A program made the translations under genes and the position numbers. From Rhodospirillaceae bacterium (GTDB taxonomy: Bacteria; Pseudomonadota; Alphaproteobacteria; Rhodospirillales; Casp-alpha2): 64,000 nt of DNA. The notes beneath the pieces are model-generated. The model ran no database searches, was not told where the DNA came from, and saw only the letters and a program-made list of their open reading frames with translations. Below, piece by piece: positions 1 to 64,000 of the stretch (its first letter is position 1; every line of letters starts with the position of its first letter). The DNA lies in the NCBI GenBank assembly GCA_018665815.1, contig JABJBP010000130.1, forward strand, positions 1 through 64,000. The letters run 5' to 3'.

Positions 1-1
1 A

Positions 2-1060
2 GGCGGTGGAGTCACGTACCTTCGAAATATGTTACCGTTGCTGGCCCAAGACGATCAGTTGGATGTCCACGTGTGTCTGCACGAAGATCAGCGTGACATT
101 TTGCCGAGTACATTACCGGATGTTCATTACCATTTCCAAAAATACACACGTGGGTTTTGGCGTGTGTTAATGAGAGAACAGGTTGATATTCCATTGCTCG
201 CGAGACATCTCGGCGCCAACGCAACATTTTCGCCGGCGAATTATGGTCCCTTTCTCACCCGCAACCATTTTGTTCTTGTCCGCAACGCCATTTCAGTCGG
301 ATTTGTCGAGAGGCGCCCGATCAAGCTAGCGTATTGGATGCTGCTTTATCTGGCGACTTTGACTTCACTTCTGACGTCAAAGCGCGCCATTGCCGTTTCC
401 GAGTATGCAAAACGCGGGATAGAAGGGGCGTATTGGAAATTGTCGACAACTCCGCTGATTGTCGTTCCACATGGCGTCGATGAATATTTTCTGGATCCCC
501 ATGAGAACACGTCGCGAGAATTGTTCCTTCTGGCAGTTTCAGATATTTATGTTCAGAAGAATTTTCTAGGCCTGCTTCGGGCGATTATTGAGCTGCGCCG
601 GCAATTCCCGGAAATTCGGCTGAAAATTGCAGGAAGGCCTGTCGACCTCGAATATTTTGAAGTATTAAAACGGCTGATTGCCGAGGCGGATCTCAGCTCG
701 AATGTTGAGTTTCTTGGACACGTGGAAACCGACGAGCTTCGAGAGCTTTATCGAACATGCGGTGTATTTATTTTTCCATCCACAGTCGAAACGTTTGGCA
801 ATCCATTGGTTGAAGCCATGGCCTGTGGCGCGCCTATTGCCAGTTCAAATTCGGCGGCAATGCCTGAGGTTCTTGGTGACGCCGCCGAATTTTTTGATCC
901 CAACGATGTTGATGACATGTGCGCCACGATTTCCGGCTTGATTTCGGATCAAGATCAGCGCGAACGTCTCAGCGCCGCGGCGCGTGATCGCGCGGCCCGC
1001 TATTCGTGGCAGGAAACAAAACGCCAGACGCTCGAAGTCATTATGGGAAAAACCGGTTAG
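2..1060 (+). CDS. Glycosyltransferase family 4 (5'-truncated by window edge)
   Basis: The reading frame is open to the first bases of the window: upstream of the ATG at 29 it reads GGVTYLRN, the usual glycine-rich N-terminal motif of GT-B glycosyltransferases, so the true start lies outside and the ATG at 29 is internal. The C-terminal half (about residues 150-340) is a typical group-1 nucleotide-sugar binding domain with an E-x7-E motif (ETFGNPLVE) followed by an ACGAPIASS segment. It probably transfers an activated sugar to a growing surface polysaccharide at the cytoplasmic membrane face. It is first of a same-strand run with two further genes; substrate unknown. Confidence 0.85.
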   Translation, partial: GGGVTYLRNMLPLLAQDDQLDVHVCLHEDQRDILPSTLPDVHYHFQKYTRGFWRVLMREQVDIPLLARHLGANATFSPANYGPFLTRNHFVLVRNAISVGFVERRPIKLAYWMLLYLATLTSLLTSKRAIAVSEYAKRGIEGAYWKLSTTPLIVVPHGVDEYFLDPHENTSRELFLLAVSDIYVQKNFLGLLRAIIELRRQFPEIRLKIAGRPVDLEYFEVLKRLIAEADLSSNVEFLGHVETDELRELYRTCGVFIFPSTVETFGNPLVEAMACGAPIASSNSAAMPEVLGDAAEFFDPNDVDDMCATISGLISDQDQRERLSAAARDRAARYSWQETKRQTLEVIMGKTG

Positions 1061-1071
1061 AACACCTCAGT

Positions 1072-2289
1072 ATGGATAGATCTCCGCGCCGGACATTGAT
1101 CATCACGCTGCCCCCCCAATTGCTAGGAGGGGTGGCATCGAAAGCGCGTCTGTTTGCGGATCATCTTACTGATTTAGGCCATGACGTGACGTTTTCTTAC
1201 TATGCGGCGCATCGCATCGACCCAGATATCAATGCGACATTTGCGAGAGCCCTTGTCGGCGGCAGGCCTATCGTAAAATCAAGTCGACGTTCAAACGGCA
1301 TGAGGGAGGAGGCCATCGGATGCTGGATTCCTGAACTGGAGTGCACATATACGAGTGTTTCGTCGCGTTGGCGGGAATTAATCTCTTCTCATGATCGGGT
1401 CGTTGCCATTGGCGGAAGCCCTATTATTGCCAATCCCGCAGCGCGTCTCGGTGTCCCACATATTCTATGGTATGCGGATGACCTCAGGGGTGACCGCGAA
1501 GCAAGGCGTCGTGCGATGAGTTGGCCTAGGCGTATTTTCAATTCAATCGTAATCGAACCGGCCCTCCGCCGCCAACAACGCTGCGTTTTCGACAAAACGA
1601 CGCTGATGCTCGGTGTGAGTGAATATTCCGCGGCACGTCTGCGTGCCCACGATGGCGTTCGCCATGATGCAGTCGGCAGGCTTCCAATCCCCGTCGATTC
1701 AGAGTTTTTTCAACCACCACAAGAGATCGAATTAACGGGCAAGATTGGGTTTGCCGGAAGGATCGGGGATGCCAGGAAAAACCCCGCCTTATTGATTGAA
1801 GCCTTGATGTCATTGAAGCGGCATATTCCCAACGCAAAGCTATGCATCGCAGGGCCTCGCGACTCGGATGTGGAGGCGATGATCAAAGCACGGGGATTGG
1901 AAAACGATGTTGAGTTGTTAGGGGTTTTGGAACGCGAAGATCTACGCAACTTTTACCAGGGCCTTGATGCATTCGTCATTTCGTCTGAACGTGAAGGACT
2001 GGCCATTGTCGGCCTTGAGGCGTTGGCATCGGGGGTTCCCGTGGTTTCAACCCGCTGCGGCGGTCCCGAGGATTACGTCAAAGATGGCGTGACCGGATAT
2101 CTTGCTGACTTCGACCCCGAAGAAATCGCGGCTAGGCTGACGGAAATCATGGCCTCTGTGGTGCGTCGGAAACTTTTTGCCGAGGCATGCCGACAGACCG
2201 TAGAGCAGAACTTCTCCATGCAGGTTTTTTCAGAAACACTTGATCGCGCTTGGTCCTGGGTTTGGGATGAATCTGTTGGTTCGTTATGA
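1072..2289 (+). CDS. Glycosyltransferase family 4
   Basis: A 405-residue GT-B fold glycosyltransferase. The N-terminal motif LLGGVASKARLFADHL and the C-terminal E-x7-E (EGLAIVGLE) followed by ALASGVPVVST are characteristic of family 4. I chose the ATG at 1072, 11 bases after the previous stop; an in-frame GTG at 1006 would overlap the preceding gene by 55 bases and adds residues with no family resemblance. The stop overlaps the ATG of the flippase gene (ATGA), indicating translational coupling. Likely role: adding one sugar of the repeat unit; donor and acceptor cannot be read from the sequence. Confidence 0.87.
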   Translation: MDRSPRRTLIITLPPQLLGGVASKARLFADHLTDLGHDVTFSYYAAHRIDPDINATFARALVGGRPIVKSSRRSNGMREEAIGCWIPELECTYTSVSSRWRELISSHDRVVAIGGSPIIANPAARLGVPHILWYADDLRGDREARRRAMSWPRRIFNSIVIEPALRRQQRCVFDKTTLMLGVSEYSAARLRAHDGVRHDAVGRLPIPVDSEFFQPPQEIELTGKIGFAGRIGDARKNPALLIEALMSLKRHIPNAKLCIAGPRDSDVEAMIKARGLENDVELLGVLEREDLRNFYQGLDAFVISSEREGLAIVGLEALASGVPVVSTRCGGPEDYVKDGVTGYLADFDPEEIAARLTEIMASVVRRKLFAEACRQTVEQNFSMQVFSETLDRAWSWVWDESVGSL

Positions 2290-3710
2290 CCACAGGGTCC
2301 CGCATATTTCGTAACTTCGCGGCATTGAGTGTTGGTCAGGTTGTTTCCATGACCTGCAGTTTGATCGTTGCCGTGATTCTTGCTCGTGTCCTTGGGCCGG
2401 CGTCATATGGGATTCTTGGTTTCGGTGCTGCGCTACTGTCCTATTTGGGCCTCGTGGTGAATATGGGCTTGGATGTTCACGGCGTCCGCGTCATTTCCCA
2501 TGACCCGGAACAAACAGGAGCGTTAGTCGGGTTTGTATTGATTTTCCGCGTGATCATCTCCGCGGCACTTTTCGCCATATTGTTGGGCGGGTTGGATTAC
2601 ATCAACCAGCCGGAGATGGTCAAAATTGTTGTGCTGATACAAGGATGCGGCCTTTTCTTTGTCGCTCTCAATCTCGATTTCGTTTTTCAGGCGATGCAAC
2701 AAATGAAAGTTATGGCAGCGCGTCAGATCGCGGCATCGTTGATGGCATTGATCGCCGTTTTCATTTTGATCACTTCCCCGGCCGATTTATATAAAGCGGC
2801 GGGAATTCCTGCCGCCGTCAACATGGTGACGGCGGTCGTTGTGTTGATCATATTTTTGAACAGCAGCGGGGTGAGAATTGAAATTCGCCGCGGATTTTCC
2901 ATGGCCCGGGATCTCTTGAAGAGCTCTGTGCCGGTGGCGTTGATGGCGGCGTTGAACACAATTTATGTTAGCCTTGATATCGTTATCCTACAGTTCATGC
3001 GTCCTCAAGATGAAGTCGGATTGTATGTTGTTGCTTCCCGAGTGCTGGCGTTGGCAGTGGTGCCCGCTGGCATTTTGCATAGCGTTTTTTTGCCGGCACT
3101 GTCGAGTGTGTTCGACGATGATGAACGCCGTTATGGAATTGCCCGGAAATATGCTCGGACAATTATCCTTTTAGGTGCCGCGGTTGGTGTCGGGGGCACA
3201 ATTCTAGCGGTCCCAGTAGTCGATGTGCTCTTTGGTGAGGCTTTCGCTGGCGCTGGAATATCATCGATTATTTTGATGGTAAGTGCTGGAATGGTTTACC
3301 TTACGCTGGCCTATGGAACACCGCTTCTCGGGTGGCGCCGCGATCGTGCGTATTTTAAAGTTCTGGTCGTTGGCGCCGCACTCAATGTCGTGTTGAATTT
3401 CGCGCTCATCCCATTTTATGGAATTGAAGGTGCCGCGGTTGCGACATTAATCACCCAAAGTACAGTGTGTCTTAGTTTGCTGTTAATTGTGCGCTCTGCA
3501 TTCGCGATTAATTTTTCAGATTTGGTTCTGAAATCTATCGGCTTGGCAATTCTTTGCGGTATGCCGACTTATTTTGTGCCACAGATTTACGATCTACCGA
3601 CCCTCGTCGATCTCACACTCAGCGCTGTCACATTCGGCAGTCTATTTTGCCTACTTGCGGTTCGCCTACAGTTTGTCACTGTGACAGAAATAAAAGGCCT
3701 TTTCAGCTGA
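2286..3710 (+). CDS. Wzx-like polysaccharide flippase (MOP superfamily)
   Basis: A 474-residue, strongly hydrophobic protein with about 12-14 predicted membrane segments. The N-terminal pattern (FRNFAALSVGQVVSM, ARVLGPASYG) is that of oligosaccharide flippases of the MATE/MurJ/Wzx superfamily. It would move lipid-linked sugar units from the inner to the outer face of the cytoplasmic membrane. The start ATG overlaps the stop of the upstream glycosyltransferase and its TGA overlaps the next ATG, so the three genes form a tight operon. Base composition looks AT-richer than later in the window, which fits horizontal spread of such loci. Confidence 0.88.
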   Translation: MTTGSRIFRNFAALSVGQVVSMTCSLIVAVILARVLGPASYGILGFGAALLSYLGLVVNMGLDVHGVRVISHDPEQTGALVGFVLIFRVIISAALFAILLGGLDYINQPEMVKIVVLIQGCGLFFVALNLDFVFQAMQQMKVMAARQIAASLMALIAVFILITSPADLYKAAGIPAAVNMVTAVVVLIIFLNSSGVRIEIRRGFSMARDLLKSSVPVALMAALNTIYVSLDIVILQFMRPQDEVGLYVVASRVLALAVVPAGILHSVFLPALSSVFDDDERRYGIARKYARTIILLGAAVGVGGTILAVPVVDVLFGEAFAGAGISSIILMVSAGMVYLTLAYGTPLLGWRRDRAYFKVLVVGAALNVVLNFALIPFYGIEGAAVATLITQSTVCLSLLLIVRSAFAINFSDLVLKSIGLAILCGMPTYFVPQIYDLPTLVDLTLSAVTFGSLFCLLAVRLQFVTVTEIKGLFS

Positions 3711-4351
3711 TGCGCGTCACCAATCGAATTTCGCGTTTCCACGACGAGAAGGGAAACCGAGTTGATGTACGTGGGATGATGTATGCGCCGCTGGCATTTG
3801 CCACCGCAGTTTTGCGGGTCGTGTTTGGTTACCGGCCGCGGCAACCGACGATTTCCTACCGGGCCAGAACGGTTATTGATGGATTGCTGGATTCGAATTC
3901 CCGGGTCGCCGAATTTGGCTCAGGCATGTCGACGCCTTGGCTTGCCGGCCGTTGCGGGTTCTTGTTAAGCCTAGAAAATGACGAGGAATGGCATCGAAAA
4001 GTCAGTGCAATGATCGCTACGGGCGACTTCGGGCATGTCCAATATGAATTGCGGACGCCCGATAGTTTTTCCGATCTGTCGGGTTTTCCTGACGGGTCAT
4101 TTGATTTCATTTTGATAGACGGGTGGGATCGGCACGGATGCGTCGTCAATGCTTTGCCGAAGTTGCGCTCCGGCGGTTGGGTATATTTGGACAATTCCGA
4201 CAAGGATATGACCCGACCGGACGGTGATTTACGCCGGGCGGAAGAAGCGTTGCTGGAAGCGGTCCGTGAAAGCGAGGGAACAATTCGTTATTTCGTGGAC
4301 TTTTCACCAACGAATTTCTTCGTCGAGCAAGGGTTGTTGGTGGGCATCTAG
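3710..4351 (+). CDS. Class I SAM-dependent methyltransferase-like protein
   Basis: A 213-residue protein starting at the ATG that overlaps the flippase stop (TGATG). Around residues 62-75 it shows a motif-I-like segment (VAEFGSGMST), and near residue 125 a DFILIDGWDR strand followed by LPKLRSGGWVYLDN, the arrangement of a Rossmann-fold methyltransferase. It might methylate a sugar or lipid intermediate of the polysaccharide; the substrate is not evident. Its TAG stop shares bases with the stop of the convergent methyltransferase gene on the other strand. Confidence 0.7.
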   Translation: MRVTNRISRFHDEKGNRVDVRGMMYAPLAFATAVLRVVFGYRPRQPTISYRARTVIDGLLDSNSRVAEFGSGMSTPWLAGRCGFLLSLENDEEWHRKVSAMIATGDFGHVQYELRTPDSFSDLSGFPDGSFDFILIDGWDRHGCVVNALPKLRSGGWVYLDNSDKDMTRPDGDLRRAEEALLEAVRESEGTIRYFVDFSPTNFFVEQGLLVGI

Positions 4352-5346
4352 GGTGTTTCGCTGATTGGCTTGTCGGCGGTTGCCAAACCCGGTGCAGAAC
4401 GAACGTTTGCCATCCCGGCAGACGTCAAAATTGCATACACGGCTTGATGGTGTTGGCGTTTTTCAAAGCGCGCGCCATACCAATCAAATGTATCCAGAAG
4501 CGTCCAAGCGCGTTGTTGTTCGGGCGTCAACTGCTGGTCGTGTACGGCGGCGATGGGTATGAAATGATTGAGTATTCGGATTTTACGGATCGGCGCCAAA
4601 GCCCGGGTGAGGGGATAGAACAAGCCGACGAGAAATCGCGATATAGTCAAGTTGGCATTGACGGACATGTGCGGTGTGAACAGGCGCAAAACGTACTTAA
4701 TGATTTGAAGGCGTCGCCAAATGCCCTCTTCATAGAAATTGTATGAAATTTTGCCACCGGGCTTTAGAAACCTGGGAAGCGACGCCATTAGGCTTACAGG
4801 GTCGGGCGTGTGTTGAATGACACCCATACAGTAGACGGCGTCGAAAATTTCGGTTCGCAAGGGCAAATCGAATAATGATGCCTGAATACAATTGACCCGC
4901 CCGTCATGAATGGCCGTGGTCTCGCGGCACGCGTTAATGGCTTGAGAAATGTCGATGGCGATGACCCGTGCCCCATGTGCGGCGGCGATATCGGCGAACC
5001 GACCGGCGCCGCATCCAGCGTCGAGAATCAATTTACCCTTCAACCAATCTGCGCTCCATCGACTGTCGCGAAAAAAGCGTTCCTCGGATAAATGATGACC
5101 GCTTAATCGGTCGATCTGCAAGGTTCGCCATTCCTGCCATTGGAATCCGAAATTTTCACAGTAATCATCATCCGGGACGACAAACCGGGGGATCCCACCA
5201 GAAATGGGATAGGTGGCGCCGCAGGCGCCACAAATAAGCGATCCATCGTGGATTTCTTCGCCGCCATCATCGTCCCCGGTGGCAATGTCCAGGTTTGGTT
5301 GTTGGCACGCCGGGCAGGCCAGGAGGTTAAGAAGTTCGCGACGCAC
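4348..5346 (-). CDS. SAM-dependent methyltransferase with N-terminal zinc-ribbon
   Basis: A 332-residue protein with a Trm112-like zinc-ribbon at residues 9-50 (LLACPAC and CGAC pairs, then YPISGGIPRF) followed by a class I methyltransferase domain: motif I LDAGCGAGRF near residue 110, acidic strand end VIAIDIS, and FDAVYCMGVIQHTPDP. This architecture is common among methyltransferases in cell-surface polysaccharide loci. The acceptor is unknown. It converges with the preceding gene, the last four bases overlapping, and is divergent from the next glycosyltransferase. Confidence 0.85.
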   Translation of the reverse strand: MRRELLNLLACPACQQPNLDIATGDDDGGEEIHDGSLICGACGATYPISGGIPRFVVPDDDYCENFGFQWQEWRTLQIDRLSGHHLSEERFFRDSRWSADWLKGKLILDAGCGAGRFADIAAAHGARVIAIDISQAINACRETTAIHDGRVNCIQASLFDLPLRTEIFDAVYCMGVIQHTPDPVSLMASLPRFLKPGGKISYNFYEEGIWRRLQIIKYVLRLFTPHMSVNANLTISRFLVGLFYPLTRALAPIRKIRILNHFIPIAAVHDQQLTPEQQRAWTLLDTFDWYGARFEKRQHHQAVYAILTSAGMANVRSAPGLATADKPISETP

Positions 5347-5422
5347 GTGATTTGACGTTCCGACATTGATAGGGTCCGCTATATATCCCCGAACCTTGCC
5401 ACTGGTGCCAGGAATTTTTGAC

Positions 5423-6565
5423 GTGCGGCTTCTTTATTTGGTCAGTCACCCCATTCAATATCAGGCGCCGTTGCTGCGGCGGATTGCCGCTGAGGCGGAA
5501 ATTGAGTTGTTGGTGCTATTCGAAAATATGGAAACGGCCGGTGCGTATTTCGATGAAGGGTTCGGTGCCGAGATAACGTGGGACGTGCCAGTAACCGAGG
5601 GTTATCAATTTCAGCAAGTCGGCCCATTGGGAGAGATAGAGGATCGGATTTCCGAAGCCGACGTCATGTGGATACATGGTTGGGACAGCCGATTGAAGCT
5701 GCGCGCGCTTGAGGCTGCCCGCCGACGCGGTGTGCCTGTTTTGATGCGCGGCGAAAACACCCTGGCGGCCATGCCGGATGGCGGAGGGCTGCGGGGTATG
5801 TTCAAACGTACGTATCTACGCTGGATTTTTTATCGTTGTGCGGCGTTTCTGTGCATTGGAACGGACAACCGAAATTACTATCGTGCACATGGGATCGACG
5901 ATGCGCGGTTGTTTTCCATGCCCTATGCCGTCGACAACCAATTCTTCACACAGCAAGCCGAACGCGCGACGGAAACACGTGAGGATTTTCGTAGGCAACT
6001 TGACTTGTCTCCATCGCGTCCTGTCATCCTTTTCGCCGGAAAATTTCAGCAACGAAAGAATGCCGCTGTCCTGGCGGCGGCTTTCCAATCCCTGGACCGG
6101 GGCATTACACGCGATCCGTATTTGTTGTTTGTCGGCGACGGCGAGCAACGCGAAATTCTCCTGGCTGAGGCACGGACTGACAGTTCGGTTCGCGTTGTTG
6201 GTTTTCGAAATCAACGCGAATTGCCAGCCTTCTATGACTTGGCCGATGTATTTGTTTTGCCATCTTCCAAAGAACCTTGGGGACTGGCAGTCAACGAAGC
6301 CATGGCATCCGGGTGCGCCATCATTGCGACAAATGAATGCGGCTGTGCCGCCGATTTGATCGATGAGAGTTGCGGGCGGGTCGTGCCGGCAGATGATCCG
6401 CAGTCACTGGCATCCGCGCTAACCGAGATACTCGGTGATGAAAATACGGCACGCGGCATGGGCGCCAAAGCCCGCGAACGGGTTTCTCGTTTCGGTTTTG
6501 ATGAGGATTTGGCTGGGTTGTCTGAAGCTATGAAGGCCGTTGTTTCAGCGCCGCCTCAAGCATGA
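5423..6565 (+). CDS. Glycosyltransferase family 4
   Basis: About 380 residues. I prefer the GTG at 5423, which has an AGGA sequence about nine bases upstream and gives the family-typical N-terminus MRLLYLVSHPIQYQAPLLRR; the frame is open further upstream to a TTG at 5366. The C-terminal domain carries EPWGLAVNE (E-x7-E) and AMASGCAIIAT. A family 4 transferase for surface glycan assembly. Its last 38 bases overlap the 3' end of the convergent CgeB-like gene. Confidence 0.86.
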   Translation: MRLLYLVSHPIQYQAPLLRRIAAEAEIELLVLFENMETAGAYFDEGFGAEITWDVPVTEGYQFQQVGPLGEIEDRISEADVMWIHGWDSRLKLRALEAARRRGVPVLMRGENTLAAMPDGGGLRGMFKRTYLRWIFYRCAAFLCIGTDNRNYYRAHGIDDARLFSMPYAVDNQFFTQQAERATETREDFRRQLDLSPSRPVILFAGKFQQRKNAAVLAAAFQSLDRGITRDPYLLFVGDGEQREILLAEARTDSSVRVVGFRNQRELPAFYDLADVFVLPSSKEPWGLAVNEAMASGCAIIATNECGCAADLIDESCGRVVPADDPQSLASALTEILGDENTARGMGAKARERVSRFGFDEDLAGLSEAMKAVVSAPPQA

Positions 6566-7604
6566 ATGCCATCCGCGCATCATGCGAATAGCCTGAATTT
6601 TCACAACGAACTCTTCCCGCTACGGCGATCTTTTCGCGCTCTTCATCGTGGTCGAGAAAATAGCGGGTCTTTTCCAAAAGATCCTCAAGATTGAGGTAAA
6701 ACACTGCCTCTCGGCCGTCCGCGAAAAGCCGGGCGTGATCGCTGGAGTATTCCGCCAGCATGAACCCGCCGCAGGCTGGAATTTCGATGCTCCGGTCGGT
6801 CTGCAAATCGCGATTGATTTTGCGCAGAAAGCCTAAATTAATTTTTGTTGCGGCAATGCCTTTGGAATAACGAAGATCGCCCTGTCTGTTGACCAAGGCG
6901 CGCTTTTCAACATTTAGGTTGGGATGTGTTCGTCTGAATTCATCCCATCCGTTTCCCCAGACCCGGACACTAATGCCGTTCTCAGCGAGAAACATTAAAT
7001 CGACCCCGCGTTCCGGCGCATAGGTGCCGATGAACCCCACATCAGCGCCGTAGGCGTCGCGATCCTCCGTCGACACTTCGATTGGTAAATGTTGTTCAGA
7101 ATCATAAGCCTTATCGACTGCCATACAAACCTTGGCACCGAGTGAGGGCAGTTCCTCCTTATCGGCATTAAAGGATTTACTGACGAAGACGACGTTGTAA
7201 TGTTTCAGGCCGCGCTGATAAGCCAGCGAGCGGTTGATCGGATTATACATGTCATCTTCGGAATAAGACGCGATGATGGCGCCGGGGCAGGCGTCATGCA
7301 ATGCCATCAATGTCCGTGGCCGGACCATATTGCCTTTTTCTATCCATATGATGTCGGGCGCGAACGCTTTGGCTTTTTCCGGCAAGCTTTCATTGACTGC
7401 CTCTGTATCCATGTGAATGCCCAGCTTCCAAGCGAATCGGAATAGCAGGGAAAATGACGGATGGCCGGCCTCGTCGCCGCCGATGGGGGTGTGGCTGAAC
7501 GCTTCGACCTCAGCGCCAAGCCGCTTCAGCGACGCTAGCCGAGAATACCCCTTGGCATAGAAGTTCAGGTCGGCAACGAAGAGAATGCGCGGCGCAGAGG
7601 GCAT
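6528..7604 (-). CDS. CgeB-like glycosyltransferase
   Basis: A 358-residue protein from the ATG at 7604 (an in-frame TTG at 7616 is the alternative). The N-terminus PRILFVADLNFYAKGYSRL and the C-terminal segment with EIPACGGFMLAEYSSDHARLF match the spore-maturation CgeB-type family of group 1 transferases, in which this C-terminal block binds the sugar nucleotide. It probably decorates the same surface glycan as its neighbours. It overlaps the convergent glycosyltransferase gene at the 3' end. Specificity cannot be inferred. Confidence 0.8.
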   Translation of the reverse strand: MPSAPRILFVADLNFYAKGYSRLASLKRLGAEVEAFSHTPIGGDEAGHPSFSLLFRFAWKLGIHMDTEAVNESLPEKAKAFAPDIIWIEKGNMVRPRTLMALHDACPGAIIASYSEDDMYNPINRSLAYQRGLKHYNVVFVSKSFNADKEELPSLGAKVCMAVDKAYDSEQHLPIEVSTEDRDAYGADVGFIGTYAPERGVDLMFLAENGISVRVWGNGWDEFRRTHPNLNVEKRALVNRQGDLRYSKGIAATKINLGFLRKINRDLQTDRSIEIPACGGFMLAEYSSDHARLFADGREAVFYLNLEDLLEKTRYFLDHDEEREKIAVAGRVRCENSGYSHDARMAFMLEAALKQRPS

Positions 7605-7775
7605 TGACGGGTTCAATCAAATTTCCGGTTGGCCGTCAGTGAACCGCTTCAGTGCCGGTTCTGTCAATGTGTTCCGGCGTGTTTTCAATGACTGTCCGTG
7701 ACGCGAGCAGCCCGCCTGTGCTTTATTTGCACCACCATGAAAATTCGCCACAGCCCCTTGTTCCCGTAGGCGCCC

Positions 7776-9692
7776 ATGTGCGGCATTGCAGGCATCATTG
7801 CGAGGCGGTCCGTTAATCGGCAAGCCGTTCAAACCATGATCAACGCCATCGCGCACCGCGGGCCCGATGGCGAAGGCATTTGGTCGTCCGATGACGGCAA
7901 GGTCATGCTGGGACACCGCCGTCTGGCAATTATCGATCCGACGCCGGCTGGCGCTCAGCCCATGGTCGATCCGTCCGGGCAACTGGTTTTGACTTTCAAC
8001 GGCGAAATTTACAATTATCTGGAATTGGCCAAGCGCTTAACAAGTGAAGGCCAGGACTTTCGCTCGACCTCGGATACCGAAGTTCTGTTGGCGGCCATGG
8101 ACAAATGGGGGGACGCCGCGCTTAGCGAAATGAATGGCATGTTCGCCTTCGCGCTTTTTGACCACCGTCGCGGAAAACTCATATGCGCGCGCGACTGGTT
8201 TGGTGAGAAGCCGCTACTTTATGTCGAAACTCCGGAGTTCTTTGCCTTCGCCTCTGAGTACAAGGCGCTTTTGTCTCTGGCGGAGGTTGCCCTTGATGTC
8301 GATGAAGATCGATTGTTGCGCTTCTTGCATCAACCGCGGCGCGGTTTGGATGACGAACGGGAGACAGCGTTCGGCGCGATCAAACAATTGTTGCCCGGTG
8401 AATACTTGAGCGTTGACGCGACGACATTGGCGGTCGAGATCACCCGCTATTGGACCCCCGGGCCTGACGCAGACTTGGCGCGCCTGTCTGAGCCCGATGC
8501 CGTATCGAGATTTCGTGAATTGCTGAGTGATTCTGTTGCTATCCGCATGCGCAGCGACGTGCCCGTCGGCTCATGTCTGTCGGGAGGATTGGATTCCAGT
8601 TCCATCGTCTGTTTAAACCGTCGTCATCTGGGACCCGACAAAGCCTATCACGTCTTTACCGGCCGCTTTCCTGGCACCGCCGCCGATGAATGGTCATTCG
8701 CCGACGAAGTCATTCGTGCCAATGACGTTGAAAGTCATGTCGTGGAGCCGAGTGCACAAGGCTTCATGGATGAGCTGCCTGAATTCATGTGGTTGAACGA
8801 ACTGCCCGTTGGGTCATCCAGCCAATATGCGCAGTGGTGTGTTTTCCGACTGGCGAAATCTGAAGGCGTAACGGTCTTGCTGGACGGCCAGGGGGCCGAT
8901 GAAATCCTTGCCGGGTATGAACAATATTTCCTGCCTTACCTGCGCGCCCGCGCAGATACAAGTGACCAATCTGAAGAACAAGCGATCCGTGCCCGATATC
9001 CCGCCGCCCTTCTTTCGGGCAATCGAGAACGCCTGTCAAAGTTACCGCTTTGGATGCGCCATCGCCTGGCCAATATGGTCTCCAGGGGCAGTGATTTTCT
9101 TTTCGGTTTGAATGCCGATGCGGCCGCTCGGATCGGCGATAGCGAAGCCCAGACGGCTTCGAGTGATCTCAATCCCCTCACAGCGGCACTTCTTGAGGAT
9201 GCGTTTCACGCCCATTTGCCGACGTTGCTCCGTTATGGTGATCGTAACTCCATGGCCCACTCCCGCGAGGTCAGGCTGCCGTTCTGTGATCACCGTATCG
9301 CCGAGCTGGCATTGTCCGTGCCGCCCGAATATTTGATGGGCGGCGCCGAAACAAAGCGGATATTGCGCCGGGGCATGGAGGGCATATTGCCCGAAAAAAT
9401 TCGCACCCGATGGAACAAGCAGGGATTCCTGCCGCCGCAAGATGATTGGTTCCGTGACCGGCTCTTGGTTTGGGCCGAGGAAACCATTGCCGACAGGTCT
9501 TTCGCGGAACGCGGTGTTTGGAACGTGAATTGGTGGCGACGAGTCATCGACCGACTGAAAGCCGGCGAACAACATTTGGCATGGCCGTTGTGGAAACCCT
9601 TGATCGGGGAGACCTGGTACAGGCATTTCCTTGATCGCGTGAAAGCCATGCCGAAAGTCCCCGCGCTCGCCGAACCCGGAGCCATGAGCTGA
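7776..9692 (+). CDS. asnB: Asparagine synthase (glutamine-hydrolysing) AsnB-type amidotransferase
   Basis: A 638-residue two-domain enzyme. It starts MCGIAG, so Cys2 is the nucleophile of the class II glutaminase domain (residues 2-200, with NGEIYNY near residue 75), and has the ATP-pyrophosphatase loop SGGLDSSS near residue 270 in the synthase domain. In a glycosyltransferase locus such proteins often amidate sugar carboxylates rather than making free asparagine; that role is inference. A glycosyltransferase gene follows after one base, so the two are probably co-transcribed. A second paralogue lies at 12038-14062 on the other strand. Confidence 0.9.
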   Translation: MCGIAGIIARRSVNRQAVQTMINAIAHRGPDGEGIWSSDDGKVMLGHRRLAIIDPTPAGAQPMVDPSGQLVLTFNGEIYNYLELAKRLTSEGQDFRSTSDTEVLLAAMDKWGDAALSEMNGMFAFALFDHRRGKLICARDWFGEKPLLYVETPEFFAFASEYKALLSLAEVALDVDEDRLLRFLHQPRRGLDDERETAFGAIKQLLPGEYLSVDATTLAVEITRYWTPGPDADLARLSEPDAVSRFRELLSDSVAIRMRSDVPVGSCLSGGLDSSSIVCLNRRHLGPDKAYHVFTGRFPGTAADEWSFADEVIRANDVESHVVEPSAQGFMDELPEFMWLNELPVGSSSQYAQWCVFRLAKSEGVTVLLDGQGADEILAGYEQYFLPYLRARADTSDQSEEQAIRARYPAALLSGNRERLSKLPLWMRHRLANMVSRGSDFLFGLNADAAARIGDSEAQTASSDLNPLTAALLEDAFHAHLPTLLRYGDRNSMAHSREVRLPFCDHRIAELALSVPPEYLMGGAETKRILRRGMEGILPEKIRTRWNKQGFLPPQDDWFRDRLLVWAEETIADRSFAERGVWNVNWWRRVIDRLKAGEQHLAWPLWKPLIGETWYRHFLDRVKAMPKVPALAEPGAMS

Positions 9693-9693
9693 G

Positions 9694-10896
9694 ATGCGGT
9701 TGATTTTTATCAACCATTGTCATCCCGATATGCCGCACGTATGCGGTCTTAGGTTTGGCCGATTTGCAGACGCTATGGCGGCGCGTGGGCACCAAGTCGT
9801 TTTGCTCACGGAAAATTACCCGCGGGACGCCACGACCGTTACGGCAGCGCAACTCACTGACGGTCTTGCGACACACGACTGGTCGACGCCTTACGTTCTA
9901 GCGTGTTCACTGATCGGCCACGAAAACGCACGTCGCGCACGCGAGGGGCGCCTGGCAACTCCATGGCGGCAAATCGCTATTGGCCGTTCGTATTTGATCA
10001 ACAATGGCATGTTTGCGGATTGGCAATCTGGCGCTGGTGATTATCTGCCCGTCCTGGCGTCTGAGTTTCGCCCCGACGCGATCTGGGCAACGTTTGGCAA
10101 TACGGACGCTTGGGCCATTGCCCGCGCCTTGGCGAGGCGTGCCGGGTGCCCGTGGGTGGCCGACTTCAAGGACAATTGGACGGCATTCATACCTCCGGGG
10201 TTGCGAAACTTGATGGCGCACCGGTTTCGCGATGGCGCACATATGACCGTGTTGTCCGAAGGCCATTGCGATGAGGCAGATCCCTGGTTTTCTGTTATGA
10301 AGACCGTTATCTACAGTGGCGTCGACGCGATCGATTTCAAGCCCGTGGACAGTGCTGTTTTTCGAATTACGTTGGCGGGCAGTATTTATGACCGTGACCG
10401 CTTGACGGCTTTAGTTTCGGGAATAGAAAAATGGTTGGCCAGCGATGCCCGAGCGAAAGTTGATTTCCGGTATGCCGGCAACGACACCGAAATGGTCATG
10501 GCGGCGACGGCATCACTTGATGGGAAGTGTAGGCGGACCATGCTGGGTTACATTGACAATGCCTCTCTGGCCGAGATTCAAGCTGCATCAAATGTAAACC
10601 TCTACGTCCACAATGAACGCTGCATATTCCACCACAAGGCTTTGGAATTGGTCGCGGCGGGCCGGCCGATCATCAGTTGCCCAGACGAGACGCGCGAGAC
10701 CCGAAATGTCGCAGCCGAAGTTGGTGCGAGCTTGTTTGTTTGCGCCGATCCGCAGGAGGTCACGGATGCGCTGAAGGTCATTGCCGAAGGGGTGCTGCCG
10801 GTCCCAGCGCCTGAAAACCTCAAAACATTTACCTGGGCCCATCGCGCGGAAGCTTTGGAGGCCGTGTTCGAACGGGTGACGGGTGGCTGGTCATGA
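9694..10896 (+). CDS. Glycosyltransferase (GT-B fold, group 1-like)
   Basis: A 400-residue protein. Its N-terminus (INHCHPDMPHVCGLRFGRF, AMAARGHQVVLLTENYP) is a GT-B Rossmann start with a substrate loop, and the C-terminal part has the KALELVAAGRPIIS segment that binds donor nucleotide in group 1 transferases. The classical E-x7-E pattern is less clear than in neighbouring transferases. It starts one base after the asnB stop and its TGA overlaps the next ATG (ATGA), so it sits in an asnB-GT-GT operon. Confidence 0.8.
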   Translation: MRLIFINHCHPDMPHVCGLRFGRFADAMAARGHQVVLLTENYPRDATTVTAAQLTDGLATHDWSTPYVLACSLIGHENARRAREGRLATPWRQIAIGRSYLINNGMFADWQSGAGDYLPVLASEFRPDAIWATFGNTDAWAIARALARRAGCPWVADFKDNWTAFIPPGLRNLMAHRFRDGAHMTVLSEGHCDEADPWFSVMKTVIYSGVDAIDFKPVDSAVFRITLAGSIYDRDRLTALVSGIEKWLASDARAKVDFRYAGNDTEMVMAATASLDGKCRRTMLGYIDNASLAEIQAASNVNLYVHNERCIFHHKALELVAAGRPIISCPDETRETRNVAAEVGASLFVCADPQEVTDALKVIAEGVLPVPAPENLKTFTWAHRAEALEAVFERVTGGWS

Positions 10897-12041
10897 AGGT
10901 CGCCGTTTCCGTTCACGGCCGGTTTCACGCCTTTGAGCTTGCCGAAGGCCTGAGGCGCCGGGGCTGCCTGGAAGCTTTAACGACGACGTATCCGGGCGGG
11001 CGGGTGCGTCGTGTCGTGGGTGATTCGGTGGCGTTTCATTGTGCGCCATGGATTGAAATATGGCGCCGGATTGGCCAAAAGTTGTCGATATCCAGCGCGA
11101 TGCTGGATGTTTCCGTTGCCCGGGCATTTGCGAAATTCTCAGCCCGGCATATGCCTTTGCAGGCGGATTTGTTCGTTGGATGGAGCGGCGCCAGCCTGGA
11201 AGCCATCCCGGTGGCGCGCGCGCGAGGAATGAAGGTCATCATTGAGCGCGGTTCGACCCATATTGAGGATCAAACCAAAACATTGAGCCGTGTTTTTGCC
11301 GCGCAAGGGCTGAAGTTCAACGATACGTCGAAGATCATGATTGAGCGAGAATTGGCCGAATACGATGCGGCGGATGCGATATGTGTGCCGTCGAATTTTG
11401 CAGCGGAAACTTTCATCGCACGCGGCGTGCCGGGGGAGAAATTAATCGTCAATGCCTATGGTGTTGATCTGTCGAAATTTGAACCCTCGCCAACGCCGCA
11501 AACGGCGACGAAACCGCGCATTGTTTTCGTCGGTCGGGTGGGGTTGCGAAAGGGCGTGGCGGAACTTCTTGAGGCGTTTTCGACGCTCTCCGACCGGGCG
11601 GAATTACATCTCATTGGTCCCGTCGAGCTGTCGGTACGCGAGATCTTGGCAAGACATGCCGGGGAGAGTGTGATCGTGCGTGGCGCATTACCCATGACGG
11701 CGTTGCCGGCGGAATACACGCGGTCGGATATTTTCTGTCTACCGTCCTGGGAAGAAGGCTTTCCGTTGGTGCTTTTGCAGGCGATGGCGTCTGGTTTGCC
11801 TATCGTCGCGTCGGTTGCGACCGGGGCCGCGGATATTGTCACCGACAACGCCGAGGGCTTCGTCGTGCCGACGGGTGACGTCATGCGATTGGCTGATGCT
11901 TTGGGCACCTTGATTGACGATGAAGCCGGCCGCCGGCGTATGGGGAAAGCCGCCCGAACCCGTGTCGCTGAAGGATGGGATTGGCAGAGCTACGCTGACC
12001 GTGCGATCGCTCACTACGAAAAACTTATCGCTGCCAGCTAA
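10893..12041 (+). CDS. Glycosyltransferase family 4
   Basis: A 382-residue GT-B transferase. FVGRVGLRKGVAELLEAF near residue 210 and PSWEEGFPLVLLQAMASG near residue 285 are the donor-binding signatures of family 4. The start overlaps the previous stop by four bases. It ends convergently with the second asnB gene, the two stop codons sharing bases at 12038-12041. Its likely job is one glycosyl transfer in the polysaccharide pathway. Confidence 0.87.
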   Translation: MKVAVSVHGRFHAFELAEGLRRRGCLEALTTTYPGGRVRRVVGDSVAFHCAPWIEIWRRIGQKLSISSAMLDVSVARAFAKFSARHMPLQADLFVGWSGASLEAIPVARARGMKVIIERGSTHIEDQTKTLSRVFAAQGLKFNDTSKIMIERELAEYDAADAICVPSNFAAETFIARGVPGEKLIVNAYGVDLSKFEPSPTPQTATKPRIVFVGRVGLRKGVAELLEAFSTLSDRAELHLIGPVELSVREILARHAGESVIVRGALPMTALPAEYTRSDIFCLPSWEEGFPLVLLQAMASGLPIVASVATGAADIVTDNAEGFVVPTGDVMRLADALGTLIDDEAGRRRMGKAARTRVAEGWDWQSYADRAIAHYEKLIAAS

Positions 12042-14062
12042 CTACCGATCCAATGATCATGCCAAGCGGTCAGGTTGAACAGCGTCCAAAGATGTAGGGC
12101 GTGATCTGCGCCACGGTTCCGGTGATCGTCGAAAAGCTCCCCTATTTGCGTGCTCGCCAGCACGCCATCTTTGACAAGAGGGGACGCCATGATTTGAGCC
12201 TGAGCGTCGTGGCCAAAATCTTCCCGTAGCCATTCGGCGACCGGGGCGGCAAAACCCATTTTCGGTCGATGGATGATCTCATCGGGAATGACGCCGGCCA
12301 GGGATTTTTTTAAAATGGCTTTTTTCACACCGCCGCGAATTTTTGTATCCATGGGGATATCCATGGTGAATTCGACCAAGTCATGATCAAGAAACGGCAC
12401 CCGGCCTTCAACCGACGTCGACATGGTGATTTTATCGACCCGCATTAATAGTAATTCGGGTAACCGCAACCTGAATTCACTGTACGTCATGCGGGTTAAA
12501 AAATCCTGGCCAGGATGTTCCGCATCCAGGTGCTGGAAATAGCCACCGACGACATCGCCGCTGTCGCTACTTGATAGGCCGGTGGTGTCCAGCCCTATGC
12601 CCGCGAGCTCGGGCCATGGCGAGCCGTTGTCGCCATCGCCAGTGTCATTCAATATCCGCGCCTTGTGAACATTCCAGAACGCGTTGGCACCGCTCCAAAA
12701 GAGTTCCTGATTGTTGCCGGCGCGCGAAATGGCTTCAGCTATCTGTGCGCCGCGGCCCCGCGCGTTAGGCGCGGCGCGTGTTGCCAGCCGTCCAAGGACG
12801 CCGCGCAGGCCGGACGGCACCGTATTGGTATACGGGGTCCAAAATTTGCGCTGGACGTTCAGATAAGTCATCCAGCTGTCATAGCCACAGAATTGCTCGT
12901 CAGCGCCTTCGCCAACCTGGACAACTGTGACGCCACTATCCTTGGCCAGCTTGGATACAAAATACAGTGGCACGCAAACCCAATCGGCGATGGGTTCGTC
13001 TTGGTGATGCACTAGGTCGTGCAGATATCCCTGCATGTCGCGGGAATCGACCAGAACTTCGTGATGATTGGATTTGAATTCCGTTGCTACGCGGCGGGCG
13101 TAATCCAGTTCGTTGAGATGTGTGTGGTCTTTAAATCCCACCGTAAAGGTCTCGACCGGGCGGCTGCTGACGCGGTCCATCAATGCAACATTGGCGGATG
13201 AGTCGATACCACCGGACAGAAATACGCCGAACGGTACATCCGACATCATCCGTTTCTCGATGGCACTGCCAAGGCGCTGGCTGATGCCGTCAGCGTAGAA
13301 CGCTTCAGCTTCATCCGCCGACATACCGGCTATTTCGTCCGTCGCGATCCCGTTGCCTGGCACCGCATCCCAATAGCGCCGGGTGCGAATGTCGCCGTTT
13401 TCCGAAACTTCCATAATATGTGCCGCCGGAAGCTTGAAGATGCCTTTGAACATCGTCAGCGGCGCCGGTGCGATCATGAAACTCAGGTAATGGTTGAGTG
13501 CATGATGATCGACCTCGCGAGGCAATGTATCGTCTGTCAGCAGGGCCTTAATTTCGGAGGCGAAGCGGAACGGGCCGCCACGTTGCGTGAAATATAGGGG
13601 TTTGATGCCGATGCGGTCGCGGGCCAAGGACAAGGTTCGTTTTTCCGTGTCCCATAAGGCGAAGGCGAACATGCCGCTCAATCGCTGGACGAGGCCATCC
13701 AATCCCCAGGCCCGGTAGCCGTGGATCAAAACTTCCGTATCCGAATGATCGGTCTGAAACGTGTGGCCGTCGGCTTGCAACTCGTTTCTGAGATCAAGGT
13801 GATTGTAAATTTCACCATTGAAACTGAGCCAGATGGTGGAGTCAGCGTTGCTCATAGGTTGGGCTGCATCGGGTGATAAATCGACGATGGAGAGGCGGCG
13901 ATGTGCCAGCCCGACGCGCCCGCTTTCGTCGGCCCAGACGCCATCACCGTCAGGGCCCCTGTGGGCCATCGCCTCGGCCATGTCACTCAGGGTTGAGCGC
14001 AGATCACTCTGTGTCGGCGCGCGCAAATCGCGGGCATGCAATAATCCGGCTATGCCGCACAT
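12038..14062 (-). CDS. asnB: Asparagine synthase (glutamine-hydrolysing), second AsnB-type amidotransferase
   Basis: A 674-residue enzyme beginning MCGIAGLL (catalytic Cys2 of the glutaminase domain), with NGEIYNH near residue 80 and the ATP-binding SGGIDSS loop near residue 280. Later hallmarks include VGEGADEQFCGY and SVEGRVPFLDHDLVEF. It is longer than the paralogue at 7776-9692 and diverges from it, so it is not a recent duplication. It faces a 315-base intergenic region and is transcribed away from the ABC transporter operon. A role in amidating glycan carboxylates is plausible from context but unproven. Confidence 0.9.
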   Translation of the reverse strand: MCGIAGLLHARDLRAPTQSDLRSTLSDMAEAMAHRGPDGDGVWADESGRVGLAHRRLSIVDLSPDAAQPMSNADSTIWLSFNGEIYNHLDLRNELQADGHTFQTDHSDTEVLIHGYRAWGLDGLVQRLSGMFAFALWDTEKRTLSLARDRIGIKPLYFTQRGGPFRFASEIKALLTDDTLPREVDHHALNHYLSFMIAPAPLTMFKGIFKLPAAHIMEVSENGDIRTRRYWDAVPGNGIATDEIAGMSADEAEAFYADGISQRLGSAIEKRMMSDVPFGVFLSGGIDSSANVALMDRVSSRPVETFTVGFKDHTHLNELDYARRVATEFKSNHHEVLVDSRDMQGYLHDLVHHQDEPIADWVCVPLYFVSKLAKDSGVTVVQVGEGADEQFCGYDSWMTYLNVQRKFWTPYTNTVPSGLRGVLGRLATRAAPNARGRGAQIAEAISRAGNNQELFWSGANAFWNVHKARILNDTGDGDNGSPWPELAGIGLDTTGLSSSDSGDVVGGYFQHLDAEHPGQDFLTRMTYSEFRLRLPELLLMRVDKITMSTSVEGRVPFLDHDLVEFTMDIPMDTKIRGGVKKAILKKSLAGVIPDEIIHRPKMGFAAPVAEWLREDFGHDAQAQIMASPLVKDGVLASTQIGELFDDHRNRGADHALHLWTLFNLTAWHDHWIGS

Positions 14063-14377
14063 GGATTTCTTCCTTCGGGTGCCGGCATGGCCGGGCGCAT
14101 GATCATTGAATACATGTTTCTTTGGAGCAACACCGGATCGAATTCGTCTATCACACTTGTCTCAAATGACCCGCCGTGTCCAGTTTGCGCTCAGGGGATG
14201 TGTCGGTTTCTGGCTAATTGATGACGGAAACTTCCTTTTTTACCCGGAAATGCCGTGTTAGGGTCGATAGCGATTTTGGAATATAAATACCGAAACGATA
14301 AAACGAATGCCTAATAAAAGGCATTAAACGCCTAATAAAAGGCATTAAACAAAGACCGACAGGGATAGTTAATTCAT
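14063..14377. promoter_or_regulatory. Divergent intergenic region with tandem repeat and inverted repeats
   Basis: The 315 bases between the second asnB (leftward) and the ABC transporter operon (rightward) contain no credible gene. They must hold promoters in both directions. The right half is AT-rich and carries a perfect 21-bp tandem duplication (14309-14350), each copy with a hairpin core, immediately before the ATPase start at 14378. No unambiguous -35/-10 pair was assigned. Confidence 0.6.
14309..14350. repeat. Perfect 21-bp tandem duplication with palindromic core
   Basis: Two identical adjacent copies of GCCTAATAAAAGGCATTAAAC occupy 14309-14329 and 14330-14350. The first copy together with upstream bases forms a perfect 7-bp inverted repeat, AATGCCT (14306-14312) and AGGCATT (14319-14325), around AATAAA; the second keeps the inner GCCT/AGGC arms. 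It ends 27 bases before the ATPase start codon. Position and symmetry suggest an operator or a leader structure that controls the polyamine-type transporter. Function is inferred. Confidence 0.75.
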
Positions 14378-15469
14378 ATGGCTGAGGAATCCGATGCCCT
14401 CGTTTGCTTTATCGAGGTCCAAAAAAGCTACGACGGGGAAATACTTGTCGTAAAAAATCTCAGTCTTGATGTTGCCCGCGGTGAGTTCCTCACCATGCTT
14501 GGGCCGTCTGGGTCCGGAAAAACCACGTGCTTGATGATGCTGGCGGGCTTCGAGCCGGCGACCCACGGCGAAATCACGCTTGATGGCGAGCCCATCAACC
14601 ATGTGCCGCCGCACAAGCGCGGCATTGGCATGGTGTTCCAGAATTATGCGCTGTTTCCGCACATGAGTGTGGCTGAAAACTTGGCGTTTCCGCTACAGGT
14701 CCGCAAGATGGACAAGTCGGAAATTGACACGCGGGTCAAGAAAGCCCTCGACATGGTCCAGCTAGGTGAGTTCGGTGGCCGCCGGCCGGCCCAGTTGTCG
14801 GGTGGACAGCAACAGCGTGTCGCGGTTGCCCGGGCGTTGGTGTTTGACCCGGTGCTGGTCTTGATGGATGAGCCGCTGGGAGCGCTAGACAAGCAGCTTC
14901 GTGAGCAGATGCAGTACGAAATTAAGCATATCCATGAGCAATTGGGCGTGACCATGGTTTACGTCACCCACGATCAATCGGAAGCCTTGACCATGTCCGA
15001 CCGGATCGCGGTGTTCAACGATGGCGTGATCCAGCAATTGGCCCCACCGGATGATCTTTATGAGCGCCCGGACAAAGCGTTCGTCGCTCAGTTCATTGGC
15101 GAAAACAACACGCTCTCGGGCACCGTCAAGGAAATCAACGGCGACAATTGCGTCGTTGATGTTGATGGCGGCGGCATCGTGCAGGCCTTGAAAGTGAATG
15201 TCGATGGCGTGGGGTCGCGTTCGACCTTGTCACTCAGGCCGGAACGCGTCGAGGTCAATCCGGAAGGCGGCAGTTTGCCCAATATGTTCGAAGCGACGAT
15301 CAAGGAATTGATCTATCTCGGTGATCATATCCGGACCCGGGCCAGCGTCTGCGGTCAGGAAGATTTCATCGTCAAAATTCCGAACGCCAGCCACCATGCA
15401 CAATTGCAGGAAGGCGCAACGGCGATGTTTGGATGGAATGTAGAGGATTGCCGGGCGCTCGACGGTTGA
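14378..15469 (+). CDS. potA: Polyamine-type ABC transporter ATP-binding protein (PotA-like)
   Basis: A 363-residue ATPase. Walker A GPSGSGKTT (about residues 45-53), Q-loop QNYALFPHM, signature LSGGQQQRV, Walker B VLMDEPLGALD and the H-loop VTHDQSEAL are all present. The C-terminal 120 residues (LSLRPERVEVN) form the TOBE domain of the spermidine/putrescine and iron(III) importer class. It would energise the two permeases encoded downstream. The solute could be a polyamine or another small cation or amine; sequence alone does not decide. Confidence 0.9.
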   Translation: MAEESDALVCFIEVQKSYDGEILVVKNLSLDVARGEFLTMLGPSGSGKTTCLMMLAGFEPATHGEITLDGEPINHVPPHKRGIGMVFQNYALFPHMSVAENLAFPLQVRKMDKSEIDTRVKKALDMVQLGEFGGRRPAQLSGGQQQRVAVARALVFDPVLVLMDEPLGALDKQLREQMQYEIKHIHEQLGVTMVYVTHDQSEALTMSDRIAVFNDGVIQQLAPPDDLYERPDKAFVAQFIGENNTLSGTVKEINGDNCVVDVDGGGIVQALKVNVDGVGSRSTLSLRPERVEVNPEGGSLPNMFEATIKELIYLGDHIRTRASVCGQEDFIVKIPNASHHAQLQEGATAMFGWNVEDCRALDG

Positions 15470-15489
15470 GCGGGCGCCGGTGACGGATG

Positions 15490-15506
15490 CCGTGCCGACG
15501 GCACGG
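15490..15506. other. Intercistronic hairpin between ATPase and binding-protein genes
   Basis: CCGTGCC (15490-15496) and GGCACGG (15500-15506) form a perfect 7-bp stem with a three-base loop 20 bases after the ATPase stop, followed only by TTTCC. It may be an mRNA-stabilising or processing hairpin; it is too poor in U to be called a terminator with confidence. Confidence 0.5.
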
Positions 15507-15603
15507 TTTCCAATGAATGGTTCGGTTTGGAGAACAATTACGTTTTTGATAATCATACCGACCAAGTTTCGAAAACTTCGTCAAACCAGGGAGTAATAAT
15601 CTG

Positions 15604-16704
15604 ATGAAGAAAACATTTAAACTCGCAACACTCGGGGCGGCCAGCGCATTGGCGCTCGGGTTCGTAATGTCCGGCCCGGCAGCTGCCGCCGGTAAGATCA
15701 CCGTCGTCTCTTGGGGCGGCGCCTACACGAAAAGTCAGGTCGAGGCCTATCACAAGCCTTATACCAAAATGACCGGCACCCAGATACTGTCCGAGAACTA
15801 CTCGGGCGGTTTGGCGGAAATCAAAGCGCAGGTTGAAGCCGGCGCGGTGAAATGGGACCTCGTTGATCTTGAGATGTCCGACGCCATCCGCGGTTGCGAC
15901 GAAGGTCTTCTGGAAAAAATTGATCCGAAAATTCTACCAGCGGCCCCCGACGGCACGCCGGCCGAGAAGGATTTCATCCAAGGCATGATCACCGATTGTG
16001 CGGTTGCCAATATCGTATGGTCGACGATCTATGCATATGATGACGCCAAGTTTTCGGGCGCTAAACCGACGTCGATGGCCGATTTCTTTAATACGAAAGC
16101 TTTCCCCGGCAAGCGCGGCATGCGTAAGGGACCGAAAGCCAACTTGGAATTTTCTTTAATCGCTGACGGTGTCCCCGCCAAGGACGTCTATAAGGTGCTG
16201 AGCACCAAAGCCGGTGTTGATCGCGCGTTCAAGAAACTCGGCGCCATCAAAGACCAGGTCGTGTGGTGGGAAGCGGGTGCGCAGGCACCGCAATTGTTGG
16301 CTGATGGTGAAGTCGCCATGACGACGGCTTACAACGGTCGTATCTTCAACGCCGTCGTTGAAGAGAAAAAGCCCTTCGTCATCGTTTGGGATGGTCAGGT
16401 CTTCGATGCTGATCTTTGGGCTGTTCCGAAGGGTTCGAAGAACCGCGCGGAAGCTCTTAAATTTCTGGCGTTCTCGACCGACACCCAGCGCCTTGCTGAC
16501 CAGGCCAAGTGGATTTCCTACGGCCCGGCCCGCTTGTCTTCGGCACCTTTGGTTTCGATGCATGCTACCGCTGGCGTCGATATGAAGCCGCATATGCCGA
16601 CGGCACCGGCAAACTTCAAGAACGTAGTTCAGAATGATTTTGAGTTCTGGGCCGATAATCAGGACGAGCTGAACGAGCGTTTCAACGCTTGGCTCGCCAA
16701 ATAA
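15604..16704 (+). CDS. ABC transporter periplasmic substrate-binding protein (PotD/PotF-like)
   Basis: A 366-residue secreted protein. Residues 1-28 form a signal peptide (KK start, hydrophobic LGAASALALGFVMS core, PAAAAG cleavage region). The mature start KITVVSWGGAYTKSQVEAY is typical of the spermidine/putrescine-binding family. It has a GGGAG-like RBS (AGGGAG about nine bases upstream). The gene lies between the ATPase and the permeases and is followed by a strong hairpin, the usual way to make more binding protein than membrane subunits. The ligand is probably a polyamine or related amine; unverified. Confidence 0.88.
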   Translation: MKKTFKLATLGAASALALGFVMSGPAAAAGKITVVSWGGAYTKSQVEAYHKPYTKMTGTQILSENYSGGLAEIKAQVEAGAVKWDLVDLEMSDAIRGCDEGLLEKIDPKILPAAPDGTPAEKDFIQGMITDCAVANIVWSTIYAYDDAKFSGAKPTSMADFFNTKAFPGKRGMRKGPKANLEFSLIADGVPAKDVYKVLSTKAGVDRAFKKLGAIKDQVVWWEAGAQAPQLLADGEVAMTTAYNGRIFNAVVEEKKPFVIVWDGQVFDADLWAVPKGSKNRAEALKFLAFSTDTQRLADQAKWISYGPARLSSAPLVSMHATAGVDMKPHMPTAPANFKNVVQNDFEFWADNQDELNERFNAWLAK

Positions 16705-16714
16705 AGTTTGAGAA

Positions 16715-16750
16715 GGGAGCGGTCTTAGGGCCGCTCCCACTCTTTCTTTC
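16715..16750 (+). terminator. Hairpin after the binding-protein gene (partial terminator/attenuator)
   Basis: GGGAGCGG (16715-16722) pairs with CCGCTCCC (16731-16738) and is followed by ACTCTTTCTTTCTT. It begins 10 bases after the binding-protein stop and lies 44 bases upstream of the permease gene. The interrupted T-tract suggests partial termination or 3'-end stabilisation that lowers permease expression relative to binding protein. Confidence 0.75.
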
Positions 16751-16793
16751 TTGATTTTGTAATTCAACGAAATTTTTAAAAAGCGAGCCGCCC

Positions 16794-18065
16794 ATGGCTT
16801 CCGAGACCGCCACCCCGGCGACAGCTGACGTGTTAACGACGGTTGACGGACGCCCGCTCAAGGCGGCCCTTGCAGAAGCCCAGCGCACGCGCCGCATCCG
16901 CGCCGTGCTTTTGGTGACGCCGCTTCTTTTATTCATTTTCGCGACTTTCTTGTTTCCCATTGCCTTGATGATGTTCCGGTCCGTGGACAATCCACTGATC
17001 GCCCAGAATTTGCCTAAAACCATCGCCGTCCTGGAAAAAAGTTGGAACGGCAAGGACGTGCCCGGCGAAGAGGCTTTCGCAGCACTTCGCGAAGATTTGA
17101 TGGCATCACGCGCAGCCGGCCAAGTCGGCAAGGTGGCGACGCGCCTGAACTTTGAAACATCCGGCATGCGCAGCGCGGTCACCCGTACGGCCCGCAAGGC
17201 CAAAAAAATGAAGGCGCCTTATAAGGATCAGATACTCAAGGTCCACGACGCCTGGAGCAAACGCGAGGTCTGGGCGACCATCAAGCGCTTGGCCCCGACG
17301 ATCACCGGCGCCAATTATCTGGCCGCTGTGGATCGCAAATACGATGCCGACGACAATATCGTCTCGCAGCCCGAGGAACGGCAAATTTACGTCACGCTGT
17401 TCATGAAGACGCTGTGGATGAGCACCATCGTGACCGTGTCGTGTCTGCTCCTCGGATTTCCCATCGCTTATCTGCTGGCCAGTTTGCCGCTCAGGCATTC
17501 GAACCTGTTGATGATATTGGTATTGCTGCCGTTCTGGACCTCGCTGCTGGTCCGCACAACGTCTTGGATTGTTCTGTTGCAGACCCAAGGGGTGCTGAAC
17601 GACATCATGGTCTGGATCGGGATTATTGATGATGAAAACCGAATACAATTGATCTTTAACGCTCAGGGCACGGTCATTGCCATGACCCAGATTTTGCTGC
17701 CGTTCATGGTCCTGCCGCTTTACAGCGTCATGAAGACGATTTCGCCAAGCTATCTGCGCGCTGCGCAGTCTCTGGGCGCGCATCGTTTCCTGGCCTACTA
17801 CAGAATTTATTTGCCCAACACCATGGCCGGCATTGGCGCCGGGTGTTTGTTGGTCTTCATTCTGGCCATCGGTTATTACATCACGCCGGCCTTGGTCGGC
17901 GGCCAAGACGGTCAGATGATCTCCAACGTCATTGCCTTCCACATGCAAAAATCCCTGAACTGGGGATTGGGGGCGGCCTTGGGCGGGATCCTGCTGGTCG
18001 GCGTTTGTATGCTGTACTGGCTCTACAACAAGCTTGTCGGCGTCGACAACCTGAAGCTCGGATAA
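16794..18065 (+). CDS. potB: Polyamine-type ABC transporter permease (PotB-like) with extended periplasmic loop
   Basis: A 423-residue permease. Transmembrane segment 1 is at about residues 37-61; the next clear membrane segment starts near residue 205 and five more follow. The permease signature (SLGAHRFLAYYRIYLPNTMAG) near residue 325 docks on the ATPase. The roughly 140 hydrophilic residues between segments 1 and 2, rich in Lys, Arg, Glu and Ala, make it about 130-140 residues longer than E. coli PotB. It forms the channel with the PotC-like subunit 12 bases downstream. Confidence 0.88.
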   Translation: MASETATPATADVLTTVDGRPLKAALAEAQRTRRIRAVLLVTPLLLFIFATFLFPIALMMFRSVDNPLIAQNLPKTIAVLEKSWNGKDVPGEEAFAALREDLMASRAAGQVGKVATRLNFETSGMRSAVTRTARKAKKMKAPYKDQILKVHDAWSKREVWATIKRLAPTITGANYLAAVDRKYDADDNIVSQPEERQIYVTLFMKTLWMSTIVTVSCLLLGFPIAYLLASLPLRHSNLLMILVLLPFWTSLLVRTTSWIVLLQTQGVLNDIMVWIGIIDDENRIQLIFNAQGTVIAMTQILLPFMVLPLYSVMKTISPSYLRAAQSLGAHRFLAYYRIYLPNTMAGIGAGCLLVFILAIGYYITPALVGGQDGQMISNVIAFHMQKSLNWGLGAALGGILLVGVCMLYWLYNKLVGVDNLKLG

Positions 18066-18077
18066 GGGAACGGAACC

Positions 18078-18950
18078 ATGTCACAGATTTCACTTCCCGA
18101 TCATGCCGACTTCGCCGAAAAGCTTTGGCATTGGACCTTCATCGGCATTTGTGCGCTAGTCTTCCTGTTCCTGATCGCACCGATCTTGGTGATCATCCCG
18201 CTGAGCTTCAACGCCGAGCCCTATTTCACCTTTAATGCCAAGATGGTGGCGTTGGACCCGGAGGCCTATTCCGTCCGCTGGTATCAGGACTTCTGGTCAA
18301 AGACCATCTGGCGCGAATCGATCTGGAATTCGTTGTTCATCGCGGTTGGCGCGACGATCTTGGCTACCGCACTCGGCACCTTGGCTGCGCTCGGCCTGAG
18401 CCGTCCGGAAATGCCGTTCAAGCCGTTGATCATGGGCTTATTGATCTCACCGATGATCGTGCCGTTGATCATCACTGCGGCGGGTATTTTCTTCTTCTAC
18501 GCCTCGATCAACGAATACCTACAACTGACGGGCAGCTATCTTGGCGTCATCTTGGCGCACACCGTCTTGGGCACGCCCTTTGTGGTGATTACCGTGACCG
18601 CGACCTTAAGCGGCTTTGATCATTCGCTGACTCGTGCTGGCGCCATGTGCGGCGCCGACCCGACGACGGTGTTCTTCAAGGTCATCATGCCATTGATCCT
18701 GCCGGGCGTCATTTCCGGTGCGCTTTTCGCCTTCGTCACCTCGTTCGATGAGGTCGTCGTCGTGCTGTTCGTCGCCAGCGTCGAACAGCAGACCATCCCG
18801 CGTCAGATGTGGGCCGGCATGCGCGAGTCCATCAGCCCGACGATCCTGGCCGTCGCGACGATCTTGATCTGTATCTCGATACTGTTGCTGGCGACTGTCG
18901 AAATCTTACGTCGGAGATCTGAACGCCTGCGCGGCCTTTCAGCGGGATAA
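18078..18950 (+). CDS. potC: Polyamine-type ABC transporter permease (PotC-like)
   Basis: A 290-residue permease with six predicted membrane segments, of normal length for PotC. The coupling motif AGAMCGADPTTVFFKVIMPLILPG lies near residues 190-215, shortened here only in description. It starts 12 bases after the PotB-like gene with GGAAC upstream, and ends the transporter operon. A 7-bp inverted repeat (18983-18989 with 18998-19004) follows the stop but lacks a T-run. Confidence 0.88.
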   Translation: MSQISLPDHADFAEKLWHWTFIGICALVFLFLIAPILVIIPLSFNAEPYFTFNAKMVALDPEAYSVRWYQDFWSKTIWRESIWNSLFIAVGATILATALGTLAALGLSRPEMPFKPLIMGLLISPMIVPLIITAAGIFFFYASINEYLQLTGSYLGVILAHTVLGTPFVVITVTATLSGFDHSLTRAGAMCGADPTTVFFKVIMPLILPGVISGALFAFVTSFDEVVVVLFVASVEQQTIPRQMWAGMRESISPTILAVATILICISILLLATVEILRRRSERLRGLSAG

Positions 18951-19054
18951 GAACGCTCTACATGGTGATCAAAGGAGACGGATGCGCCGTTAACACGCGG
19001 CGCAACCCTCGGCGTTTGACGGGTTTGAGTATGCGTTGGGTATCTCTCGCCCAA

Positions 19055-19940
19055 TCACGGTCCAAATTCGCGCAATGCTTCGCCGACCCGTGTGATCACG
19101 CCAGCCCAATCACCGATCTCAGTTTGCCGGAATAGCCGCATGGTCGGGTACCAAGGACTGTCGTCACGCTCCAGCAGCCAGCGCCAATCGGGATCGAAAC
19201 ACAGCAGTGCCCAGACGGGCTTGTCGAGTGTGCTGGCGAGGTGGGCAACCGACGTGTCCACCGATATGATCAAATCGAGATGCTGCATAGCCGCTGCGGT
19301 GTCAGCGAAATCGGTGATCAAGGGGCTCAAGTCAGTGACGGCGTTGCCGAAAATCCCGACCGCTTCACCCGGGCGGCCCAGTTGTAGACTGTATAGCGAC
19401 AGATTAGGAATTTCGGTCAGCGGCCGCAGGAAATTGGCATCCATGGAACGGTTGTGATCATTCTTCTGGGCGGCATTGCCGGCCCAGGTTAGACCAATTC
19501 GCTGATGGGGGCCGGCGGCTATACGCTGCCCCCATCTGTCCGTTAATCCGGGGGGCGGAGCTAGAAAATTACCGCGGTCTGGAATTGTGTCCAATGTCGT
19601 GTTCAACAGGCGCGGTAAATCCATCAAAGAGGCATGGTAGTCAAAAGTTGGCGGGGATTGGTTTTCCACAATTAGGATGTCGGTATAGTCGCCGTACTCC
19701 AGCAATCGGCGTAAATTTTCCGGTGCCTCAAAAATGACTTGAGCGCCCTGTGCTTTTAAAAGCCCTAGGTAGCGCGCAAATTGAATGGTGTCACTTGAGC
19801 CTTGCTCCGCGTAGACAAAAATTGTTTTCTCACTGAGCGCACCGCCGTTCCAAATTGGTTGGTCGTATTTACGTGGCCGTAACGGACGGTCGGTTAATTT
19901 CCATCGCCACCCATAATTGTTCCAACCGTTCGTGAAATCC
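19055..19940 (-). pseudogene. GT9/OGT-like glycosyltransferase half of a frameshifted TPR protein
   Basis: From about 19940 down to 19055 the minus strand stays open and reads DFTNGWNNYGWRWKL, then AEQGSSDTIQFARYL, RIGLTWAGNAAQKNDHNRS and LIISVDTSVAHLASTLDKPV. These are the hallmarks of the glycosyltransferase domain that normally follows TPR repeats in one polypeptide. There is no good start codon; the closest TTG (19705) falls inside the domain. It continues from the TPR gene if one G is added to the five-G run at 19939-19943. The acceptor of the intact enzyme is unknown. Confidence 0.85.
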
Positions 19941-20829
19941 CCCTTAACAATTGCAGAAGGCCCAGATTGTTGTGGGCTTCGGGGTAATCCGGCTGATGGG
20001 CAAGGGCGTTCTGAAAACTGCTGATCGCCTCGTCGAGCCTGCCCAAATCCTTGAACACATTACCTAGGTTATAGTGGGCTTGGGCGTATTCAGGTGAGAT
20101 TTCCAAGGCCTTTTGGAAGCTGGCGACGGCATTGTCCGGCCGTCCCATGTTCTGCAAGGCATTGCCCATGCCCAGGTTGCTGTGTGCTTCGGCAAATTCT
20201 GGCGAGATCGCGAGCGCCTTGTTGAAGCTGTCGAGCGCGCTATCAGGTGTGCCCAAATCGACCAGCACATTGCCCAAATTATTGTGTGCCTCAGCGTAAT
20301 CGGGCTTCGCCTCCGTCGCCCGGCGGAAGCTGGCGGCGGCATCTTCCAGTCTGCCTAATTCCTTAAACACATTGCCGAGGTTGTTGTGGGCCGTGGCGTG
20401 GTCCGGCTTAATCTCAACTGCCTTTTGAAAACAACCGACAGCTTCTTCCGCCTTACCCTGGCCGGCCAGGGTATTGCCGAGGTTATAATGTGCATCGGCG
20501 TATTCGGGATTGACCCCGATGGCCCGGCGGTAACTGGCCATGGCGTCATCGAGCCGGCCCAATTCCTTAAGCGCGGCGCCCAGATTGTTGTGTGCGTCGG
20601 CGTAATCGGGGTGGACGGACACGGCCTTGGAAATGAGCTCCACCGCAACGTCGTTCTGGCCCACTTGATGGGCGATGACGCCGAGCAGATGCAACGCGAC
20701 CGGGTGATTGGGGGCGGTGTCCAGGACTTGCCGATAACCAGCCTCCGCTTCGGGCAAACGTCCGGCGCCATGATGGCCGACGGCGGACTCCAAGATATGT
20801 TGGATGGAGGGCGTTTCCGCATCGACCAT
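19894..20829 (-). CDS. Tetratricopeptide-repeat protein (5' part of a frameshifted TPR-glycosyltransferase)
   Basis: About eight tandem 34-residue TPR units of the AEAHNNLGNVLVDLG type run from residue 20 to the end. Translation leaves the original frame at the G5 run (19939-19943) and stops after 15 altered residues at 19894. I take the ATG at 20829 as start, 40 bases after the senA stop; an in-frame ATG at 20916 would overlap senA. The repeats normally form a protein-binding superhelix next to a catalytic glycosyltransferase domain. Same strand and close spacing suggest co-transcription with senA. Confidence 0.8.
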   Translation of the reverse strand: MVDAETPSIQHILESAVGHHGAGRLPEAEAGYRQVLDTAPNHPVALHLLGVIAHQVGQNDVAVELISKAVSVHPDYADAHNNLGAALKELGRLDDAMASYRRAIGVNPEYADAHYNLGNTLAGQGKAEEAVGCFQKAVEIKPDHATAHNNLGNVFKELGRLEDAAASFRRATEAKPDYAEAHNNLGNVLVDLGTPDSALDSFNKALAISPEFAEAHSNLGMGNALQNMGRPDNAVASFQKALEISPEYAQAHYNLGNVFKDLGRLDEAISSFQNALAHQPDYPEAHNNLGLLQLLRGISRTVGTIMGGDGN

Positions 20830-20869
20830 GATTGTACCTATGTCTTCATCCCGGTCTTCATCCGTGGCT

Positions 20870-22204
20870 TCAACTTGGCGCCTCATTCCGGCAAACCCGG
20901 AAACCGCTGTACACATTCCAGCGGTCGGGGTGAAAATAATTCCGGTAGGTGCCGTGCATCATCCGCGATCGCGTCGTCCAACCGCCACCGCGCAGCACTT
21001 TGGTTTCGCCAAACAGCATCGTCGAATAATCCGTATAAGTATCAGCCGAAAATTCCGGGAATGGATTAAAGGTATCGGCTGTCCACTCCCAGACATTACC
21101 CAGCATCTGGCGGCATCCGAACGCGCTGTCGCCGTCGGGCAAAGCCGCGACGTCAATGGCGCCCAAGGCGCGGCCATCCAAATTGGCGTGATTAGGTGTC
21201 GGCGGTGTATCACCCCACGGGTAGCGGCGTTTAGTGGCGGCCAGCGTGCCATTGGCAGTGGGCTGGCCTAATGCCGCAACCTCCCATTCGATTTCAGTCG
21301 GCAGTCGCACGCCGGCCCAACGGCAATAGGCCTCGGCTTCAAACCAAGTGACATGGATGACGGGTTCGTGGTCGGGCAGGGCGATATCTTGCTCAAAGCG
21401 CCGCATTCGCCATTCGCCCGGCCCGTCTTCAACCCAGTACCCGGGGTGTTTGATGGCCCGATCATTGCGCCATTTAATACCTTCATCAGACCACAAGTCA
21501 TCGCGCGTGTAGCCATCGTCGGCGACAAACGCGGCAAACTCGGCATTGGTGATGGGGGCCTTGGCGATAGAGAAGGGCGCGACCTTCACTTCGTGGGCGT
21601 ATTTTTCATTGTCGAACAGGAAGGGTGCTGATTTCGGTGCGCCCAGCATGAAGGTACCGCCAGGGATATTGACAAATCCTGGGTGCGGTCCGGCGTTTCG
21701 TTCTTCGGACACATCGGCGGCGACGGTCAGTATGGGGGTTGGGTAGGCCAAAGTCTGGCGGGCCCAGAGGAAAGCTTCGGTGTGCATGTCTTCGTGAAAG
21801 ACGCCGAATTGATAGATAAAACTGTCTTGTTCGCTGGCGAAGTTATCGTCCGATATGTCGCCCAGGCGTTCGATCAGTACGTCGAAGACGCCCTGCATAT
21901 ACGCCAGCGTGTCGTCCAGGCTGAGTAACGGTAAGTCCCAGCGGGTATCGTGAGCAATGGAAATGGAATCGTAAAGCTCATCAGCTTTCGGACCCAGAAG
22001 GCTGTCGCGGCCATACAATTCGCGCAGGATGAAATATTCGTAGAAATAGGCGACGTGACCGATTTCCCAGCGCAGCGGATTGACCGTGCGAATTTTTGGC
22101 CCCATCAATTGATCGTCGCTGAGGCCCGACACAAGTTCGAGTGTGCGGGACCGTGCGTCTTGCATCATCGCGGCTAAGTGTGCGGTAGTAACGGGAACAG
22201 TCAT
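20870..22204 (-). CDS. senA: EgtB-like sulfoxide/selenoxide synthase, probable SenA (selenoneine synthesis)
   Basis: A 444-residue non-haem iron enzyme. The N-terminal DinB-like domain has WEIGHVAYF near residue 48 and the metal-binding H-x3-H-x-E (HEDMHTE) near residue 137. The C-terminal formylglycine-generating-type domain has NIPGGTFMLGA, GNVWEWTADTF and LRGGGWTTR. Alone it would be called EgtB (ergothioneine). Adjacent senB and selD make the selenium version, SenA, more likely: it joins a selenosugar to hercynine by oxidative C-Se bond formation. No egtD-like hercynine synthase is visible here. Only 35 bases separate it from divergent senB. Confidence 0.82.
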   Translation of the reverse strand: MTVPVTTAHLAAMMQDARSRTLELVSGLSDDQLMGPKIRTVNPLRWEIGHVAYFYEYFILRELYGRDSLLGPKADELYDSISIAHDTRWDLPLLSLDDTLAYMQGVFDVLIERLGDISDDNFASEQDSFIYQFGVFHEDMHTEAFLWARQTLAYPTPILTVAADVSEERNAGPHPGFVNIPGGTFMLGAPKSAPFLFDNEKYAHEVKVAPFSIAKAPITNAEFAAFVADDGYTRDDLWSDEGIKWRNDRAIKHPGYWVEDGPGEWRMRRFEQDIALPDHEPVIHVTWFEAEAYCRWAGVRLPTEIEWEVAALGQPTANGTLAATKRRYPWGDTPPTPNHANLDGRALGAIDVAALPDGDSAFGCRQMLGNVWEWTADTFNPFPEFSADTYTDYSTMLFGETKVLRGGGWTTRSRMMHGTYRNYFHPDRWNVYSGFRVCRNEAPS

Positions 22205-22239
22205 CGGAGTCTTTCGGTGTTACGCGACGGAACGATAGC

Positions 22240-23193
22240 ATGAAAATTAGCCTGATAACGCCGGCCAAGAAACACTCGAAGAACGGCAATCGTGCGTCGG
22301 CGTTGCGCTGGGCCGGATTTCTGCGCGATCAAGGTCATCGGGTGCGGATCGATGTCGATTACACCGGCGAGCCCGCGGACCTGATGATTGCGTTGCATGC
22401 ATGGCGTAGCGCCGATGCCATATTGCGTTACCGTGAGCGATTTCCGGGCGGGCCACTAATCGTGGCGCTTGGTGGCACCGACGTGAACACGTTCTTGAAG
22501 ACCGATCCCGATGTCACGCTGCGCTCAATGCAAATGGCCGACGCCATGGTCTGTCTACATGACTTGATTGCCCAGGAATTGCCCAAACGATTGCGCAATA
22601 AACTGCACGTAGTTCGGCAATCAGCAGAGGCCTTGCCGGTTCGCCGGAACCCCGGCGGGCGGCATTTTGATGTCTGCGTCGTCGGCCACCTACGCGAAGA
22701 AAAGGATCCCTACCGCGCCGCACTGGCAGCGAGGTTGGTGCCGGAGGCGTCGAAGCTTCGGGTTATTCATTTTGGTAAAGCGCACAGCGAGGAATGGGCG
22801 GAACGCGCGCGGGCCGAAATGGTGGCAAGCCCCCGCTATATTTGGAAAGGCGAGGTGCCGCGCTGGCGGGTCCGCCGCGAATTTGTCCGGACCCGTTTGA
22901 TGGTCATCAGTTCCAATCAGGAAGGCGGTGCGAACGTGGTGTCCGAAGCCGTCGTCGCCGGAGTGCCAGTGATTGCATCAGACATTGCCGGCAATATCGG
23001 CCTGCTGGGTCTGGATTATGAAGGCTACTATCCTGTCCGAGATGCCGATGCGCTGGCCGTGCAATTGCACCGCGCCGAGGTCGAGGATAGTTATTTGCGG
23101 TCTTTGGAAGTCCAGTGTGAAAAATTAAGATCGGGCTTCACGCCGGCCCGCGAGGCCGCGGGTTGGAAAAAGGTGATCGCCACCGTCACTTAA
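22240..23193 (+). CDS. senB: Selenosugar synthase SenB (GT4-like)
   Basis: A 317-residue GT-B protein. The N-terminal block KISLITPAKKHSKNGNR and the arginine-rich middle fit the small glycosyltransferase family that includes SenB. The C-terminal EGGANVVSE (E-x7-E) and AGVPVIASDIAGNIGLLG are the donor site. Published work on selenoneine shows SenB using selenophosphate and a UDP-sugar to form a selenosugar. Assignment here rests on family resemblance plus position between an EgtB-like gene and selD. Its stop lies one base from the selD stop. Confidence 0.85.
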   Translation: MKISLITPAKKHSKNGNRASALRWAGFLRDQGHRVRIDVDYTGEPADLMIALHAWRSADAILRYRERFPGGPLIVALGGTDVNTFLKTDPDVTLRSMQMADAMVCLHDLIAQELPKRLRNKLHVVRQSAEALPVRRNPGGRHFDVCVVGHLREEKDPYRAALAARLVPEASKLRVIHFGKAHSEEWAERARAEMVASPRYIWKGEVPRWRVRREFVRTRLMVISSNQEGGANVVSEAVVAGVPVIASDIAGNIGLLGLDYEGYYPVRDADALAVQLHRAEVEDSYLRSLEVQCEKLRSGFTPAREAAGWKKVIATVT

Positions 23194-23194
23194 A

Positions 23195-25462
23195 TTAGGG
23201 GGCCAAGGTTACCGGTTCCAGATGCTCGCTCTCAGCACTCACCGTGCCGATGACGCAGGCGTGCCCGTAACCGGCGGCTTTAAGCGCGGCCAGACACGCA
23301 TCGGCGTTGGCTGCGGGTAGACTGGCCAGTAGCCCGCCCGATGTTTGTGGGTCGAACATCAAGGGGTAAAGCGGGCTTTTTGTCGCGTCCTCCATATTGC
23401 GGATCGCGCGCCGGAGCCGAACGTTCGCCGGTTGCAGACTGGATAGAATACCGAGTGCAATGGTGTCCAGTGCGCCGTCCATTACCGGCAAGGCGTCCAG
23501 GTTAATCGCCACATCGACGCCCGACGGGCGGATCATTTCAACCATGTGCCCCAGCAATCCAAACCCGGTGATATCGGTGCATGCCGTCGCCCCGTGCGCA
23601 TAAACCGCCTCGGCTGCCAGCCGGTTCGATTGGACCATCGATGCCAACGCACCTTCGATCCAGCGGCCTTTGGCTTTTTGTTGCATGTCGGCAGCGAACA
23701 GCGTGCCAGTGCCCAGTGGCTTGGTCAGGATCAACACGTTGCCGGGCATCATGCCGGCTTTGCGCAATATTTTTTCCTTCGGCGCAAACCCGTTGACGGA
23801 AAACCCAAGCGCCAGTTCGGCACCTTCGCTGGTGTGCCCGCCGACCAACGCCGCGTCGGCGTCGTTCAATACCTCTATGGCGCCCGACATCAACTGATGC
23901 AGGGTGTCTTCGACCTTGCGCTCAATACCATAAGGCACTGTGGCAATGGCCAAGGCCGACTGGGCTTGTGCGCCCATGGCAAATATATCGCTGAGGCTGT
24001 GGTTGGCGGAGACTTGTCCAAAGATATAGGGATCATCAATGAAAGATCGAAAATAATCGACCGTGTGGACCATCACATGCCCCGCCGGCACCTCGGCGAC
24101 CGCCGCGTCATCGGGTTCGTGCAGGCCGATCAGGATATCATCGCGGGGCGCGGGTTTGAGTTCCGAAATTGCGCGGCTCAGCACCGTCGCACCGACTTTC
24201 GCACCGCAGCCGCCACATCGCATGGCGATGGCGGAGATTTCTTTCAGGGTATCAGCGTCCGCCAAGCCGGGGTCGAAGGCGGTCGGGGCGTCTTCCTCCA
24301 TTTCCGGGAGGTCGGAGTACTTGTCCATCCAGCGGCGGTCGATCCAATCTTTCCACTTCCAGATCCACGCACCTTCCATTGCCCAGTTGGCTTTTGTTGC
24401 GACGGCGAATTTGTCGCCAGTGCTAACCAAGGCAAGGATCGTGCGCTGCGGAGAGAATGGTTTTAAGGGTTGGTTGGAGAGTGCGCGGCGCAGGTTCTCG
24501 CTTAAGGGCTTACCCTGACGGACCGCAAATACACCGGCCTTGGGGCGTGGATGATTGACCACGGCAGCGATATCACCGGCGGCAAAGACACCGTCGTGGG
24601 ATGTGGATTGTAGCGCATCGCTGACGGTAATGAAGCCGTCCGCGTCGACGTCCAGGCCGCACTGTTTCAACCAATCGGGCGCGCTGGCACCAGTCACCCA
24701 CAAGATTTCATCAAGGTTGATATCAGTGCCGTCGGAAAGCGTGATGCCGCCGTTGCTGGCCCGTGCCGCGCCGGCGCCCTGGTAAACGTGAATGCCGCGC
24801 TCATTCATCACCTGCTCAAATCGCTGCCCGACACCTTCAGGGAATGCCGGCATAATGCGTTCTGACTGGCTGATGAGATGCAGGCTGAGTTCTTCTGAGC
24901 TGCGTCCAAGTTCGTCCAGTATGCCCCGGAGCCTGAATTGAATGGCCAACAACAGTTCAACACCGGCAGCACCCGCACCGACAACGCCGATACGGTGCGG
25001 CCCGGATTTTTCCAAAATCCGTTCAACGAGCCCATGCCATTTGTCGACAAAGCGGTTAATCGGTTTGACCGGGGTCGCGAATTCGGCAGCGCCGGGGACA
25101 TTGCTGATTTCCGGCCGTGACCCGATGTTGATCGACAAAAGATCATAGGCAACGGGGGGGCGGCCGTCGCACCGCACTAACTTATTTTCAAAATCAATGC
25201 CGATGGCTTCGGCCTGATAGAGCCGGGCACCGGCGAATCGGCAAAGCGGGCGCAAATCGACATGCGCCTCATCATAGCTGTAGTGACCGGCCACGTAGCC
25301 CGGCAGCATGCCGGAATAAGGTGTGTGGACATCGCGCGCGATCATTGTCAGGCGCACACCGGGCACCGGTTTCATGCCGAAACTCTTCAGCACGGCCACG
25401 TGGGAATGCCCGCCGCCGATAAGCACGAGGTCTTTGAGAACGGGATCGGCGCTGGATTTCAT
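23195..25462 (-). CDS. selD: Selenide, water dikinase fused to NADH-dehydrogenase-like domain (SelD/SenC)
   Basis: A 755-residue fusion. Residues 1-370 are a pyridine nucleotide-disulfide oxidoreductase: LIGGGHSHVAVLKSF (FAD site), GVVGAGAAGVELLLA (NAD site), ITVSDALQSTSHDGVFAAGD. From about residue 405 it is a selenophosphate synthetase with RCGGCGAKVG, where a Cys, not selenocysteine, takes the catalytic place, then GLHEPDDAA and VGGHTSEGAELALG. It makes selenophosphate from selenide and ATP; the oxidoreductase half may supply reduced selenium. The ATG at 25462 is preferred over the preceding TTG. Next to senA/senB it is the SenC-equivalent. Confidence 0.9.
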   Translation of the reverse strand: MKSSADPVLKDLVLIGGGHSHVAVLKSFGMKPVPGVRLTMIARDVHTPYSGMLPGYVAGHYSYDEAHVDLRPLCRFAGARLYQAEAIGIDFENKLVRCDGRPPVAYDLLSINIGSRPEISNVPGAAEFATPVKPINRFVDKWHGLVERILEKSGPHRIGVVGAGAAGVELLLAIQFRLRGILDELGRSSEELSLHLISQSERIMPAFPEGVGQRFEQVMNERGIHVYQGAGAARASNGGITLSDGTDINLDEILWVTGASAPDWLKQCGLDVDADGFITVSDALQSTSHDGVFAAGDIAAVVNHPRPKAGVFAVRQGKPLSENLRRALSNQPLKPFSPQRTILALVSTGDKFAVATKANWAMEGAWIWKWKDWIDRRWMDKYSDLPEMEEDAPTAFDPGLADADTLKEISAIAMRCGGCGAKVGATVLSRAISELKPAPRDDILIGLHEPDDAAVAEVPAGHVMVHTVDYFRSFIDDPYIFGQVSANHSLSDIFAMGAQAQSALAIATVPYGIERKVEDTLHQLMSGAIEVLNDADAALVGGHTSEGAELALGFSVNGFAPKEKILRKAGMMPGNVLILTKPLGTGTLFAADMQQKAKGRWIEGALASMVQSNRLAAEAVYAHGATACTDITGFGLLGHMVEMIRPSGVDVAINLDALPVMDGALDTIALGILSSLQPANVRLRRAIRNMEDATKSPLYPLMFDPQTSGGLLASLPAANADACLAALKAAGYGHACVIGTVSAESEHLEPVTLAP

Positions 25463-25760
25463 CAAGGCGTTGCTATGCTCGTTCGGCGGCGCTGGGCGTA
25501 TTCTACTCTAGTGACGAATTTGCGCCATGGTATCCGCAACGACCGGGACTTGAAAACACTTGTGAAATGTCTCGCGTTGTTTTGATCGATGGTCGGGCAA
25601 TGGATTTTAAATTTGCTCCTAGATTTACATAAAAGCGGCCCTTTTTCAGGAGCCACTAATATCGTATCTCTGCATCATCGACAGCCATGCGCCAACCTGC
25701 GAAATATGACCGCAATTCACGACACCGAAATACGAAGACCGCCAACAAGGAGTATGAATA
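25463..25760. promoter_or_regulatory. Divergent intergenic region, selD / molybdopterin oxidoreductase
   Basis: About 298 bases separating two divergent genes. No gene with family resemblance is present. AAGGAG ends eight bases before the oxidoreductase ATG at 25761 and is its ribosome binding site. Promoters for both genes are expected here but I could not assign them. Confidence 0.5.
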
Positions 25761-27812
25761 ATGGACGCCAGCAGTGATACCCAGACCGTGCGGAGCGTTT
25801 GCCCGCTTGATTGCCCCGATACTTGCAGCCTGTCGGTGACGACGGCTGGTGGGGAGATTCTGGATGTCCGTGGCTCAACGGATAATCCCTATACGGCCGG
25901 CGTCGTCTGCACCAAAGTCACGCGGTCCTATCCGCAATTCGTACATGGCGACGGGCGCCTGACGCATCCCTTGCGCCGCATCGGTGAGAAAGGCGCCGGG
26001 GAATTTGAGCAAATTTCCTGGGATGACGCTTTGGATATTGTCCATGAGGGCTTTTCGAAAGCCATTGCCGCGCACGGGCCGCAGTCGGTAATGCCGTTCA
26101 ATTATGCAGGGCCGCACGGCGAACTGGCGGCGGGATCCATGGACCGGCGGTTTTTTTATAAAATTGGCGCGACCTTGCTGAACCGCGGCCCGCTCTGCGG
26201 CATCGTTCGGGGCACGGCATTCACGTCGCTGTTCGGCGATGCGCCGGGCATGGCGCCCGAACAGGCCCAGCATGCTGACTTGATTGTCGTTTGGGGCAAT
26301 AACGTCACAGTCTCGAACCTCCACCTGACGCGTGTCATCAAGGCGGCACGCGCAGACGGAGCGCGGCTGATTGTTATTGACCCGAAGCGCATAAAAATTG
26401 CCGAGCAGGCCGACCTGCACATGCATATCGAACCCGGCACCGACGTCGTATTGGCGATGGCTTTGGCGGCGGAATTGGAACGTCGGGGCGGCTTTGATGC
26501 GGCGTTCATTGCTGAATGGACTCAAGGTTTCGACGCCTATATGACCGAGGCGCGAAAGTACACGCCCGACCAGGTCACCGAAACTTGCGGCATCAGTCGC
26601 CAGAAATTCGACCGAATGGTCGATTGGTATCTGGCCGCCGAGCGTGTCGCGGTATCGGTGGGCAATGGCATTGAGCGCGGTCGCAGCGGTGGTTCGGGCT
26701 TGCGCGCCGCCATGGCTGTTCAGGCGCTGACCGGCAACTTTGGTCGCCTCGGCGCCGGGGTATTCGCGAAGCCCGGCTTCGCGTTTCCGAAAACCACCGA
26801 CAAACTGCAACGCCCCGACCTGATCCCTGAGGGCACGCGGATGTTTAACATCGTTGATGTGGCGAAGTTAATGCTGGATGAAACGCTCGATCCGCCGATT
26901 GCCGCGACGATGATCTATAACCACAACCCGGTGGCGACGCACCCCGACCAGAACCGCATGCGCCGAGCCTTGTCGCGCGATGATTTGTTCGTTGCCGGCT
27001 GCGACGTGGTGATGACCGACAGTTTAGCCTACGCCGACGTGATTTTGCCGGCGGCCAGCCATTTTGAGATCAACGATCTCTACGGCGCCTATGGCCACAG
27101 CTATCTGCAACGCGCCGAGCCGGTCATTCCGTGTGTCGGCGAAGCCCTGCCGAACACCGAAATATTTCGCAGGTTGGCGGCCCGGTTCGGCTTTGATGAC
27201 CCGATGTTCAAAGACGATGACGCGGCCTTGATGAATGCCGCCGTCGACGGAGATGATCCTAGGCTTGGCGGCCACAAACCCAGCGAAATTCCTCTTGATA
27301 AGGCGATCTTGATTGACGCCGGCGGTGGTGAGCCGATGGTTTTGTGCAAGAATCATGAGCCGAAAACGCCGTCGGGAAAAATTGAATTGTTCAGCCAAGA
27401 CCTGGAAGACCGTTTCGGTTATGGCTTGCCACGGTTTGAACCCGTAACCCGCGACCGGCCGTTCTCGATCATTTCGCCGTCGTCCTCGAAACGCACGAAC
27501 GCGACCTTTGGTGGCTGCCAAGATTCGCAAGGTTTGGAAGTTTGCGAGATCAGTCCTGCTGATGCCAAGTCGCTTGATGTTGCCGATGACGATACCTTGA
27601 AGATATCGAACGCACAGGGCGAGGTGTTGTTGAAAGCCCGTGTCTCGGACGCCGTCCGCCCTGGCGTGCTCTACAGCCCGAAAGGCACTTGGTTGGCGAC
27701 GAGCGAGACCAACCAGACCGTCAACGCGCTGATCTCATCGGAAATCCGCACCGATATTGAAGACGGCGCGTGCTACAACGAAACCTTCGTCGATATCGCC
27801 AAACTCGCCTAG
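25761..27812 (+). CDS. Molybdopterin-dependent oxidoreductase with N-terminal 4Fe-4S site (formate dehydrogenase/BisC family)
   Basis: A 683-residue enzyme. Cys14, Cys18, Cys22 and Cys50 (CPLDCPDTC ... VVCTK) form the N-terminal 4Fe-4S motif. Segments such as ISWDDALDIV, VWGNNVTVSNLHL and VIDPKRIKIAEQADLHM bind the bis-MGD cofactor, and the C-terminal 130 residues (PSGKIELFS, VSDAVRPGVLYSPKG) form the dinucleotide-binding cap. No Tat signal is present, so it should be cytoplasmic. Substrate is unknown. It stands alone, without electron-transfer subunits. Confidence 0.87.
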   Translation: MDASSDTQTVRSVCPLDCPDTCSLSVTTAGGEILDVRGSTDNPYTAGVVCTKVTRSYPQFVHGDGRLTHPLRRIGEKGAGEFEQISWDDALDIVHEGFSKAIAAHGPQSVMPFNYAGPHGELAAGSMDRRFFYKIGATLLNRGPLCGIVRGTAFTSLFGDAPGMAPEQAQHADLIVVWGNNVTVSNLHLTRVIKAARADGARLIVIDPKRIKIAEQADLHMHIEPGTDVVLAMALAAELERRGGFDAAFIAEWTQGFDAYMTEARKYTPDQVTETCGISRQKFDRMVDWYLAAERVAVSVGNGIERGRSGGSGLRAAMAVQALTGNFGRLGAGVFAKPGFAFPKTTDKLQRPDLIPEGTRMFNIVDVAKLMLDETLDPPIAATMIYNHNPVATHPDQNRMRRALSRDDLFVAGCDVVMTDSLAYADVILPAASHFEINDLYGAYGHSYLQRAEPVIPCVGEALPNTEIFRRLAARFGFDDPMFKDDDAALMNAAVDGDDPRLGGHKPSEIPLDKAILIDAGGGEPMVLCKNHEPKTPSGKIELFSQDLEDRFGYGLPRFEPVTRDRPFSIISPSSSKRTNATFGGCQDSQGLEVCEISPADAKSLDVADDDTLKISNAQGEVLLKARVSDAVRPGVLYSPKGTWLATSETNQTVNALISSEIRTDIEDGACYNETFVDIAKLA

Positions 27813-27846
27813 GGGATATCTCGGGGGAAATCTCGGGGGATATCTC
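27812..27846. repeat. Short GGGGATATCTC tandem repeat
   Basis: Three adjacent 11-12-base copies (27812-27822, 27823-27834, 27835-27846), the middle one with AAATC in place of ATATC, fill the gap between the convergent oxidoreductase and peroxiredoxin stops. GATATC in the outer copies is self-complementary, so a weak stem is possible. Probably slippage-derived spacer or a weak bidirectional 3' structure. Confidence 0.6.
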
Positions 27847-27849
27847 GAT

Positions 27850-28329
27850 CTAGAGTTCGTCGAGCATTCTCTCGGCGCTGGTTTCGCCAAAGCCGCCGTC
27901 CTCGAAATGCAGATGAGTGACGGTGCCGTCATCGACGATCATAGAAAACCGCTTGCATCGGGGCCCATAGCATTTGGCGCTGAGATCAACCTCGAGCCCG
28001 GCGGCGCGCGTGAAATTCAGTGCCCCGTCGCCGATCATCATCACCTTGTCGGCAGTGTTCTGGCTTTCGCCCCAGGCATGCATGACCCAGGGATCGTTCA
28101 CCGACAGGCAGACGATGGTGTCGATGCCCTTGGCGACCAGCGCGCCTGCGTTGCTGACGAAGCCCGGCAGATGCTTTGACGAACAGGTCTTGGTGAAAGC
28201 GCCGGGCAAGCCGAACAGCGCAACCTTCTTGCCGCTAAATATTTCAGCGATGGAAATCACGCCGGGGCCATCGTCAGTCATGATGCCGACATCGACGCTT
28301 GGCACCTTGTCGCCGGTTTGAATTGTCAT
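27850..28329 (-). CDS. Peroxiredoxin (Prx5/AhpE-like, redoxin domain)
   Basis: A 159-residue thioredoxin-fold peroxidase. The peroxidatic site is PGAFTKTCSSKHLPGF, with the T-x-x-C pattern of Prx5. Two more Cys near residue 120 (KCYGPRCKRF) could resolve the sulfenic acid. Start chosen at the ATG at 28329, preceded by AGGA; nine extra residues from an upstream start have no family match. It reduces hydrogen or organic peroxides in the cytoplasm, probably with glutathione or thioredoxin as donor. Single-gene unit, convergent with the oxidoreductase. Confidence 0.88.
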   Translation of the reverse strand: MTIQTGDKVPSVDVGIMTDDGPGVISIAEIFSGKKVALFGLPGAFTKTCSSKHLPGFVSNAGALVAKGIDTIVCLSVNDPWVMHAWGESQNTADKVMMIGDGALNFTRAAGLEVDLSAKCYGPRCKRFSMIVDDGTVTHLHFEDGGFGETSAERMLDEL

Positions 28330-28517
28330 TGGGCTTGTCCTCCGCACTGGCGCCAAAATGGTGCCGAAATGGTACTGCTGTTGCCTCTACAGGTAATCGA
28401 TCCCGCCGCAGATTGCAAAAGGCGGATTACCGAAGGTTGGAAGAAACGATTTATTCATCATTCGACATCGATTATTCTAATCGCGCAGGTCGCCGCCCCG
28501 TTATAAAGGACCGCCCT

Positions 28518-29579
28518 ATGAGTGATGAGCAGCCGTATGTCGGCGAGTGGGCCGATGATGAAAACGCCCATCGGATTGGGTTTTATCTGATTCCTGGATT
28601 TTCGATGATCGCCTTTGTTGCCGCCGTTGAGCCGCTCAGATTGGCCAATCGTGTGGCCGGAGAGATCTTGTACAGCTGGTACACCATGTCGAATAAGGGT
28701 GAACCGGTTTTTGCATCCAATTCGATTCCCATCCACGTTCATACCACCGTCGATGAAGCGCCAAAATTTGAGACTGTCTTCGTTTGCGGCGGCATGGACG
28801 TCCACAAACATCACCGCACCGACCTGTTTGGGTTCTTGAGAAAACAAGCAGCGCATGGGACGGGCTTAGGCGCGCTGTGTACAGGTGCTCATGTGCTGGC
28901 CCGTGCCGGACTGCTGAATGGTCACCGGTGCACTATCCATTGGGAAAATCTGCCGGCGTTCGTCGAGGAATTTCCCGATCTTGAAGTCACATCGGAGCTC
29001 TATGAGATCGACCGGGGGCGCTATTCCTCCGCCGGCGGTACGGCGGCGGCCGATCTGATGTTGAATTTCATCGCTGACCAAACCGGCCCGGAAACTGCGG
29101 CATTGGTCGCTGATGAGCTAATCATGCATCGTATTCGCGAGAAAAGCGAAGGCCAGCGCATGGACCTACGGACACGACTGGGGGTCACCCATCCGAAGTT
29201 GCTGGCCGTCGTCGGGCAGATGGAAGAGAACCTGGAAACGACGTTGAGTGCCGTCGAATTGGCGGCCAGTGTCGGACTTTCAACACGTCAGCTGGAGCGT
29301 TTGTTCCATACCTATCTGAAATGCCCGCCGACGCGGTATTATTTACAATTACGGTTGAAGCGCGCGCGGTTTTTGTTGCGCCAAACCAGTCTGCCGGTAT
29401 TTGATGTCGCACTGGCAACGGGGTTCGTCTCGGCATCGCATTTTTCGAAATGTTACCGGGAATTATTCAGTGTAACCCCCAGCGCCGAGCGCCGGGTCAT
29501 AGCATCGCCCATCCTGGCCTCGCCCGTCATAGAGCCCCAATTCGACGTTCCAGACGCGGAAACCATACCGCCAGCGTGA
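28518..29579 (+). CDS. GlxA-family AraC-type transcriptional regulator
   Basis: A 353-residue regulator. Residues 15-190 are a DJ-1/PfpI-like sensor domain (FYLIPGFSMIAFVAAVEPLR; LCTGAHVLARAGLL with HW shortly after). Residues 225-330 contain the two AraC helix-turn-helix units (SVGLSTRQLERLF and DVALATGFVSASHFSKCYRE). AAAGGA seven bases before the ATG at 28518 sets the start. GlxA-like regulators such as GbdR, SouR and CdhR control betaine, sarcosine and carnitine catabolism in Pseudomonas; such genes lie 5-20 kb downstream here, so a similar role is possible but not shown. The 3' end overlaps the convergent MATE gene by 53 bases. Confidence 0.86.
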   Translation: MSDEQPYVGEWADDENAHRIGFYLIPGFSMIAFVAAVEPLRLANRVAGEILYSWYTMSNKGEPVFASNSIPIHVHTTVDEAPKFETVFVCGGMDVHKHHRTDLFGFLRKQAAHGTGLGALCTGAHVLARAGLLNGHRCTIHWENLPAFVEEFPDLEVTSELYEIDRGRYSSAGGTAAADLMLNFIADQTGPETAALVADELIMHRIREKSEGQRMDLRTRLGVTHPKLLAVVGQMEENLETTLSAVELAASVGLSTRQLERLFHTYLKCPPTRYYLQLRLKRARFLLRQTSLPVFDVALATGFVSASHFSKCYRELFSVTPSAERRVIASPILASPVIEPQFDVPDAETIPPA

Positions 29580-30840
29580 TCCCCCGCACCGCCATGAAGA
29601 CTTGAAAGCTGAGCCATAGGCCGTGATTGCCGAGAACCGGGATCAGGGCCATCAGACTTGCCATAAAAAAGATCATCGAGATGGCCATGCCGTTGCGCAT
29701 CTCACGGGTCCAGGTAGCACCGATGAACACGCCGTCCAATTGATAGCTCCAAACCGATACCAAAGGCATGATGACTGCCCAAATTAAGTAGCCCCGCGCC
29801 ATCTCGCGGACCGCCGCATCGCCGCTCAGGATATCAATGAGATAAGGGCCTCCGAGCGCGAAACCAGCCGCCAGAACCACCGAGAACCCCAACGCCCAAC
29901 GGCTGGTGGCCTTGATGGCGGCTCGGAACCGTTTGCGGTTGCCTTGGCCCAAGGCTTCGCCGCTCAAGGCTTCCGTGGCATTGGCAAAGCCGTCCAAGGC
30001 ATAAGTCATGAACATGTGCATGTTCAGCAAGATGGCGTTCACCGCCAGGACCACATCGCCCATGCGCGCACCGATCGCGGTGAATGTGGCGAGCGTGATT
30101 TGCAGGCACATGGAACGTAGGAAAATGTCACGATTGACCCGGACCATCAGCGCCAAACGTTGGGCCCGAAAGACGCGCCGGAAATCCCACTGCCCGCCGA
30201 GGCGTCTAGCGTTGACAACGACCAAAATCAAACCAAGCCCGACAGCTGCGTATTCACCGATTACTGTAGCCCAGGCGACGCCGGCGACGCCCCAGCCCAA
30301 CCCCATCACGAACCAAAAATCGAGGATAATGTTAAGACCGTTCAAAAATATTTGCGTGATTAGTGCTGCCCGGGCGTTTTGGATACCGAAGAACCATCCC
30401 AATAACGCATAATTGGCCATCGATGCCGGCGCACTCAAAATGCGGATCGAATAATACTCGGCGGCCAAGGGCGCGACTTCGGCGCTGGGTCCGATGACCT
30501 TGAGCGCGGCCCAGGAGATCGGCGCTTGAAAGATGATAAACGCGGCGCCGACGGCCAATGACCAAAGCCCGGCGCGCAGGAACCAGACCCGAACCTCATC
30601 GGGATCATTACGCCCCAAAGCCTGCGCGGTCAGGCCGGTGGTGCCCATGCGCAGGAAGTTGCAACTGTGAAAGATAATTGTGAATATCATCGCGCCGACG
30701 GCAACGGCGCCCAGATATTGTGGCCCCGGAAGATGACCGACCACGGCCATATCGACCGCACCCAACAATGGTACGGAAACATTCGAGAGCATCACCGGGC
30801 CGGCAAGGCGCCAGGTTCTGCGGTTCCAATTTTCGGTCAT
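29527..30840 (-). CDS. MATE family efflux transporter
   Basis: A 437-residue membrane protein with about 12 predicted helices in two similar halves. The opening RRTWRLAGPVMLSNVSVPLLGAVD without a signal peptide and the AVGAMIFTIIFHSCNFLRMGTTGL segment are typical of the DinF-like branch of MATE transporters. It would export drugs or metabolites by cation antiport. It overlaps the GlxA-type regulator tail to tail. The 240 bases upstream of it, to 31082, hold no gene that I recognise. Confidence 0.87.
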   Translation of the reverse strand: MTENWNRRTWRLAGPVMLSNVSVPLLGAVDMAVVGHLPGPQYLGAVAVGAMIFTIIFHSCNFLRMGTTGLTAQALGRNDPDEVRVWFLRAGLWSLAVGAAFIIFQAPISWAALKVIGPSAEVAPLAAEYYSIRILSAPASMANYALLGWFFGIQNARAALITQIFLNGLNIILDFWFVMGLGWGVAGVAWATVIGEYAAVGLGLILVVVNARRLGGQWDFRRVFRAQRLALMVRVNRDIFLRSMCLQITLATFTAIGARMGDVVLAVNAILLNMHMFMTYALDGFANATEALSGEALGQGNRKRFRAAIKATSRWALGFSVVLAAGFALGGPYLIDILSGDAAVREMARGYLIWAVIMPLVSVWSYQLDGVFIGATWTREMRNGMAISMIFFMASLMALIPVLGNHGLWLSFQVFMAVRGITLAVWFPRLERRIGAL

Positions 30841-31082
30841 GGTGGTGGATTACCGAGACTGAACAAGCGGCCGAAACCATGCCACGGGAGGCGCCGGGAG
30901 ACCAGCGACGTATATGTATAGCGGGGGCGCAGAAATATTGGGGGCTGGATGGGTTTGGGCCGACCGGGGAGAGTTTGTTTTATGTGGTAACTGGCGACAG
31001 GCGTCGCGCTTGCGTTCGTGGCGCGGTTGCCCGCCGACCGAAAACGCGTTTCGGCCGACGGGACAGGGCGCCGCCCGGGGGA

Positions 31083-31631
31083 CTAGGCGGCGGCTTTTTG
31101 TGTGGTGACAACGGGGAAGTCGATATCTGTGCCGGCCACGTGGTTGAAATAGTTGGTGAAGATGTTGGCCGTCACGTTGGCGACGATTTCTACAATTTCG
31201 CCTTCCGAATACCCGGCGTCGCGGACGTCCTTGAGATCGTGGTCCGAAACGTTGCCCGATTTGCGGACCACGGCGGCGGTCAGGTTGAGCGCGGCTTGGG
31301 TTTTGGCGTCACTGGCGTTACCGCCCAGATTGCGGACCAGTTCTTGATCATCAAGACCGGCCATTTTTCCAAGCGCCGTGTGGGCCGAGGCACAATAGTC
31401 ACAAGAATTTATGCCGGCGACCGTCAAGGCGATTTGTTCACGCAATTGCGCTGACAAAATGCCATTTCCCAGTGCCTTGCTCAGGCTCAGATAACCGTCA
31501 AGGACGGTCGGGGATTGGGCGAGAGTGGCGTAGAGGTTCGGCACCATGCCAATGGCGCCCTTGACGCCGTCCAAGAGATCCTTGGCTTGGCCGGATACCG
31601 TAGCGTGATCGACGGGTTGAATGCGGGTCAT
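31083..31631 (-). CDS. Carboxymuconolactone decarboxylase / AhpD-like protein
   Basis: A 182-residue all-helical protein. The CDYCASAHTALGK segment near residue 82 is the AhpD-like C-x2-C-x3-H redox motif. The start at 31631 is set by GGAGA about seven bases upstream. Such proteins are alkylhydroperoxidase-type reductases active against peroxides. It is divergent from a TetR regulator gene, and perfect palindromes lie between them, so it is probably the regulator's target. Confidence 0.88.
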   Translation of the reverse strand: MTRIQPVDHATVSGQAKDLLDGVKGAIGMVPNLYATLAQSPTVLDGYLSLSKALGNGILSAQLREQIALTVAGINSCDYCASAHTALGKMAGLDDQELVRNLGGNASDAKTQAALNLTAAVVRKSGNVSDHDLKDVRDAGYSEGEIVEIVANVTANIFTNYFNHVAGTDIDFPVVTTQKAAA

Positions 31632-31694
31632 TTGAATTCTCCTTCGTTCGTGTGGGGCCGGCTCAGAAATGATTGTCTTTGTCGGCACAGTTTA

Positions 31695-31710
31695 TTGACC
31701 AAATGGTCAA
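31695..31710. promoter_or_regulatory. Palindromic operator, site 1 (TetR-type)
   Basis: TTGACCAAATGGTCAA: 7-bp arms TTGACCA and TGGTCAA with a two-base centre, 64 bases upstream of the AhpD-like start. It matches the half-site of site 2, so both are probably bound by the divergent TetR regulator. Confidence 0.75.
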
Positions 31711-31763
31711 GAATAGGATGTAAAAGAAGCCGCGTCTCGTGCGGCGGTGATTGAGATATAGAC

Positions 31764-31787
31764 ATTATTGACTGATTGGTCAATAAT
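31764..31787. promoter_or_regulatory. Palindromic operator, site 2 (TetR-type)
   Basis: ATTATTGAC (31764-31772) and GTCAATAAT (31779-31787) are exact 9-bp reverse complements with a six-base centre; TTGACTGATTGGTCAA inside resembles site 1. It ends 31 bases before the TetR start, a position suited to autorepression. Confidence 0.75.
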
Positions 31788-31818
31788 AGTCGAGATCACA
31801 TGAGCGTGAAGGAGGCCA

Positions 31819-32391
31819 ATGATGGCCAGACCTCGGGAATTTGATATCGACGAGGCTCTTGAAGCCGCCATGAACTTGTTCTGGGCGCAGGGTTATGAAG
31901 CGACGTCCATGCAGGAACTGGTGGACGTGCTGGGAATCAAGAAGGGCAGTCTGTATGCGGCCTTTGGTGACAAACGCCAACTCTATCTGGCGGCGCTTCG
32001 CCATTACGATAAATTGGAAATCGCCGGAGGCATCGCCATCCTCGATGGGCGCGGTGATGGCGCTGATCGGATCAAACGGTTGTTTGACAATGTTACCAGG
32101 GTTGTTGGTAACGGTGACCGGCGGGGATGTTTTCTGTGCAATGCGGCGGTTGAGCAGACACCTGTGGATACGGAGGTCGATGATTATGTCTCGGCCGGCA
32201 TGCGTCGCATTGAGGCGGCGTTTGCGCGGGCCCTGGCCGATAGCCCCGGTGCCGATATGGCGGCGGCTCAGGCACTGACGACGGCCTATATGGGGCTCAG
32301 GGTCATGGCAAAGGGCGGAACGGCGGTCGTTGAACTCAAACGCACAGCGTCCCGATTGGTGGCGGCGTTATGCCATCCGATGCAGATATGA
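31819..32391 (+). CDS. TetR/AcrR family transcriptional regulator
   Basis: A 190-residue regulator. The N-terminal helix-turn-helix spans about residues 10-55 (FDIDEALEAAMNLFW, GYEATSMQELVDVLGIKKGSLYAAFGDKR in the family pattern). The C-terminal ligand domain contains GCFLCNAAVEQTP, typical of regulators near oxidoreductase or peroxidase genes. GGAGG lies just upstream; the ATG at 31822 is an equal alternative start. It probably represses itself and the divergent AhpD-like gene through the two operators between them. Ligand unknown; a Cys pair in GCFLC could sense oxidants. Confidence 0.88.
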   Translation: MMARPREFDIDEALEAAMNLFWAQGYEATSMQELVDVLGIKKGSLYAAFGDKRQLYLAALRHYDKLEIAGGIAILDGRGDGADRIKRLFDNVTRVVGNGDRRGCFLCNAAVEQTPVDTEVDDYVSAGMRRIEAAFARALADSPGADMAAAQALTTAYMGLRVMAKGGTAVVELKRTASRLVAALCHPMQI

Positions 32392-32639
32392 AGCGCGAAA
32401 CCAATCTCTCGCCGGACAATGATAGATCGATGCAGGCTTGACAAAGGCCGCGCCAAGGCTCATGTCACGCGTACACATTGTCCTGCGATTGCGCGAAGCG
32501 CCACTAAACGGCGCCACGTCCCGGGATCAACAATAAAAAAAACCAGCCGTTCCGGCCGCGCCCGGAATAGGCGAAATGCCGGGCTAGGCCGCATCAAAGA
32601 TGCCGCCCCCGATGCTCGGCGCATAAGGAAATATCTAAA

Positions 32640-33977
32640 GTGACTATCAAGACTTTCTCGGAACTCGGCTTGGCCGATCCGATCAACCTTGCGCTTATCG
32701 CAAGGAATCACACGACGCCGACGCCAATCCAGGCTCAGGCTATTCCCCAATTGCTCAAGGGCCGCGACATGCTGGGCATCGCCCAGACCGGCACCGGCAA
32801 AACGGCGGCTTTTGCGTTGCCGATCCTCCATCAACTCTCACAAAACATCCCTGGCCACGGACAACGTAGCCCGCGGGCTCTGGTGCTGGCACCGACCCGT
32901 GAGTTGGCAATTCAGATCGGTGAAGAATTCAAGGCCTACGCCCAGAACATCCGCCTTTACCACACGGTGATCTTCGGTGGTGTCAGCCAAAAGGCGCAGG
33001 TCGCCGCGCTGACCCGTGGCGTGGATATCATTGTCGCGACGCCGGGCCGTTTGCTCGACCTCCTCAATCAGCGCCAGGTCAAATTGGATAAAGTTGAATA
33101 TCTGGTTCTCGACGAGGCTGACCGCATGCTCGACATGGGGTTTGTCCGCGACGTGCGTAAAATCATTTCGCATATCCCGAAACGCCGCCAATCGTTGCTG
33201 TTCTCGGCGACCATGCCGGGTGAAATATCGGGCCTAGCCGGCGAGATTCTGAACAATCCCGCGCGTGTCGAAGTGACGCCGCAATCAACGCCCATCGAGC
33301 GTATCCGCCAAAGCGTTCACCACGTCAACGCCAACGATAAACGCGCATTGCTGGCCAATATTTTGAGCGACGAGGCGTTGTCGCGGGTTATGGTGTTTAC
33401 ACGCACCAAACACCGCGCCAATAAGGTCGCCGATTATCTTGAAAAATGCGGGATCAATGCTGACGCGATCCACGGCAATAAATCGCAAGGCGCGCGCCAG
33501 CGTGCATTGAAGCGTTTTAAATCCGGTGAGGCTCGCGTTTTGGTGGCCACCGATATCGCGGCTAGGGGCATTGATGTGGACAATGTCAGCCACGTCATCA
33601 ATTTCGAATTGCCCAATGAGCCCGAAAACTATGTCCACCGTATCGGCCGGACGGCGCGGGCAGGTGCCGAGGGCATTGCCGTGGCGTTTTGCGACTCGAC
33701 CGAACGTGGTTATCTGAAAGATATTGAGCGTTTGATCCGCACCCGCCTGACGGTGGTCGGCGACGAGCCCGAAGGGATGGAGTTCGTGGCGCCGGGTAAG
33801 CCGAAGAAACCGCATCGCGGGGCGAACGGCAACGGCAATCGGAATGGCAATCGACCCAATGGGTCAAATGGCAATGCTAACCCAAGCGGCAAGCCGAAGC
33901 GTCGGCGGCGGCGCAAGCCGAATAATACCTCCGGTGGTGGGGAAGGCCAACGGTCCGGTCATCGCCGGGCGGCCTAA
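32640..33977 (+). CDS. rhlE: ATP-dependent RNA helicase, DEAD-box (RhlE-like)
   Basis: A 445-residue helicase from a GTG start with AAGGAA nine bases before it. All core motifs are present: Q-motif with TPTPIQAQAI, AQTGTGKT (motif I), PTREL, TPGR, DEAD, SAT, then ATDIAARGIDV and HRIGRTARAG in the second RecA domain. The last 60 residues are Asn/Gly-rich followed by Lys/Arg-rich (KPKRRRRRKP), an RNA-binding tail. It unwinds structured RNA in ribosome assembly or decay. It is monocistronic with a strong terminator downstream. The 249 bases upstream hold no recognisable gene. Confidence 0.9.
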   Translation: MTIKTFSELGLADPINLALIARNHTTPTPIQAQAIPQLLKGRDMLGIAQTGTGKTAAFALPILHQLSQNIPGHGQRSPRALVLAPTRELAIQIGEEFKAYAQNIRLYHTVIFGGVSQKAQVAALTRGVDIIVATPGRLLDLLNQRQVKLDKVEYLVLDEADRMLDMGFVRDVRKIISHIPKRRQSLLFSATMPGEISGLAGEILNNPARVEVTPQSTPIERIRQSVHHVNANDKRALLANILSDEALSRVMVFTRTKHRANKVADYLEKCGINADAIHGNKSQGARQRALKRFKSGEARVLVATDIAARGIDVDNVSHVINFELPNEPENYVHRIGRTARAGAEGIAVAFCDSTERGYLKDIERLIRTRLTVVGDEPEGMEFVAPGKPKKPHRGANGNGNRNGNRPNGSNGNANPSGKPKRRRRRKPNNTSGGGEGQRSGHRRAA

Positions 33978-34013
33978 TTCCGATCGTGATTTCCGGAGAC
34001 GAAAACGCATAAG

Positions 34014-34048
34014 AAAAACCGGCACGCTTGGCGTGCCGGTTTTATTTT
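34014..34048 (+). terminator. Rho-independent terminator after the DEAD-box helicase
   Basis: CCGGCACGC (34019-34027) and GCGTGCCGG (34031-34039) form a perfect 9-bp stem with a TTG loop, preceded by AAAAA and followed by TTTTATTTT. The flanking A-run also allows termination of leftward transcription. Confidence 0.92.
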
Positions 34049-34090
34049 GTGCTGTGTCTCACCCGTACGGTGAGCCGCTGTAAAGGCTGA

Positions 34091-34813
34091 TTAGCCGACG
34101 GCTGCGAGTTTCGCAAAGGCGGCGGAACCTTGACGGGTCTCCATAATTTTGCCGGCAATCTCAACCGCCATGGAGGCGTCCCGGCAATAAGCGTCGGCGC
34201 CGATTTCATCGGCGAAGGCTTCGTTCAAGGGTGCGCCACCGACAACAATCGCGTAATCGTTGCGGATACCGCGCTGTTTGAAGGTTTCGATGACGACCTT
34301 CATGTAGCCCATCGTCGTCGTCAGCAGGGCTGACATGCCGATGATATCGGCGTTGTGTTTCAGCGCCGCTTCGATGTAGTCCTCGACGTCGTTGTTGACG
34401 CCGATATCAATGATATCGAAGCCGGCGCCTTCCATCATCATGCCGACGAGGTTCTTGCCGATGTCGTGGATGTCGCCTTTGACGGTACCGATAATCATGG
34501 TGCCGACTTTCGGCGCGCCGGTCTCGGCCAAAAGCGGGCGCAGGATCGCCATGCCGGCTTTCATCGAGTTGGCGGCCAGCAGGACTTCGGGGACGAACAG
34601 GATGCCGTCACGGAAATCGATACCAACGATGCGCATGCCTTCCACCAAGGCTTTTTGTAGGACGTCGTAGGGCGTCCAGCCGCGGTCTAAAAGAATTTGT
34701 GTGCCTTCCGAAATGGCCGTTGCCATGCCGTCGTAAAGATCGTCATGCATTTGCGTGACGAGCGTGTCGTCGTCGAGCTCAGAGAGGATAATGTCTTGTT
34801 CTTGTTCGCTCAT
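34091..34813 (-). CDS. Corrinoid (B12-binding) methyltransferase protein, MtgC/MttC-like
   Basis: A 240-residue protein. Residues 15-100 are the helical cap domain; then the cobalamin-binding motif GDIHDIGKN supplies the lower-axial His (D-x-H-x2-G), with SALLTTT and VVGGAPLN completing the site. Such proteins accept a methyl group on Co(I) from a substrate-specific MttB-family enzyme, and an MttB gene lies at 38290. In related bacteria the pair demethylates glycine betaine or other quaternary amines. AGGA is present upstream of the ATG. No corrinoid:folate methyltransferase or activase is encoded nearby. Confidence 0.9.
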   Translation of the reverse strand: MSEQEQDIILSELDDDTLVTQMHDDLYDGMATAISEGTQILLDRGWTPYDVLQKALVEGMRIVGIDFRDGILFVPEVLLAANSMKAGMAILRPLLAETGAPKVGTMIIGTVKGDIHDIGKNLVGMMMEGAGFDIIDIGVNNDVEDYIEAALKHNADIIGMSALLTTTMGYMKVVIETFKQRGIRNDYAIVVGGAPLNEAFADEIGADAYCRDASMAVEIAGKIMETRQGSAAFAKLAAVG

Positions 34814-34961
34814 AATATTCCTCCGCAGCCTTCCAGGGCTAAAAGCACGGTTGTTTCAACTATCTGGTTTATTTTGGTTTTTCCCGATCAACTGTCTGAT
34901 TTCAGACTGCGTATAGCCTCAAAACGACGTAAATGACGAAATCAAGGAATTGCTGGCAAAG

Positions 34962-34993
34962 AAAACGCCGGGACGGTTATTACCGTCCCGGCG
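34962..34993 (-). terminator. Rho-independent terminator (leftward)
   Basis: CGCCGGGACGGT (34966-34977) and ACCGTCCCGGCG (34982-34993) form a perfect 12-bp stem with a TATT loop. Read leftward it ends in TTTTC. It lies 65 bases beyond the stop of the BCCT transporter remnant and is probably that gene's original terminator. Confidence 0.85.
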
Positions 34994-35057
34994 GGAGTTC
35001 ATCTGCGGCAATTCGGCGATCGCAGATTGTTAGATTGGCGTGCCGCGAAGGTACGCT

Positions 35058-35240
35058 TTAGACGCCTTCTTTCGCGGTTTGTTTTAGGCCAATATAGAGG
35101 CTTACGCACATGGCCAGCAGCACAATGGTGAACGGGAATCCCGTCGATACCGCCATCGCCTGCAAGGCCGTTAATGCACTGGCACCACCGATCAAAAGTA
35201 AGGTCGCGGCGACCACGCTGTTTCCACTGGCGGCGCCGGA
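35058..35240 (-). pseudogene. BCCT (betaine/carnitine/choline) transporter, C-terminal remnant
   Basis: The last ~60 codons before the stop at 35058 encode a Gly/Ala-rich membrane segment (LLLIGGASALTALQAMAVST), then GFPFTIVLLAMCVSLYIGL and a charged tail, which match the final transmembrane helices of BCCT-family transporters. The rest of the ~500-residue protein is missing: upstream of about 35240 the minus strand is only the Pro-rich antisense of a Gly-rich sequence. Retention of a leftward terminator supports loss by deletion. An intact copy would import betaine or choline for the neighbouring demethylation genes. Confidence 0.72.
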
Positions 35241-35298
35241 GGACAAGGCATTGGGTCTCAAGGCGGGAATGGAGCTCAAGGCGGATCCGGGGGGCATT

Positions 35299-35550
35299 GG
35301 GACGAGCGGAGATATTCTTGTCGCAGGGCAAGGTGGTGAAGGTGGTGGTTTGCTGCCTAACTCGTACAGTTTGGCCGGCAGCGGCGGGAGTTCCGCCCTT
35401 GGGGGAGGCTCTAGAGGAACGGTCAGAATCCCTGGGATGGGTGCCGAAGGTGGCGGCGCTTTCGGTGGCGGTGGGGGAGTTGACGACTCTACCAACGGCA
35501 GCGGTGGCAACGGCGCCGCCGGTGTGGTGGTTGTTGAAGTTTTTACCTGA
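35299..35550 (+). pseudogene. Gly-rich tail-fibre/surface-protein C-terminal remnant
   Basis: In the + frame ending at the TGA of 35548-35550 the sequence reads GTSGDILVAGQGGEGG, GSGGSSALGGGSRG, GGAFGGGGGVDD and finally GGNGAAGVVVVEVF. This is the usual C-terminus of Gly-rich phage tail-fibre or surface proteins, where the last strand ends in a hydrophobic VVVVE-type motif. The 5' part is absent; the frame runs into the antisense of the BCCT remnant. A terminator follows 26 bases after the stop. It is probably a remnant of a prophage or surface-protein gene, not expressed as such. Confidence 0.6.
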
Positions 35551-35575
35551 TCTCTTATCGCCATTATCGGACGTG

Positions 35576-35608
35576 GAAACGCCGCCCCATGGGCGGCGTT
35601 TCTCTTTT
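35576..35608 (+). terminator. Rho-independent terminator
   Basis: GAAACGCCGCCC (35576-35587) pairs perfectly with GGGCGGCGTTTC (35591-35602) around a CAT loop, followed by TCTTTT. It terminates the rightward Gly-rich remnant and may also act on the leftward FAD/GcvT gene, whose stop is 11 bases to the right. Confidence 0.85.
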
Positions 35609-35618
35609 GGAGAGAACC

Positions 35619-38054
35619 TTAGTCCCTGAGCTTCGCATTCTCCGGATCATACGGACTTTCTTCGATCACCGTCACCTTGTGTTTGGTGCCGAGGATATCC
35701 ATCTCCAATTCCGTGCCTTCATCTGCTAGGCTAGGTTGCAGCATGGCCAGCGCCAGGGATTTGTTGAGACGGAACCCATAATTGCCGCCGGTGGCGCGGC
35801 CGACGTTCTCGCCGTCCTTGAAGATCGCATTGTTGCCGAGTGCGTCGGCGTCGGTGACATCATGGACTTCGAGGGTGACGAACTTATTGGCGAAACCTTT
35901 TTGTTGCCACGCGACCAGCGCGTCGCGGCCGATGAACTGGCCTTTGTTGGGATGGACGAAGCGCTCCAGGCCTGATTCCAACGCCGCGTATTCGATGGAA
36001 AGTTCCGTGCCGACCAGGCGGTAGGATTTCTCGATCCGCAGGCTATCCATGGCGCGGATGCCGAAGGGTTTGAGGCCTAAGTCTTCGCCGGCTTCCATGA
36101 GTTTATCGAAGATGTGATTTTGATATTCAATAGGGTGGTGCAGTTCCCAGCCCAGTTCGCCGACGAAGTTGATGCGTTGTGCCAGGGATGGCGCCAGACC
36201 GACATCAATCTGCTGGCCCGATAGCCATTTGAAGGCATCGTTGGAAAAATCACTGCCCGATACCCTGTTCAGCAATTCCCGCGAATTCGGCCCGGCGAGG
36301 ACCAGAACGCCAATCTGGTTGGTGAGTTGGTCGAAGCGAACGGAGCCGTCATCGGGGAGTTGCTTGTTCAGATAATCATGGTCGAAGCGCTGCAAGGCAC
36401 CGGCGGAGACCAGATAGAAGCTGTCATTTGTTTCCCGCATGATGGTGAATTCCGAGCGCACGCCACCGTGCACATTCAAGGCATGGCAGAGCGCGATGCG
36501 GCCTGGCGTCTTCGGCAATTTGTTGGCGACCAAATTGTCCAACCAGGCTTCCGCGCCGGGGCCGGATATCCGGCATTTGGCAAAAGCGGTCATATCCAGA
36601 AGGCCGACGTTTTCGGCGACGTTTTTGCATTCTTCGCCCATGGGGCCGAACCATTTCGAGCGGCGGAACGACCAGTCGTCGACTTGTTCCGTTCCTTCCG
36701 GCGCGAACCAGTTGGGCCGTTCCCAGCCGAATTTCTGGCCGAACACGGCGCCCAAGTTTTTCATCCGATCGTAGCATGGCGATGTCCGGAGCGGTCGGGC
36801 GTCTTCGCGTTCTTCGTCGGGGTAATGGATAACGAAGACATTACGGTAGGCTTCCTCGTTTTTAACCTTGAGAAAGCTTTTGGTAGCGTAGTCGCCATAA
36901 CGCCTGGGGTCGACGCCGAGCATATCGACACTGGGCGCCCCTTCGACCATCCATTCGGCCAATTGCCAGCCCGCGCCACCGGCGGCCGTGATGCCGAAGC
37001 TGTGGCCTTCGTTGAGCCAGAAATTCTTGAGGTCCCAGGCCGGGCCGACGATGGGGTTGCCATCGGGGGTGTAACAGATGGCGCCGTTGTAGACTTCCTT
37101 GACGCCAACCTCACCAAACGCGGGTACGCGGTTGATGGCGGCTTCGATGTGCGGCTCCAGGCGGTCCAGATCTTCTTGGAACAATTCGTATTCGCTATCA
37201 GCACTCGGCCCGTCGACGTAACAGCACGGCGCGCCTTTTTCATAGGGGCCTAAGATAAAACCTCGGGCTTCTTCGCGTAGATACCAGGACCCGTCGGCTT
37301 CCCGGAGCACGCCCATTTCCGGCAGGCCGGCTTCATGGCGCGCCTGAATGTCGGGATGAGCCTCTGTGACAATGTATTGGTGTTCAACCGGGATGACCGG
37401 GATATCGAGCCCAACCATGGCGCCGGTGCCCCGCGCAAAGTTGCCGCTGGCCGAAACCACGTGCTCGCAAGTGATGTCGCCCTTGTCGGTCTTTACGATC
37501 CATTCGCCATTGGGCTGCAGCTCAATGGCGGTGACGGCGGTGTTGCGGTAAATTTCCGCGCCGTTGTCGCGCGCGCCTCGGGCCATCGCCTGGGTGACGT
37601 CGGCGGGCTGGATATAGCCATCGCGCGGATGAACGATGCCGCCGACCAAGCCTTCGGTGTTGCATAGTGGCCAGAGGTCTTTGATTTCGTCGGGCGTGAG
37701 GAAATTCACCTCGACACCCAGCGTCGCGGCGACACCGGCGTATTGGTGGAATTCGTCCATGCGGTCGGCATTCATCGCCAAGCGGATATTGCCGACTTGG
37801 CGGAGCCCGGCGTCGAGGCCGGTTTCGGCTTCCAATTTCTCATAGAGCTCGACGGAATAGCGGTGCAGTTGGCCGACGCTGTAGCTCATATTGAACAGCG
37901 GCAGCAATCCCGCCGCATGCCACGTTGAGCCCGACGTCAGTTCCTTGCGTTCCACAAGGACGACATCGCTCCAGCCCTTTTTGGCCAGATGATAGAGGGT
38001 TGAGACGCCGACAACACCGCCGCCAATGACCACCACACGCGCTTGGCTCTTCAT
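35619..38054 (-). CDS. FAD-dependent dimethylglycine/sarcosine dehydrogenase-like protein (DAO + GcvT)
   Basis: An 811-residue two-domain enzyme. Residues 5-40 hold the FAD motif (VVVIGGGVVGVSTLYHLAKK); TSGSTWHAAGL near residue 45 contains the His that binds FAD covalently in dimethylglycine and sarcosine dehydrogenases. From about residue 430 the protein is GcvT-like (folate-binding), ending with the GcvT C-terminal barrel. It oxidises an N-methyl group and passes the one-carbon unit to tetrahydrofolate. GGAGG eight bases before the ATG at 38054 fixes the start. It is divergent from the MttB gene. Whether the substrate is dimethylglycine or sarcosine is open; SoxBDAG already covers sarcosine. 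Confidence 0.85.
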   Translation of the reverse strand: MKSQARVVVIGGGVVGVSTLYHLAKKGWSDVVLVERKELTSGSTWHAAGLLPLFNMSYSVGQLHRYSVELYEKLEAETGLDAGLRQVGNIRLAMNADRMDEFHQYAGVAATLGVEVNFLTPDEIKDLWPLCNTEGLVGGIVHPRDGYIQPADVTQAMARGARDNGAEIYRNTAVTAIELQPNGEWIVKTDKGDITCEHVVSASGNFARGTGAMVGLDIPVIPVEHQYIVTEAHPDIQARHEAGLPEMGVLREADGSWYLREEARGFILGPYEKGAPCCYVDGPSADSEYELFQEDLDRLEPHIEAAINRVPAFGEVGVKEVYNGAICYTPDGNPIVGPAWDLKNFWLNEGHSFGITAAGGAGWQLAEWMVEGAPSVDMLGVDPRRYGDYATKSFLKVKNEEAYRNVFVIHYPDEEREDARPLRTSPCYDRMKNLGAVFGQKFGWERPNWFAPEGTEQVDDWSFRRSKWFGPMGEECKNVAENVGLLDMTAFAKCRISGPGAEAWLDNLVANKLPKTPGRIALCHALNVHGGVRSEFTIMRETNDSFYLVSAGALQRFDHDYLNKQLPDDGSVRFDQLTNQIGVLVLAGPNSRELLNRVSGSDFSNDAFKWLSGQQIDVGLAPSLAQRINFVGELGWELHHPIEYQNHIFDKLMEAGEDLGLKPFGIRAMDSLRIEKSYRLVGTELSIEYAALESGLERFVHPNKGQFIGRDALVAWQQKGFANKFVTLEVHDVTDADALGNNAIFKDGENVGRATGGNYGFRLNKSLALAMLQPSLADEGTELEMDILGTKHKVTVIEESPYDPENAKLRD

Positions 38055-38289
38055 AATTTCCACCTCCCGGTTGAGCAGAAGAATTTCACACCGGTTCGTA
38101 GGCCCCTGGCAAGGGGTGTGCTGCGCCCTCTGCGACACCCGGTATTCCGATTCCGCCGCCGAAAAGACGGTTTTCGGCCAGTGAATGACGTGATTAGCGC
38201 ATCATGGCCGCGATGTTGGGTTTATTCGGTGTGATGAAATGATGTAATCCCGAATGCCGGGATTTGGTGTTAGCAAAAGGACGCCGGCC
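38055..38289. promoter_or_regulatory. Divergent promoter region, FAD/GcvT dehydrogenase and MttB
   Basis: The 235 bases between the two divergent demethylation genes contain no gene. GGAGG (leftward gene) and AGGA (MttB) ribosome binding sites lie at its ends. A CCGAAAA/TTTTCGG inverted repeat at about 38157-38177 is the only symmetric element seen. A shared activator site is plausible. Confidence 0.45.
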
Positions 38290-39855
38290 ATGAACGAACA
38301 ATCCGCCCCTGAGACACCCCAGACCTCGCGCCGTGGCGGCCGCGCCGCCAGGCGCGCCGAGCGCGCCCAGGCTGATGTTGAAGCGCAGGCTTCGGCGCCC
38401 GCCTACGTCACCCGCAAAATCCCGTTGACTGAGCTATGTTCGGACAAGGGCCTGGGAATCATCGAGGCCAATGCCGAGACAATACTTGAAGAAATCGGTA
38501 TCGACTTCAAAGACGACGAGGAAGTTTTGCAAATCTGGAAGGACGCCGGCGCCGATGTGGACGGCGAACGGGTGCGTTTCCCGAAAGGCCTGGCGCGCTC
38601 CTTATTGGCGACGGCGCCGGCCCAATTCACCCAGGTGGCCCGCAACCCCGAACGCTCTGTTGTCATCGGCGGCAAGAACATTGTTTTCGCGCCGGTCTAC
38701 GGCCCGCCGTTTGTCCATGATCTGGACAGCGGCCGGCGTTACGGGACCATTGAGGATTTCCAGAACTTCGTGAAACTCGCCTACATGGTGCCGCATATCC
38801 ATCATTCCGGCGGCACGGTTTGCGAGCCCGTTGATGTGGCGGTCAACAAACGCCATCTGGACATGATTTATTCGCACATGCGCTATTCCGATAAGCCGTT
38901 CATGGGTTCCGTCACCGCACCGGAACGTGCGGCGGACACGGTCGCCATGGCGGAAATTCTATTCGGAAAAGATTTCGTTGCGTCGAATACAGTTTGCACC
39001 AGTCTGATCAACGTCAATTCGCCCATGGCTTTTGACGAAATGATGCTGGGCGCGTTGAAAACCTACGCGGCGGCCAATCAGGCGACCATCGTCACACCGT
39101 TCATCATGCAGGGTGCCATGTCGCCGGTAAGTGTTGCAGGCACGCTGGCCCAGGCCTTGGCCGAAGCCATGGCCGGCATGGCGTTAACGCAACTCATTTG
39201 CCCCGGCGCACCCGTAATCTTCGGGCTATTTTCGGCGGCGCTTTCCATGCAATCGGGCGCGCCGACCTTCGGTACGCCGGAGCCGACGCTGGTGTTGTCG
39301 GCAGCCGCTCAATTGGCCCGACGGCTGAACTTGCCGTTCCGATCAGGGGGCAGCCTTTGCGCATCGAAACTACCCGATGCCCAGGCGGCTTATGAAAGCG
39401 TCAATTCCATGGTGCCGGCGATGCTGTGCGGCGTGAACTTCGCGCTCCATAGTGCGGGTTGGCTGGAAGGCGGGCTGGCGTCGAGCTATGAAAAATTCAT
39501 TATGGACGCCGATCAACTGGGTATGCTGGCGACCTTGGCCAAGGGCTATGATTTTTCCGAAAACGGCCAGGCCCTGGACGCCGTCCGCGAGGTTGGCCCC
39601 GGTGGGCATTACCTGGGATGCGCGCACACCCAGGCCAATTTTGAGCACGCCTTCTACCGTTCAACCATCGCCGACAGCAATTCCTTCGAACAATGGTCGG
39701 CGGAAGGCAGCTTTGATCAGGCGCAGCGCGCCAATGTGATCTGGAAACAGATGCTGAACGACTACGAGGCGCCGGCGTTGGATGTCGCCAAGGATGAAGA
39801 ATTGCAGGCGTTCGTCACCCAGAAGAAGGCGTCCATGGAGGATGCTTGGAGTTAG
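38290..39855 (+). CDS. MttB-family methyltransferase (non-pyrrolysine; glycine betaine-type candidate)
   Basis: A 521-residue protein of the trimethylamine methyltransferase MttB superfamily, recognised from GIIEANAETILEEIGIDFKD near the N-terminus and the long TIM-barrel segments with GSVTAPERAADTV and GAMSPVSVAGTLAQALAE. There is no in-frame TAG before the terminal one, so it lacks pyrrolysine and belongs with the MtgB-type enzymes that demethylate quaternary amines such as glycine betaine. The methyl acceptor would be the corrinoid protein at 34091. The first 30 residues are Arg/Ala-rich and probably disordered. AGGA sets the ATG at 38290. Confidence 0.88.
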   Translation: MNEQSAPETPQTSRRGGRAARRAERAQADVEAQASAPAYVTRKIPLTELCSDKGLGIIEANAETILEEIGIDFKDDEEVLQIWKDAGADVDGERVRFPKGLARSLLATAPAQFTQVARNPERSVVIGGKNIVFAPVYGPPFVHDLDSGRRYGTIEDFQNFVKLAYMVPHIHHSGGTVCEPVDVAVNKRHLDMIYSHMRYSDKPFMGSVTAPERAADTVAMAEILFGKDFVASNTVCTSLINVNSPMAFDEMMLGALKTYAAANQATIVTPFIMQGAMSPVSVAGTLAQALAEAMAGMALTQLICPGAPVIFGLFSAALSMQSGAPTFGTPEPTLVLSAAAQLARRLNLPFRSGGSLCASKLPDAQAAYESVNSMVPAMLCGVNFALHSAGWLEGGLASSYEKFIMDADQLGMLATLAKGYDFSENGQALDAVREVGPGGHYLGCAHTQANFEHAFYRSTIADSNSFEQWSAEGSFDQAQRANVIWKQMLNDYEAPALDVAKDEELQAFVTQKKASMEDAWS

Positions 39856-39885
39856 ACCAACCGCCGTTGATGCCTTGTCCCTCCC

Positions 39886-40677
39886 TCAGTTTAGGGTCAA
39901 CGTGACTGCGCCTAATCCCGAAATTTCCGCCGCCGCCTCACCCGGCGCATCCATCCATTGGCATTGAACGATGCTGCCGAGCATGACGATTTCGCCGGCC
40001 TTTAACGTGCCGCCGGTCATGGTCTTGTGGCTGGCGAGCCAAGCCAAGGCTTCCAAGGGATCGCCCATGATCGCAGCACCTATGGCGCGCTCCTTCGCCT
40101 CGCCGTTAATAGTGAGCCCGCCTTCCAATTCGGCCAGATCAAGCGATCGCCAATCCGTGACGGGCTCGCCCAACACGCATCCCGCGCCGAAGAAATCATC
40201 ACCGATGAGCGTCGCTGCGCCGACGGTAGCGAAATCGGTGTAGCGGTTATCGACAATTTCAATCCCCACCATCACAGCCCCAACATGATCGGCGACGCTA
40301 TCAGACGTGTGGTTGGTTCCGGCCGGAATGTCGGAACTCAATTTAACGACGATTTCGCATTCGGCGCCAACCTTGCAGTAATCCGCGTGGGCGAGCGTGG
40401 TATCGCCTTGATGGATATTGGTTCCCAAGATACCGCCGGCGCAGGGGTGATCGATGCCTAAGTAATCCTGCATGACTTCCGTGGTGCAGCCGATCTTATA
40501 GCCGGCACACGCGCTCATGACATTCTTCGCCATGATGTCGTGCAAGGCGGCCTGGACCATGTAGCCATCGGCGACTGTGGCCGGATAGCAGGCTTCGGGC
40601 AGCGGGCCGAGCGGGCCGCCAGTCCAGCGGGCTTCGGCGATCATTTGGGCTGCTGCGGCGGCGGCTTCGGGTGTCAT
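39886..40677 (-). CDS. 2-keto-4-pentenoate hydratase / fumarylacetoacetate hydrolase-family protein
   Basis: A 263-residue protein of the MhpD-like hydratase family: AGYKIGCTTEVMQDYLGI near residue 60, an acidic metal site with GAECEIVVKL near residue 105, GIEIVDNRYTDF near residue 140, and a C-terminal LASHKTMTGGTLKAGEIVMLGS block that is highly typical. It would hydrate a 2-keto-enoic acid with a divalent metal during ring-cleavage or related catabolism. AGAGG is found upstream of the ATG at 40677. It is convergent with MttB and not clearly part of the demethylation pathway. Confidence 0.86.
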   Translation of the reverse strand: MTPEAAAAAAQMIAEARWTGGPLGPLPEACYPATVADGYMVQAALHDIMAKNVMSACAGYKIGCTTEVMQDYLGIDHPCAGGILGTNIHQGDTTLAHADYCKVGAECEIVVKLSSDIPAGTNHTSDSVADHVGAVMVGIEIVDNRYTDFATVGAATLIGDDFFGAGCVLGEPVTDWRSLDLAELEGGLTINGEAKERAIGAAIMGDPLEALAWLASHKTMTGGTLKAGEIVMLGSIVQCQWMDAPGEAAAEISGLGAVTLTLN

Positions 40678-40838
40678 GGCGATGTGCCTCTTTTGTTGTC
40701 CCTCAGGCGCCGGGCGAATCCCTCCAGGATTCTCGGCTCACGCGCGGCGCCCCTTGGGCTTGCCTCCGAGCCATCGAGTTATCGGCCCCTCGGTTATTTG
40801 TGCCCGCGATACTGGGCAACGCTGCCATCATACACAAA

Positions 40839-41318
40839 TTACCAATTTGGCGAACGCTTCTCGTTGAAGGCGTTGAGGCCTTCTTGGGAATCGCCGGTCG
40901 AAATGATGTTGCAGATGGTATCCACTGTGTTTTCGATAGCGCGGCGGTATTCGAAATCGTTGGCCCGCATGAACGCATCGCGGCCCAATTGGGTGACCAC
41001 GGGCGACATGGCGGCGAACTTGGCGCCAAACTCGCGCGCTTTGTCGAGGACTTGCGCGCGTTACGGCATAATTCACCAAGCCCCGGCGTTCCGCCTCGGG
41101 GGCAGTGATGGTGTCGCCCGTGAACAGTAACTCGAACGCCTTGTGGCGGCCGATTTGGCGCGGCAAGTGGACGAAATGCATGGCCGGGATGACGCCCACG
41201 GCAACTTCCGGGTAAGACAAATCCACGTCGTCCGCGGCAATCACCATGTCGCACGAAATCGCCAATGTCATGCCGGCGGCGCGGGCAGGGGCGGCGATGG
41301 CGGCGATGGTCGGTTTCG
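40839..41318 (-). pseudogene. Enoyl-CoA hydratase/isomerase, 5'-deleted and frameshifted
   Basis: From the fusion point near 41318 the minus strand reads PTIAAIAAPARAAGMTLAISC, MVIAADDVDLSYPEVAVGV and GRHKAFELLFTGDTITAPEA, the core of a crotonase with the oxyanion hole. The N-terminal ~90 residues are missing. At 41053-41061, in a CG repeat, the frame is lost; in the shifted frame the normal end follows (QVLDKAREFGAKFAAMSPVV, RRAIENTVDTICNI, FNEKRSPNW) to the TAA at 40839. Loss of one CG pair, or gain of one base, explains it. The intact enzyme would act on an unsaturated acyl-CoA. Confidence 0.82.
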
Positions 41319-41724
41319 GTTTCAGTATAGACCGGAGGAGTGAGAGATCTGCTTTGTAGTCCGGTAGAAATGCGCATACGGAAGAAGCGGTGATAAGGTC
41401 AAATTTTTGATGCATCAAACTGTTGCGACGGATCAAATCGCCGGTCAGAAATTCGGCAATCGGAAAAACATTTGGCAGCGCCTTTTGTTTCAGTCGCTCA
41501 ATCATTTTGGCCGAGCTGTCCAAGGCAACTATATGACTGATTTCAGGCGACATCCGTTCCGATAGCAAACCCGTGCCGCATCCGAAATCGAACACGCTCA
41601 GTGCGGCCAATTCGGTAATCTTGAGCAATTCCGCAAACGCGCAGTTTGCATACACGGTTGTCGAACGATTGGTATCCCAACCGCCCGCATACTCATCCCA
41701 TTCATTGTCTGTCATCACGTTCAA
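41319..41724 (-). pseudogene. Class I SAM-dependent methyltransferase, 3'-truncated and fused to a crotonase remnant
   Basis: The first ~135 codons from the ATG at 41724 encode a small-molecule methyltransferase: EWDEYAGGWD, motif I VFDFGCGTGLLSERM, VALDSSAKMIERLKQ and FDLITASSVCAFLPDY. At LRSILKP, where a GGLF-type strand should follow, the frame runs directly into the middle of a crotonase. The join is in frame, so a 298-residue chimera could be translated, but both partners lack essential parts. A deletion between two same-strand genes is the simplest explanation; an assembly join is the alternative. Confidence 0.8.
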
Positions 41725-41744
41725 TTTTGTGGCGGGGTGTTGTA

Positions 41745-42749
41745 CTAACTCAAGAGAAAACCGGCGCCGATTTTATCGCCGTCTTCAAGCGTGAATGTAT
41801 TCTCGCCCGTGTAGTGGGCCTGGCCGGCAACCTCGACGATAACGGCTTTGAAATCGCCGCAATCGGTTTCGCGGATGGCTTGGCCGGTAAATTGGGCGCC
41901 AGTGATGCTTTCGAACGTGCGCGATTGGCCCAATTCAATTAACCCACGGCGGTGTTGCAGGGCTATTCTCGCGGTGACCCCGGAACCGGTCGGACTGCGA
42001 TCGACCTGGGCGTCGGCGAAAACGCAGATGTTGGCGGTCGGTACTAGGGAATACATGTCCTGCCCGTCGGTGAGGATGGTCCCGTAGAGGTAGGCTAGAT
42101 CATCGGCGTCCGGATGATGCAGTTTCACCTGCTGTTTCACCGCATTACTGACCCGCGTTGCGGCGTCCACAAGATCGCGGGTTTTTGAGGTCCGTACATC
42201 AAGGCCGAACTGGTCGGCTGCGACGACGGCGTAAAAGGCGCCGCCGTATCCGATATCGATATCGACAGGACCGTAGTTGGCGGTGACAATGGTTTGTTCG
42301 CGCGCAAAGCCGAACGCCGGCACACTTTCAAACCGCACGCGCCCAGCTTTGCCGTTCGTCACCTCGACGTGCGCTGTCACCGGCCCGCAGGGGCATTGGA
42401 TGATGACTTTCGTTTCCGGTTCGGTAGCTTCGACGATGCCTTGGTCGACGGCGTAGCGGCCAAGCGCGAGAACCGCGTGCCCGCACATGGTTGAATAGCC
42501 CTCATTGTGCATGAACAGGACCGCCATGTCGGCGCCAGGGAGGTCGGGTGCGACCGGGATGACGCCATACATGTCCGGATGGCCGCGCGGCTCAAACATT
42601 AAAAGTTTGCGCAAGTGATCAAGGTTTTCGCGTGCGTAGCGGCGTTTTTCGAGGATCGAAAGTCCTGGGATGTCGGGATAACCTTCCGTGACGATCCGCA
42701 CAGGCTCGCCCCCGGTATGCATCTCCACAGTTTTGATGGTGTCGGTCAT
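41745..42749 (-). CDS. Trans-3-hydroxy-L-proline dehydratase (proline racemase family)
   Basis: A 334-residue protein of the proline racemase fold. The first catalytic Cys is in MCGHAVLALGR near residue 90. At the second site the motif is DRSPTGSG near residue 250: Thr replaces the Cys found in racemases and 4-hydroxyproline epimerases. That exchange marks trans-3-hydroxy-L-proline dehydratases, which remove water to give delta-1- or delta-2-pyrroline-2-carboxylate. It probably serves catabolism of hydroxyproline from collagen-like or plant material. No reductase for the product is nearby. Confidence 0.86.
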   Translation of the reverse strand: MTDTIKTVEMHTGGEPVRIVTEGYPDIPGLSILEKRRYARENLDHLRKLLMFEPRGHPDMYGVIPVAPDLPGADMAVLFMHNEGYSTMCGHAVLALGRYAVDQGIVEATEPETKVIIQCPCGPVTAHVEVTNGKAGRVRFESVPAFGFAREQTIVTANYGPVDIDIGYGGAFYAVVAADQFGLDVRTSKTRDLVDAATRVSNAVKQQVKLHHPDADDLAYLYGTILTDGQDMYSLVPTANICVFADAQVDRSPTGSGVTARIALQHRRGLIELGQSRTFESITGAQFTGQAIRETDCGDFKAVIVEVAGQAHYTGENTFTLEDGDKIGAGFLLS

Positions 42750-42780
42750 GGCTTAACTAAAAATCGCAAAGGCCCGGGAA

Positions 42781-43590
42781 TCAAGTCTTCTGATAAACGC
42801 CCCTGACGTCGGGGATGGCTTTGAACTTTTCCGTGAGCCCAAGGACGGTTTCCGCCGCGCCCAGGAACAAGCGGCCATCGTCAGGCATCATATCGGCAAT
42901 CATAACCAATACCTTGCCTTTGGTTTCTGGGTCGAAATAGATCAGCACGTTGCGGCAGAAGACGATATCGAATTGCCCGAGGCCGCGTTGATCTTCAAGA
43001 AGATTGGCCGGCATGAATTTAACCTTGGCACGAAGGTCGTCATTGATCACCCAACTGGCGCCCTCTTGCTTGAAATATTTGACCAGCAATTGAACTGGCA
43101 TGCCGCGCTGGATCTCAAATTGGCTGTATTGCCCAGCTTCCGCTTTGGCCAGGATTTCCGTCGATAAATCCGTGCCGACAATTTCAAAATTCCAGCCGTG
43201 CATCTTGGCGGCCATCTCGCTCAATATAATCGCCAGTGAATAGGGTTCTTGTCCGCTGGATGCCGCTGCCGACCAAATACGAAACGATTTTTGTGCCCCT
43301 CGGGCCGCCATGATGTCGGGTAGGACGTTTTCTTTTAATCTGTCGAAGGGGCCGTTATCGCGGAAAAACAGTGTTTCGTTGGTGGTCAGTGCTTCGACGA
43401 CTTCTTTGACCAATGGCGGTTCGGGCCGGACCCTAATTCGCTCAATTAATTCATCAAGGGTTTCGATCTCCATCTTCCGGGCAATCGGCATGAGCCGGCT
43501 ATCAAGCAGGTAAATTTTCTTTTCGGTCAAAACGAGACCGGATTCGTCTTTCGCGAGCTTTGAAATGTAGGTGAAATTTTCAGGTTTCAT
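42781..43590 (-). CDS. cheR: Chemotaxis protein methyltransferase CheR
   Basis: A 269-residue protein. Residues 1-70 are the all-helical N-terminal CheR domain (KLAKDESGLVLTEKKIYLLD); the methyltransferase domain has TNETLFFRDNGPFD, IWSAAASSGQEPYSLAI (motif I), VGTDLSTEILAKA and FDIVFCRNVLIYFD. It transfers methyl from SAM to glutamates on chemoreceptors. Starts at the ATG at 43590, overlapping the 3' end of the DUF2336 gene by 11 bases, so the two are translationally linked. No cheA/cheW in the window. Confidence 0.9.
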   Translation of the reverse strand: MKPENFTYISKLAKDESGLVLTEKKIYLLDSRLMPIARKMEIETLDELIERIRVRPEPPLVKEVVEALTTNETLFFRDNGPFDRLKENVLPDIMAARGAQKSFRIWSAAASSGQEPYSLAIILSEMAAKMHGWNFEIVGTDLSTEILAKAEAGQYSQFEIQRGMPVQLLVKYFKQEGASWVINDDLRAKVKFMPANLLEDQRGLGQFDIVFCRNVLIYFDPETKGKVLVMIADMMPDDGRLFLGAAETVLGLTEKFKAIPDVRGVYQKT

Positions 43591-43828
43591 CTTCGCCACC
43601 GGCGTTGCTTTGGAAGTCCGCAGGCAGCTTATCAACTTTCGCCAGCAGGTAATCGAGATCATCCGATTCGAACTCGACACCCAGTTCATCGTATTGGGTC
43701 AAAATCAGTTCAATGAGGCGGCGGGAGTATTGCTCGCGGTTATCACGGACGCCATCATACTCCAGCTCGCGGGCTGCAGAGATGGCGGCCTTGACGGCAA
43801 TGAATTGCGGTTCCGGCAACCCGGCTTT
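43580..43828 (-). pseudogene. DUF2336 protein, C-terminal part displaced by a frameshift
   Basis: From 43828 the minus strand carries, in a frame one base off the upstream part, AGLPEPQFIAVKAAISAARE, NREQYSRRLIELILTQYDEL and DDLDYLLAKVDKLPADFQ. This is the normal C-terminus of DUF2336 proteins. Adding one A to the AAA at 43826-43828 joins it to the upstream frame and yields a 384-residue product. Its stop overlaps the cheR start. Confidence 0.85.
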
Positions 43829-44733
43829 GTGACGAACACCGAATGCAGGCCAAGGCCACCGGGGTCATGTATGAGCTTTCTGGCGCTGGTCAGCGGCAAC
43901 CCCGACAAGGTTGAAAGGGCTTGCTCTAAAAACCGGAAATCGCCCATACAGAGTGCGCGCAAAATAATTGACGAGGTGAGACGTCCGTTTTCATGAAGGT
44001 GCGCGACCAAATCGCTGACATCATTGTCGTCGCCCTCGGATGACAGCGTGACCGTCGCCCGTTCGTGGCTTTGCAAAATCAAATCTGCGGCCATCGCCGG
44101 CGGCAACTCATGGCGCGCGACCAGCTGCGCCTGGAGTTGATCGGTGACCATGCTGACCAAACGTTCCGTTACCGTGATCGGCAATTTGGTGCGCCCGATC
44201 ATGGCTTCTTGAACCGCCGTGCTTTCGCCTAACGTATCGACCACTTTCTCCATGGATTGATTGGAAATTTCAGCGCCCTCGTTGGAAACCAGGGCGGTGA
44301 CGACGTTTTCATTCTGTGTATCGACAAGAGCGGCGGAAACCGTCTCTGAGACTATGGCTCGTTGCGCCACCGCCAATTGCTTGGTTTCATCCTGCGAGGC
44401 GACAATCCCCAATAGATCATCGTCGTTCAACACTTCGGAATACTGGATCACCGGGAACGCGACCGTCTCCACATCCTTGGCAAGCGTCAGGGCCACGTCA
44501 TGGGGAATGTTTGGGTTGTCTTTTAGATTAATCGCCAGGGCTTCGCGGACGCGGACTTCGGCGTCCTTGACCATGAGCCGGAAAATTTCCTCCGCCATTT
44601 CGCGTTCGGCGTCGCCGAAATTTTCTGCGTTGAATTCCTCGGCGATTTTCGACGCGGCGCCGGCGCGTGATTCCGGTGACGGGTCAGTCAGCAGCCGTTG
44701 AACGTCTTCTTGGGTGAGTGCAGCTTTTGCCAT
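43705..44733 (-). CDS. DUF2336 domain protein (frameshifted near its C-terminus)
   Basis: A helical-repeat protein of alphaproteobacteria. The first ~300 residues fit DUF2336 (TQEDVQRLLTDPSPESRA, LTLAKDVETVAFPVIQYSEV, LGIVASQDETKQLAVAQR, GDFRFLEQALSTLSGLPL). After LHSVFVTK the frame changes and about 40 unrelated residues are added before the stop at 43705; the genuine C-terminus lies in the next frame at 43580-43828. The family has no firm biochemical function; position before cheR suggests a link to signalling or motility. Confidence 0.82.
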   Translation of the reverse strand: MAKAALTQEDVQRLLTDPSPESRAGAASKIAEEFNAENFGDAEREMAEEIFRLMVKDAEVRVREALAINLKDNPNIPHDVALTLAKDVETVAFPVIQYSEVLNDDDLLGIVASQDETKQLAVAQRAIVSETVSAALVDTQNENVVTALVSNEGAEISNQSMEKVVDTLGESTAVQEAMIGRTKLPITVTERLVSMVTDQLQAQLVARHELPPAMAADLILQSHERATVTLSSEGDDNDVSDLVAHLHENGRLTSSIILRALCMGDFRFLEQALSTLSGLPLTSARKLIHDPGGLGLHSVFVTKPGCRNRNSLPSRPPSLQPASWSMMASVITASNTPAASLN

Positions 44734-44859
44734 TGTAATCCGTTTGCTTTTTTGTCCAATGCCCCACTGCCATATACATAATAGAGGTACACGCCGGTAA
44801 AGATAAGCGCTTAATTTCTATAGGTTGCGGCGAGTTTAATTCCTGGCTCAATTCCGGCC

Positions 44860-45504
44860 TCATTTTTCGGCTGGTGAGAAGACCTTGACCCCATATTCAC
44901 GCCCCGCGTCCTCAAGCCAGGTCCAAACATATTCGGCGAAGCTGCGGAGCACGAACAAGTCATAGCTGGCGTCGCTGGATCCAGCGTTTGAGCCGGTTTG
45001 ATGAATCAAAATATCGGCGCGGCCAAGAATACTTTGTGCGCATTGACCGGGCCCGAAAGCGCGCGGATGAAGATCGAGCGGACATCCTTTGGCGAGACCA
45101 TTGCGGGCGTCGGTACCGGCCAATTGGATCACCGTGCGGGCCTCGCTGCTCATGGTGACGGCGGCGTGCAAAGGTTTCATCGCCTTTGTCATTTTGCCGA
45201 AAATACTGTCCTCGGTGCCCGGTGGGCAGACGATCAACCATTCATCGGGACCGAGCGCCAAAATGTGAATGGACAAGGGTTTACCGGAAGATCGGTTGAT
45301 GCCGTCGGGCAATGCAACGCCCACCGCCTTTTTGACTGCCGCCGCGAAAGCCGGGTCGGCGGGCTCGCCGCGCAGATTGATCATGCCCACGTGCCGTCGT
45401 TCACCGAGCATCAATCCGGCGTCAGTCACGTTTATGTCGTTGGCGGCGCGGGCATCCAAATGGAGATGCGCCAGCGGACTTTGGCGAAGATAGCCGTCAA
45501 CCAT
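44860..45504 (-). CDS. soxG: Sarcosine oxidase gamma subunit
   Basis: A 214-residue protein with the GcvT-like pattern of SoxG: LRQSPLAHL at the start, GMINLRGEPADPAFAAAVKKA near residue 45, LGPDEWLIVCPPG near residue 85 and AKGCPLDLHPRAF near residue 140. The gene is last in soxBDAG and its ATG overlaps the soxA stop by eight bases. The heterotetrameric enzyme oxidises sarcosine to glycine, passing the one-carbon unit to tetrahydrofolate or releasing formaldehyde, with H2O2 as by-product. Confidence 0.9.
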   Translation of the reverse strand: MVDGYLRQSPLAHLHLDARAANDINVTDAGLMLGERRHVGMINLRGEPADPAFAAAVKKAVGVALPDGINRSSGKPLSIHILALGPDEWLIVCPPGTEDSIFGKMTKAMKPLHAAVTMSSEARTVIQLAGTDARNGLAKGCPLDLHPRAFGPGQCAQSILGRADILIHQTGSNAGSSDASYDLFVLRSFAEYVWTWLEDAGREYGVKVFSPAEK

Positions 45505-48500
45505 CCTGGCGCTCCCCATCCAGATCAATGAAAATCGGGCCGGTAATTTCCGCCGCAATGATTCCGTTCGGTGTTGGCATGTAAACTTGGTCGCCCATGC
45601 GCCCGCGCCCGTCCTTGATCAGCGCCAGCGCGAAGCTACGCCCAAGGTTTGCGGAATAATAACTCGACGTCACGTGACCGATCATTGCGATCCGCGTGCC
45701 GCGCGGTGGAATTTCCAGGCGTGTTTCGGTGATTTGGTTGCCTTCCGGAATGACTTTATCTGGGTCCGTCGGCAACAATCCGACCAATTGTTTGCGATCA
45801 TTGCGCATATTGTCGTCGCGGCTCAATGACCGGCGGCCAATGAAGTCCTTATTTTTTGAGACGATCCAATCCATGCCAAGGTCGTCCGGCGTCGTCGTTC
45901 CATCCGTTTCCTGACCGGCGATGATGTAGCCTTTTTCCGCCCTGAGGACGTGCATAGTTTCCGTGCCGTAAGGGGTAATGCCGTATTTTTCCCCGGCATT
46001 CATCAGTGCCGTCCAGATATTCAACGCATAACTCGCAGGCACGTTGATTTCGTATGACAATTCACCGGTGAAACTGATCCGGTAGACGCGGGCCGAGACG
46101 CCGCCGACCGTGCCTTCACGGTACGACATGAAGGGAAAGCTTTTGCTATCCAGCGCAATATCATCGGTAAACTCGGCCAGCAGGTTGCGGGCCCTGGGGC
46201 CACAAATGGTGACATTCGCCCAATGTTCACTCACCGAGGTGCAGAATACTTTGAGTTCAGGCCATTCCGTTTGCAGCCATTCCTCCAACCATTCCAATAC
46301 GCTGGCGGCGTTACCGGTGGTCGTGGTCATTAGGAAATGATCGTCGGCCAGGCGCGTCGTCACGCCGTCATCCATGATCATCCCGTCCTCGCCCAGCATC
46401 AGGCCGTAACGGCAGCTGCCCGGTTTCAGTTTCAGCCAGGCGTTGGTGTAAATCCGATTGAGGAATTCCGCCGCATCAGGACCTTGAATGTCGATCTTGC
46501 CTAGCGTTGAAGCATCCATGATGCCGACCGCGTTTCGAACTACCAGGCACTCGCGGTTGACGGCACCCTGCATGGTTTCACCCGATTTTGGATAGTACCA
46601 CGGCCGTTTCCATTGACCGACGTCCTCCCATTTGCACCCGGCCAGTTCGTGCCAGTGGTGTATCGGTGTCATCCGAACCGGGTCCATCAGCGGGCCGATG
46701 TCGCGCCCGGCCAGGGCGCCCAGCGTTACTGGCGTAAACGGCGGGCGGAAGGTCGTGGTGCCGACGTCGCCGACGTTATCGACGCCCAGCGCCTGGCCCA
46801 AGATCGCCATGCCCGGGATATTGCCGGTCTTGCCCTGATCGGGGGCCATGCCGAGCGTCGTATAGCGTTTCGCGTGTTCGATGGATGTATAGCCTTCGCG
46901 GGCCGCCATTTGGACGTCGGCGGCGGTTACGTCATGCGCCTGATCAAGGAAATGTTTGCCGCGGCGCCCGATGGGCGCGGTTGTTGGCACGCTCCAAAGC
47001 AGGCGCATGGGGCCTTCGTCTTCGGTGTCGGTATCGGGGACCTTGCGCCGGCTGGCATTCTTAAACCCGGCGTTTGCTGCCGCCGCCTTGCCGGTTGAGG
47101 TGCCGTCGCGAAGACATCCGGCCAAATCGAATATACCCGCGGCGGCGCCTGCGGAATGACTGGGTTGAACTGCGGCGCCCGGCACGAAGATGCCGCGCTC
47201 GGTATCAAAAACCGCTTTGCCGCCGGAATGGGAATGCAGATGAATGGCCGGGTTCCATCCCCCAGACGAACACACCACGTCGCATTCAATGGTCCGCGCC
47301 TGGCCGGTGACGCCGTCACCGGCCGCATTCAATTGCATGACCTCGATGGATTTGACGCCACGCGCACCGTTGACCCCGGTGACGGCGCTGGCGTCGATGA
47401 TGTCTATGCCGCGTTCCATGGCTTCGGTAGGCAAATCCCTGATAGGATCGTCCCGAACGTCGATAATTGCCGGAACAGCGACACCCGCGTCATGTAGGTC
47501 AAGCGCGGTACGGTAGGCGTCATCATTGTTGGTGAAAACACAGATTTTGCGTCCCGGAGTCACGCCATAGCGGTTCACATAAGCCCGCACCCCACCGGCA
47601 AGCATGACGCCCGGGCGATCATTATCGGCGAAGATCAAGGGTCTTTCGAACGATCCCGTCGCGGTGATCACGTGCTTGGCACGGACCCGCCAAATCCGTT
47701 GGCGCGACACATCGCCGCCGTCGCTGAGAATTTGACTGCGTTGTTCGAACAAACCGACGAAGTTGTGATCATAATAACCGAATGCCGTCGTCCGCCTGAG
47801 TACCGTCACGGCATTGGAGGCCGCAATCTCTTCAGACGCCGCCGCGACCCAATCAAGCGCCTGCCCACTGTTGATGTCGCGTCGCGTCGAAAGCAACGAA
47901 CCCCCGTGTTCCGCTTGATCATCAACCAAAATGACCCGAGCGCCGGCGCGTGCTGCGGCCAACGCCGCTGACAGCCCGGCCGGTCCTGCACCGACAACCA
48001 ACACGTCGCAATGCGTGTTCATACGATCATAGTGATCGGGATCGGGTTCCGTCGGTGCGCGGCCCAAACCGGCAGCGCGGCGAATGACGTGTTCGTAGTA
48101 TTTCCAAAACGACGCCGGCCACATGAAGGTCTTGTAGTAAAACCCCGCCGGGGTCAGGCGGTGAAAAAGGCCGATCCCCGACATCAAATCAAAATCCGGC
48201 CCGGGCCAGCAATTCACGCTGTCGGCGACCAACCCGTCAAATAGTTCAACCCGCGTCGCTTGTTGGTTCGGAAGCGTACGGCCGCCGGTTCCCAATTGTA
48301 ACAGGGCGTTGGGTTCTTCCGAACCGGCGGCGACGATGCCGCGTGGTCGGTGGTATTTGAAGCTGCGTCCGACAATGCGGACGCCATTAGCCAGTAACGC
48401 GGATGCCACCGTATCGCCGACATGCCCGACCATCCTGCGACCGTTGAACGTGAATTCCAACGAGGTATCGCGGTCAATCCGGCCGCCAGAGCTTAAGCGA

Positions 48501-48514
48501 TTGACCTGACTCAC
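45497..48514 (-). CDS. soxA: Sarcosine oxidase alpha subunit
   Basis: A 1005-residue subunit of normal length. Residues 20-105 form the ferredoxin-like domain without iron ligands (GHVGDTVASALLANGVRIVG, KYHRPRGI). The NAD-binding core starts near residue 170 (VLVVGAGPAGLSAALAAARAG) and the folate-binding GcvT domain occupies about 615-1000. It starts at a GTG that overlaps the soxD stop (GTGA), showing translational coupling. It forms the catalytic core with SoxB. Confidence 0.93.
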   Translation of the reverse strand: MSQVNRLSSGGRIDRDTSLEFTFNGRRMVGHVGDTVASALLANGVRIVGRSFKYHRPRGIVAAGSEEPNALLQLGTGGRTLPNQQATRVELFDGLVADSVNCWPGPDFDLMSGIGLFHRLTPAGFYYKTFMWPASFWKYYEHVIRRAAGLGRAPTEPDPDHYDRMNTHCDVLVVGAGPAGLSAALAAARAGARVILVDDQAEHGGSLLSTRRDINSGQALDWVAAASEEIAASNAVTVLRRTTAFGYYDHNFVGLFEQRSQILSDGGDVSRQRIWRVRAKHVITATGSFERPLIFADNDRPGVMLAGGVRAYVNRYGVTPGRKICVFTNNDDAYRTALDLHDAGVAVPAIIDVRDDPIRDLPTEAMERGIDIIDASAVTGVNGARGVKSIEVMQLNAAGDGVTGQARTIECDVVCSSGGWNPAIHLHSHSGGKAVFDTERGIFVPGAAVQPSHSAGAAAGIFDLAGCLRDGTSTGKAAAANAGFKNASRRKVPDTDTEDEGPMRLLWSVPTTAPIGRRGKHFLDQAHDVTAADVQMAAREGYTSIEHAKRYTTLGMAPDQGKTGNIPGMAILGQALGVDNVGDVGTTTFRPPFTPVTLGALAGRDIGPLMDPVRMTPIHHWHELAGCKWEDVGQWKRPWYYPKSGETMQGAVNRECLVVRNAVGIMDASTLGKIDIQGPDAAEFLNRIYTNAWLKLKPGSCRYGLMLGEDGMIMDDGVTTRLADDHFLMTTTTGNAASVLEWLEEWLQTEWPELKVFCTSVSEHWANVTICGPRARNLLAEFTDDIALDSKSFPFMSYREGTVGGVSARVYRISFTGELSYEINVPASYALNIWTALMNAGEKYGITPYGTETMHVLRAEKGYIIAGQETDGTTTPDDLGMDWIVSKNKDFIGRRSLSRDDNMRNDRKQLVGLLPTDPDKVIPEGNQITETRLEIPPRGTRIAMIGHVTSSYYSANLGRSFALALIKDGRGRMGDQVYMPTPNGIIAAEITGPIFIDLDGERQDG

Positions 48515-48855
48515 TTTTTGGCCCCTTTACCCACGGCCTTTGGCGGCTTGTCGACCGCAGTCTTCGGCGGCTTATTGATCGCGGCTTTTGGCGGCTGGGC
48601 ACCCATCTTATAAACCGCGATGATTTCATTGGTGGCCGTATTGCGGGCCATGTTGAACCAGCGCCGGCAGCCATGTAGGTGGACCCAGCGTTCAAGAAAC
48701 AGCCCCTTGGTGTTTTTGCGCAGGAAAAGATAATCCGCCCATTCGGCGTCGCTCAGCTCGTCAGGATCCTTAGGCCGCACGATATGGGCCTCACCGCCTT
48801 GGTGAAATTCGCTTTCTTCGCGCTCGCCGCAGAACGGGCAGGGAATCAATAGCAT
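48511..48855 (-). CDS. soxD: Sarcosine oxidase delta subunit with Pro/Lys-rich repeat tail
   Basis: A 114-residue zinc-binding subunit: CPFCGEREESEF at the N-terminus plus a later HLHGCRRWFN supply the metal ligands. The core ends near residue 86; about 28 further residues are a Lys/Pro-rich tail with three KPPK-type units, matched at DNA level by three degenerate ~27-base repeats at about 48537-48600. The tail is an addition to the core SoxD fold and probably disordered. GGGAGA precedes the ATG; the stop overlaps soxA. Confidence 0.92.
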   Translation of the reverse strand: MLLIPCPFCGEREESEFHQGGEAHIVRPKDPDELSDAEWADYLFLRKNTKGLFLERWVHLHGCRRWFNMARNTATNEIIAVYKMGAQPPKAAINKPPKTAVDKPPKAVGKGAKK

Positions 48856-48873
48856 GTCTGTCTCCCGTTCCCG

Positions 48874-50124
48874 CTAGTGCGCCACGGCGGCGGCGCCGTG
48901 CTCATCGATCAAGGCGCCGGTTGTGAAGCGGTCCAAGTTGAAGGGTGCGTTCAGTTCGTGCGGCTCACCTGTCGCCAAAGTGTGGGCAAATGCCCATCCC
49001 GACCCGGGCGTTCCCTTGAACCCGCCGGTGCCCCAACCGCAGTTGATGAACAGGCCGCCAATCGGCGTTTTGCCGACAATCGGGCTGGCGTCCGGACATG
49101 TATCCACAATACCGCCCCATTGGCGCATCATGCGCAGGCGTGAAAAGATCGGAAATAGTTCACAAAGGGCGCCGAGCTGACCTTCGATGACATGCAGGGA
49201 TCCGCGCTGTGTATAGCCGTGCGCCCCATCAATGCCGGCCCCAAGCACCATTTCGCCCTTGTCTGACTGCGATACGTAGACATGGACCGTGTTCGACATG
49301 ACCACCGTATCGAGAACCGGTTTGACTGGCTCGGATACCAAGGCCTGCAAAGGGTAACTGTTGACCGGTAATCGGAAGCCCGCCATATCCGCCAGCATGC
49401 TGGAATGCCCGGCGACCACGACGCCTACCTTCTTTGCCTTGATCAAGCCCTTCGTGGTTTCGACGCCGGTCACCTTGCCGCGGCTTTGGCGAATACCGGT
49501 AACTTCGCATTGCTGAATGATATCGACGCCCCGGGTATCGGCGCCCCGGGCGAACCCCCATGCGACGGCGTCGTGGCGCGCCGTGCCAGCGCGCCTTTGC
49601 AATGAGCCGCCCAACACAGGGTATCGGCTGTTTGGGCTGTCGTTGATGATCGGCACGAACTCTTTGATCTCTTGGGTGTTTAGGATTTCCGAATCAATGC
49701 CATTCAATCGGTTGGCGCTGACCCGTCGTTCGATCTCACGCAAATCGGAGAGATTGTGCGCTAAATTCAGCACGCCGCGCTGGCTCAGCATGATATTGAA
49801 ATTCAACTCTTGGCTCAGGCCTTCATAAAGCTGCAGCGACTTCTCATACATCGCCGCACTTTCATCCCACAAATAGTTGGAACGAATAATGGTCGTGTTG
49901 CGGCCCGTGTTACCGCCGCCCAGCCAACCTTTTTCAATCACCGCGACATTGGTGATGCCGTGTTCCTTGGCCAGATAAAACGCCGTCGCCAATCCGTGTC
50001 CGCCGCCCCCGATGATGACCACGTCGTATTCGGATTTTGGCTCGGGGCTACGCCAGACCTTTTCCCAGCCTTCATGGTAGGCCAGGGCATTTTTGATCAA
50101 GCTGAAGATAGAATACTTTTGCAT
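48874..50124 (-). CDS. soxB: Sarcosine oxidase beta subunit
   Basis: A 416-residue flavoprotein. The N-terminal [20 protein letters not shown] is the SoxB-specific leader, followed by the dinucleotide site [20 protein letters not shown] and [20 protein letters not shown], whose region binds FMN covalently in the family. The C-terminal [21 protein letters not shown] binds FAD. It is first of the soxBDAG operon, 18 bases before soxD. I took the ATG at 50124; an in-frame start at 50148 adds eight unrelated residues. Confidence 0.93.
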
Positions 50125-50330
50125 TGCGCGCCGCTCATGCCTTCTCAAGTATACCGGCTTGAAAACCGGCTTTCATTACAGCTAATCGCCTTCATCTCGC
50201 AGGGTCAAGCATCATGGTCTGTCCAAATCGCGACGGCCCGTATATCGGTGGCGACGTTCGTCAAATTGGCGCGGTAAATGGATCAAATAAGTTTCCTATT
50301 TGGTAACGATTGACGCGCCATAAAGGCGTC

Positions 50331-51359
50331 ATGATGAAGCACACGCTCATTCTGACGGCTTTGATGCCGGCCCCGTCATTGGCGCCGGCGGCGACGGATA
50401 TTGCATCGCATCCCGGCCATCGGTCGGACGAGGCATTGGTTCTGCCGCGCACGCAAGGCACAGAACCGCTAGACCCGGCCATTGCGGTAAACTTCAAAGG
50501 TGCCCTGGAGGCCTATGGCAGTGGTGACTACGTCATGGCGCGCTCTCTATGGGAGCAGTTGGCCGATGCTGGCTATGGACCGGCGCAACATAATCTTGGC
50601 GTCATGTTCGAGCACGGCCGTGGCGGTGCTATCAATTATACAAAAGCAGCACTTTGGTATGCGAAGGCCGGCAACGCGGAAGTGCCCGCCGCGCTAACCA
50701 ATCTGGCGCGGTTGCATCTGGATGGCCTGGGCGTCACCAAGGATCTCGCCAAGGCCATCCAATTGTTTGAGGCCGCCGCACAATTGGATTGCCCACCGGC
50801 GCAGTACAATTTGGGCATCGCCTATTTGAAAGGACGCGGCGTCGAGACTGACACCGAAGAGGCGGCCGAATGGTTCGATGCCGCCGCGGAGGCCGGATAT
50901 GCCCCCGCACAATACAATCTTGCCGGGCTGTATCTGCGCGGCGAAGGCGTTGATGCGGATCCCGAACGGGCAGTTGAATTATTTGCCGACGCCGCGGATT
51001 CCGGAGACGCATTGGCGCATTTGGCGCTCGGCACGTTGTACCAAAAGGGCGTCAATGGTTCACCAAGCCTTGCCCGCGCCGCCAAACATTTCAAAGTTGC
51101 TGCCGAAGCTGGTGTCGTTGTTGCCCAAAACCAGATTGCCATCATGATTGCGAAGGGCTTGGGCGTTAAACGCGATACTATCGGCGCACTCGCCTGGTTC
51201 CATGTTGCCGCCAGTCTCGGTGCACCACAGGCCATCAAGAACCGCGATGCATTGGCTGCCAGCGTGACGGCTAAAGTTCACGACAAAGCGAAACGCCGCG
51301 CCCGCGCGTTCCGCCCGCACCCACCTACCAAAAAACCCGAGAAGAAACCCAAGACCTAG
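50331..51359 (+). CDS. Sel1-like repeat protein, secreted
   Basis: A 342-residue protein starting at the first of two ATGs. Residues 1-22 look like a signal peptide (MKHTLILTALMPAPSLAPAA core). From about residue 45 it has six or seven 36-residue Sel1 repeats of the GYGPAQHNLGVMFEHGRG and APAQYNLAGLYLRGEG type. The last 35 residues are Lys/Arg/Pro-rich. Sel1 repeats are protein-interaction scaffolds, often in cell-envelope signalling. The broken asmA gene starts nine bases downstream. Confidence 0.86.
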   Translation: MMKHTLILTALMPAPSLAPAATDIASHPGHRSDEALVLPRTQGTEPLDPAIAVNFKGALEAYGSGDYVMARSLWEQLADAGYGPAQHNLGVMFEHGRGGAINYTKAALWYAKAGNAEVPAALTNLARLHLDGLGVTKDLAKAIQLFEAAAQLDCPPAQYNLGIAYLKGRGVETDTEEAAEWFDAAAEAGYAPAQYNLAGLYLRGEGVDADPERAVELFADAADSGDALAHLALGTLYQKGVNGSPSLARAAKHFKVAAEAGVVVAQNQIAIMIAKGLGVKRDTIGALAWFHVAASLGAPQAIKNRDALAASVTAKVHDKAKRRARAFRPHPPTKKPEKKPKT

Positions 51360-51368
51360 GACACCACC

Positions 51369-51965
51369 ATGTTGGGATTGCTCCGCCGCCTGATTTCGAT
51401 TTCCGTTAAGTTGGGGCTGTTGGCCGTCGGTGTCGGCGCCATTATCGGTTACGCCAATCTTGCCAACGTGGAGGGCTGGAAGCGTGATCTTCAAGATGAA
51501 GTGATGCGAGTCGCCGGCCGGCGGCTAAATATCGACGGGCCGATTGATTTCAGTATTTCCCTGCCGCCGCGCATTGTCGCCAAAGGCATCCGTCTGGAGA
51601 ACGCCAAATGAGGGTCGAAAAAAGACATATTGAAGGCGAAGGTGCTGATTGCCGAAGTCGACTTGCTGCCGTTGATGTTGGGTGATGTCGCGGTTCCCCG
51701 CTTGAGATTGGTTGGTGCCGATATCTTGGTTGAGATCGGGAAATCGGGCAAAACCAATTGGGATGAATTGAATTCCTTCGATACCGCCGCCGGCGGTGCC
51801 GCGCCGGGCAGTCTTAATGTGCCCGTGGTCGGTCCGGTATTGGGTAGTGGTAGTTTAACCATTAATGGCGGCACGCTAACGGTATCGAATGCTGCCGCCG
51901 GGACGACTTCGACCATTAATTTGCCTGGCGGGTTTGATTTGGCCGGCGGCGTGCCGTGCCTCTAA
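51369..51965 (+). pseudogene. AsmA-family protein, interrupted by an in-frame TGA and 3'-truncated
   Basis: Residues 1-80 are the start of AsmA: a membrane anchor (LISISVKLGLLAVGVGAIIG), then EVMRVAGRRLNIDGPIDFSI and IRLENAK. The next codon is TGA (51609-51611) at the place of the Trp in the family motif ANAxWGS, and the same frame continues GSKKDILKAKVLIAEVDLLP to the TAA at 51963-51965. AsmA proteins have several hundred residues, so most of the 3' part is also lost; the following DNA is the convergent amidase gene. AsmA proteins act in outer-membrane lipid homeostasis. An ~115-residue product from the second segment is unlikely. Confidence 0.85.
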
Positions 51966-51966
51966 A

Positions 51967-54126
51967 TCAGAGGCTCGTAAAACCTCGGACGACGTTTTCC
52001 AGTATGCGCGAGATGTTGTTGTTGAAATCGTTGACTGGCAGGGCGCCGCAAAAGGTGATTGAGCCGACGGAAAACACCGCACCGCCGCCTGGGCAGTCAA
52101 AATAGACCATATCCGAGCGGATCAGTTTTTCCGGCGGGTCGCCGGCCCAGGTCGAGACGTGGGTCAGCCACTCTTCCGGCGGCAGGACAAAATGATCAGG
52201 GTGGTTTTCCGACGTCGCCAGGACCTTGGCATTGGCCGGTGTGCCGAGGCGCGCATCTGTACGGTCCAACTCATAGCCTACCGCGCCGCCGCCGCATAGA
52301 CCGAAGTCACCGATGATGTCTTCGTCGACACCATCAAAAATCCAAGCCACGTCGGGATCGTGCGACGCCGTATTGCGGCGGTAGTAGGTGCTCTCGAAAC
52401 CCCCTTGGACCGTGAAGCCAATACCGACCAATTGGTTCGGTGGCCGCGCGTTGCGGCGCCACGTGCCGCCGTAGTCGCCATCAAAAGCGTGATAATATTC
52501 GCCGGTTTCCGAGGCCCAAGCCCGCAGCCCACCCTCGGCGCGGCGAATTTCAATCAGTCCGTCGAGTTCGCTGTGCAGTGCCACCCGCCAGTAAAAGCCG
52601 TTGCCGCCCAGATAAACCAAGTTGCCGCCGCCGTCACGGTAACCCAGAAATGCGTCGAGGCTTTCCGTCGTGTGATATTCGGGATGGCTGGCCGTCAAAA
52701 CCGTCTTGTAAGGGGCCAATAATGCCGCGCCTTCGTGATGCAATTCCCAATCGGTGACCACGTCGAAAGCGATGTCCTTGGATTCAAGCCAGGCGTAGAG
52801 ATGCGTGTCGGCGGGGAAGTGCCTGAGACCCGAGCCGCAGGTGTCATCCGCGAATGCGTGATAACCTGGACGTAGGTTGAGGATCGGCCGGTGCCAGGTT
52901 GTGTGGCAGATGCCCGATCCGTCTGAATGAAAATTGTATGTCGACAGGCCATAGTCGGGATAGTCGGCGGGATTGTGAGGATATGACCCCCAACCCTTGA
53001 CCCGTTCGTACCAGCGGGGCGTGACATCAACCCGCCCCTGATTTGCATAGATCACATAGGTAAATGTGGGCACTACGACGCAAACGTCAGCTGTTTGTGT
53101 ACCCGTCGGTGGGCAAACGAACACCGGCAACATATCCCAATTGTCGCCTTGGGTTAGTTTGATCGCGTAGATGCCGCTCGGCAGGTCTTCGGGAATAGTC
53201 GCGTCAAAATCAGTCTTCCAACCGGCGTCGGCGATGTCATCGTCGTGAAAATGGATAGCGCCATATTGTTCCGGAGCACGTTGCCAGTTCATCTCGCTGG
53301 CGTCCCAGTTCGATCCGGTCATGGCGCGGGCCGGGGCGCCGACCAAGGTGCCGGGCGTCCCCAAGGGACCGTCCGCCGGGATGGTAAATGAATGCATATC
53401 GCAGCTGAAATTCCAGGCGGCGAGCGGTGGCGAGCCAGCCCAATCGTCAATGCTCATAGCACCCGTGAAAATCGCCGGGGCTTCGATCTTGCCGTTGAAG
53501 TGGGTTGCCGGATCACCTTCGTCGACCGCGCCCACCAGAATGCCGCGATGGTTGTCCAGTTTCGTTCCGTCTGTCATGTCGCCTGTCGCCATGCCGTCTT
53601 CATCGGCAAGGCTCGGTTCGCTCAATAAGGTTTGGCCGACTTGAACGGTACCGCTCACCGTATTGATCTCCGCCCAAATCCGATACCAAGCGCGGGGCCG
53701 GAGATGTTTTTCGATGGCGAGCTGGAAACTGGGGCCGGTTATTTCGGCGCCGCCGGCTCTGATGCCTAGGCTAATGACGGCGGTGTTATCGATATCCACG
53801 AGGCTGACAACACCCTGGCGGCCTTTTTCCGGCGTTGTCGGCCAGATGATGGCGCTGATCGTGATGTGGCCGGGCAACGGTCCTGATAATGCGGCACGCA
53901 TGTGCGAGCCCAGCGTGTTGGTCTGAGGCCGCGATGGGTAATCATTTTCGAAGCCGGCCGCGACAGGTTCGGTTTGAATGCCGGGGCCTTCCGGGTTCGG
54001 GTCGCCGCAGATGATCCGCATAAGTTCCGCCCGGTAGGGTGTCGAGGCCGTTGAGGAGACCTTGACCTCCAGCGTTTCGCCCGGGCGGGCTGACAGTTTG
54101 TTTGTGTAACCGATGAGAGGAATCAT
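51967..54126 (-). CDS. N,N-dimethylformamidase large (beta) subunit-family protein
   Basis: A 719-residue protein. The N-terminal 330 residues hold jelly-roll/LamG-like domains (IPLIGYTNKLSARPGETLEV; LAAWNFSCDMHSFTIPADG). The C-terminal half contains VVVPTFTYVIYANQGR, WHRPILNLRPGY, FDVVTDWELHHEG and GGNLVYLGGNGFYWRVA, the pattern of the dimethylformamidase large subunit, a mononuclear-iron amidohydrolase with Tyr/Glu ligands. The classical reaction gives dimethylamine and formate, which fits the methylamine theme, but the true amide is unknown. No small alpha subunit gene is visible. ATG at 54126 preferred over one at 54174. Confidence 0.8.
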   Translation of the reverse strand: MIPLIGYTNKLSARPGETLEVKVSSTASTPYRAELMRIICGDPNPEGPGIQTEPVAAGFENDYPSRPQTNTLGSHMRAALSGPLPGHITISAIIWPTTPEKGRQGVVSLVDIDNTAVISLGIRAGGAEITGPSFQLAIEKHLRPRAWYRIWAEINTVSGTVQVGQTLLSEPSLADEDGMATGDMTDGTKLDNHRGILVGAVDEGDPATHFNGKIEAPAIFTGAMSIDDWAGSPPLAAWNFSCDMHSFTIPADGPLGTPGTLVGAPARAMTGSNWDASEMNWQRAPEQYGAIHFHDDDIADAGWKTDFDATIPEDLPSGIYAIKLTQGDNWDMLPVFVCPPTGTQTADVCVVVPTFTYVIYANQGRVDVTPRWYERVKGWGSYPHNPADYPDYGLSTYNFHSDGSGICHTTWHRPILNLRPGYHAFADDTCGSGLRHFPADTHLYAWLESKDIAFDVVTDWELHHEGAALLAPYKTVLTASHPEYHTTESLDAFLGYRDGGGNLVYLGGNGFYWRVALHSELDGLIEIRRAEGGLRAWASETGEYYHAFDGDYGGTWRRNARPPNQLVGIGFTVQGGFESTYYRRNTASHDPDVAWIFDGVDEDIIGDFGLCGGGAVGYELDRTDARLGTPANAKVLATSENHPDHFVLPPEEWLTHVSTWAGDPPEKLIRSDMVYFDCPGGGAVFSVGSITFCGALPVNDFNNNISRILENVVRGFTSL

Positions 54127-54258
54127 GGCCGCACTATGACCGGCACGATAGTTTGGTGCAATGGCCCGGCACAATCACTTAGCGCAATGGTTAGGCGAAA
54201 ATACCCGAGTGCCAATTGGAGAGCTACCAGGCGTCAGTTTCTGATTTACACGAATGCG

Positions 54259-54693
54259 TCAGCCTTCGAACCAAGGCGGATCACCCTGCCATTCGGCATC
54301 AAAGCGGGGCAGCCCGTCGTCAAAGGTGTAATACGCGGGGGCGGTCGACGCGAAGATGTGGCCGACTGCCGGCGGGACTTTCGCCGGATCGAAGGCGCCG
54401 GAAGCAATGGAAACTGCGTCACCGTTATCGGGTGCCCAAAACAGTCTTGTTCCGCAATGTCTGCAAAATCCGCGCTGTGCCGCCGCTGACGCGCGGTACC
54501 AATGAATGGCGTTCTCATCGGTGATCGTCGAATCGCGCCGATGGGCCTGTGAATACGCGACGAAATGGCCGTGCAGATGCAAGCATTGGCGGCAATGACA
54601 ATAGACCGAGCCACGCACGGGGCCGATAACCTCAAACCGCACTTTGGTGCAATGGCACCCCCCAGCCCAAGTTGCAGATGTTGTCGAGTTCAT
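54259..54693 (-). CDS. GFA family protein (glutathione-dependent formaldehyde-activating enzyme-like)
   Basis: A 144-residue zinc protein. Cys ligands lie in GGCHCTKVRFE, YCHCRQCLHLHG and FCRHCGTRLFW, the CENP-V/GFA fold. Members either speed formation of S-hydroxymethylglutathione from formaldehyde or have other thiol-related roles. Formaldehyde is a by-product of sarcosine oxidase, so a protective role is reasonable here. AGGG lies upstream of the ATG at 54693; longer upstream starts add unrelated residues. Confidence 0.87.
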   Translation of the reverse strand: MNSTTSATWAGGCHCTKVRFEVIGPVRGSVYCHCRQCLHLHGHFVAYSQAHRRDSTITDENAIHWYRASAAAQRGFCRHCGTRLFWAPDNGDAVSIASGAFDPAKVPPAVGHIFASTAPAYYTFDDGLPRFDAEWQGDPPWFEG

Positions 54694-54756
54694 ATCAGTG
54701 CCCTCCGATTCTGGAAACGAGTCTGCCAACAACCGGGTCGCATTACAAAAAAAAAT

Positions 54757-54786
54757 CGGGCGCCTCTTTTTCACTGGAGGCGCCCG
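54757..54786 (-). terminator. Rho-independent terminator of the 52-residue small gene (leftward)
   Basis: CGGGCGCCTC (54757-54766) and GAGGCGCCCG (54777-54786) form a perfect 10-bp stem. Read leftward it runs into an A followed by nine Ts (complement of 54747-54755). It lies 54 bases after the stop of the small gene at 54841. Confidence 0.9.
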
Positions 54787-54840
54787 TTAGTTTTGGGGTT
54801 CAGGGAGTTAAAACAGGTCGTCAGAGGGAGAGAAAATGGT

Positions 54841-54999
54841 TCAGAATTTGGAGGTTTCCAGTGCGCGGTAGCGGCGGTCGAGAGCTTTCTTGAAGAAACT
54901 GGAATAAGACTGGCTGCGTAGCTGGTGGGCTCGACGGATGCTGGCATCAATTTGCTCCATGCTCAGCAGTGGCTTATCGGCGAAACTATGGTGTGGCAT
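54841..54999 (-). CDS. Small basic protein of 52 residues
   Basis: A short reading frame that I found by reading the strand directly: ATG at 54999, TGA at 54841, with AAGGAG (GGAG eight bases before the ATG) and a strong terminator after it. The protein starts MPHHSFADKPLLSMEQIDAS, continues with IRRAHQLRSQSYSSFFKKAL and ends DRRYRALETSKF; it is helical, amphipathic and Arg/Lys-rich. It resembles small alphaproteobacterial proteins with an AHxLRxxx-FF/FR pattern, but I do not recognise a functional family. Clean RBS and terminator make it a likely real, self-standing gene. Confidence 0.75.
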   Translation of the reverse strand: MPHHSFADKPLLSMEQIDASIRRAHQLRSQSYSSFFKKALDRRYRALETSKF

Positions 55000-55140
55000 T
55001 GCGAGGCTCCTTATTCGTTGTTTTCGTTTCGTACGCGCTTCGTTGTGTCGTTAAAAGGGAATATAGATTGTTGCGTTAGAATTAAAAATAAGAGAGTGTT
55101 AAAAATATTATGGAATTAACTTCATAAGTGGGAGAGGGCC

Positions 55141-56076
55141 TTGGACAGGCAAAGTGAGATGTCGGTATTCGTCCGGGTGGTCGAGGCCGAAAGTTTTTCC
55201 GCCGCCGCGCGATCGTTGAAATTGACGCCGTCGGCGGTCAGTAAACTGGTCAGCCGTCTGGAGGATCGCTTGGGCGCGCGTTTGTTGAACCGGACAACGC
55301 GACGCCTTAGCCTGAGCGAAGAAGGTCGTGCCTTTTATCAACGCTGCCTGCCGATTTTGGCGGCCATCGAGGAAGCCGAGCGCGCCGTTACTGAACTGCA
55401 CGCTGAGCCGCGAGGGCTGCTGAAGGTCAATTCTTCGACGGCGTTCGGCCAATATCACATTTCACCACTGATACCGGAATTCACGGCAAAGTATCCCGAC
55501 CTGCGGATCCAACTGACGTTGACCGACAGCATCGTCAATCTGGTTGAAGAAGAGGTCGATGTGGCCATTCGTATTGGAGAGCTGCCTGATAGTTCGCTGA
55601 TTGCCCGCAAGTTGGCACCGGCCCGGCGGGTTGTCGCCGGTGCGCCAAGCTATTTGGAGCGCGTCGGCACGCCGAAGTCACCGGATGATCTGAAGGATCA
55701 CAATTGCCTGACGCTGAGTTTTGAGACCAGCCTCAATCAATGGGAATTTGCCGGCCCCGACGGACCGCGCCGCATGCGGGTGTCGGGCAACTATGAAACC
55801 AATAATGCCACTGCCATGCATGCGGCCGCCCTTGATGGGTTGGGGTTAATTCGATCAGCTGATTTTATCGTCGGCCCCGATATTCGCGCCGGCAGATTGA
55901 TCCCGGTGTTGACCGATTTTGAGACCGATCGGGCGCCGAATATCTATGCGGTTTATTCTCACGCCCGGCACCTGTCGCCAAAGGTTCGGGCTTTCGTCGA
56001 TCTATTGGCTGATGCCTTTTCTCCGACCCCGCCGTGGGAGTGCGACGGCGACGAAGACTGTGACGACGATAAATAA
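55141..56076 (+). CDS. LysR family transcriptional regulator
   Basis: A 311-residue regulator. The N-terminal winged helix-turn-helix covers residues 5-65 (MSVFVRVVEAESFSAAARSL, LTPSAVSKLVSRLEDRLGAR). The substrate-binding domain follows, with RGLLKVNSSTAFGQYHISPL and VDVAIRIGELPDSSLIARKL. I take the TTG at 55141 because GGAGAGG lies just before it and family members begin MDRxxxMxVFVRV. The acidic C-terminal tail (DGDEDCDDDK) is unusual. Target genes are unknown; it could act on the divergent small gene or the downstream operon. Confidence 0.9.
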   Translation: MDRQSEMSVFVRVVEAESFSAAARSLKLTPSAVSKLVSRLEDRLGARLLNRTTRRLSLSEEGRAFYQRCLPILAAIEEAERAVTELHAEPRGLLKVNSSTAFGQYHISPLIPEFTAKYPDLRIQLTLTDSIVNLVEEEVDVAIRIGELPDSSLIARKLAPARRVVAGAPSYLERVGTPKSPDDLKDHNCLTLSFETSLNQWEFAGPDGPRRMRVSGNYETNNATAMHAAALDGLGLIRSADFIVGPDIRAGRLIPVLTDFETDRAPNIYAVYSHARHLSPKVRAFVDLLADAFSPTPPWECDGDEDCDDDK

Positions 56077-56150
56077 CACCGCTCGGCTTTATTTCCCGCC
56101 GCTATGCAAAAAGTGCAGGGCAGGGCCGTAATTTTTATATATTGACCCGA

Positions 56151-56190
56151 TATATGTAAGGTGCATATATAGATGCAGATATGCGTCTAT
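56151..56190. promoter_or_regulatory. Paired inverted repeats upstream of padR (probable PadR operator)
   Basis: TATATG (56151-56156) and CATATA (56164-56169) form one 6-bp inverted repeat with a 7-base spacer; ATAGATGC (56169-56176) and GCGTCTAT (56183-56190) form a second with one mismatch. Both lie in an AT-rich stretch 45-85 bases before the PadR start, typical of an autoregulatory operator. Assignment is by position and symmetry. Confidence 0.6.
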
Positions 56191-56234
56191 AGGGAGGGGC
56201 GCGCCAATAACCATTACGGATTGGAATTCAGGTT

Positions 56235-56801
56235 ATGGACGTCAAGACCCTCTGCCTCGGCGTGCTCACGCTTGGCGATGCCAGTGGCTATGAAATCAGA
56301 AAGCAGTTTGAGGAAGGACCGTTCGCGCATTTTTTCGGCGCCAGCTACGGCTCCATCTATCCGGCACTCGCGCAACTGCTGAATGACGGCTTTGTCACCG
56401 TTACCGAACACCCGCAGGAAGGTAAGCCGGATAAAAAGATTTATCGTCTGACACCGCAAGGGCGTGATCATTTTGCCGACGCGCTGAAGTCGGTGCCGGC
56501 GCCCGACAAGTTCCGTTCGGAAACGTTGGTCCATCTGTTTTTTGCCGAACTCATGACGCCGGAGCATTTGAGCGCGGTTATTGACGCCTACTTTGAGCAT
56601 TTCCGTGCCATGTCCGGCTTTATGAAAACCTTGGACCCGGCTGGTATTCCACCAGGTCGGATGTTTGTGCGCGGCATCGGCGAGACATTTTATTCGACAA
56701 TGGCCGATTTTATGGAAACCAACCGGGATCGGGTTCTGGCGGACGTCGCCGAGGCGAATGCTAATGCCCCGAAATCCCGAATACCGGAGGCCGCGGAATG
56801 A
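56235..56801 (+). CDS. PadR family transcriptional regulator
   Basis: A 188-residue regulator. The winged helix lies at residues 1-85 (MDVKTLCLGVLTLGDASGYE, GASYGSIYPALAQLLNDGFV, KKIYRLTPQGRDHF) and the C-terminal helices 105-180 make the dimer. PadR proteins repress efflux or detoxification genes and are released by ligands. Its stop overlaps the next ATG by four bases, so it is the first gene of an RND efflux operon and its probable repressor. Confidence 0.9.
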   Translation: MDVKTLCLGVLTLGDASGYEIRKQFEEGPFAHFFGASYGSIYPALAQLLNDGFVTVTEHPQEGKPDKKIYRLTPQGRDHFADALKSVPAPDKFRSETLVHLFFAELMTPEHLSAVIDAYFEHFRAMSGFMKTLDPAGIPPGRMFVRGIGETFYSTMADFMETNRDRVLADVAEANANAPKSRIPEAAE

Positions 56802-57949
56802 GTGGAAAAATATCAATCGGCCGATTGCGGGGTTCTCATCTGCTGGCCATTGTCATGGCATTGGCATCCGTATTGTGGATTGCATCGGGCGTCGTCACTG
56901 GCAAGTCGCCGACCAAAAAGGATGTTGCCAAGGCGAGTGCCGCTCAACCCCTGACGTTGGTTCGGGTGAAAACGGTAAGCGCCGAAATGCGCGAAGGTGC
57001 TGTTGTGCTTTACGGGCGCACGGATGCCATCAAGGACGCCGAATTGGCGGCGGAAACAGCTGGACGGGTTGTCGGTCGCAGTGCGCGCAAAGGCGCGTGG
57101 GTGAAAAAAGGTGCGCCGTTATTTCAGTTGGCAATGGATGATCGCATGGCGCGTCTCAAGGAGACTGAGGCCAAGGTCGACTATCAGGAAATCGCCTTCA
57201 ATGCGGCGAAACGGCTATCAAAAAAACAATTTCAGTCAAAGGTGCGTTTGGCCGAGGAGACCGCAGAATTGGCCAGCGCGAAGGCGGAACTGGCGACCAT
57301 GCGCTTGGATATTCAACGCACAACCATCCGCGCGCCCATTGATGGATTTATAGAGATTCTGCCGCTTGGTATTGGGGATTATGTCAAGATCGGCGATCAC
57401 GTCGCCACCATCGTCAATCTTGATCCCATCCGCGTTGTCGCTCAGGTTTCGGAACGCGACGTGACGCGCCTCAAGGCTGGGGCATCGGCTCGGGCGGTGT
57501 TGCCGGACGGCCGTACGCTGAGCGGTGAGCTTCGCTATATTTCGCGTGCCGGCCAATCCGACACCCGCACTTTCCGGGTCGAGGTCTGGATCGCCAATCC
57601 CGACGGTCTTGTCCCCGAAGGCCTGACGACGGAACTCAGGCTGCCGACTGGTAGGACGCGGGCGCACCGGGTCAGCCCCGCGATTCTGACCCTTGATGAC
57701 AACGGCGTCATCGGCGTCAAGGCAGTGGACGCAGAGCATCGCGTCGTCTTTCACCCGGTTCGCATTCTTGGTGATACGCCCGATGGCATTTGGCTGGGTA
57801 ACTTGCCCGAGACCTTGACGCTAATCACGGTCGGTCAAGAATTTGTTCGCGTCGGGCAACAAGTGCGCGTCCTAGATCAAGAGGCCACCAGCCAACCGCC
57901 GGCTGCCAAGCCTGATGATGTGAACGCCAACAAGGCAGGTGCTTCGTGA
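56798..57949 (+). CDS. RND efflux periplasmic adaptor subunit (membrane fusion protein)
   Basis: A 383-residue protein with an N-terminal membrane anchor (LLAIVMALASVLWIASGVV, residues 12-31), an AETAGRVVGRSARKGAWVKKG lipoyl half-site and a short alpha-helical hairpin, then the second half-site RTTIRAPIDGFIEILPLGIG-type and beta barrel domains. It links the inner-membrane pump to an outer-membrane channel. Its start overlaps padR and its stop overlaps the pump gene (GTGA). No outer-membrane factor gene is in the operon. Confidence 0.9.
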   Translation: MSGKISIGRLRGSHLLAIVMALASVLWIASGVVTGKSPTKKDVAKASAAQPLTLVRVKTVSAEMREGAVVLYGRTDAIKDAELAAETAGRVVGRSARKGAWVKKGAPLFQLAMDDRMARLKETEAKVDYQEIAFNAAKRLSKKQFQSKVRLAEETAELASAKAELATMRLDIQRTTIRAPIDGFIEILPLGIGDYVKIGDHVATIVNLDPIRVVAQVSERDVTRLKAGASARAVLPDGRTLSGELRYISRAGQSDTRTFRVEVWIANPDGLVPEGLTTELRLPTGRTRAHRVSPAILTLDDNGVIGVKAVDAEHRVVFHPVRILGDTPDGIWLGNLPETLTLITVGQEFVRVGQQVRVLDQEATSQPPAAKPDDVNANKAGAS

Positions 57950-60900
57950 ACGCACTTATCGACGCCGCCCTCGGCCATGCGCGGACCGTTCTGGCCAGTT
58001 TGCTGTTGATCCTGGTTTCCGGGTCGATCGCCTACAAGGAAATCGCCAAAGAGGCGGAACCCGATATTAATATTCCGATTGTCTACGTGGTTATGAACCA
58101 TGAAGGCATTTCGCCGGAAGATGCCGAACGCCTATTGATCCGGCCGATGGAGCAGGAGCTTCGTCAAATTGAGGGCGTCAAGGAAATGACCGCGTCGGGT
58201 TTTGAAGGTGGCGCCAATGTGACCTTGGAATTCGAAGCCGGCTTCGATGCGGATACTGCCTTGGATGACGTGCGCGAAAAAGTTGATTTGGCGAAACCCG
58301 AATTGCCCGGCGAAACCGATGAACCGGAAGTCCATGAAGTAAATTTCAGCCTGTTTCCAGTGGTCGTTGTTACCTTGTCGGGGACGGTGCCGGAACGCGC
58401 GCTGTTGCGATTGGGCCGCGATCTCCGTGACCGGATTGAAGGTCTGGCGGAGGTCCTGCAGGTCCAGATTGCCGGCGACCGGGAAGAACTGGTGGAAATC
58501 CTGATCGACCCGGTGAAGATCGAAAGCTACGAATTGTCCGTGATCGACACGGTCGATGCGGTCCGTGCGTCGAACCTTTTGGTCGCGGCGGGCGCCCAGG
58601 ATACGGGCCTTGGCCGGTTCACCTTGAAGGTTCCGGGATTATTCGAAAGCGTGCGCGATATCGTCTCAATGCCGGTCAAGGTGGATGGCGACGCGGTCGT
58701 CACGCTAGGCGATATCGGCGAGGTCAGGCGTGGCTTCAAGGACCCCACCAGCTTTGCCCGGGTGGATGGCGAAAGTGCCATTGCGTTGGAGGTCTCTAAG
58801 CGCACCGGCGAAAACATTATCGACACGGTGGCGAAAGTCCGGGCCCTTGTTGCCGCTGAACGCAAGGATTGGCAGCCTGAGTTGCGCCACACCGTCAACA
58901 TCCGCTTCAACGCCGATAAGTCCGGTAAGATCAAAGGTATGCTTGGTGATTTGCAGAACAACGTCATCGCCGCTGTGTTGTTGGTGATGATCGTCGTTGT
59001 CTGGGCTTTGGGCGTGCGCTCGGCGATGTTGGTGGGGGTTGCCATTCCAGGCTCGTTCCTGACCGGCATATTGGTTTTGGGCGCCGCTGGGTTGACCATC
59101 AACATGGTCGTGCTGTTCGCGCTGATTTTGGCCGTTGGCATGCTGGTCGATGGTGCCATCGTGGTAACCGAATACGCGGACCGGAAAATGAGCGAGGGTG
59201 AATCGCCGAAAAAATCCTATGGCATGGCGGCCAAGCGCATGGCGCGGCCGATCATTGCGTCCACGGCAACCACCCTGGCGGCATTCCTTCCGTTAATGTT
59301 CTGGCCCGGTGTGGTTGGCGAGTTCATGAAATTTCTGCCCCTCACGCTGTTAGCGACCTTGTCGGCATCGTTAATGATGGCACTGATCTTCGTGCCGACC
59401 TTGGGCGCTAGTGTTAGTCGCTCGGCTGGCGGCAGTGCCGATCCGGAGATCGCCCGTCAATTGGCCGGCGCGGAGGATGGAAACCTCACTCAGGTCGGTG
59501 GCTTTACCGGTGGTTATCTCAGGGTTCTTGATCGAGCACTCAGTCATCCGGGGAAGATTCTTTGCGCGGCTGTTGGGCTTTTGATCGGTGTTCAGGTTGT
59601 TTATGGACAGTTCGGCAAGGGCATTGAGTTCTTCCCGGAGGTCGAGCCGGAACGGGCAATTATTCAGGTTAAAGCGCGCGGCAATCTGGCGGCCCAGGAA
59701 AAGGACCTGTTGATGCGTGAGGTTGAGGCACGGATCCTTGCTGTTGATGCTGAACGCGATGAGTTTGATAGCGTTTATACCCGAACCGGCCAGGAAGGGC
59801 GCTCCCAGGAAGCCGAAGACATCATCGGCACCATCACCTTGGAAATGGGGGATTGGTGGGCGCGGCGCAAGGTCGATGACATTCTCGACGACATAAGCGC
59901 ACGGACTGCCAATCTGGCGGGGGTTATCGTTGACCGCCGCAAAGAGGAGGCCGGGCCCCCCATCGGCAAGGCGATCCAGGTTCAAATGGCTTCGCGCTAT
60001 CCGAAACTCTTGGCGAAAGCCGTGGTGCGGGTCCGTGACGGCATGAAAAAGCTTGGCGGGTTCACCAATATCGAGGATGACCGACCGTTGCCCGGCATTG
60101 ATTGGGAAATGACTGTCGACCGGGCCCAGGCGGCGAAGTTTGGTGCCAGCGTTGATCTCATTGGGCGCAACATCCAGATGGTGACGACCGGGATAAAACT
60201 GGGTGAATACCGGCCCGACGATTCCGATGACGAAATCGATATTCGAGTCCGATATCCGAAGGCCTATCGGACGATTGCCCAACTCGATGAAATCCGCGCG
60301 ACCACGTCGGCCGGTCAGGTCCCGATCGGCAATTTCGTCACCCTTCAGGCGAAACCCAGGGTCGGTAAATTAAACCGTGCCGACAGCCGCCGCGTCATGA
60401 GCGTGAAATCCGATGTCGCCGAAGGCGAACTGGCCGACAACAAGGCACAGCAGTTGAAAGCCTGGGTGAAGACCGCCGGACTGGATCCACGTATTGAGGT
60501 CAAATTCAAAGGCGAAGACGAAGAGCAGAACAAAGCTAAGGCATTTCTTGGCAAGGCCTTCGGTGTCGCACTTTTCATCATGGCGGTGATCTTGGTCACC
60601 CAGTTCAACAGTTTCTATTCGGCATTTTTGATCTTGTCTGCGGTGATCATGTCGACGATTGGCGTGTTCATCGGGTTGCTGATCACCGAACAGCCCTTCG
60701 GCATCGTCATGGGTGGCATCGGGGTGATTGCTTTGGCCGGGATCGTCGTAAATAACAATATTGTCCTAATTGATACTTTCGACCGGTTGAAGGACGGTGA
60801 GGCGTCAGTGCGCGCGGCGATCTTGAAGACCGGCGCGCAACGTCTCCGGCCGGTTTTGCTGACCACGGTGACGACCATTCTGGGCCTCATGCCGATGGTG

Positions 60901-61128
60901 TTGGGTGCTAACATTGATTTTGTCGAACGATTGGTGACAACGGGCGCGCCGGCCATGCAATGGTGGCGCCAACTGGCGACAGCGATTGTTTTCGGGTTGG
61001 GGTTTGCGACGGTGCTGACGTTGCTGGTCACGCCGTCTGCGTTGATGGTTCGCGGGAATGTCCGAAATTGGCTGGATCGGCGGCGTGCGCGCAACACGAC
61101 CATGGTCGCCGAACCGAAGACGACTTAA
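57946..61128 (+). CDS. RND efflux transporter permease (AcrB/MdtB-like)
   Basis: A 1060-residue pump starting at a GTG that overlaps the adaptor stop. It has the two-fold RND layout: transmembrane segment 1 near residues 12-30, a porter domain, helices around 335-480 containing FALILAVGMLVDGAIVVTEY (with the proton-relay acidic residues), a second porter domain and a final helix bundle (GGIGVIALAGIVVNNNIVLI, LRPVLLTTVTTILGLMP). Substrates, possibly lipophilic drugs, are set by the porter loops and cannot be read off. Confidence 0.92.
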   Translation: MNALIDAALGHARTVLASLLLILVSGSIAYKEIAKEAEPDINIPIVYVVMNHEGISPEDAERLLIRPMEQELRQIEGVKEMTASGFEGGANVTLEFEAGFDADTALDDVREKVDLAKPELPGETDEPEVHEVNFSLFPVVVVTLSGTVPERALLRLGRDLRDRIEGLAEVLQVQIAGDREELVEILIDPVKIESYELSVIDTVDAVRASNLLVAAGAQDTGLGRFTLKVPGLFESVRDIVSMPVKVDGDAVVTLGDIGEVRRGFKDPTSFARVDGESAIALEVSKRTGENIIDTVAKVRALVAAERKDWQPELRHTVNIRFNADKSGKIKGMLGDLQNNVIAAVLLVMIVVVWALGVRSAMLVGVAIPGSFLTGILVLGAAGLTINMVVLFALILAVGMLVDGAIVVTEYADRKMSEGESPKKSYGMAAKRMARPIIASTATTLAAFLPLMFWPGVVGEFMKFLPLTLLATLSASLMMALIFVPTLGASVSRSAGGSADPEIARQLAGAEDGNLTQVGGFTGGYLRVLDRALSHPGKILCAAVGLLIGVQVVYGQFGKGIEFFPEVEPERAIIQVKARGNLAAQEKDLLMREVEARILAVDAERDEFDSVYTRTGQEGRSQEAEDIIGTITLEMGDWWARRKVDDILDDISARTANLAGVIVDRRKEEAGPPIGKAIQVQMASRYPKLLAKAVVRVRDGMKKLGGFTNIEDDRPLPGIDWEMTVDRAQAAKFGASVDLIGRNIQMVTTGIKLGEYRPDDSDDEIDIRVRYPKAYRTIAQLDEIRATTSAGQVPIGNFVTLQAKPRVGKLNRADSRRVMSVKSDVAEGELADNKAQQLKAWVKTAGLDPRIEVKFKGEDEEQNKAKAFLGKAFGVALFIMAVILVTQFNSFYSAFLILSAVIMSTIGVFIGLLITEQPFGIVMGGIGVIALAGIVVNNNIVLIDTFDRLKDGEASVRAAILKTGAQRLRPVLLTTVTTILGLMPMVLGANIDFVERLVTTGAPAMQWWRQLATAIVFGLGFATVLTLLVTPSALMVRGNVRNWLDRRRARNTTMVAEPKTT

Positions 61129-61195
61129 CGACTGCGATGCGCGTTCGCGCTATGAGCACAAGGTCGAGTGAATTGAATGGCGCTACTGGCTGAAG

Positions 61196-61996
61196 TTATA
61201 CGTCGTCGATTTCCATATCTTTTTTCTCACCGGATTTAAAACGCCGGTGCGCGCGGAATGAAAATACCATGGAAATCATATAAAGCCCTAAGATCACCGA
61301 AAGCGCCAACCATGGCACACTGGTGATCAAGGCGATTATCAGGGCGACGCTGAGCATGGTCACCAGGAACCGATGGCGTGGGATCACGACTTTCTTGAAC
61401 GAGTAGGTGGGGATCGAGCTGACCAGCAGGGCACCGACACAAAATAAGAAGCCTGAGACCACCCAGGGCGAGCGGAAGAAATCATCGCCGACTTGAAACG
61501 ACAAGACCATCGGCAGCAGAACCAAGCCGGCGCCGGCGGGCGCGGGGACGCCGGAAAAGAAATGACGTTTCCAGTCCGGTGCGTTTTCGTCCTCCAAGGC
61601 GACATTGAAACGCGCCAGACGGAGTCCGGTGCACATGGCGAACAGCATGACCAGCACCCAGGCGCCGCGACCTGCATCCTGCATGGCCCAAAGATACAGG
61701 ATCATTGCCGGGGCCACGCCGAAGCAGACGAAATCGGATAACGAATCCAACTCAGCGCCGAATTTCGAGGCGCCCTTCAACAAGCGCGCGATGCGGCCGT
61801 CCAACGTGTCGAAGATCGCTGCGACGGCGATGGCGAATGCACTGAGTTCCCAGCGCTCTTGAAAAGCGAACCGCATGGCCGTCAGGCCGGATGCCAACGC
61901 CAACAGAGTCAGGATGTTAGGGATCATCCGATTGATGGAGATATTCTGCAGGCGCTGCCGGGGCGTTGCCTTTGTGGTGCGTGTTGCCTTGGCCAT
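61196..61996 (-). CDS. pssA: CDP-diacylglycerol--serine O-phosphatidyltransferase
   Basis: A 266-residue membrane enzyme. The CDP-alcohol phosphotransferase motif DGRIARLLKGASKFGAELDS (D-G-x2-A-R-x8-G-x3-D-x3-D) lies near residue 70, with about eight membrane helices. It makes phosphatidylserine from CDP-diacylglycerol and serine. The Psd gene ends eight bases upstream, so psd-pssA is one operon giving phosphatidylethanolamine in two steps. Start at the ATG at 61996. Confidence 0.93.
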   Translation of the reverse strand: MAKATRTTKATPRQRLQNISINRMIPNILTLLALASGLTAMRFAFQERWELSAFAIAVAAIFDTLDGRIARLLKGASKFGAELDSLSDFVCFGVAPAMILYLWAMQDAGRGAWVLVMLFAMCTGLRLARFNVALEDENAPDWKRHFFSGVPAPAGAGLVLLPMVLSFQVGDDFFRSPWVVSGFLFCVGALLVSSIPTYSFKKVVIPRHRFLVTMLSVALIIALITSVPWLALSVILGLYMISMVFSFRAHRRFKSGEKKDMEIDDV

Positions 61997-62004
61997 ATCT
62001 AATC

Positions 62005-62691
62005 CTAGCGCAATTCGCCGGCGCGTGCTGCCTCTTGATTTTTTAAATCCGCCAGCACGGTTTCACCGGCTACCGCCAACTGACCGACACAGACCAATGG
62101 TTCGACGCCATTAGGGAGATAGACATCGACCCGGCTGCCGAAGCGGATCATGCCAAACCGTTGCCCGGCCTTGTAGGCATCGCCGACTTTCGCCTGACAC
62201 AAGATGCGCCGTGCGATAAGGCCGGCAATCTGTACAAACCCAATATCGGCGCCGTCGGCGGTCGTCACCTTGAGGCTTTGACGTTCGTTGTCGATGCTGG
62301 CTTTATCAAGCGACGCGTTCAAAAACTTACCGGGCCGATAGGCTGCACCGGTTATGGTGCCGTCAACGGGGACCCGGTTCACATGCACGTTGAAGACGTT
62401 CATGAAAACCGCGACGCGGGTGAGTGGTGCTGTGCCCATCTCTAGTTCTTCCGGCGGCGGTGCGTGTTCAATGGATCGCACGACGCCATCAGCCGGGCTG
62501 ATGACCAGTCCGTCGCGCGTCGGTGTGATCCGCGGTGGGTCGCGGAAAAAATAAATGCACCACGCGGTCAAGACGAGGCCGATGAAACCAAGGGGCGCAA
62601 TCCACCAGGTCATTGCCGCCGTTAATATGGCAAAAATCGCAATAAACGGCCGTCCGGCCGGATGGATGGGTACGAGAACCGTCTTCAACAT
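62005..62691 (-). CDS. psd: Phosphatidylserine decarboxylase proenzyme (short form)
   Basis: A 228-residue protein of the short Psd class. Two N-terminal membrane helices (residues 10-50) precede the soluble domain; [12 protein letters not shown] and [15 protein letters not shown] are conserved. [10 protein letters not shown] near residue 185 has the Gly-Ser self-cleavage site that creates the pyruvoyl group. It converts phosphatidylserine to phosphatidylethanolamine. ATG at 62691 taken; a TTG precedes it directly. Operon with pssA. Confidence 0.92.
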
Positions 62692-62865
62692 CAAAAGGTG
62701 TTTCCGTAAGCAATTAGAGTTCGATGCGGATTGTCCCGGTTTTATCGCTCATATCAAGAAATTACCGAGGTCGCACACGAACGATCAAATCTCGTTGATA
62801 GGATGTGAACCCATGTACATTCCTATTGCAGGCGCAATGTGGCGTGATAATTTAGCTTTGCTAAT

Positions 62866-63366
62866 ATGACGGACGCACAGCGGAACTCGAAATTCAAAAC
62901 GATGTACTCTCCAGGACAACCTTTACCAGCTATGCTCGATCAATCGGCGGGGGACGACTTTGCGCCGATGGGATTGGATCAGGTTGCCAGCCTTGGCGGT
63001 AAGGATGCCGACGGGCCGTTAGAGTTCAGCTTCGAATATCAAGGTTACATTTTTGCGGTCCAGGCCGACGCCAGTGAACAACGGACAAACATCAAATTCC
63101 GCGCCAATTTGGGCAGTCTTCCCTATACGGCGGAAGACCCAGTCGCGCGGTCCAGTGCTTACGCGGTATTGCGAGCGGCCAGCCAGGTGCTTGGTGGGAA
63201 GGTCCGCCTGACCCCCCGCCAACGGGTCATTCTGCTTGACGATATAACCGTAGATGAACCGTTTACGCCGGTTGTTTTGCTTTCACTGTCAACACGGGTT
63301 CTGGTTCAAGCGAAACCGTATCTGGAATTGCTGGCGACATTTATCAGTCCGCCGGTACCAGCTTAA
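62866..63366 (+). CDS. Protein of unknown function, 166 residues
   Basis: I do not recognise a family. The protein is soluble, without signal peptide or membrane helix. After a 30-residue variable start it has two similar alpha/beta stretches, LEFSFEYQGYIFAVQADASE and TNIKFRANLGSLPYTAEDP, then SAYAVLRAASQVLGG, and ends in strands and a hydrophobic helix. Divergent from psd and 58 bases before the glutaredoxin-domain gene on the same strand. No strong RBS; the ATG at 62866 is the first in frame. Moderately sure it is coding from length and codon use. Confidence 0.55.
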   Translation: MTDAQRNSKFKTMYSPGQPLPAMLDQSAGDDFAPMGLDQVASLGGKDADGPLEFSFEYQGYIFAVQADASEQRTNIKFRANLGSLPYTAEDPVARSSAYAVLRAASQVLGGKVRLTPRQRVILLDDITVDEPFTPVVLLSLSTRVLVQAKPYLELLATFISPPVPA

Positions 63367-63424
63367 AATTTGGGGAATGGATGGGGCCGTCAGGGATGAC
63401 AGACATGACTAAGGAGAATACCGA

Positions 63425-64000
63425 ATGTCCGAAAATCCCATCCGCGTTACTGTGTTCCGTTGGGCTGGTGCCTGGGGGCCTTTCAAGGTCAATATCCCGT
63501 GCGGCGAATGCTCACTAACCAAAGACGTTATTCAAGACACCATTGAGACGGAATTGGCCGGCGTGCCGGTTGTCGTTGATATGCGCGATTGGTTGACGGA
63601 GTGGTGGAAGCCGCTGTTCAAGGGCGGATGGCATGCCCCGATTGTTCTGGTCGAGGGCAAGATTGTGTCCCAGGGCGCGGCGCTCAACCGGGGCGTCCTC
63701 GCCCAAGCGGTGATCGAGGCCCACGCCCGCCGAACACCGTCACCCGGCAACCACGTGTTCGGCAAAGCCACCTGTCCGCATTGCGTCCGCGCCAAAGGCT
63801 ATTTGGATGAAGCTGGGATCGATTACGCCTACCACGATGTGGTCAAGGAACCGCGCGCACTTTATGAAATGTTGGCCCGCGTCAAACCGATCGTCGGCCC
63901 GAAAACGCCGGTCACGGTGCCGCAAATTTGGATCGATGGCAAATACGTCGGCGGGGCTGATGACTTGCAGAAGATCACGCAGCTGGACGTTGAGCCGAAC
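63425..64000 (+). CDS. Glutaredoxin-domain protein (3'-truncated by window edge)
   Basis: Starts at the ATG at 63425 with AAGGAG upstream and stays open to the window end, so at least 192 residues are visible. Residues 1-105 are an unrecognised N-terminal part with Cys at NIPCGECSLT and a WWKPLFKGGWHAP segment. From about residue 110 it is glutaredoxin-like: HVFGKATCPHCVRAKGYLDE (C-P-x-C redox site), then TVPQIWIDGKYVGGADDL, the glutathione-binding cis-Pro and loop. It would reduce disulfides or glutathionylated proteins in the cytoplasm. The true 3' end lies outside. Confidence 0.82.
   Translation, partial: MSENPIRVTVFRWAGAWGPFKVNIPCGECSLTKDVIQDTIETELAGVPVVVDMRDWLTEWWKPLFKGGWHAPIVLVEGKIVSQGAALNRGVLAQAVIEAHARRTPSPGNHVFGKATCPHCVRAKGYLDEAGIDYAYHDVVKEPRALYEMLARVKPIVGPKTPVTVPQIWIDGKYVGGADDLQKITQLDVEPN

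Follow-up and report, generated by a model that had tools for sequence, protein, structure and literature searches.

A probable selenoneine cassette with a separate-branch SenA and an Ndh-SelD fusion in a Rhodospirillaceae bacterium

The window analyzed here, a stretch of 64,000 nucleotides from a Rhodospirillaceae bacterium, an alphaproteobacterium of marine type, harbors three adjacent genes whose products resemble EgtB, SenB and SelD. Their predicted position and strand are borne out by the sequence, and family assignments were made by profile search:

20870..22204, minus strand: probable senA, encoding an EgtB-like protein of 444 aa with DinB_2 and FGE-sulfatase domains
22205..22239, no strand: intergenic gap of exactly 35 bp between the head-to-head starts of senA and senB
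22240..23193, plus strand: predicted senB, encoding a SenB-like, GT4-type Se-glycosyltransferase of 317 aa
23195..25462/25465, minus strand: senC/selD, encoding an FAD/NAD-SelD fusion of about 755 aa

The selD gene probably starts with the ATG at 25462, and its stop lies 1 bp from that of senB. The scores of the cassette families (NCBIfam models NF041186, TIGR04348, TIGR03169 and TIGR00476) are far above chance level.

The orientation of the three genes, described as odd in the original prediction, is in fact the conserved majority layout of this branch. Among the 80 nearest relatives of the EgtB-like protein, senB was observed in 78 loci; in 75 of them it diverges from senA head to head, and the other 3 show a tandem arrangement. 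The gap in the 75 divergent loci measures 11–176 bp with a median of 27 bp, where starts were set by alignment to the window protein. A selD gene was seen in 53 relatives, facing senB in 47 and following senA in 6; the remaining loci either have no selD close by or run into the end of the contig. The match spans of senB and selD lie 5 apart in coordinates in 16 of the 47 convergent loci. Head-to-head senA and senB genes also occur in three Variovorax-type loci (L088, L090, and L092) and in the alphaproteobacterial locus L089. In the three Variovorax-type loci, however, selD lies downstream of senB on the same strand, whereas the SelD of the window is an Ndh-SelD fusion encoded by a gene that faces senB.

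The 35 bases predicted between the senA and senB starts were confirmed, and such a gap could accommodate two ribosome-binding sites, whereas two promoters would scarcely fit. Placing a promoter inside a coding region is therefore a fair inference from the gap, although neither a promoter site nor a clear codon footprint accompanies it. A sequence scan revealed no sigma-70-like site in or near the gap, and promoter-like sites in the cassette region are fewer than in shuffled sequence. Codon conservation is not raised at the 5′ end of senA (first blocks 0.42 and 0.41 vs. a mean of 0.43), and the first block of senB (0.48 vs. a mean of 0.40, sd 0.035) exhibits a slight excess that is too little to claim. 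An Rfam search identified no RNA element near the cassette.

Toward lower coordinates on the minus strand, a TPR protein encoded at 19894..20916 and the glycosyltransferase-9 domain at 19055..19705 occupy two successive frames at 19055..20916, which are read as one putative TPR-GT9 gene split by a frameshift and representing either a pseudogene or an assembly error. On the other side, a molybdopterin oxidoreductase gene (25761..27812, plus strand) adjoins selD. Its link to selenium is unlikely because the gene is not conserved beside sen cassettes and the genome yields no match to YqeB, a marker of selenium-dependent molybdenum hydroxylases. The TPR protein, PotBC-like permeases, molybdopterin oxidoreductase, peroxiredoxin and MATE genes were all rejected as parts of the system since they are not conserved beside the cassette across the 80 relatives.

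By its sequence, the product of the central gene is assigned as a selenosugar synthase SenB. It scores 396 bits with TIGR04348 (cut-off 300), and its top PDB matches are the four SenB-type structures 8jjn, 8jjq, 8fbx, and 8k5u. The protein carries the motif NGNR at residue 15, and the lysine of its REEKDP segment (EKDP at 154) aligns with the catalytic K158 of Variovorax SenB, the residue that cleaves the Se-P bond (PMC10891094). The sugar-donor motif at 228 reads EGGANV in place of EGGAHV, a variant shared by 73 of 78 relatives.

The third protein matches both TIGR03169 (Nterm_to_SelD; 495 bits, cut-off 310) and TIGR00476 (SelD; 291 bits, cut-off 125) and stays under the cut-off of the “fusion_not_SelD” model TIGR04369 (480 vs. 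700 bits). It consists of an NDH-2-like FAD/NAD oxidoreductase domain (residues about 12–383), whose nearest PDB structures are NDH-2 enzymes, and a SelD domain (about 415–750) with the active site C-G-G-C at 417–420. C417, C420, and K423 are invariant in 42 sequences. In the same 42 sequences, no redox-active cysteine pair was found in the FAD domain, where C75, C99, and C269 are not invariant; lacking any invariant cysteine, the domain is thus no typical disulfide reductase. CxxC-bearing Ndh-SelD fusions have been known since 2008 and accounted for about 40% of ocean-derived Cys-SelDs (PMC2398784). They are common in aquatic bacteria and share with the window protein the NADH dehydrogenase-like FAD domain at the N-terminus as well as the CxxC motif, here C417-GG-C420 (PMC2398784, PMC2432076, PMC4561486). 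NADH dehydrogenase has been proposed as the source of the SelD substrate, and the selenide-supplying role of the FAD domain put forward in the original prediction, which is hypothetical, would be consistent with this literature (PMC2432076).

The EgtB-like protein exceeds the cut-off of the SenA model NF041186 (464 vs. 420 bits) and remains under that of the EgtB model TIGR03440 (332 vs. 360 bits). It is a probable selenoneine synthase SenA, predicted to form a C-Se bond in an iron-dependent manner. In a sequence search, its best PDB match is OvsA (8ux5/8u41); OvsA structures comprise these two entries and 8u42. OvsA acts as selenoxide synthase in the pathway to ovoselenol and was reportedly described by Kayrouz et al. 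in 2024 (Nat Chem 16:1868). The sequence score of the window protein is 326 bits against OvsA and 193 bits against Variovorax SenA, and the latter is missing an internal segment of about 50 residues that the window protein has. Three OvsA-type proteins, L093, L094, and L095 (genomes G174, G070, and G138), which carry the OvsA pocket YPFMS / YRQAY, also score 435–441 bits with NF041186, above the cut-off of 420. The NCBIfam model “selenoneine synthase SenA” hence names OvsA enzymes too. As OvsA-type proteins pass this model and the best PDB match is itself OvsA, neither the model nor the best match decides between selenoneine and ovoselenol.

In a tree of 112 proteins, 21 proteobacterial EgtB sequences separate at 100%, and EgtB including the Mycolicibacterium reference occupies one side of a branch with 97% support. 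OvsA forms a single clade at 100% and Variovorax-type SenA another, while the window SenA and all 80 nearest relatives form a third branch apart from both. A careful tree of 37 proteins supports the sen group as a whole (window branch, Variovorax SenA and OvsA) at 100/97, the OvsA clade at 100/100 and the window branch at 71/85, and fixes no branching order among the three. Clustering with EgtB, which the original prediction had proposed as a test, is seen in neither tree, as the protein falls outside EgtB in both. The window branch is found across Alpha- and Gammaproteobacteria and Acidobacteria. To our knowledge, none of its members has been assayed or characterized, the characterized SenA belonging to the Variovorax-type branch.

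The alignment identifies the pocket segments YTDYS and YRNYF in the window SenA, corresponding to YPFMS and YRQAY in OvsA. The aligned pocket positions are Y-N-Y-F in the window protein, Y-N-F-F in Variovorax SenA and M-Q-A-Y in OvsA. The pattern Y-N-[FY]-[FY] is present in nearly all 80 relatives; two, the gammaproteobacterial homologs L064 and L070, have T at the position of the otherwise invariant N (WRTYYGP). The three iron-ligand histidines are retained. Judged by the aligned pocket residues, the window pocket appears to be of the hercynine type, as in SenA and EgtB and unlike the histidine type of OvsA. The sequence of 8ux5 departs from that of 8u41 at exactly these pocket residues and reads like SenA, so that 8ux5 looks like an engineered hercynine-type OvsA variant. 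Another SenA/EgtB-like gene (L096, genome G202; pocket YVDYSQ / FRNFYQG) immediately precedes a co-directional SelD gene, and the 4 kb visible contain no SenB match.

A hercynine route, the second test named in the original prediction, is present in the genome. A different contig (C113) carries egtD (TIGR03438, 406 bits) adjacent to a canonical egtB (574 bits), and this pair renders hercynine available to the organism. Of the 80 relatives, 13 carry egtD within the sen locus itself, for instance right behind senA (L013, L015, L021, L029, and L034), between senA and selD (L066) or behind senA-senB (L075 and L086). Of 50 genomes of relatives, 40 have egtD (37 with a score over the cut-off), as opposed to 43 of 200 genomes, about 21%, in the phylum background (40 over the cut-off). 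The ten relative genomes in which egtD was not found are MAGs of unknown completeness, so that its absence is weak evidence. Two groups of related sen-bearing MAGs are without detected egtD (L027, L032, and L052; L017, L023, and L028), which may reflect either incomplete assembly or hercynine obtained by another route. Taken together, the trees, the pocket residues and the hercynine supply make hercynine the likely substrate and selenoneine the likely product.

A genome-wide profile search identified one true SelD, the window copy. In this assembly, rated 98% complete, SelA, 2-selenouridine synthase (SelU) and YqeB gave no match, and the SelB matches were under the cut-off and resemble other translation GTPases. 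With a single SelD and none of these partners, selenoneine is the only recognizable selenium use here. In the relatives, selA is over the cut-off in 30 of 50 genomes and selU in 20; nine have neither, although in one of these nine a contig terminates in a fragment of selU. Selenoneine-only selenium use is therefore a minority condition, common to the near relative L008. A SelD lacking Sec or SeU partners was termed “orphan” in 2008 (PMC2432076), and senB explains the orphan SelD of this genome.

Several other readings of the locus have to be weighed against these data. The EgtB-like protein could be an ordinary or duplicate EgtB sulfoxide synthase for ergothioneine that stands beside senB and selD by chance, as it shares with EgtB the fold, the domain set, the three-His iron site and probably the hercynine substrate, and reaches 332 bits with TIGR03440. 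This chance is close to negligible: the score is below the cut-off, the protein does not fall into the EgtB clade, and a canonical egtB-egtD pair is present elsewhere in the genome, on C113, for which reasons the assignment to EgtB was rejected; furthermore, senB adjoins senA in 78 of 80 relatives. In weighing EgtB against SenA, the original prediction arrived at a SenA-type enzyme, which holds, but it omitted OvsA. As a homologous iron-dependent C-Se bond-forming enzyme, OvsA would join selenium to histidine, the product being ovoselenol or 5-selenohistidine, and both the top PDB match and the passing of the SenA model by OvsA-type proteins speak for this assignment. It is nevertheless highly unlikely and was rejected on the basis of clade, pocket and gene context: a clade with 100% support holds the OvsA-type proteins and excludes the window protein; the pocket is M / Q-A in OvsA vs. 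Y / N-Y in the window protein; egtD accompanies the window branch; and no methyltransferase was found among the scanned flanking genes. The match to 8ux5 loses weight in view of its apparently engineered, hercynine-type pocket.

Another reading concerns SelD, which could serve chiefly selenoproteins or selenouridine and neighbor senAB incidentally. The frequency of selA and selU among the relatives is in line with such a role, as is a published survey in which Sec machinery was present in every genome with extended SelD (PMC4561486). In contrast, none was found in the window genome, where the fusion lies inside a sen cassette, and neither SelU, YqeB nor a SelB over the cut-off was detected; the close spacing of senB and selD in convergent relatives also argues against an incidental position, rendering this role very improbable. 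Finally, the product of the window SenA branch might be a third selenometabolite that has not been described, formed for instance from a hercynine derivative, while the SelD FAD domain channels selenide in cis; we consider this quite unlikely.

The preferred reading, to which we assign a probability of roughly 0.88, is that the three genes constitute a sen cassette making selenoneine. The proposal of such a cassette in the original prediction is thereby supported by the SenA, SenB and SelD scores, the trees, the pocket and the egtD context. Gene identities, active-site residues, tree position, egtD co-occurrence and the absence of another recognizable selenium pathway are direct observations; the reactions would follow those of the characterized Variovorax enzymes, and both the function of the FAD domain and the cellular product are conjectural. 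According to the published pathway (PMC10891094, PMC9814287), SelD would convert selenide and ATP to selenophosphate, from which SenB, using a UDP-sugar, would form a selenosugar. The iron enzyme SenA would then use O2 to join the selenium of the selenosugar to the imidazole of hercynine, and subsequent loss of the sugar would yield selenoneine. Hercynine, the precursor common to ergothioneine and selenoneine, would be supplied by the EgtD encoded with EgtB on the other contig. The NDH-2-like FAD domain probably supplies SelD with reduced selenium, i.e., selenide, using NAD(P)H as the reductant.

The closest known system is the sen cluster of Variovorax paradoxus, comprising SenA, SenB, and SenC and producing selenoneine (PMC10891094, PMC9814287; attributed in PMC13188914 to Kayrouz et al. 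2022, Nature 610:199). Both systems share the three enzyme families, the SenB catalytic residues and the hercynine-type SenA pocket, whereas the window SenA belongs to a different branch and has about 50 extra residues. The selenoneine pathway and the Ndh-SelD fusion are already known and the gene layout is usual for this family; the window adds a well-supported cassette of a separate SenA branch.

The failure of the public SenA model to separate SenA from OvsA implies that some database names may be wrong. Sequence-supported selenoneine cassettes now reach a separate branch of SenA, one frequently encountered in aquatic bacteria, including those of Rhodospirillales type, which suggests sen cassettes as a possible reason for the abundance of Ndh-SelD in marine data. 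An organism in which a small molecule is the only recognizable selenium use would provide a clean model for selenoneine function.
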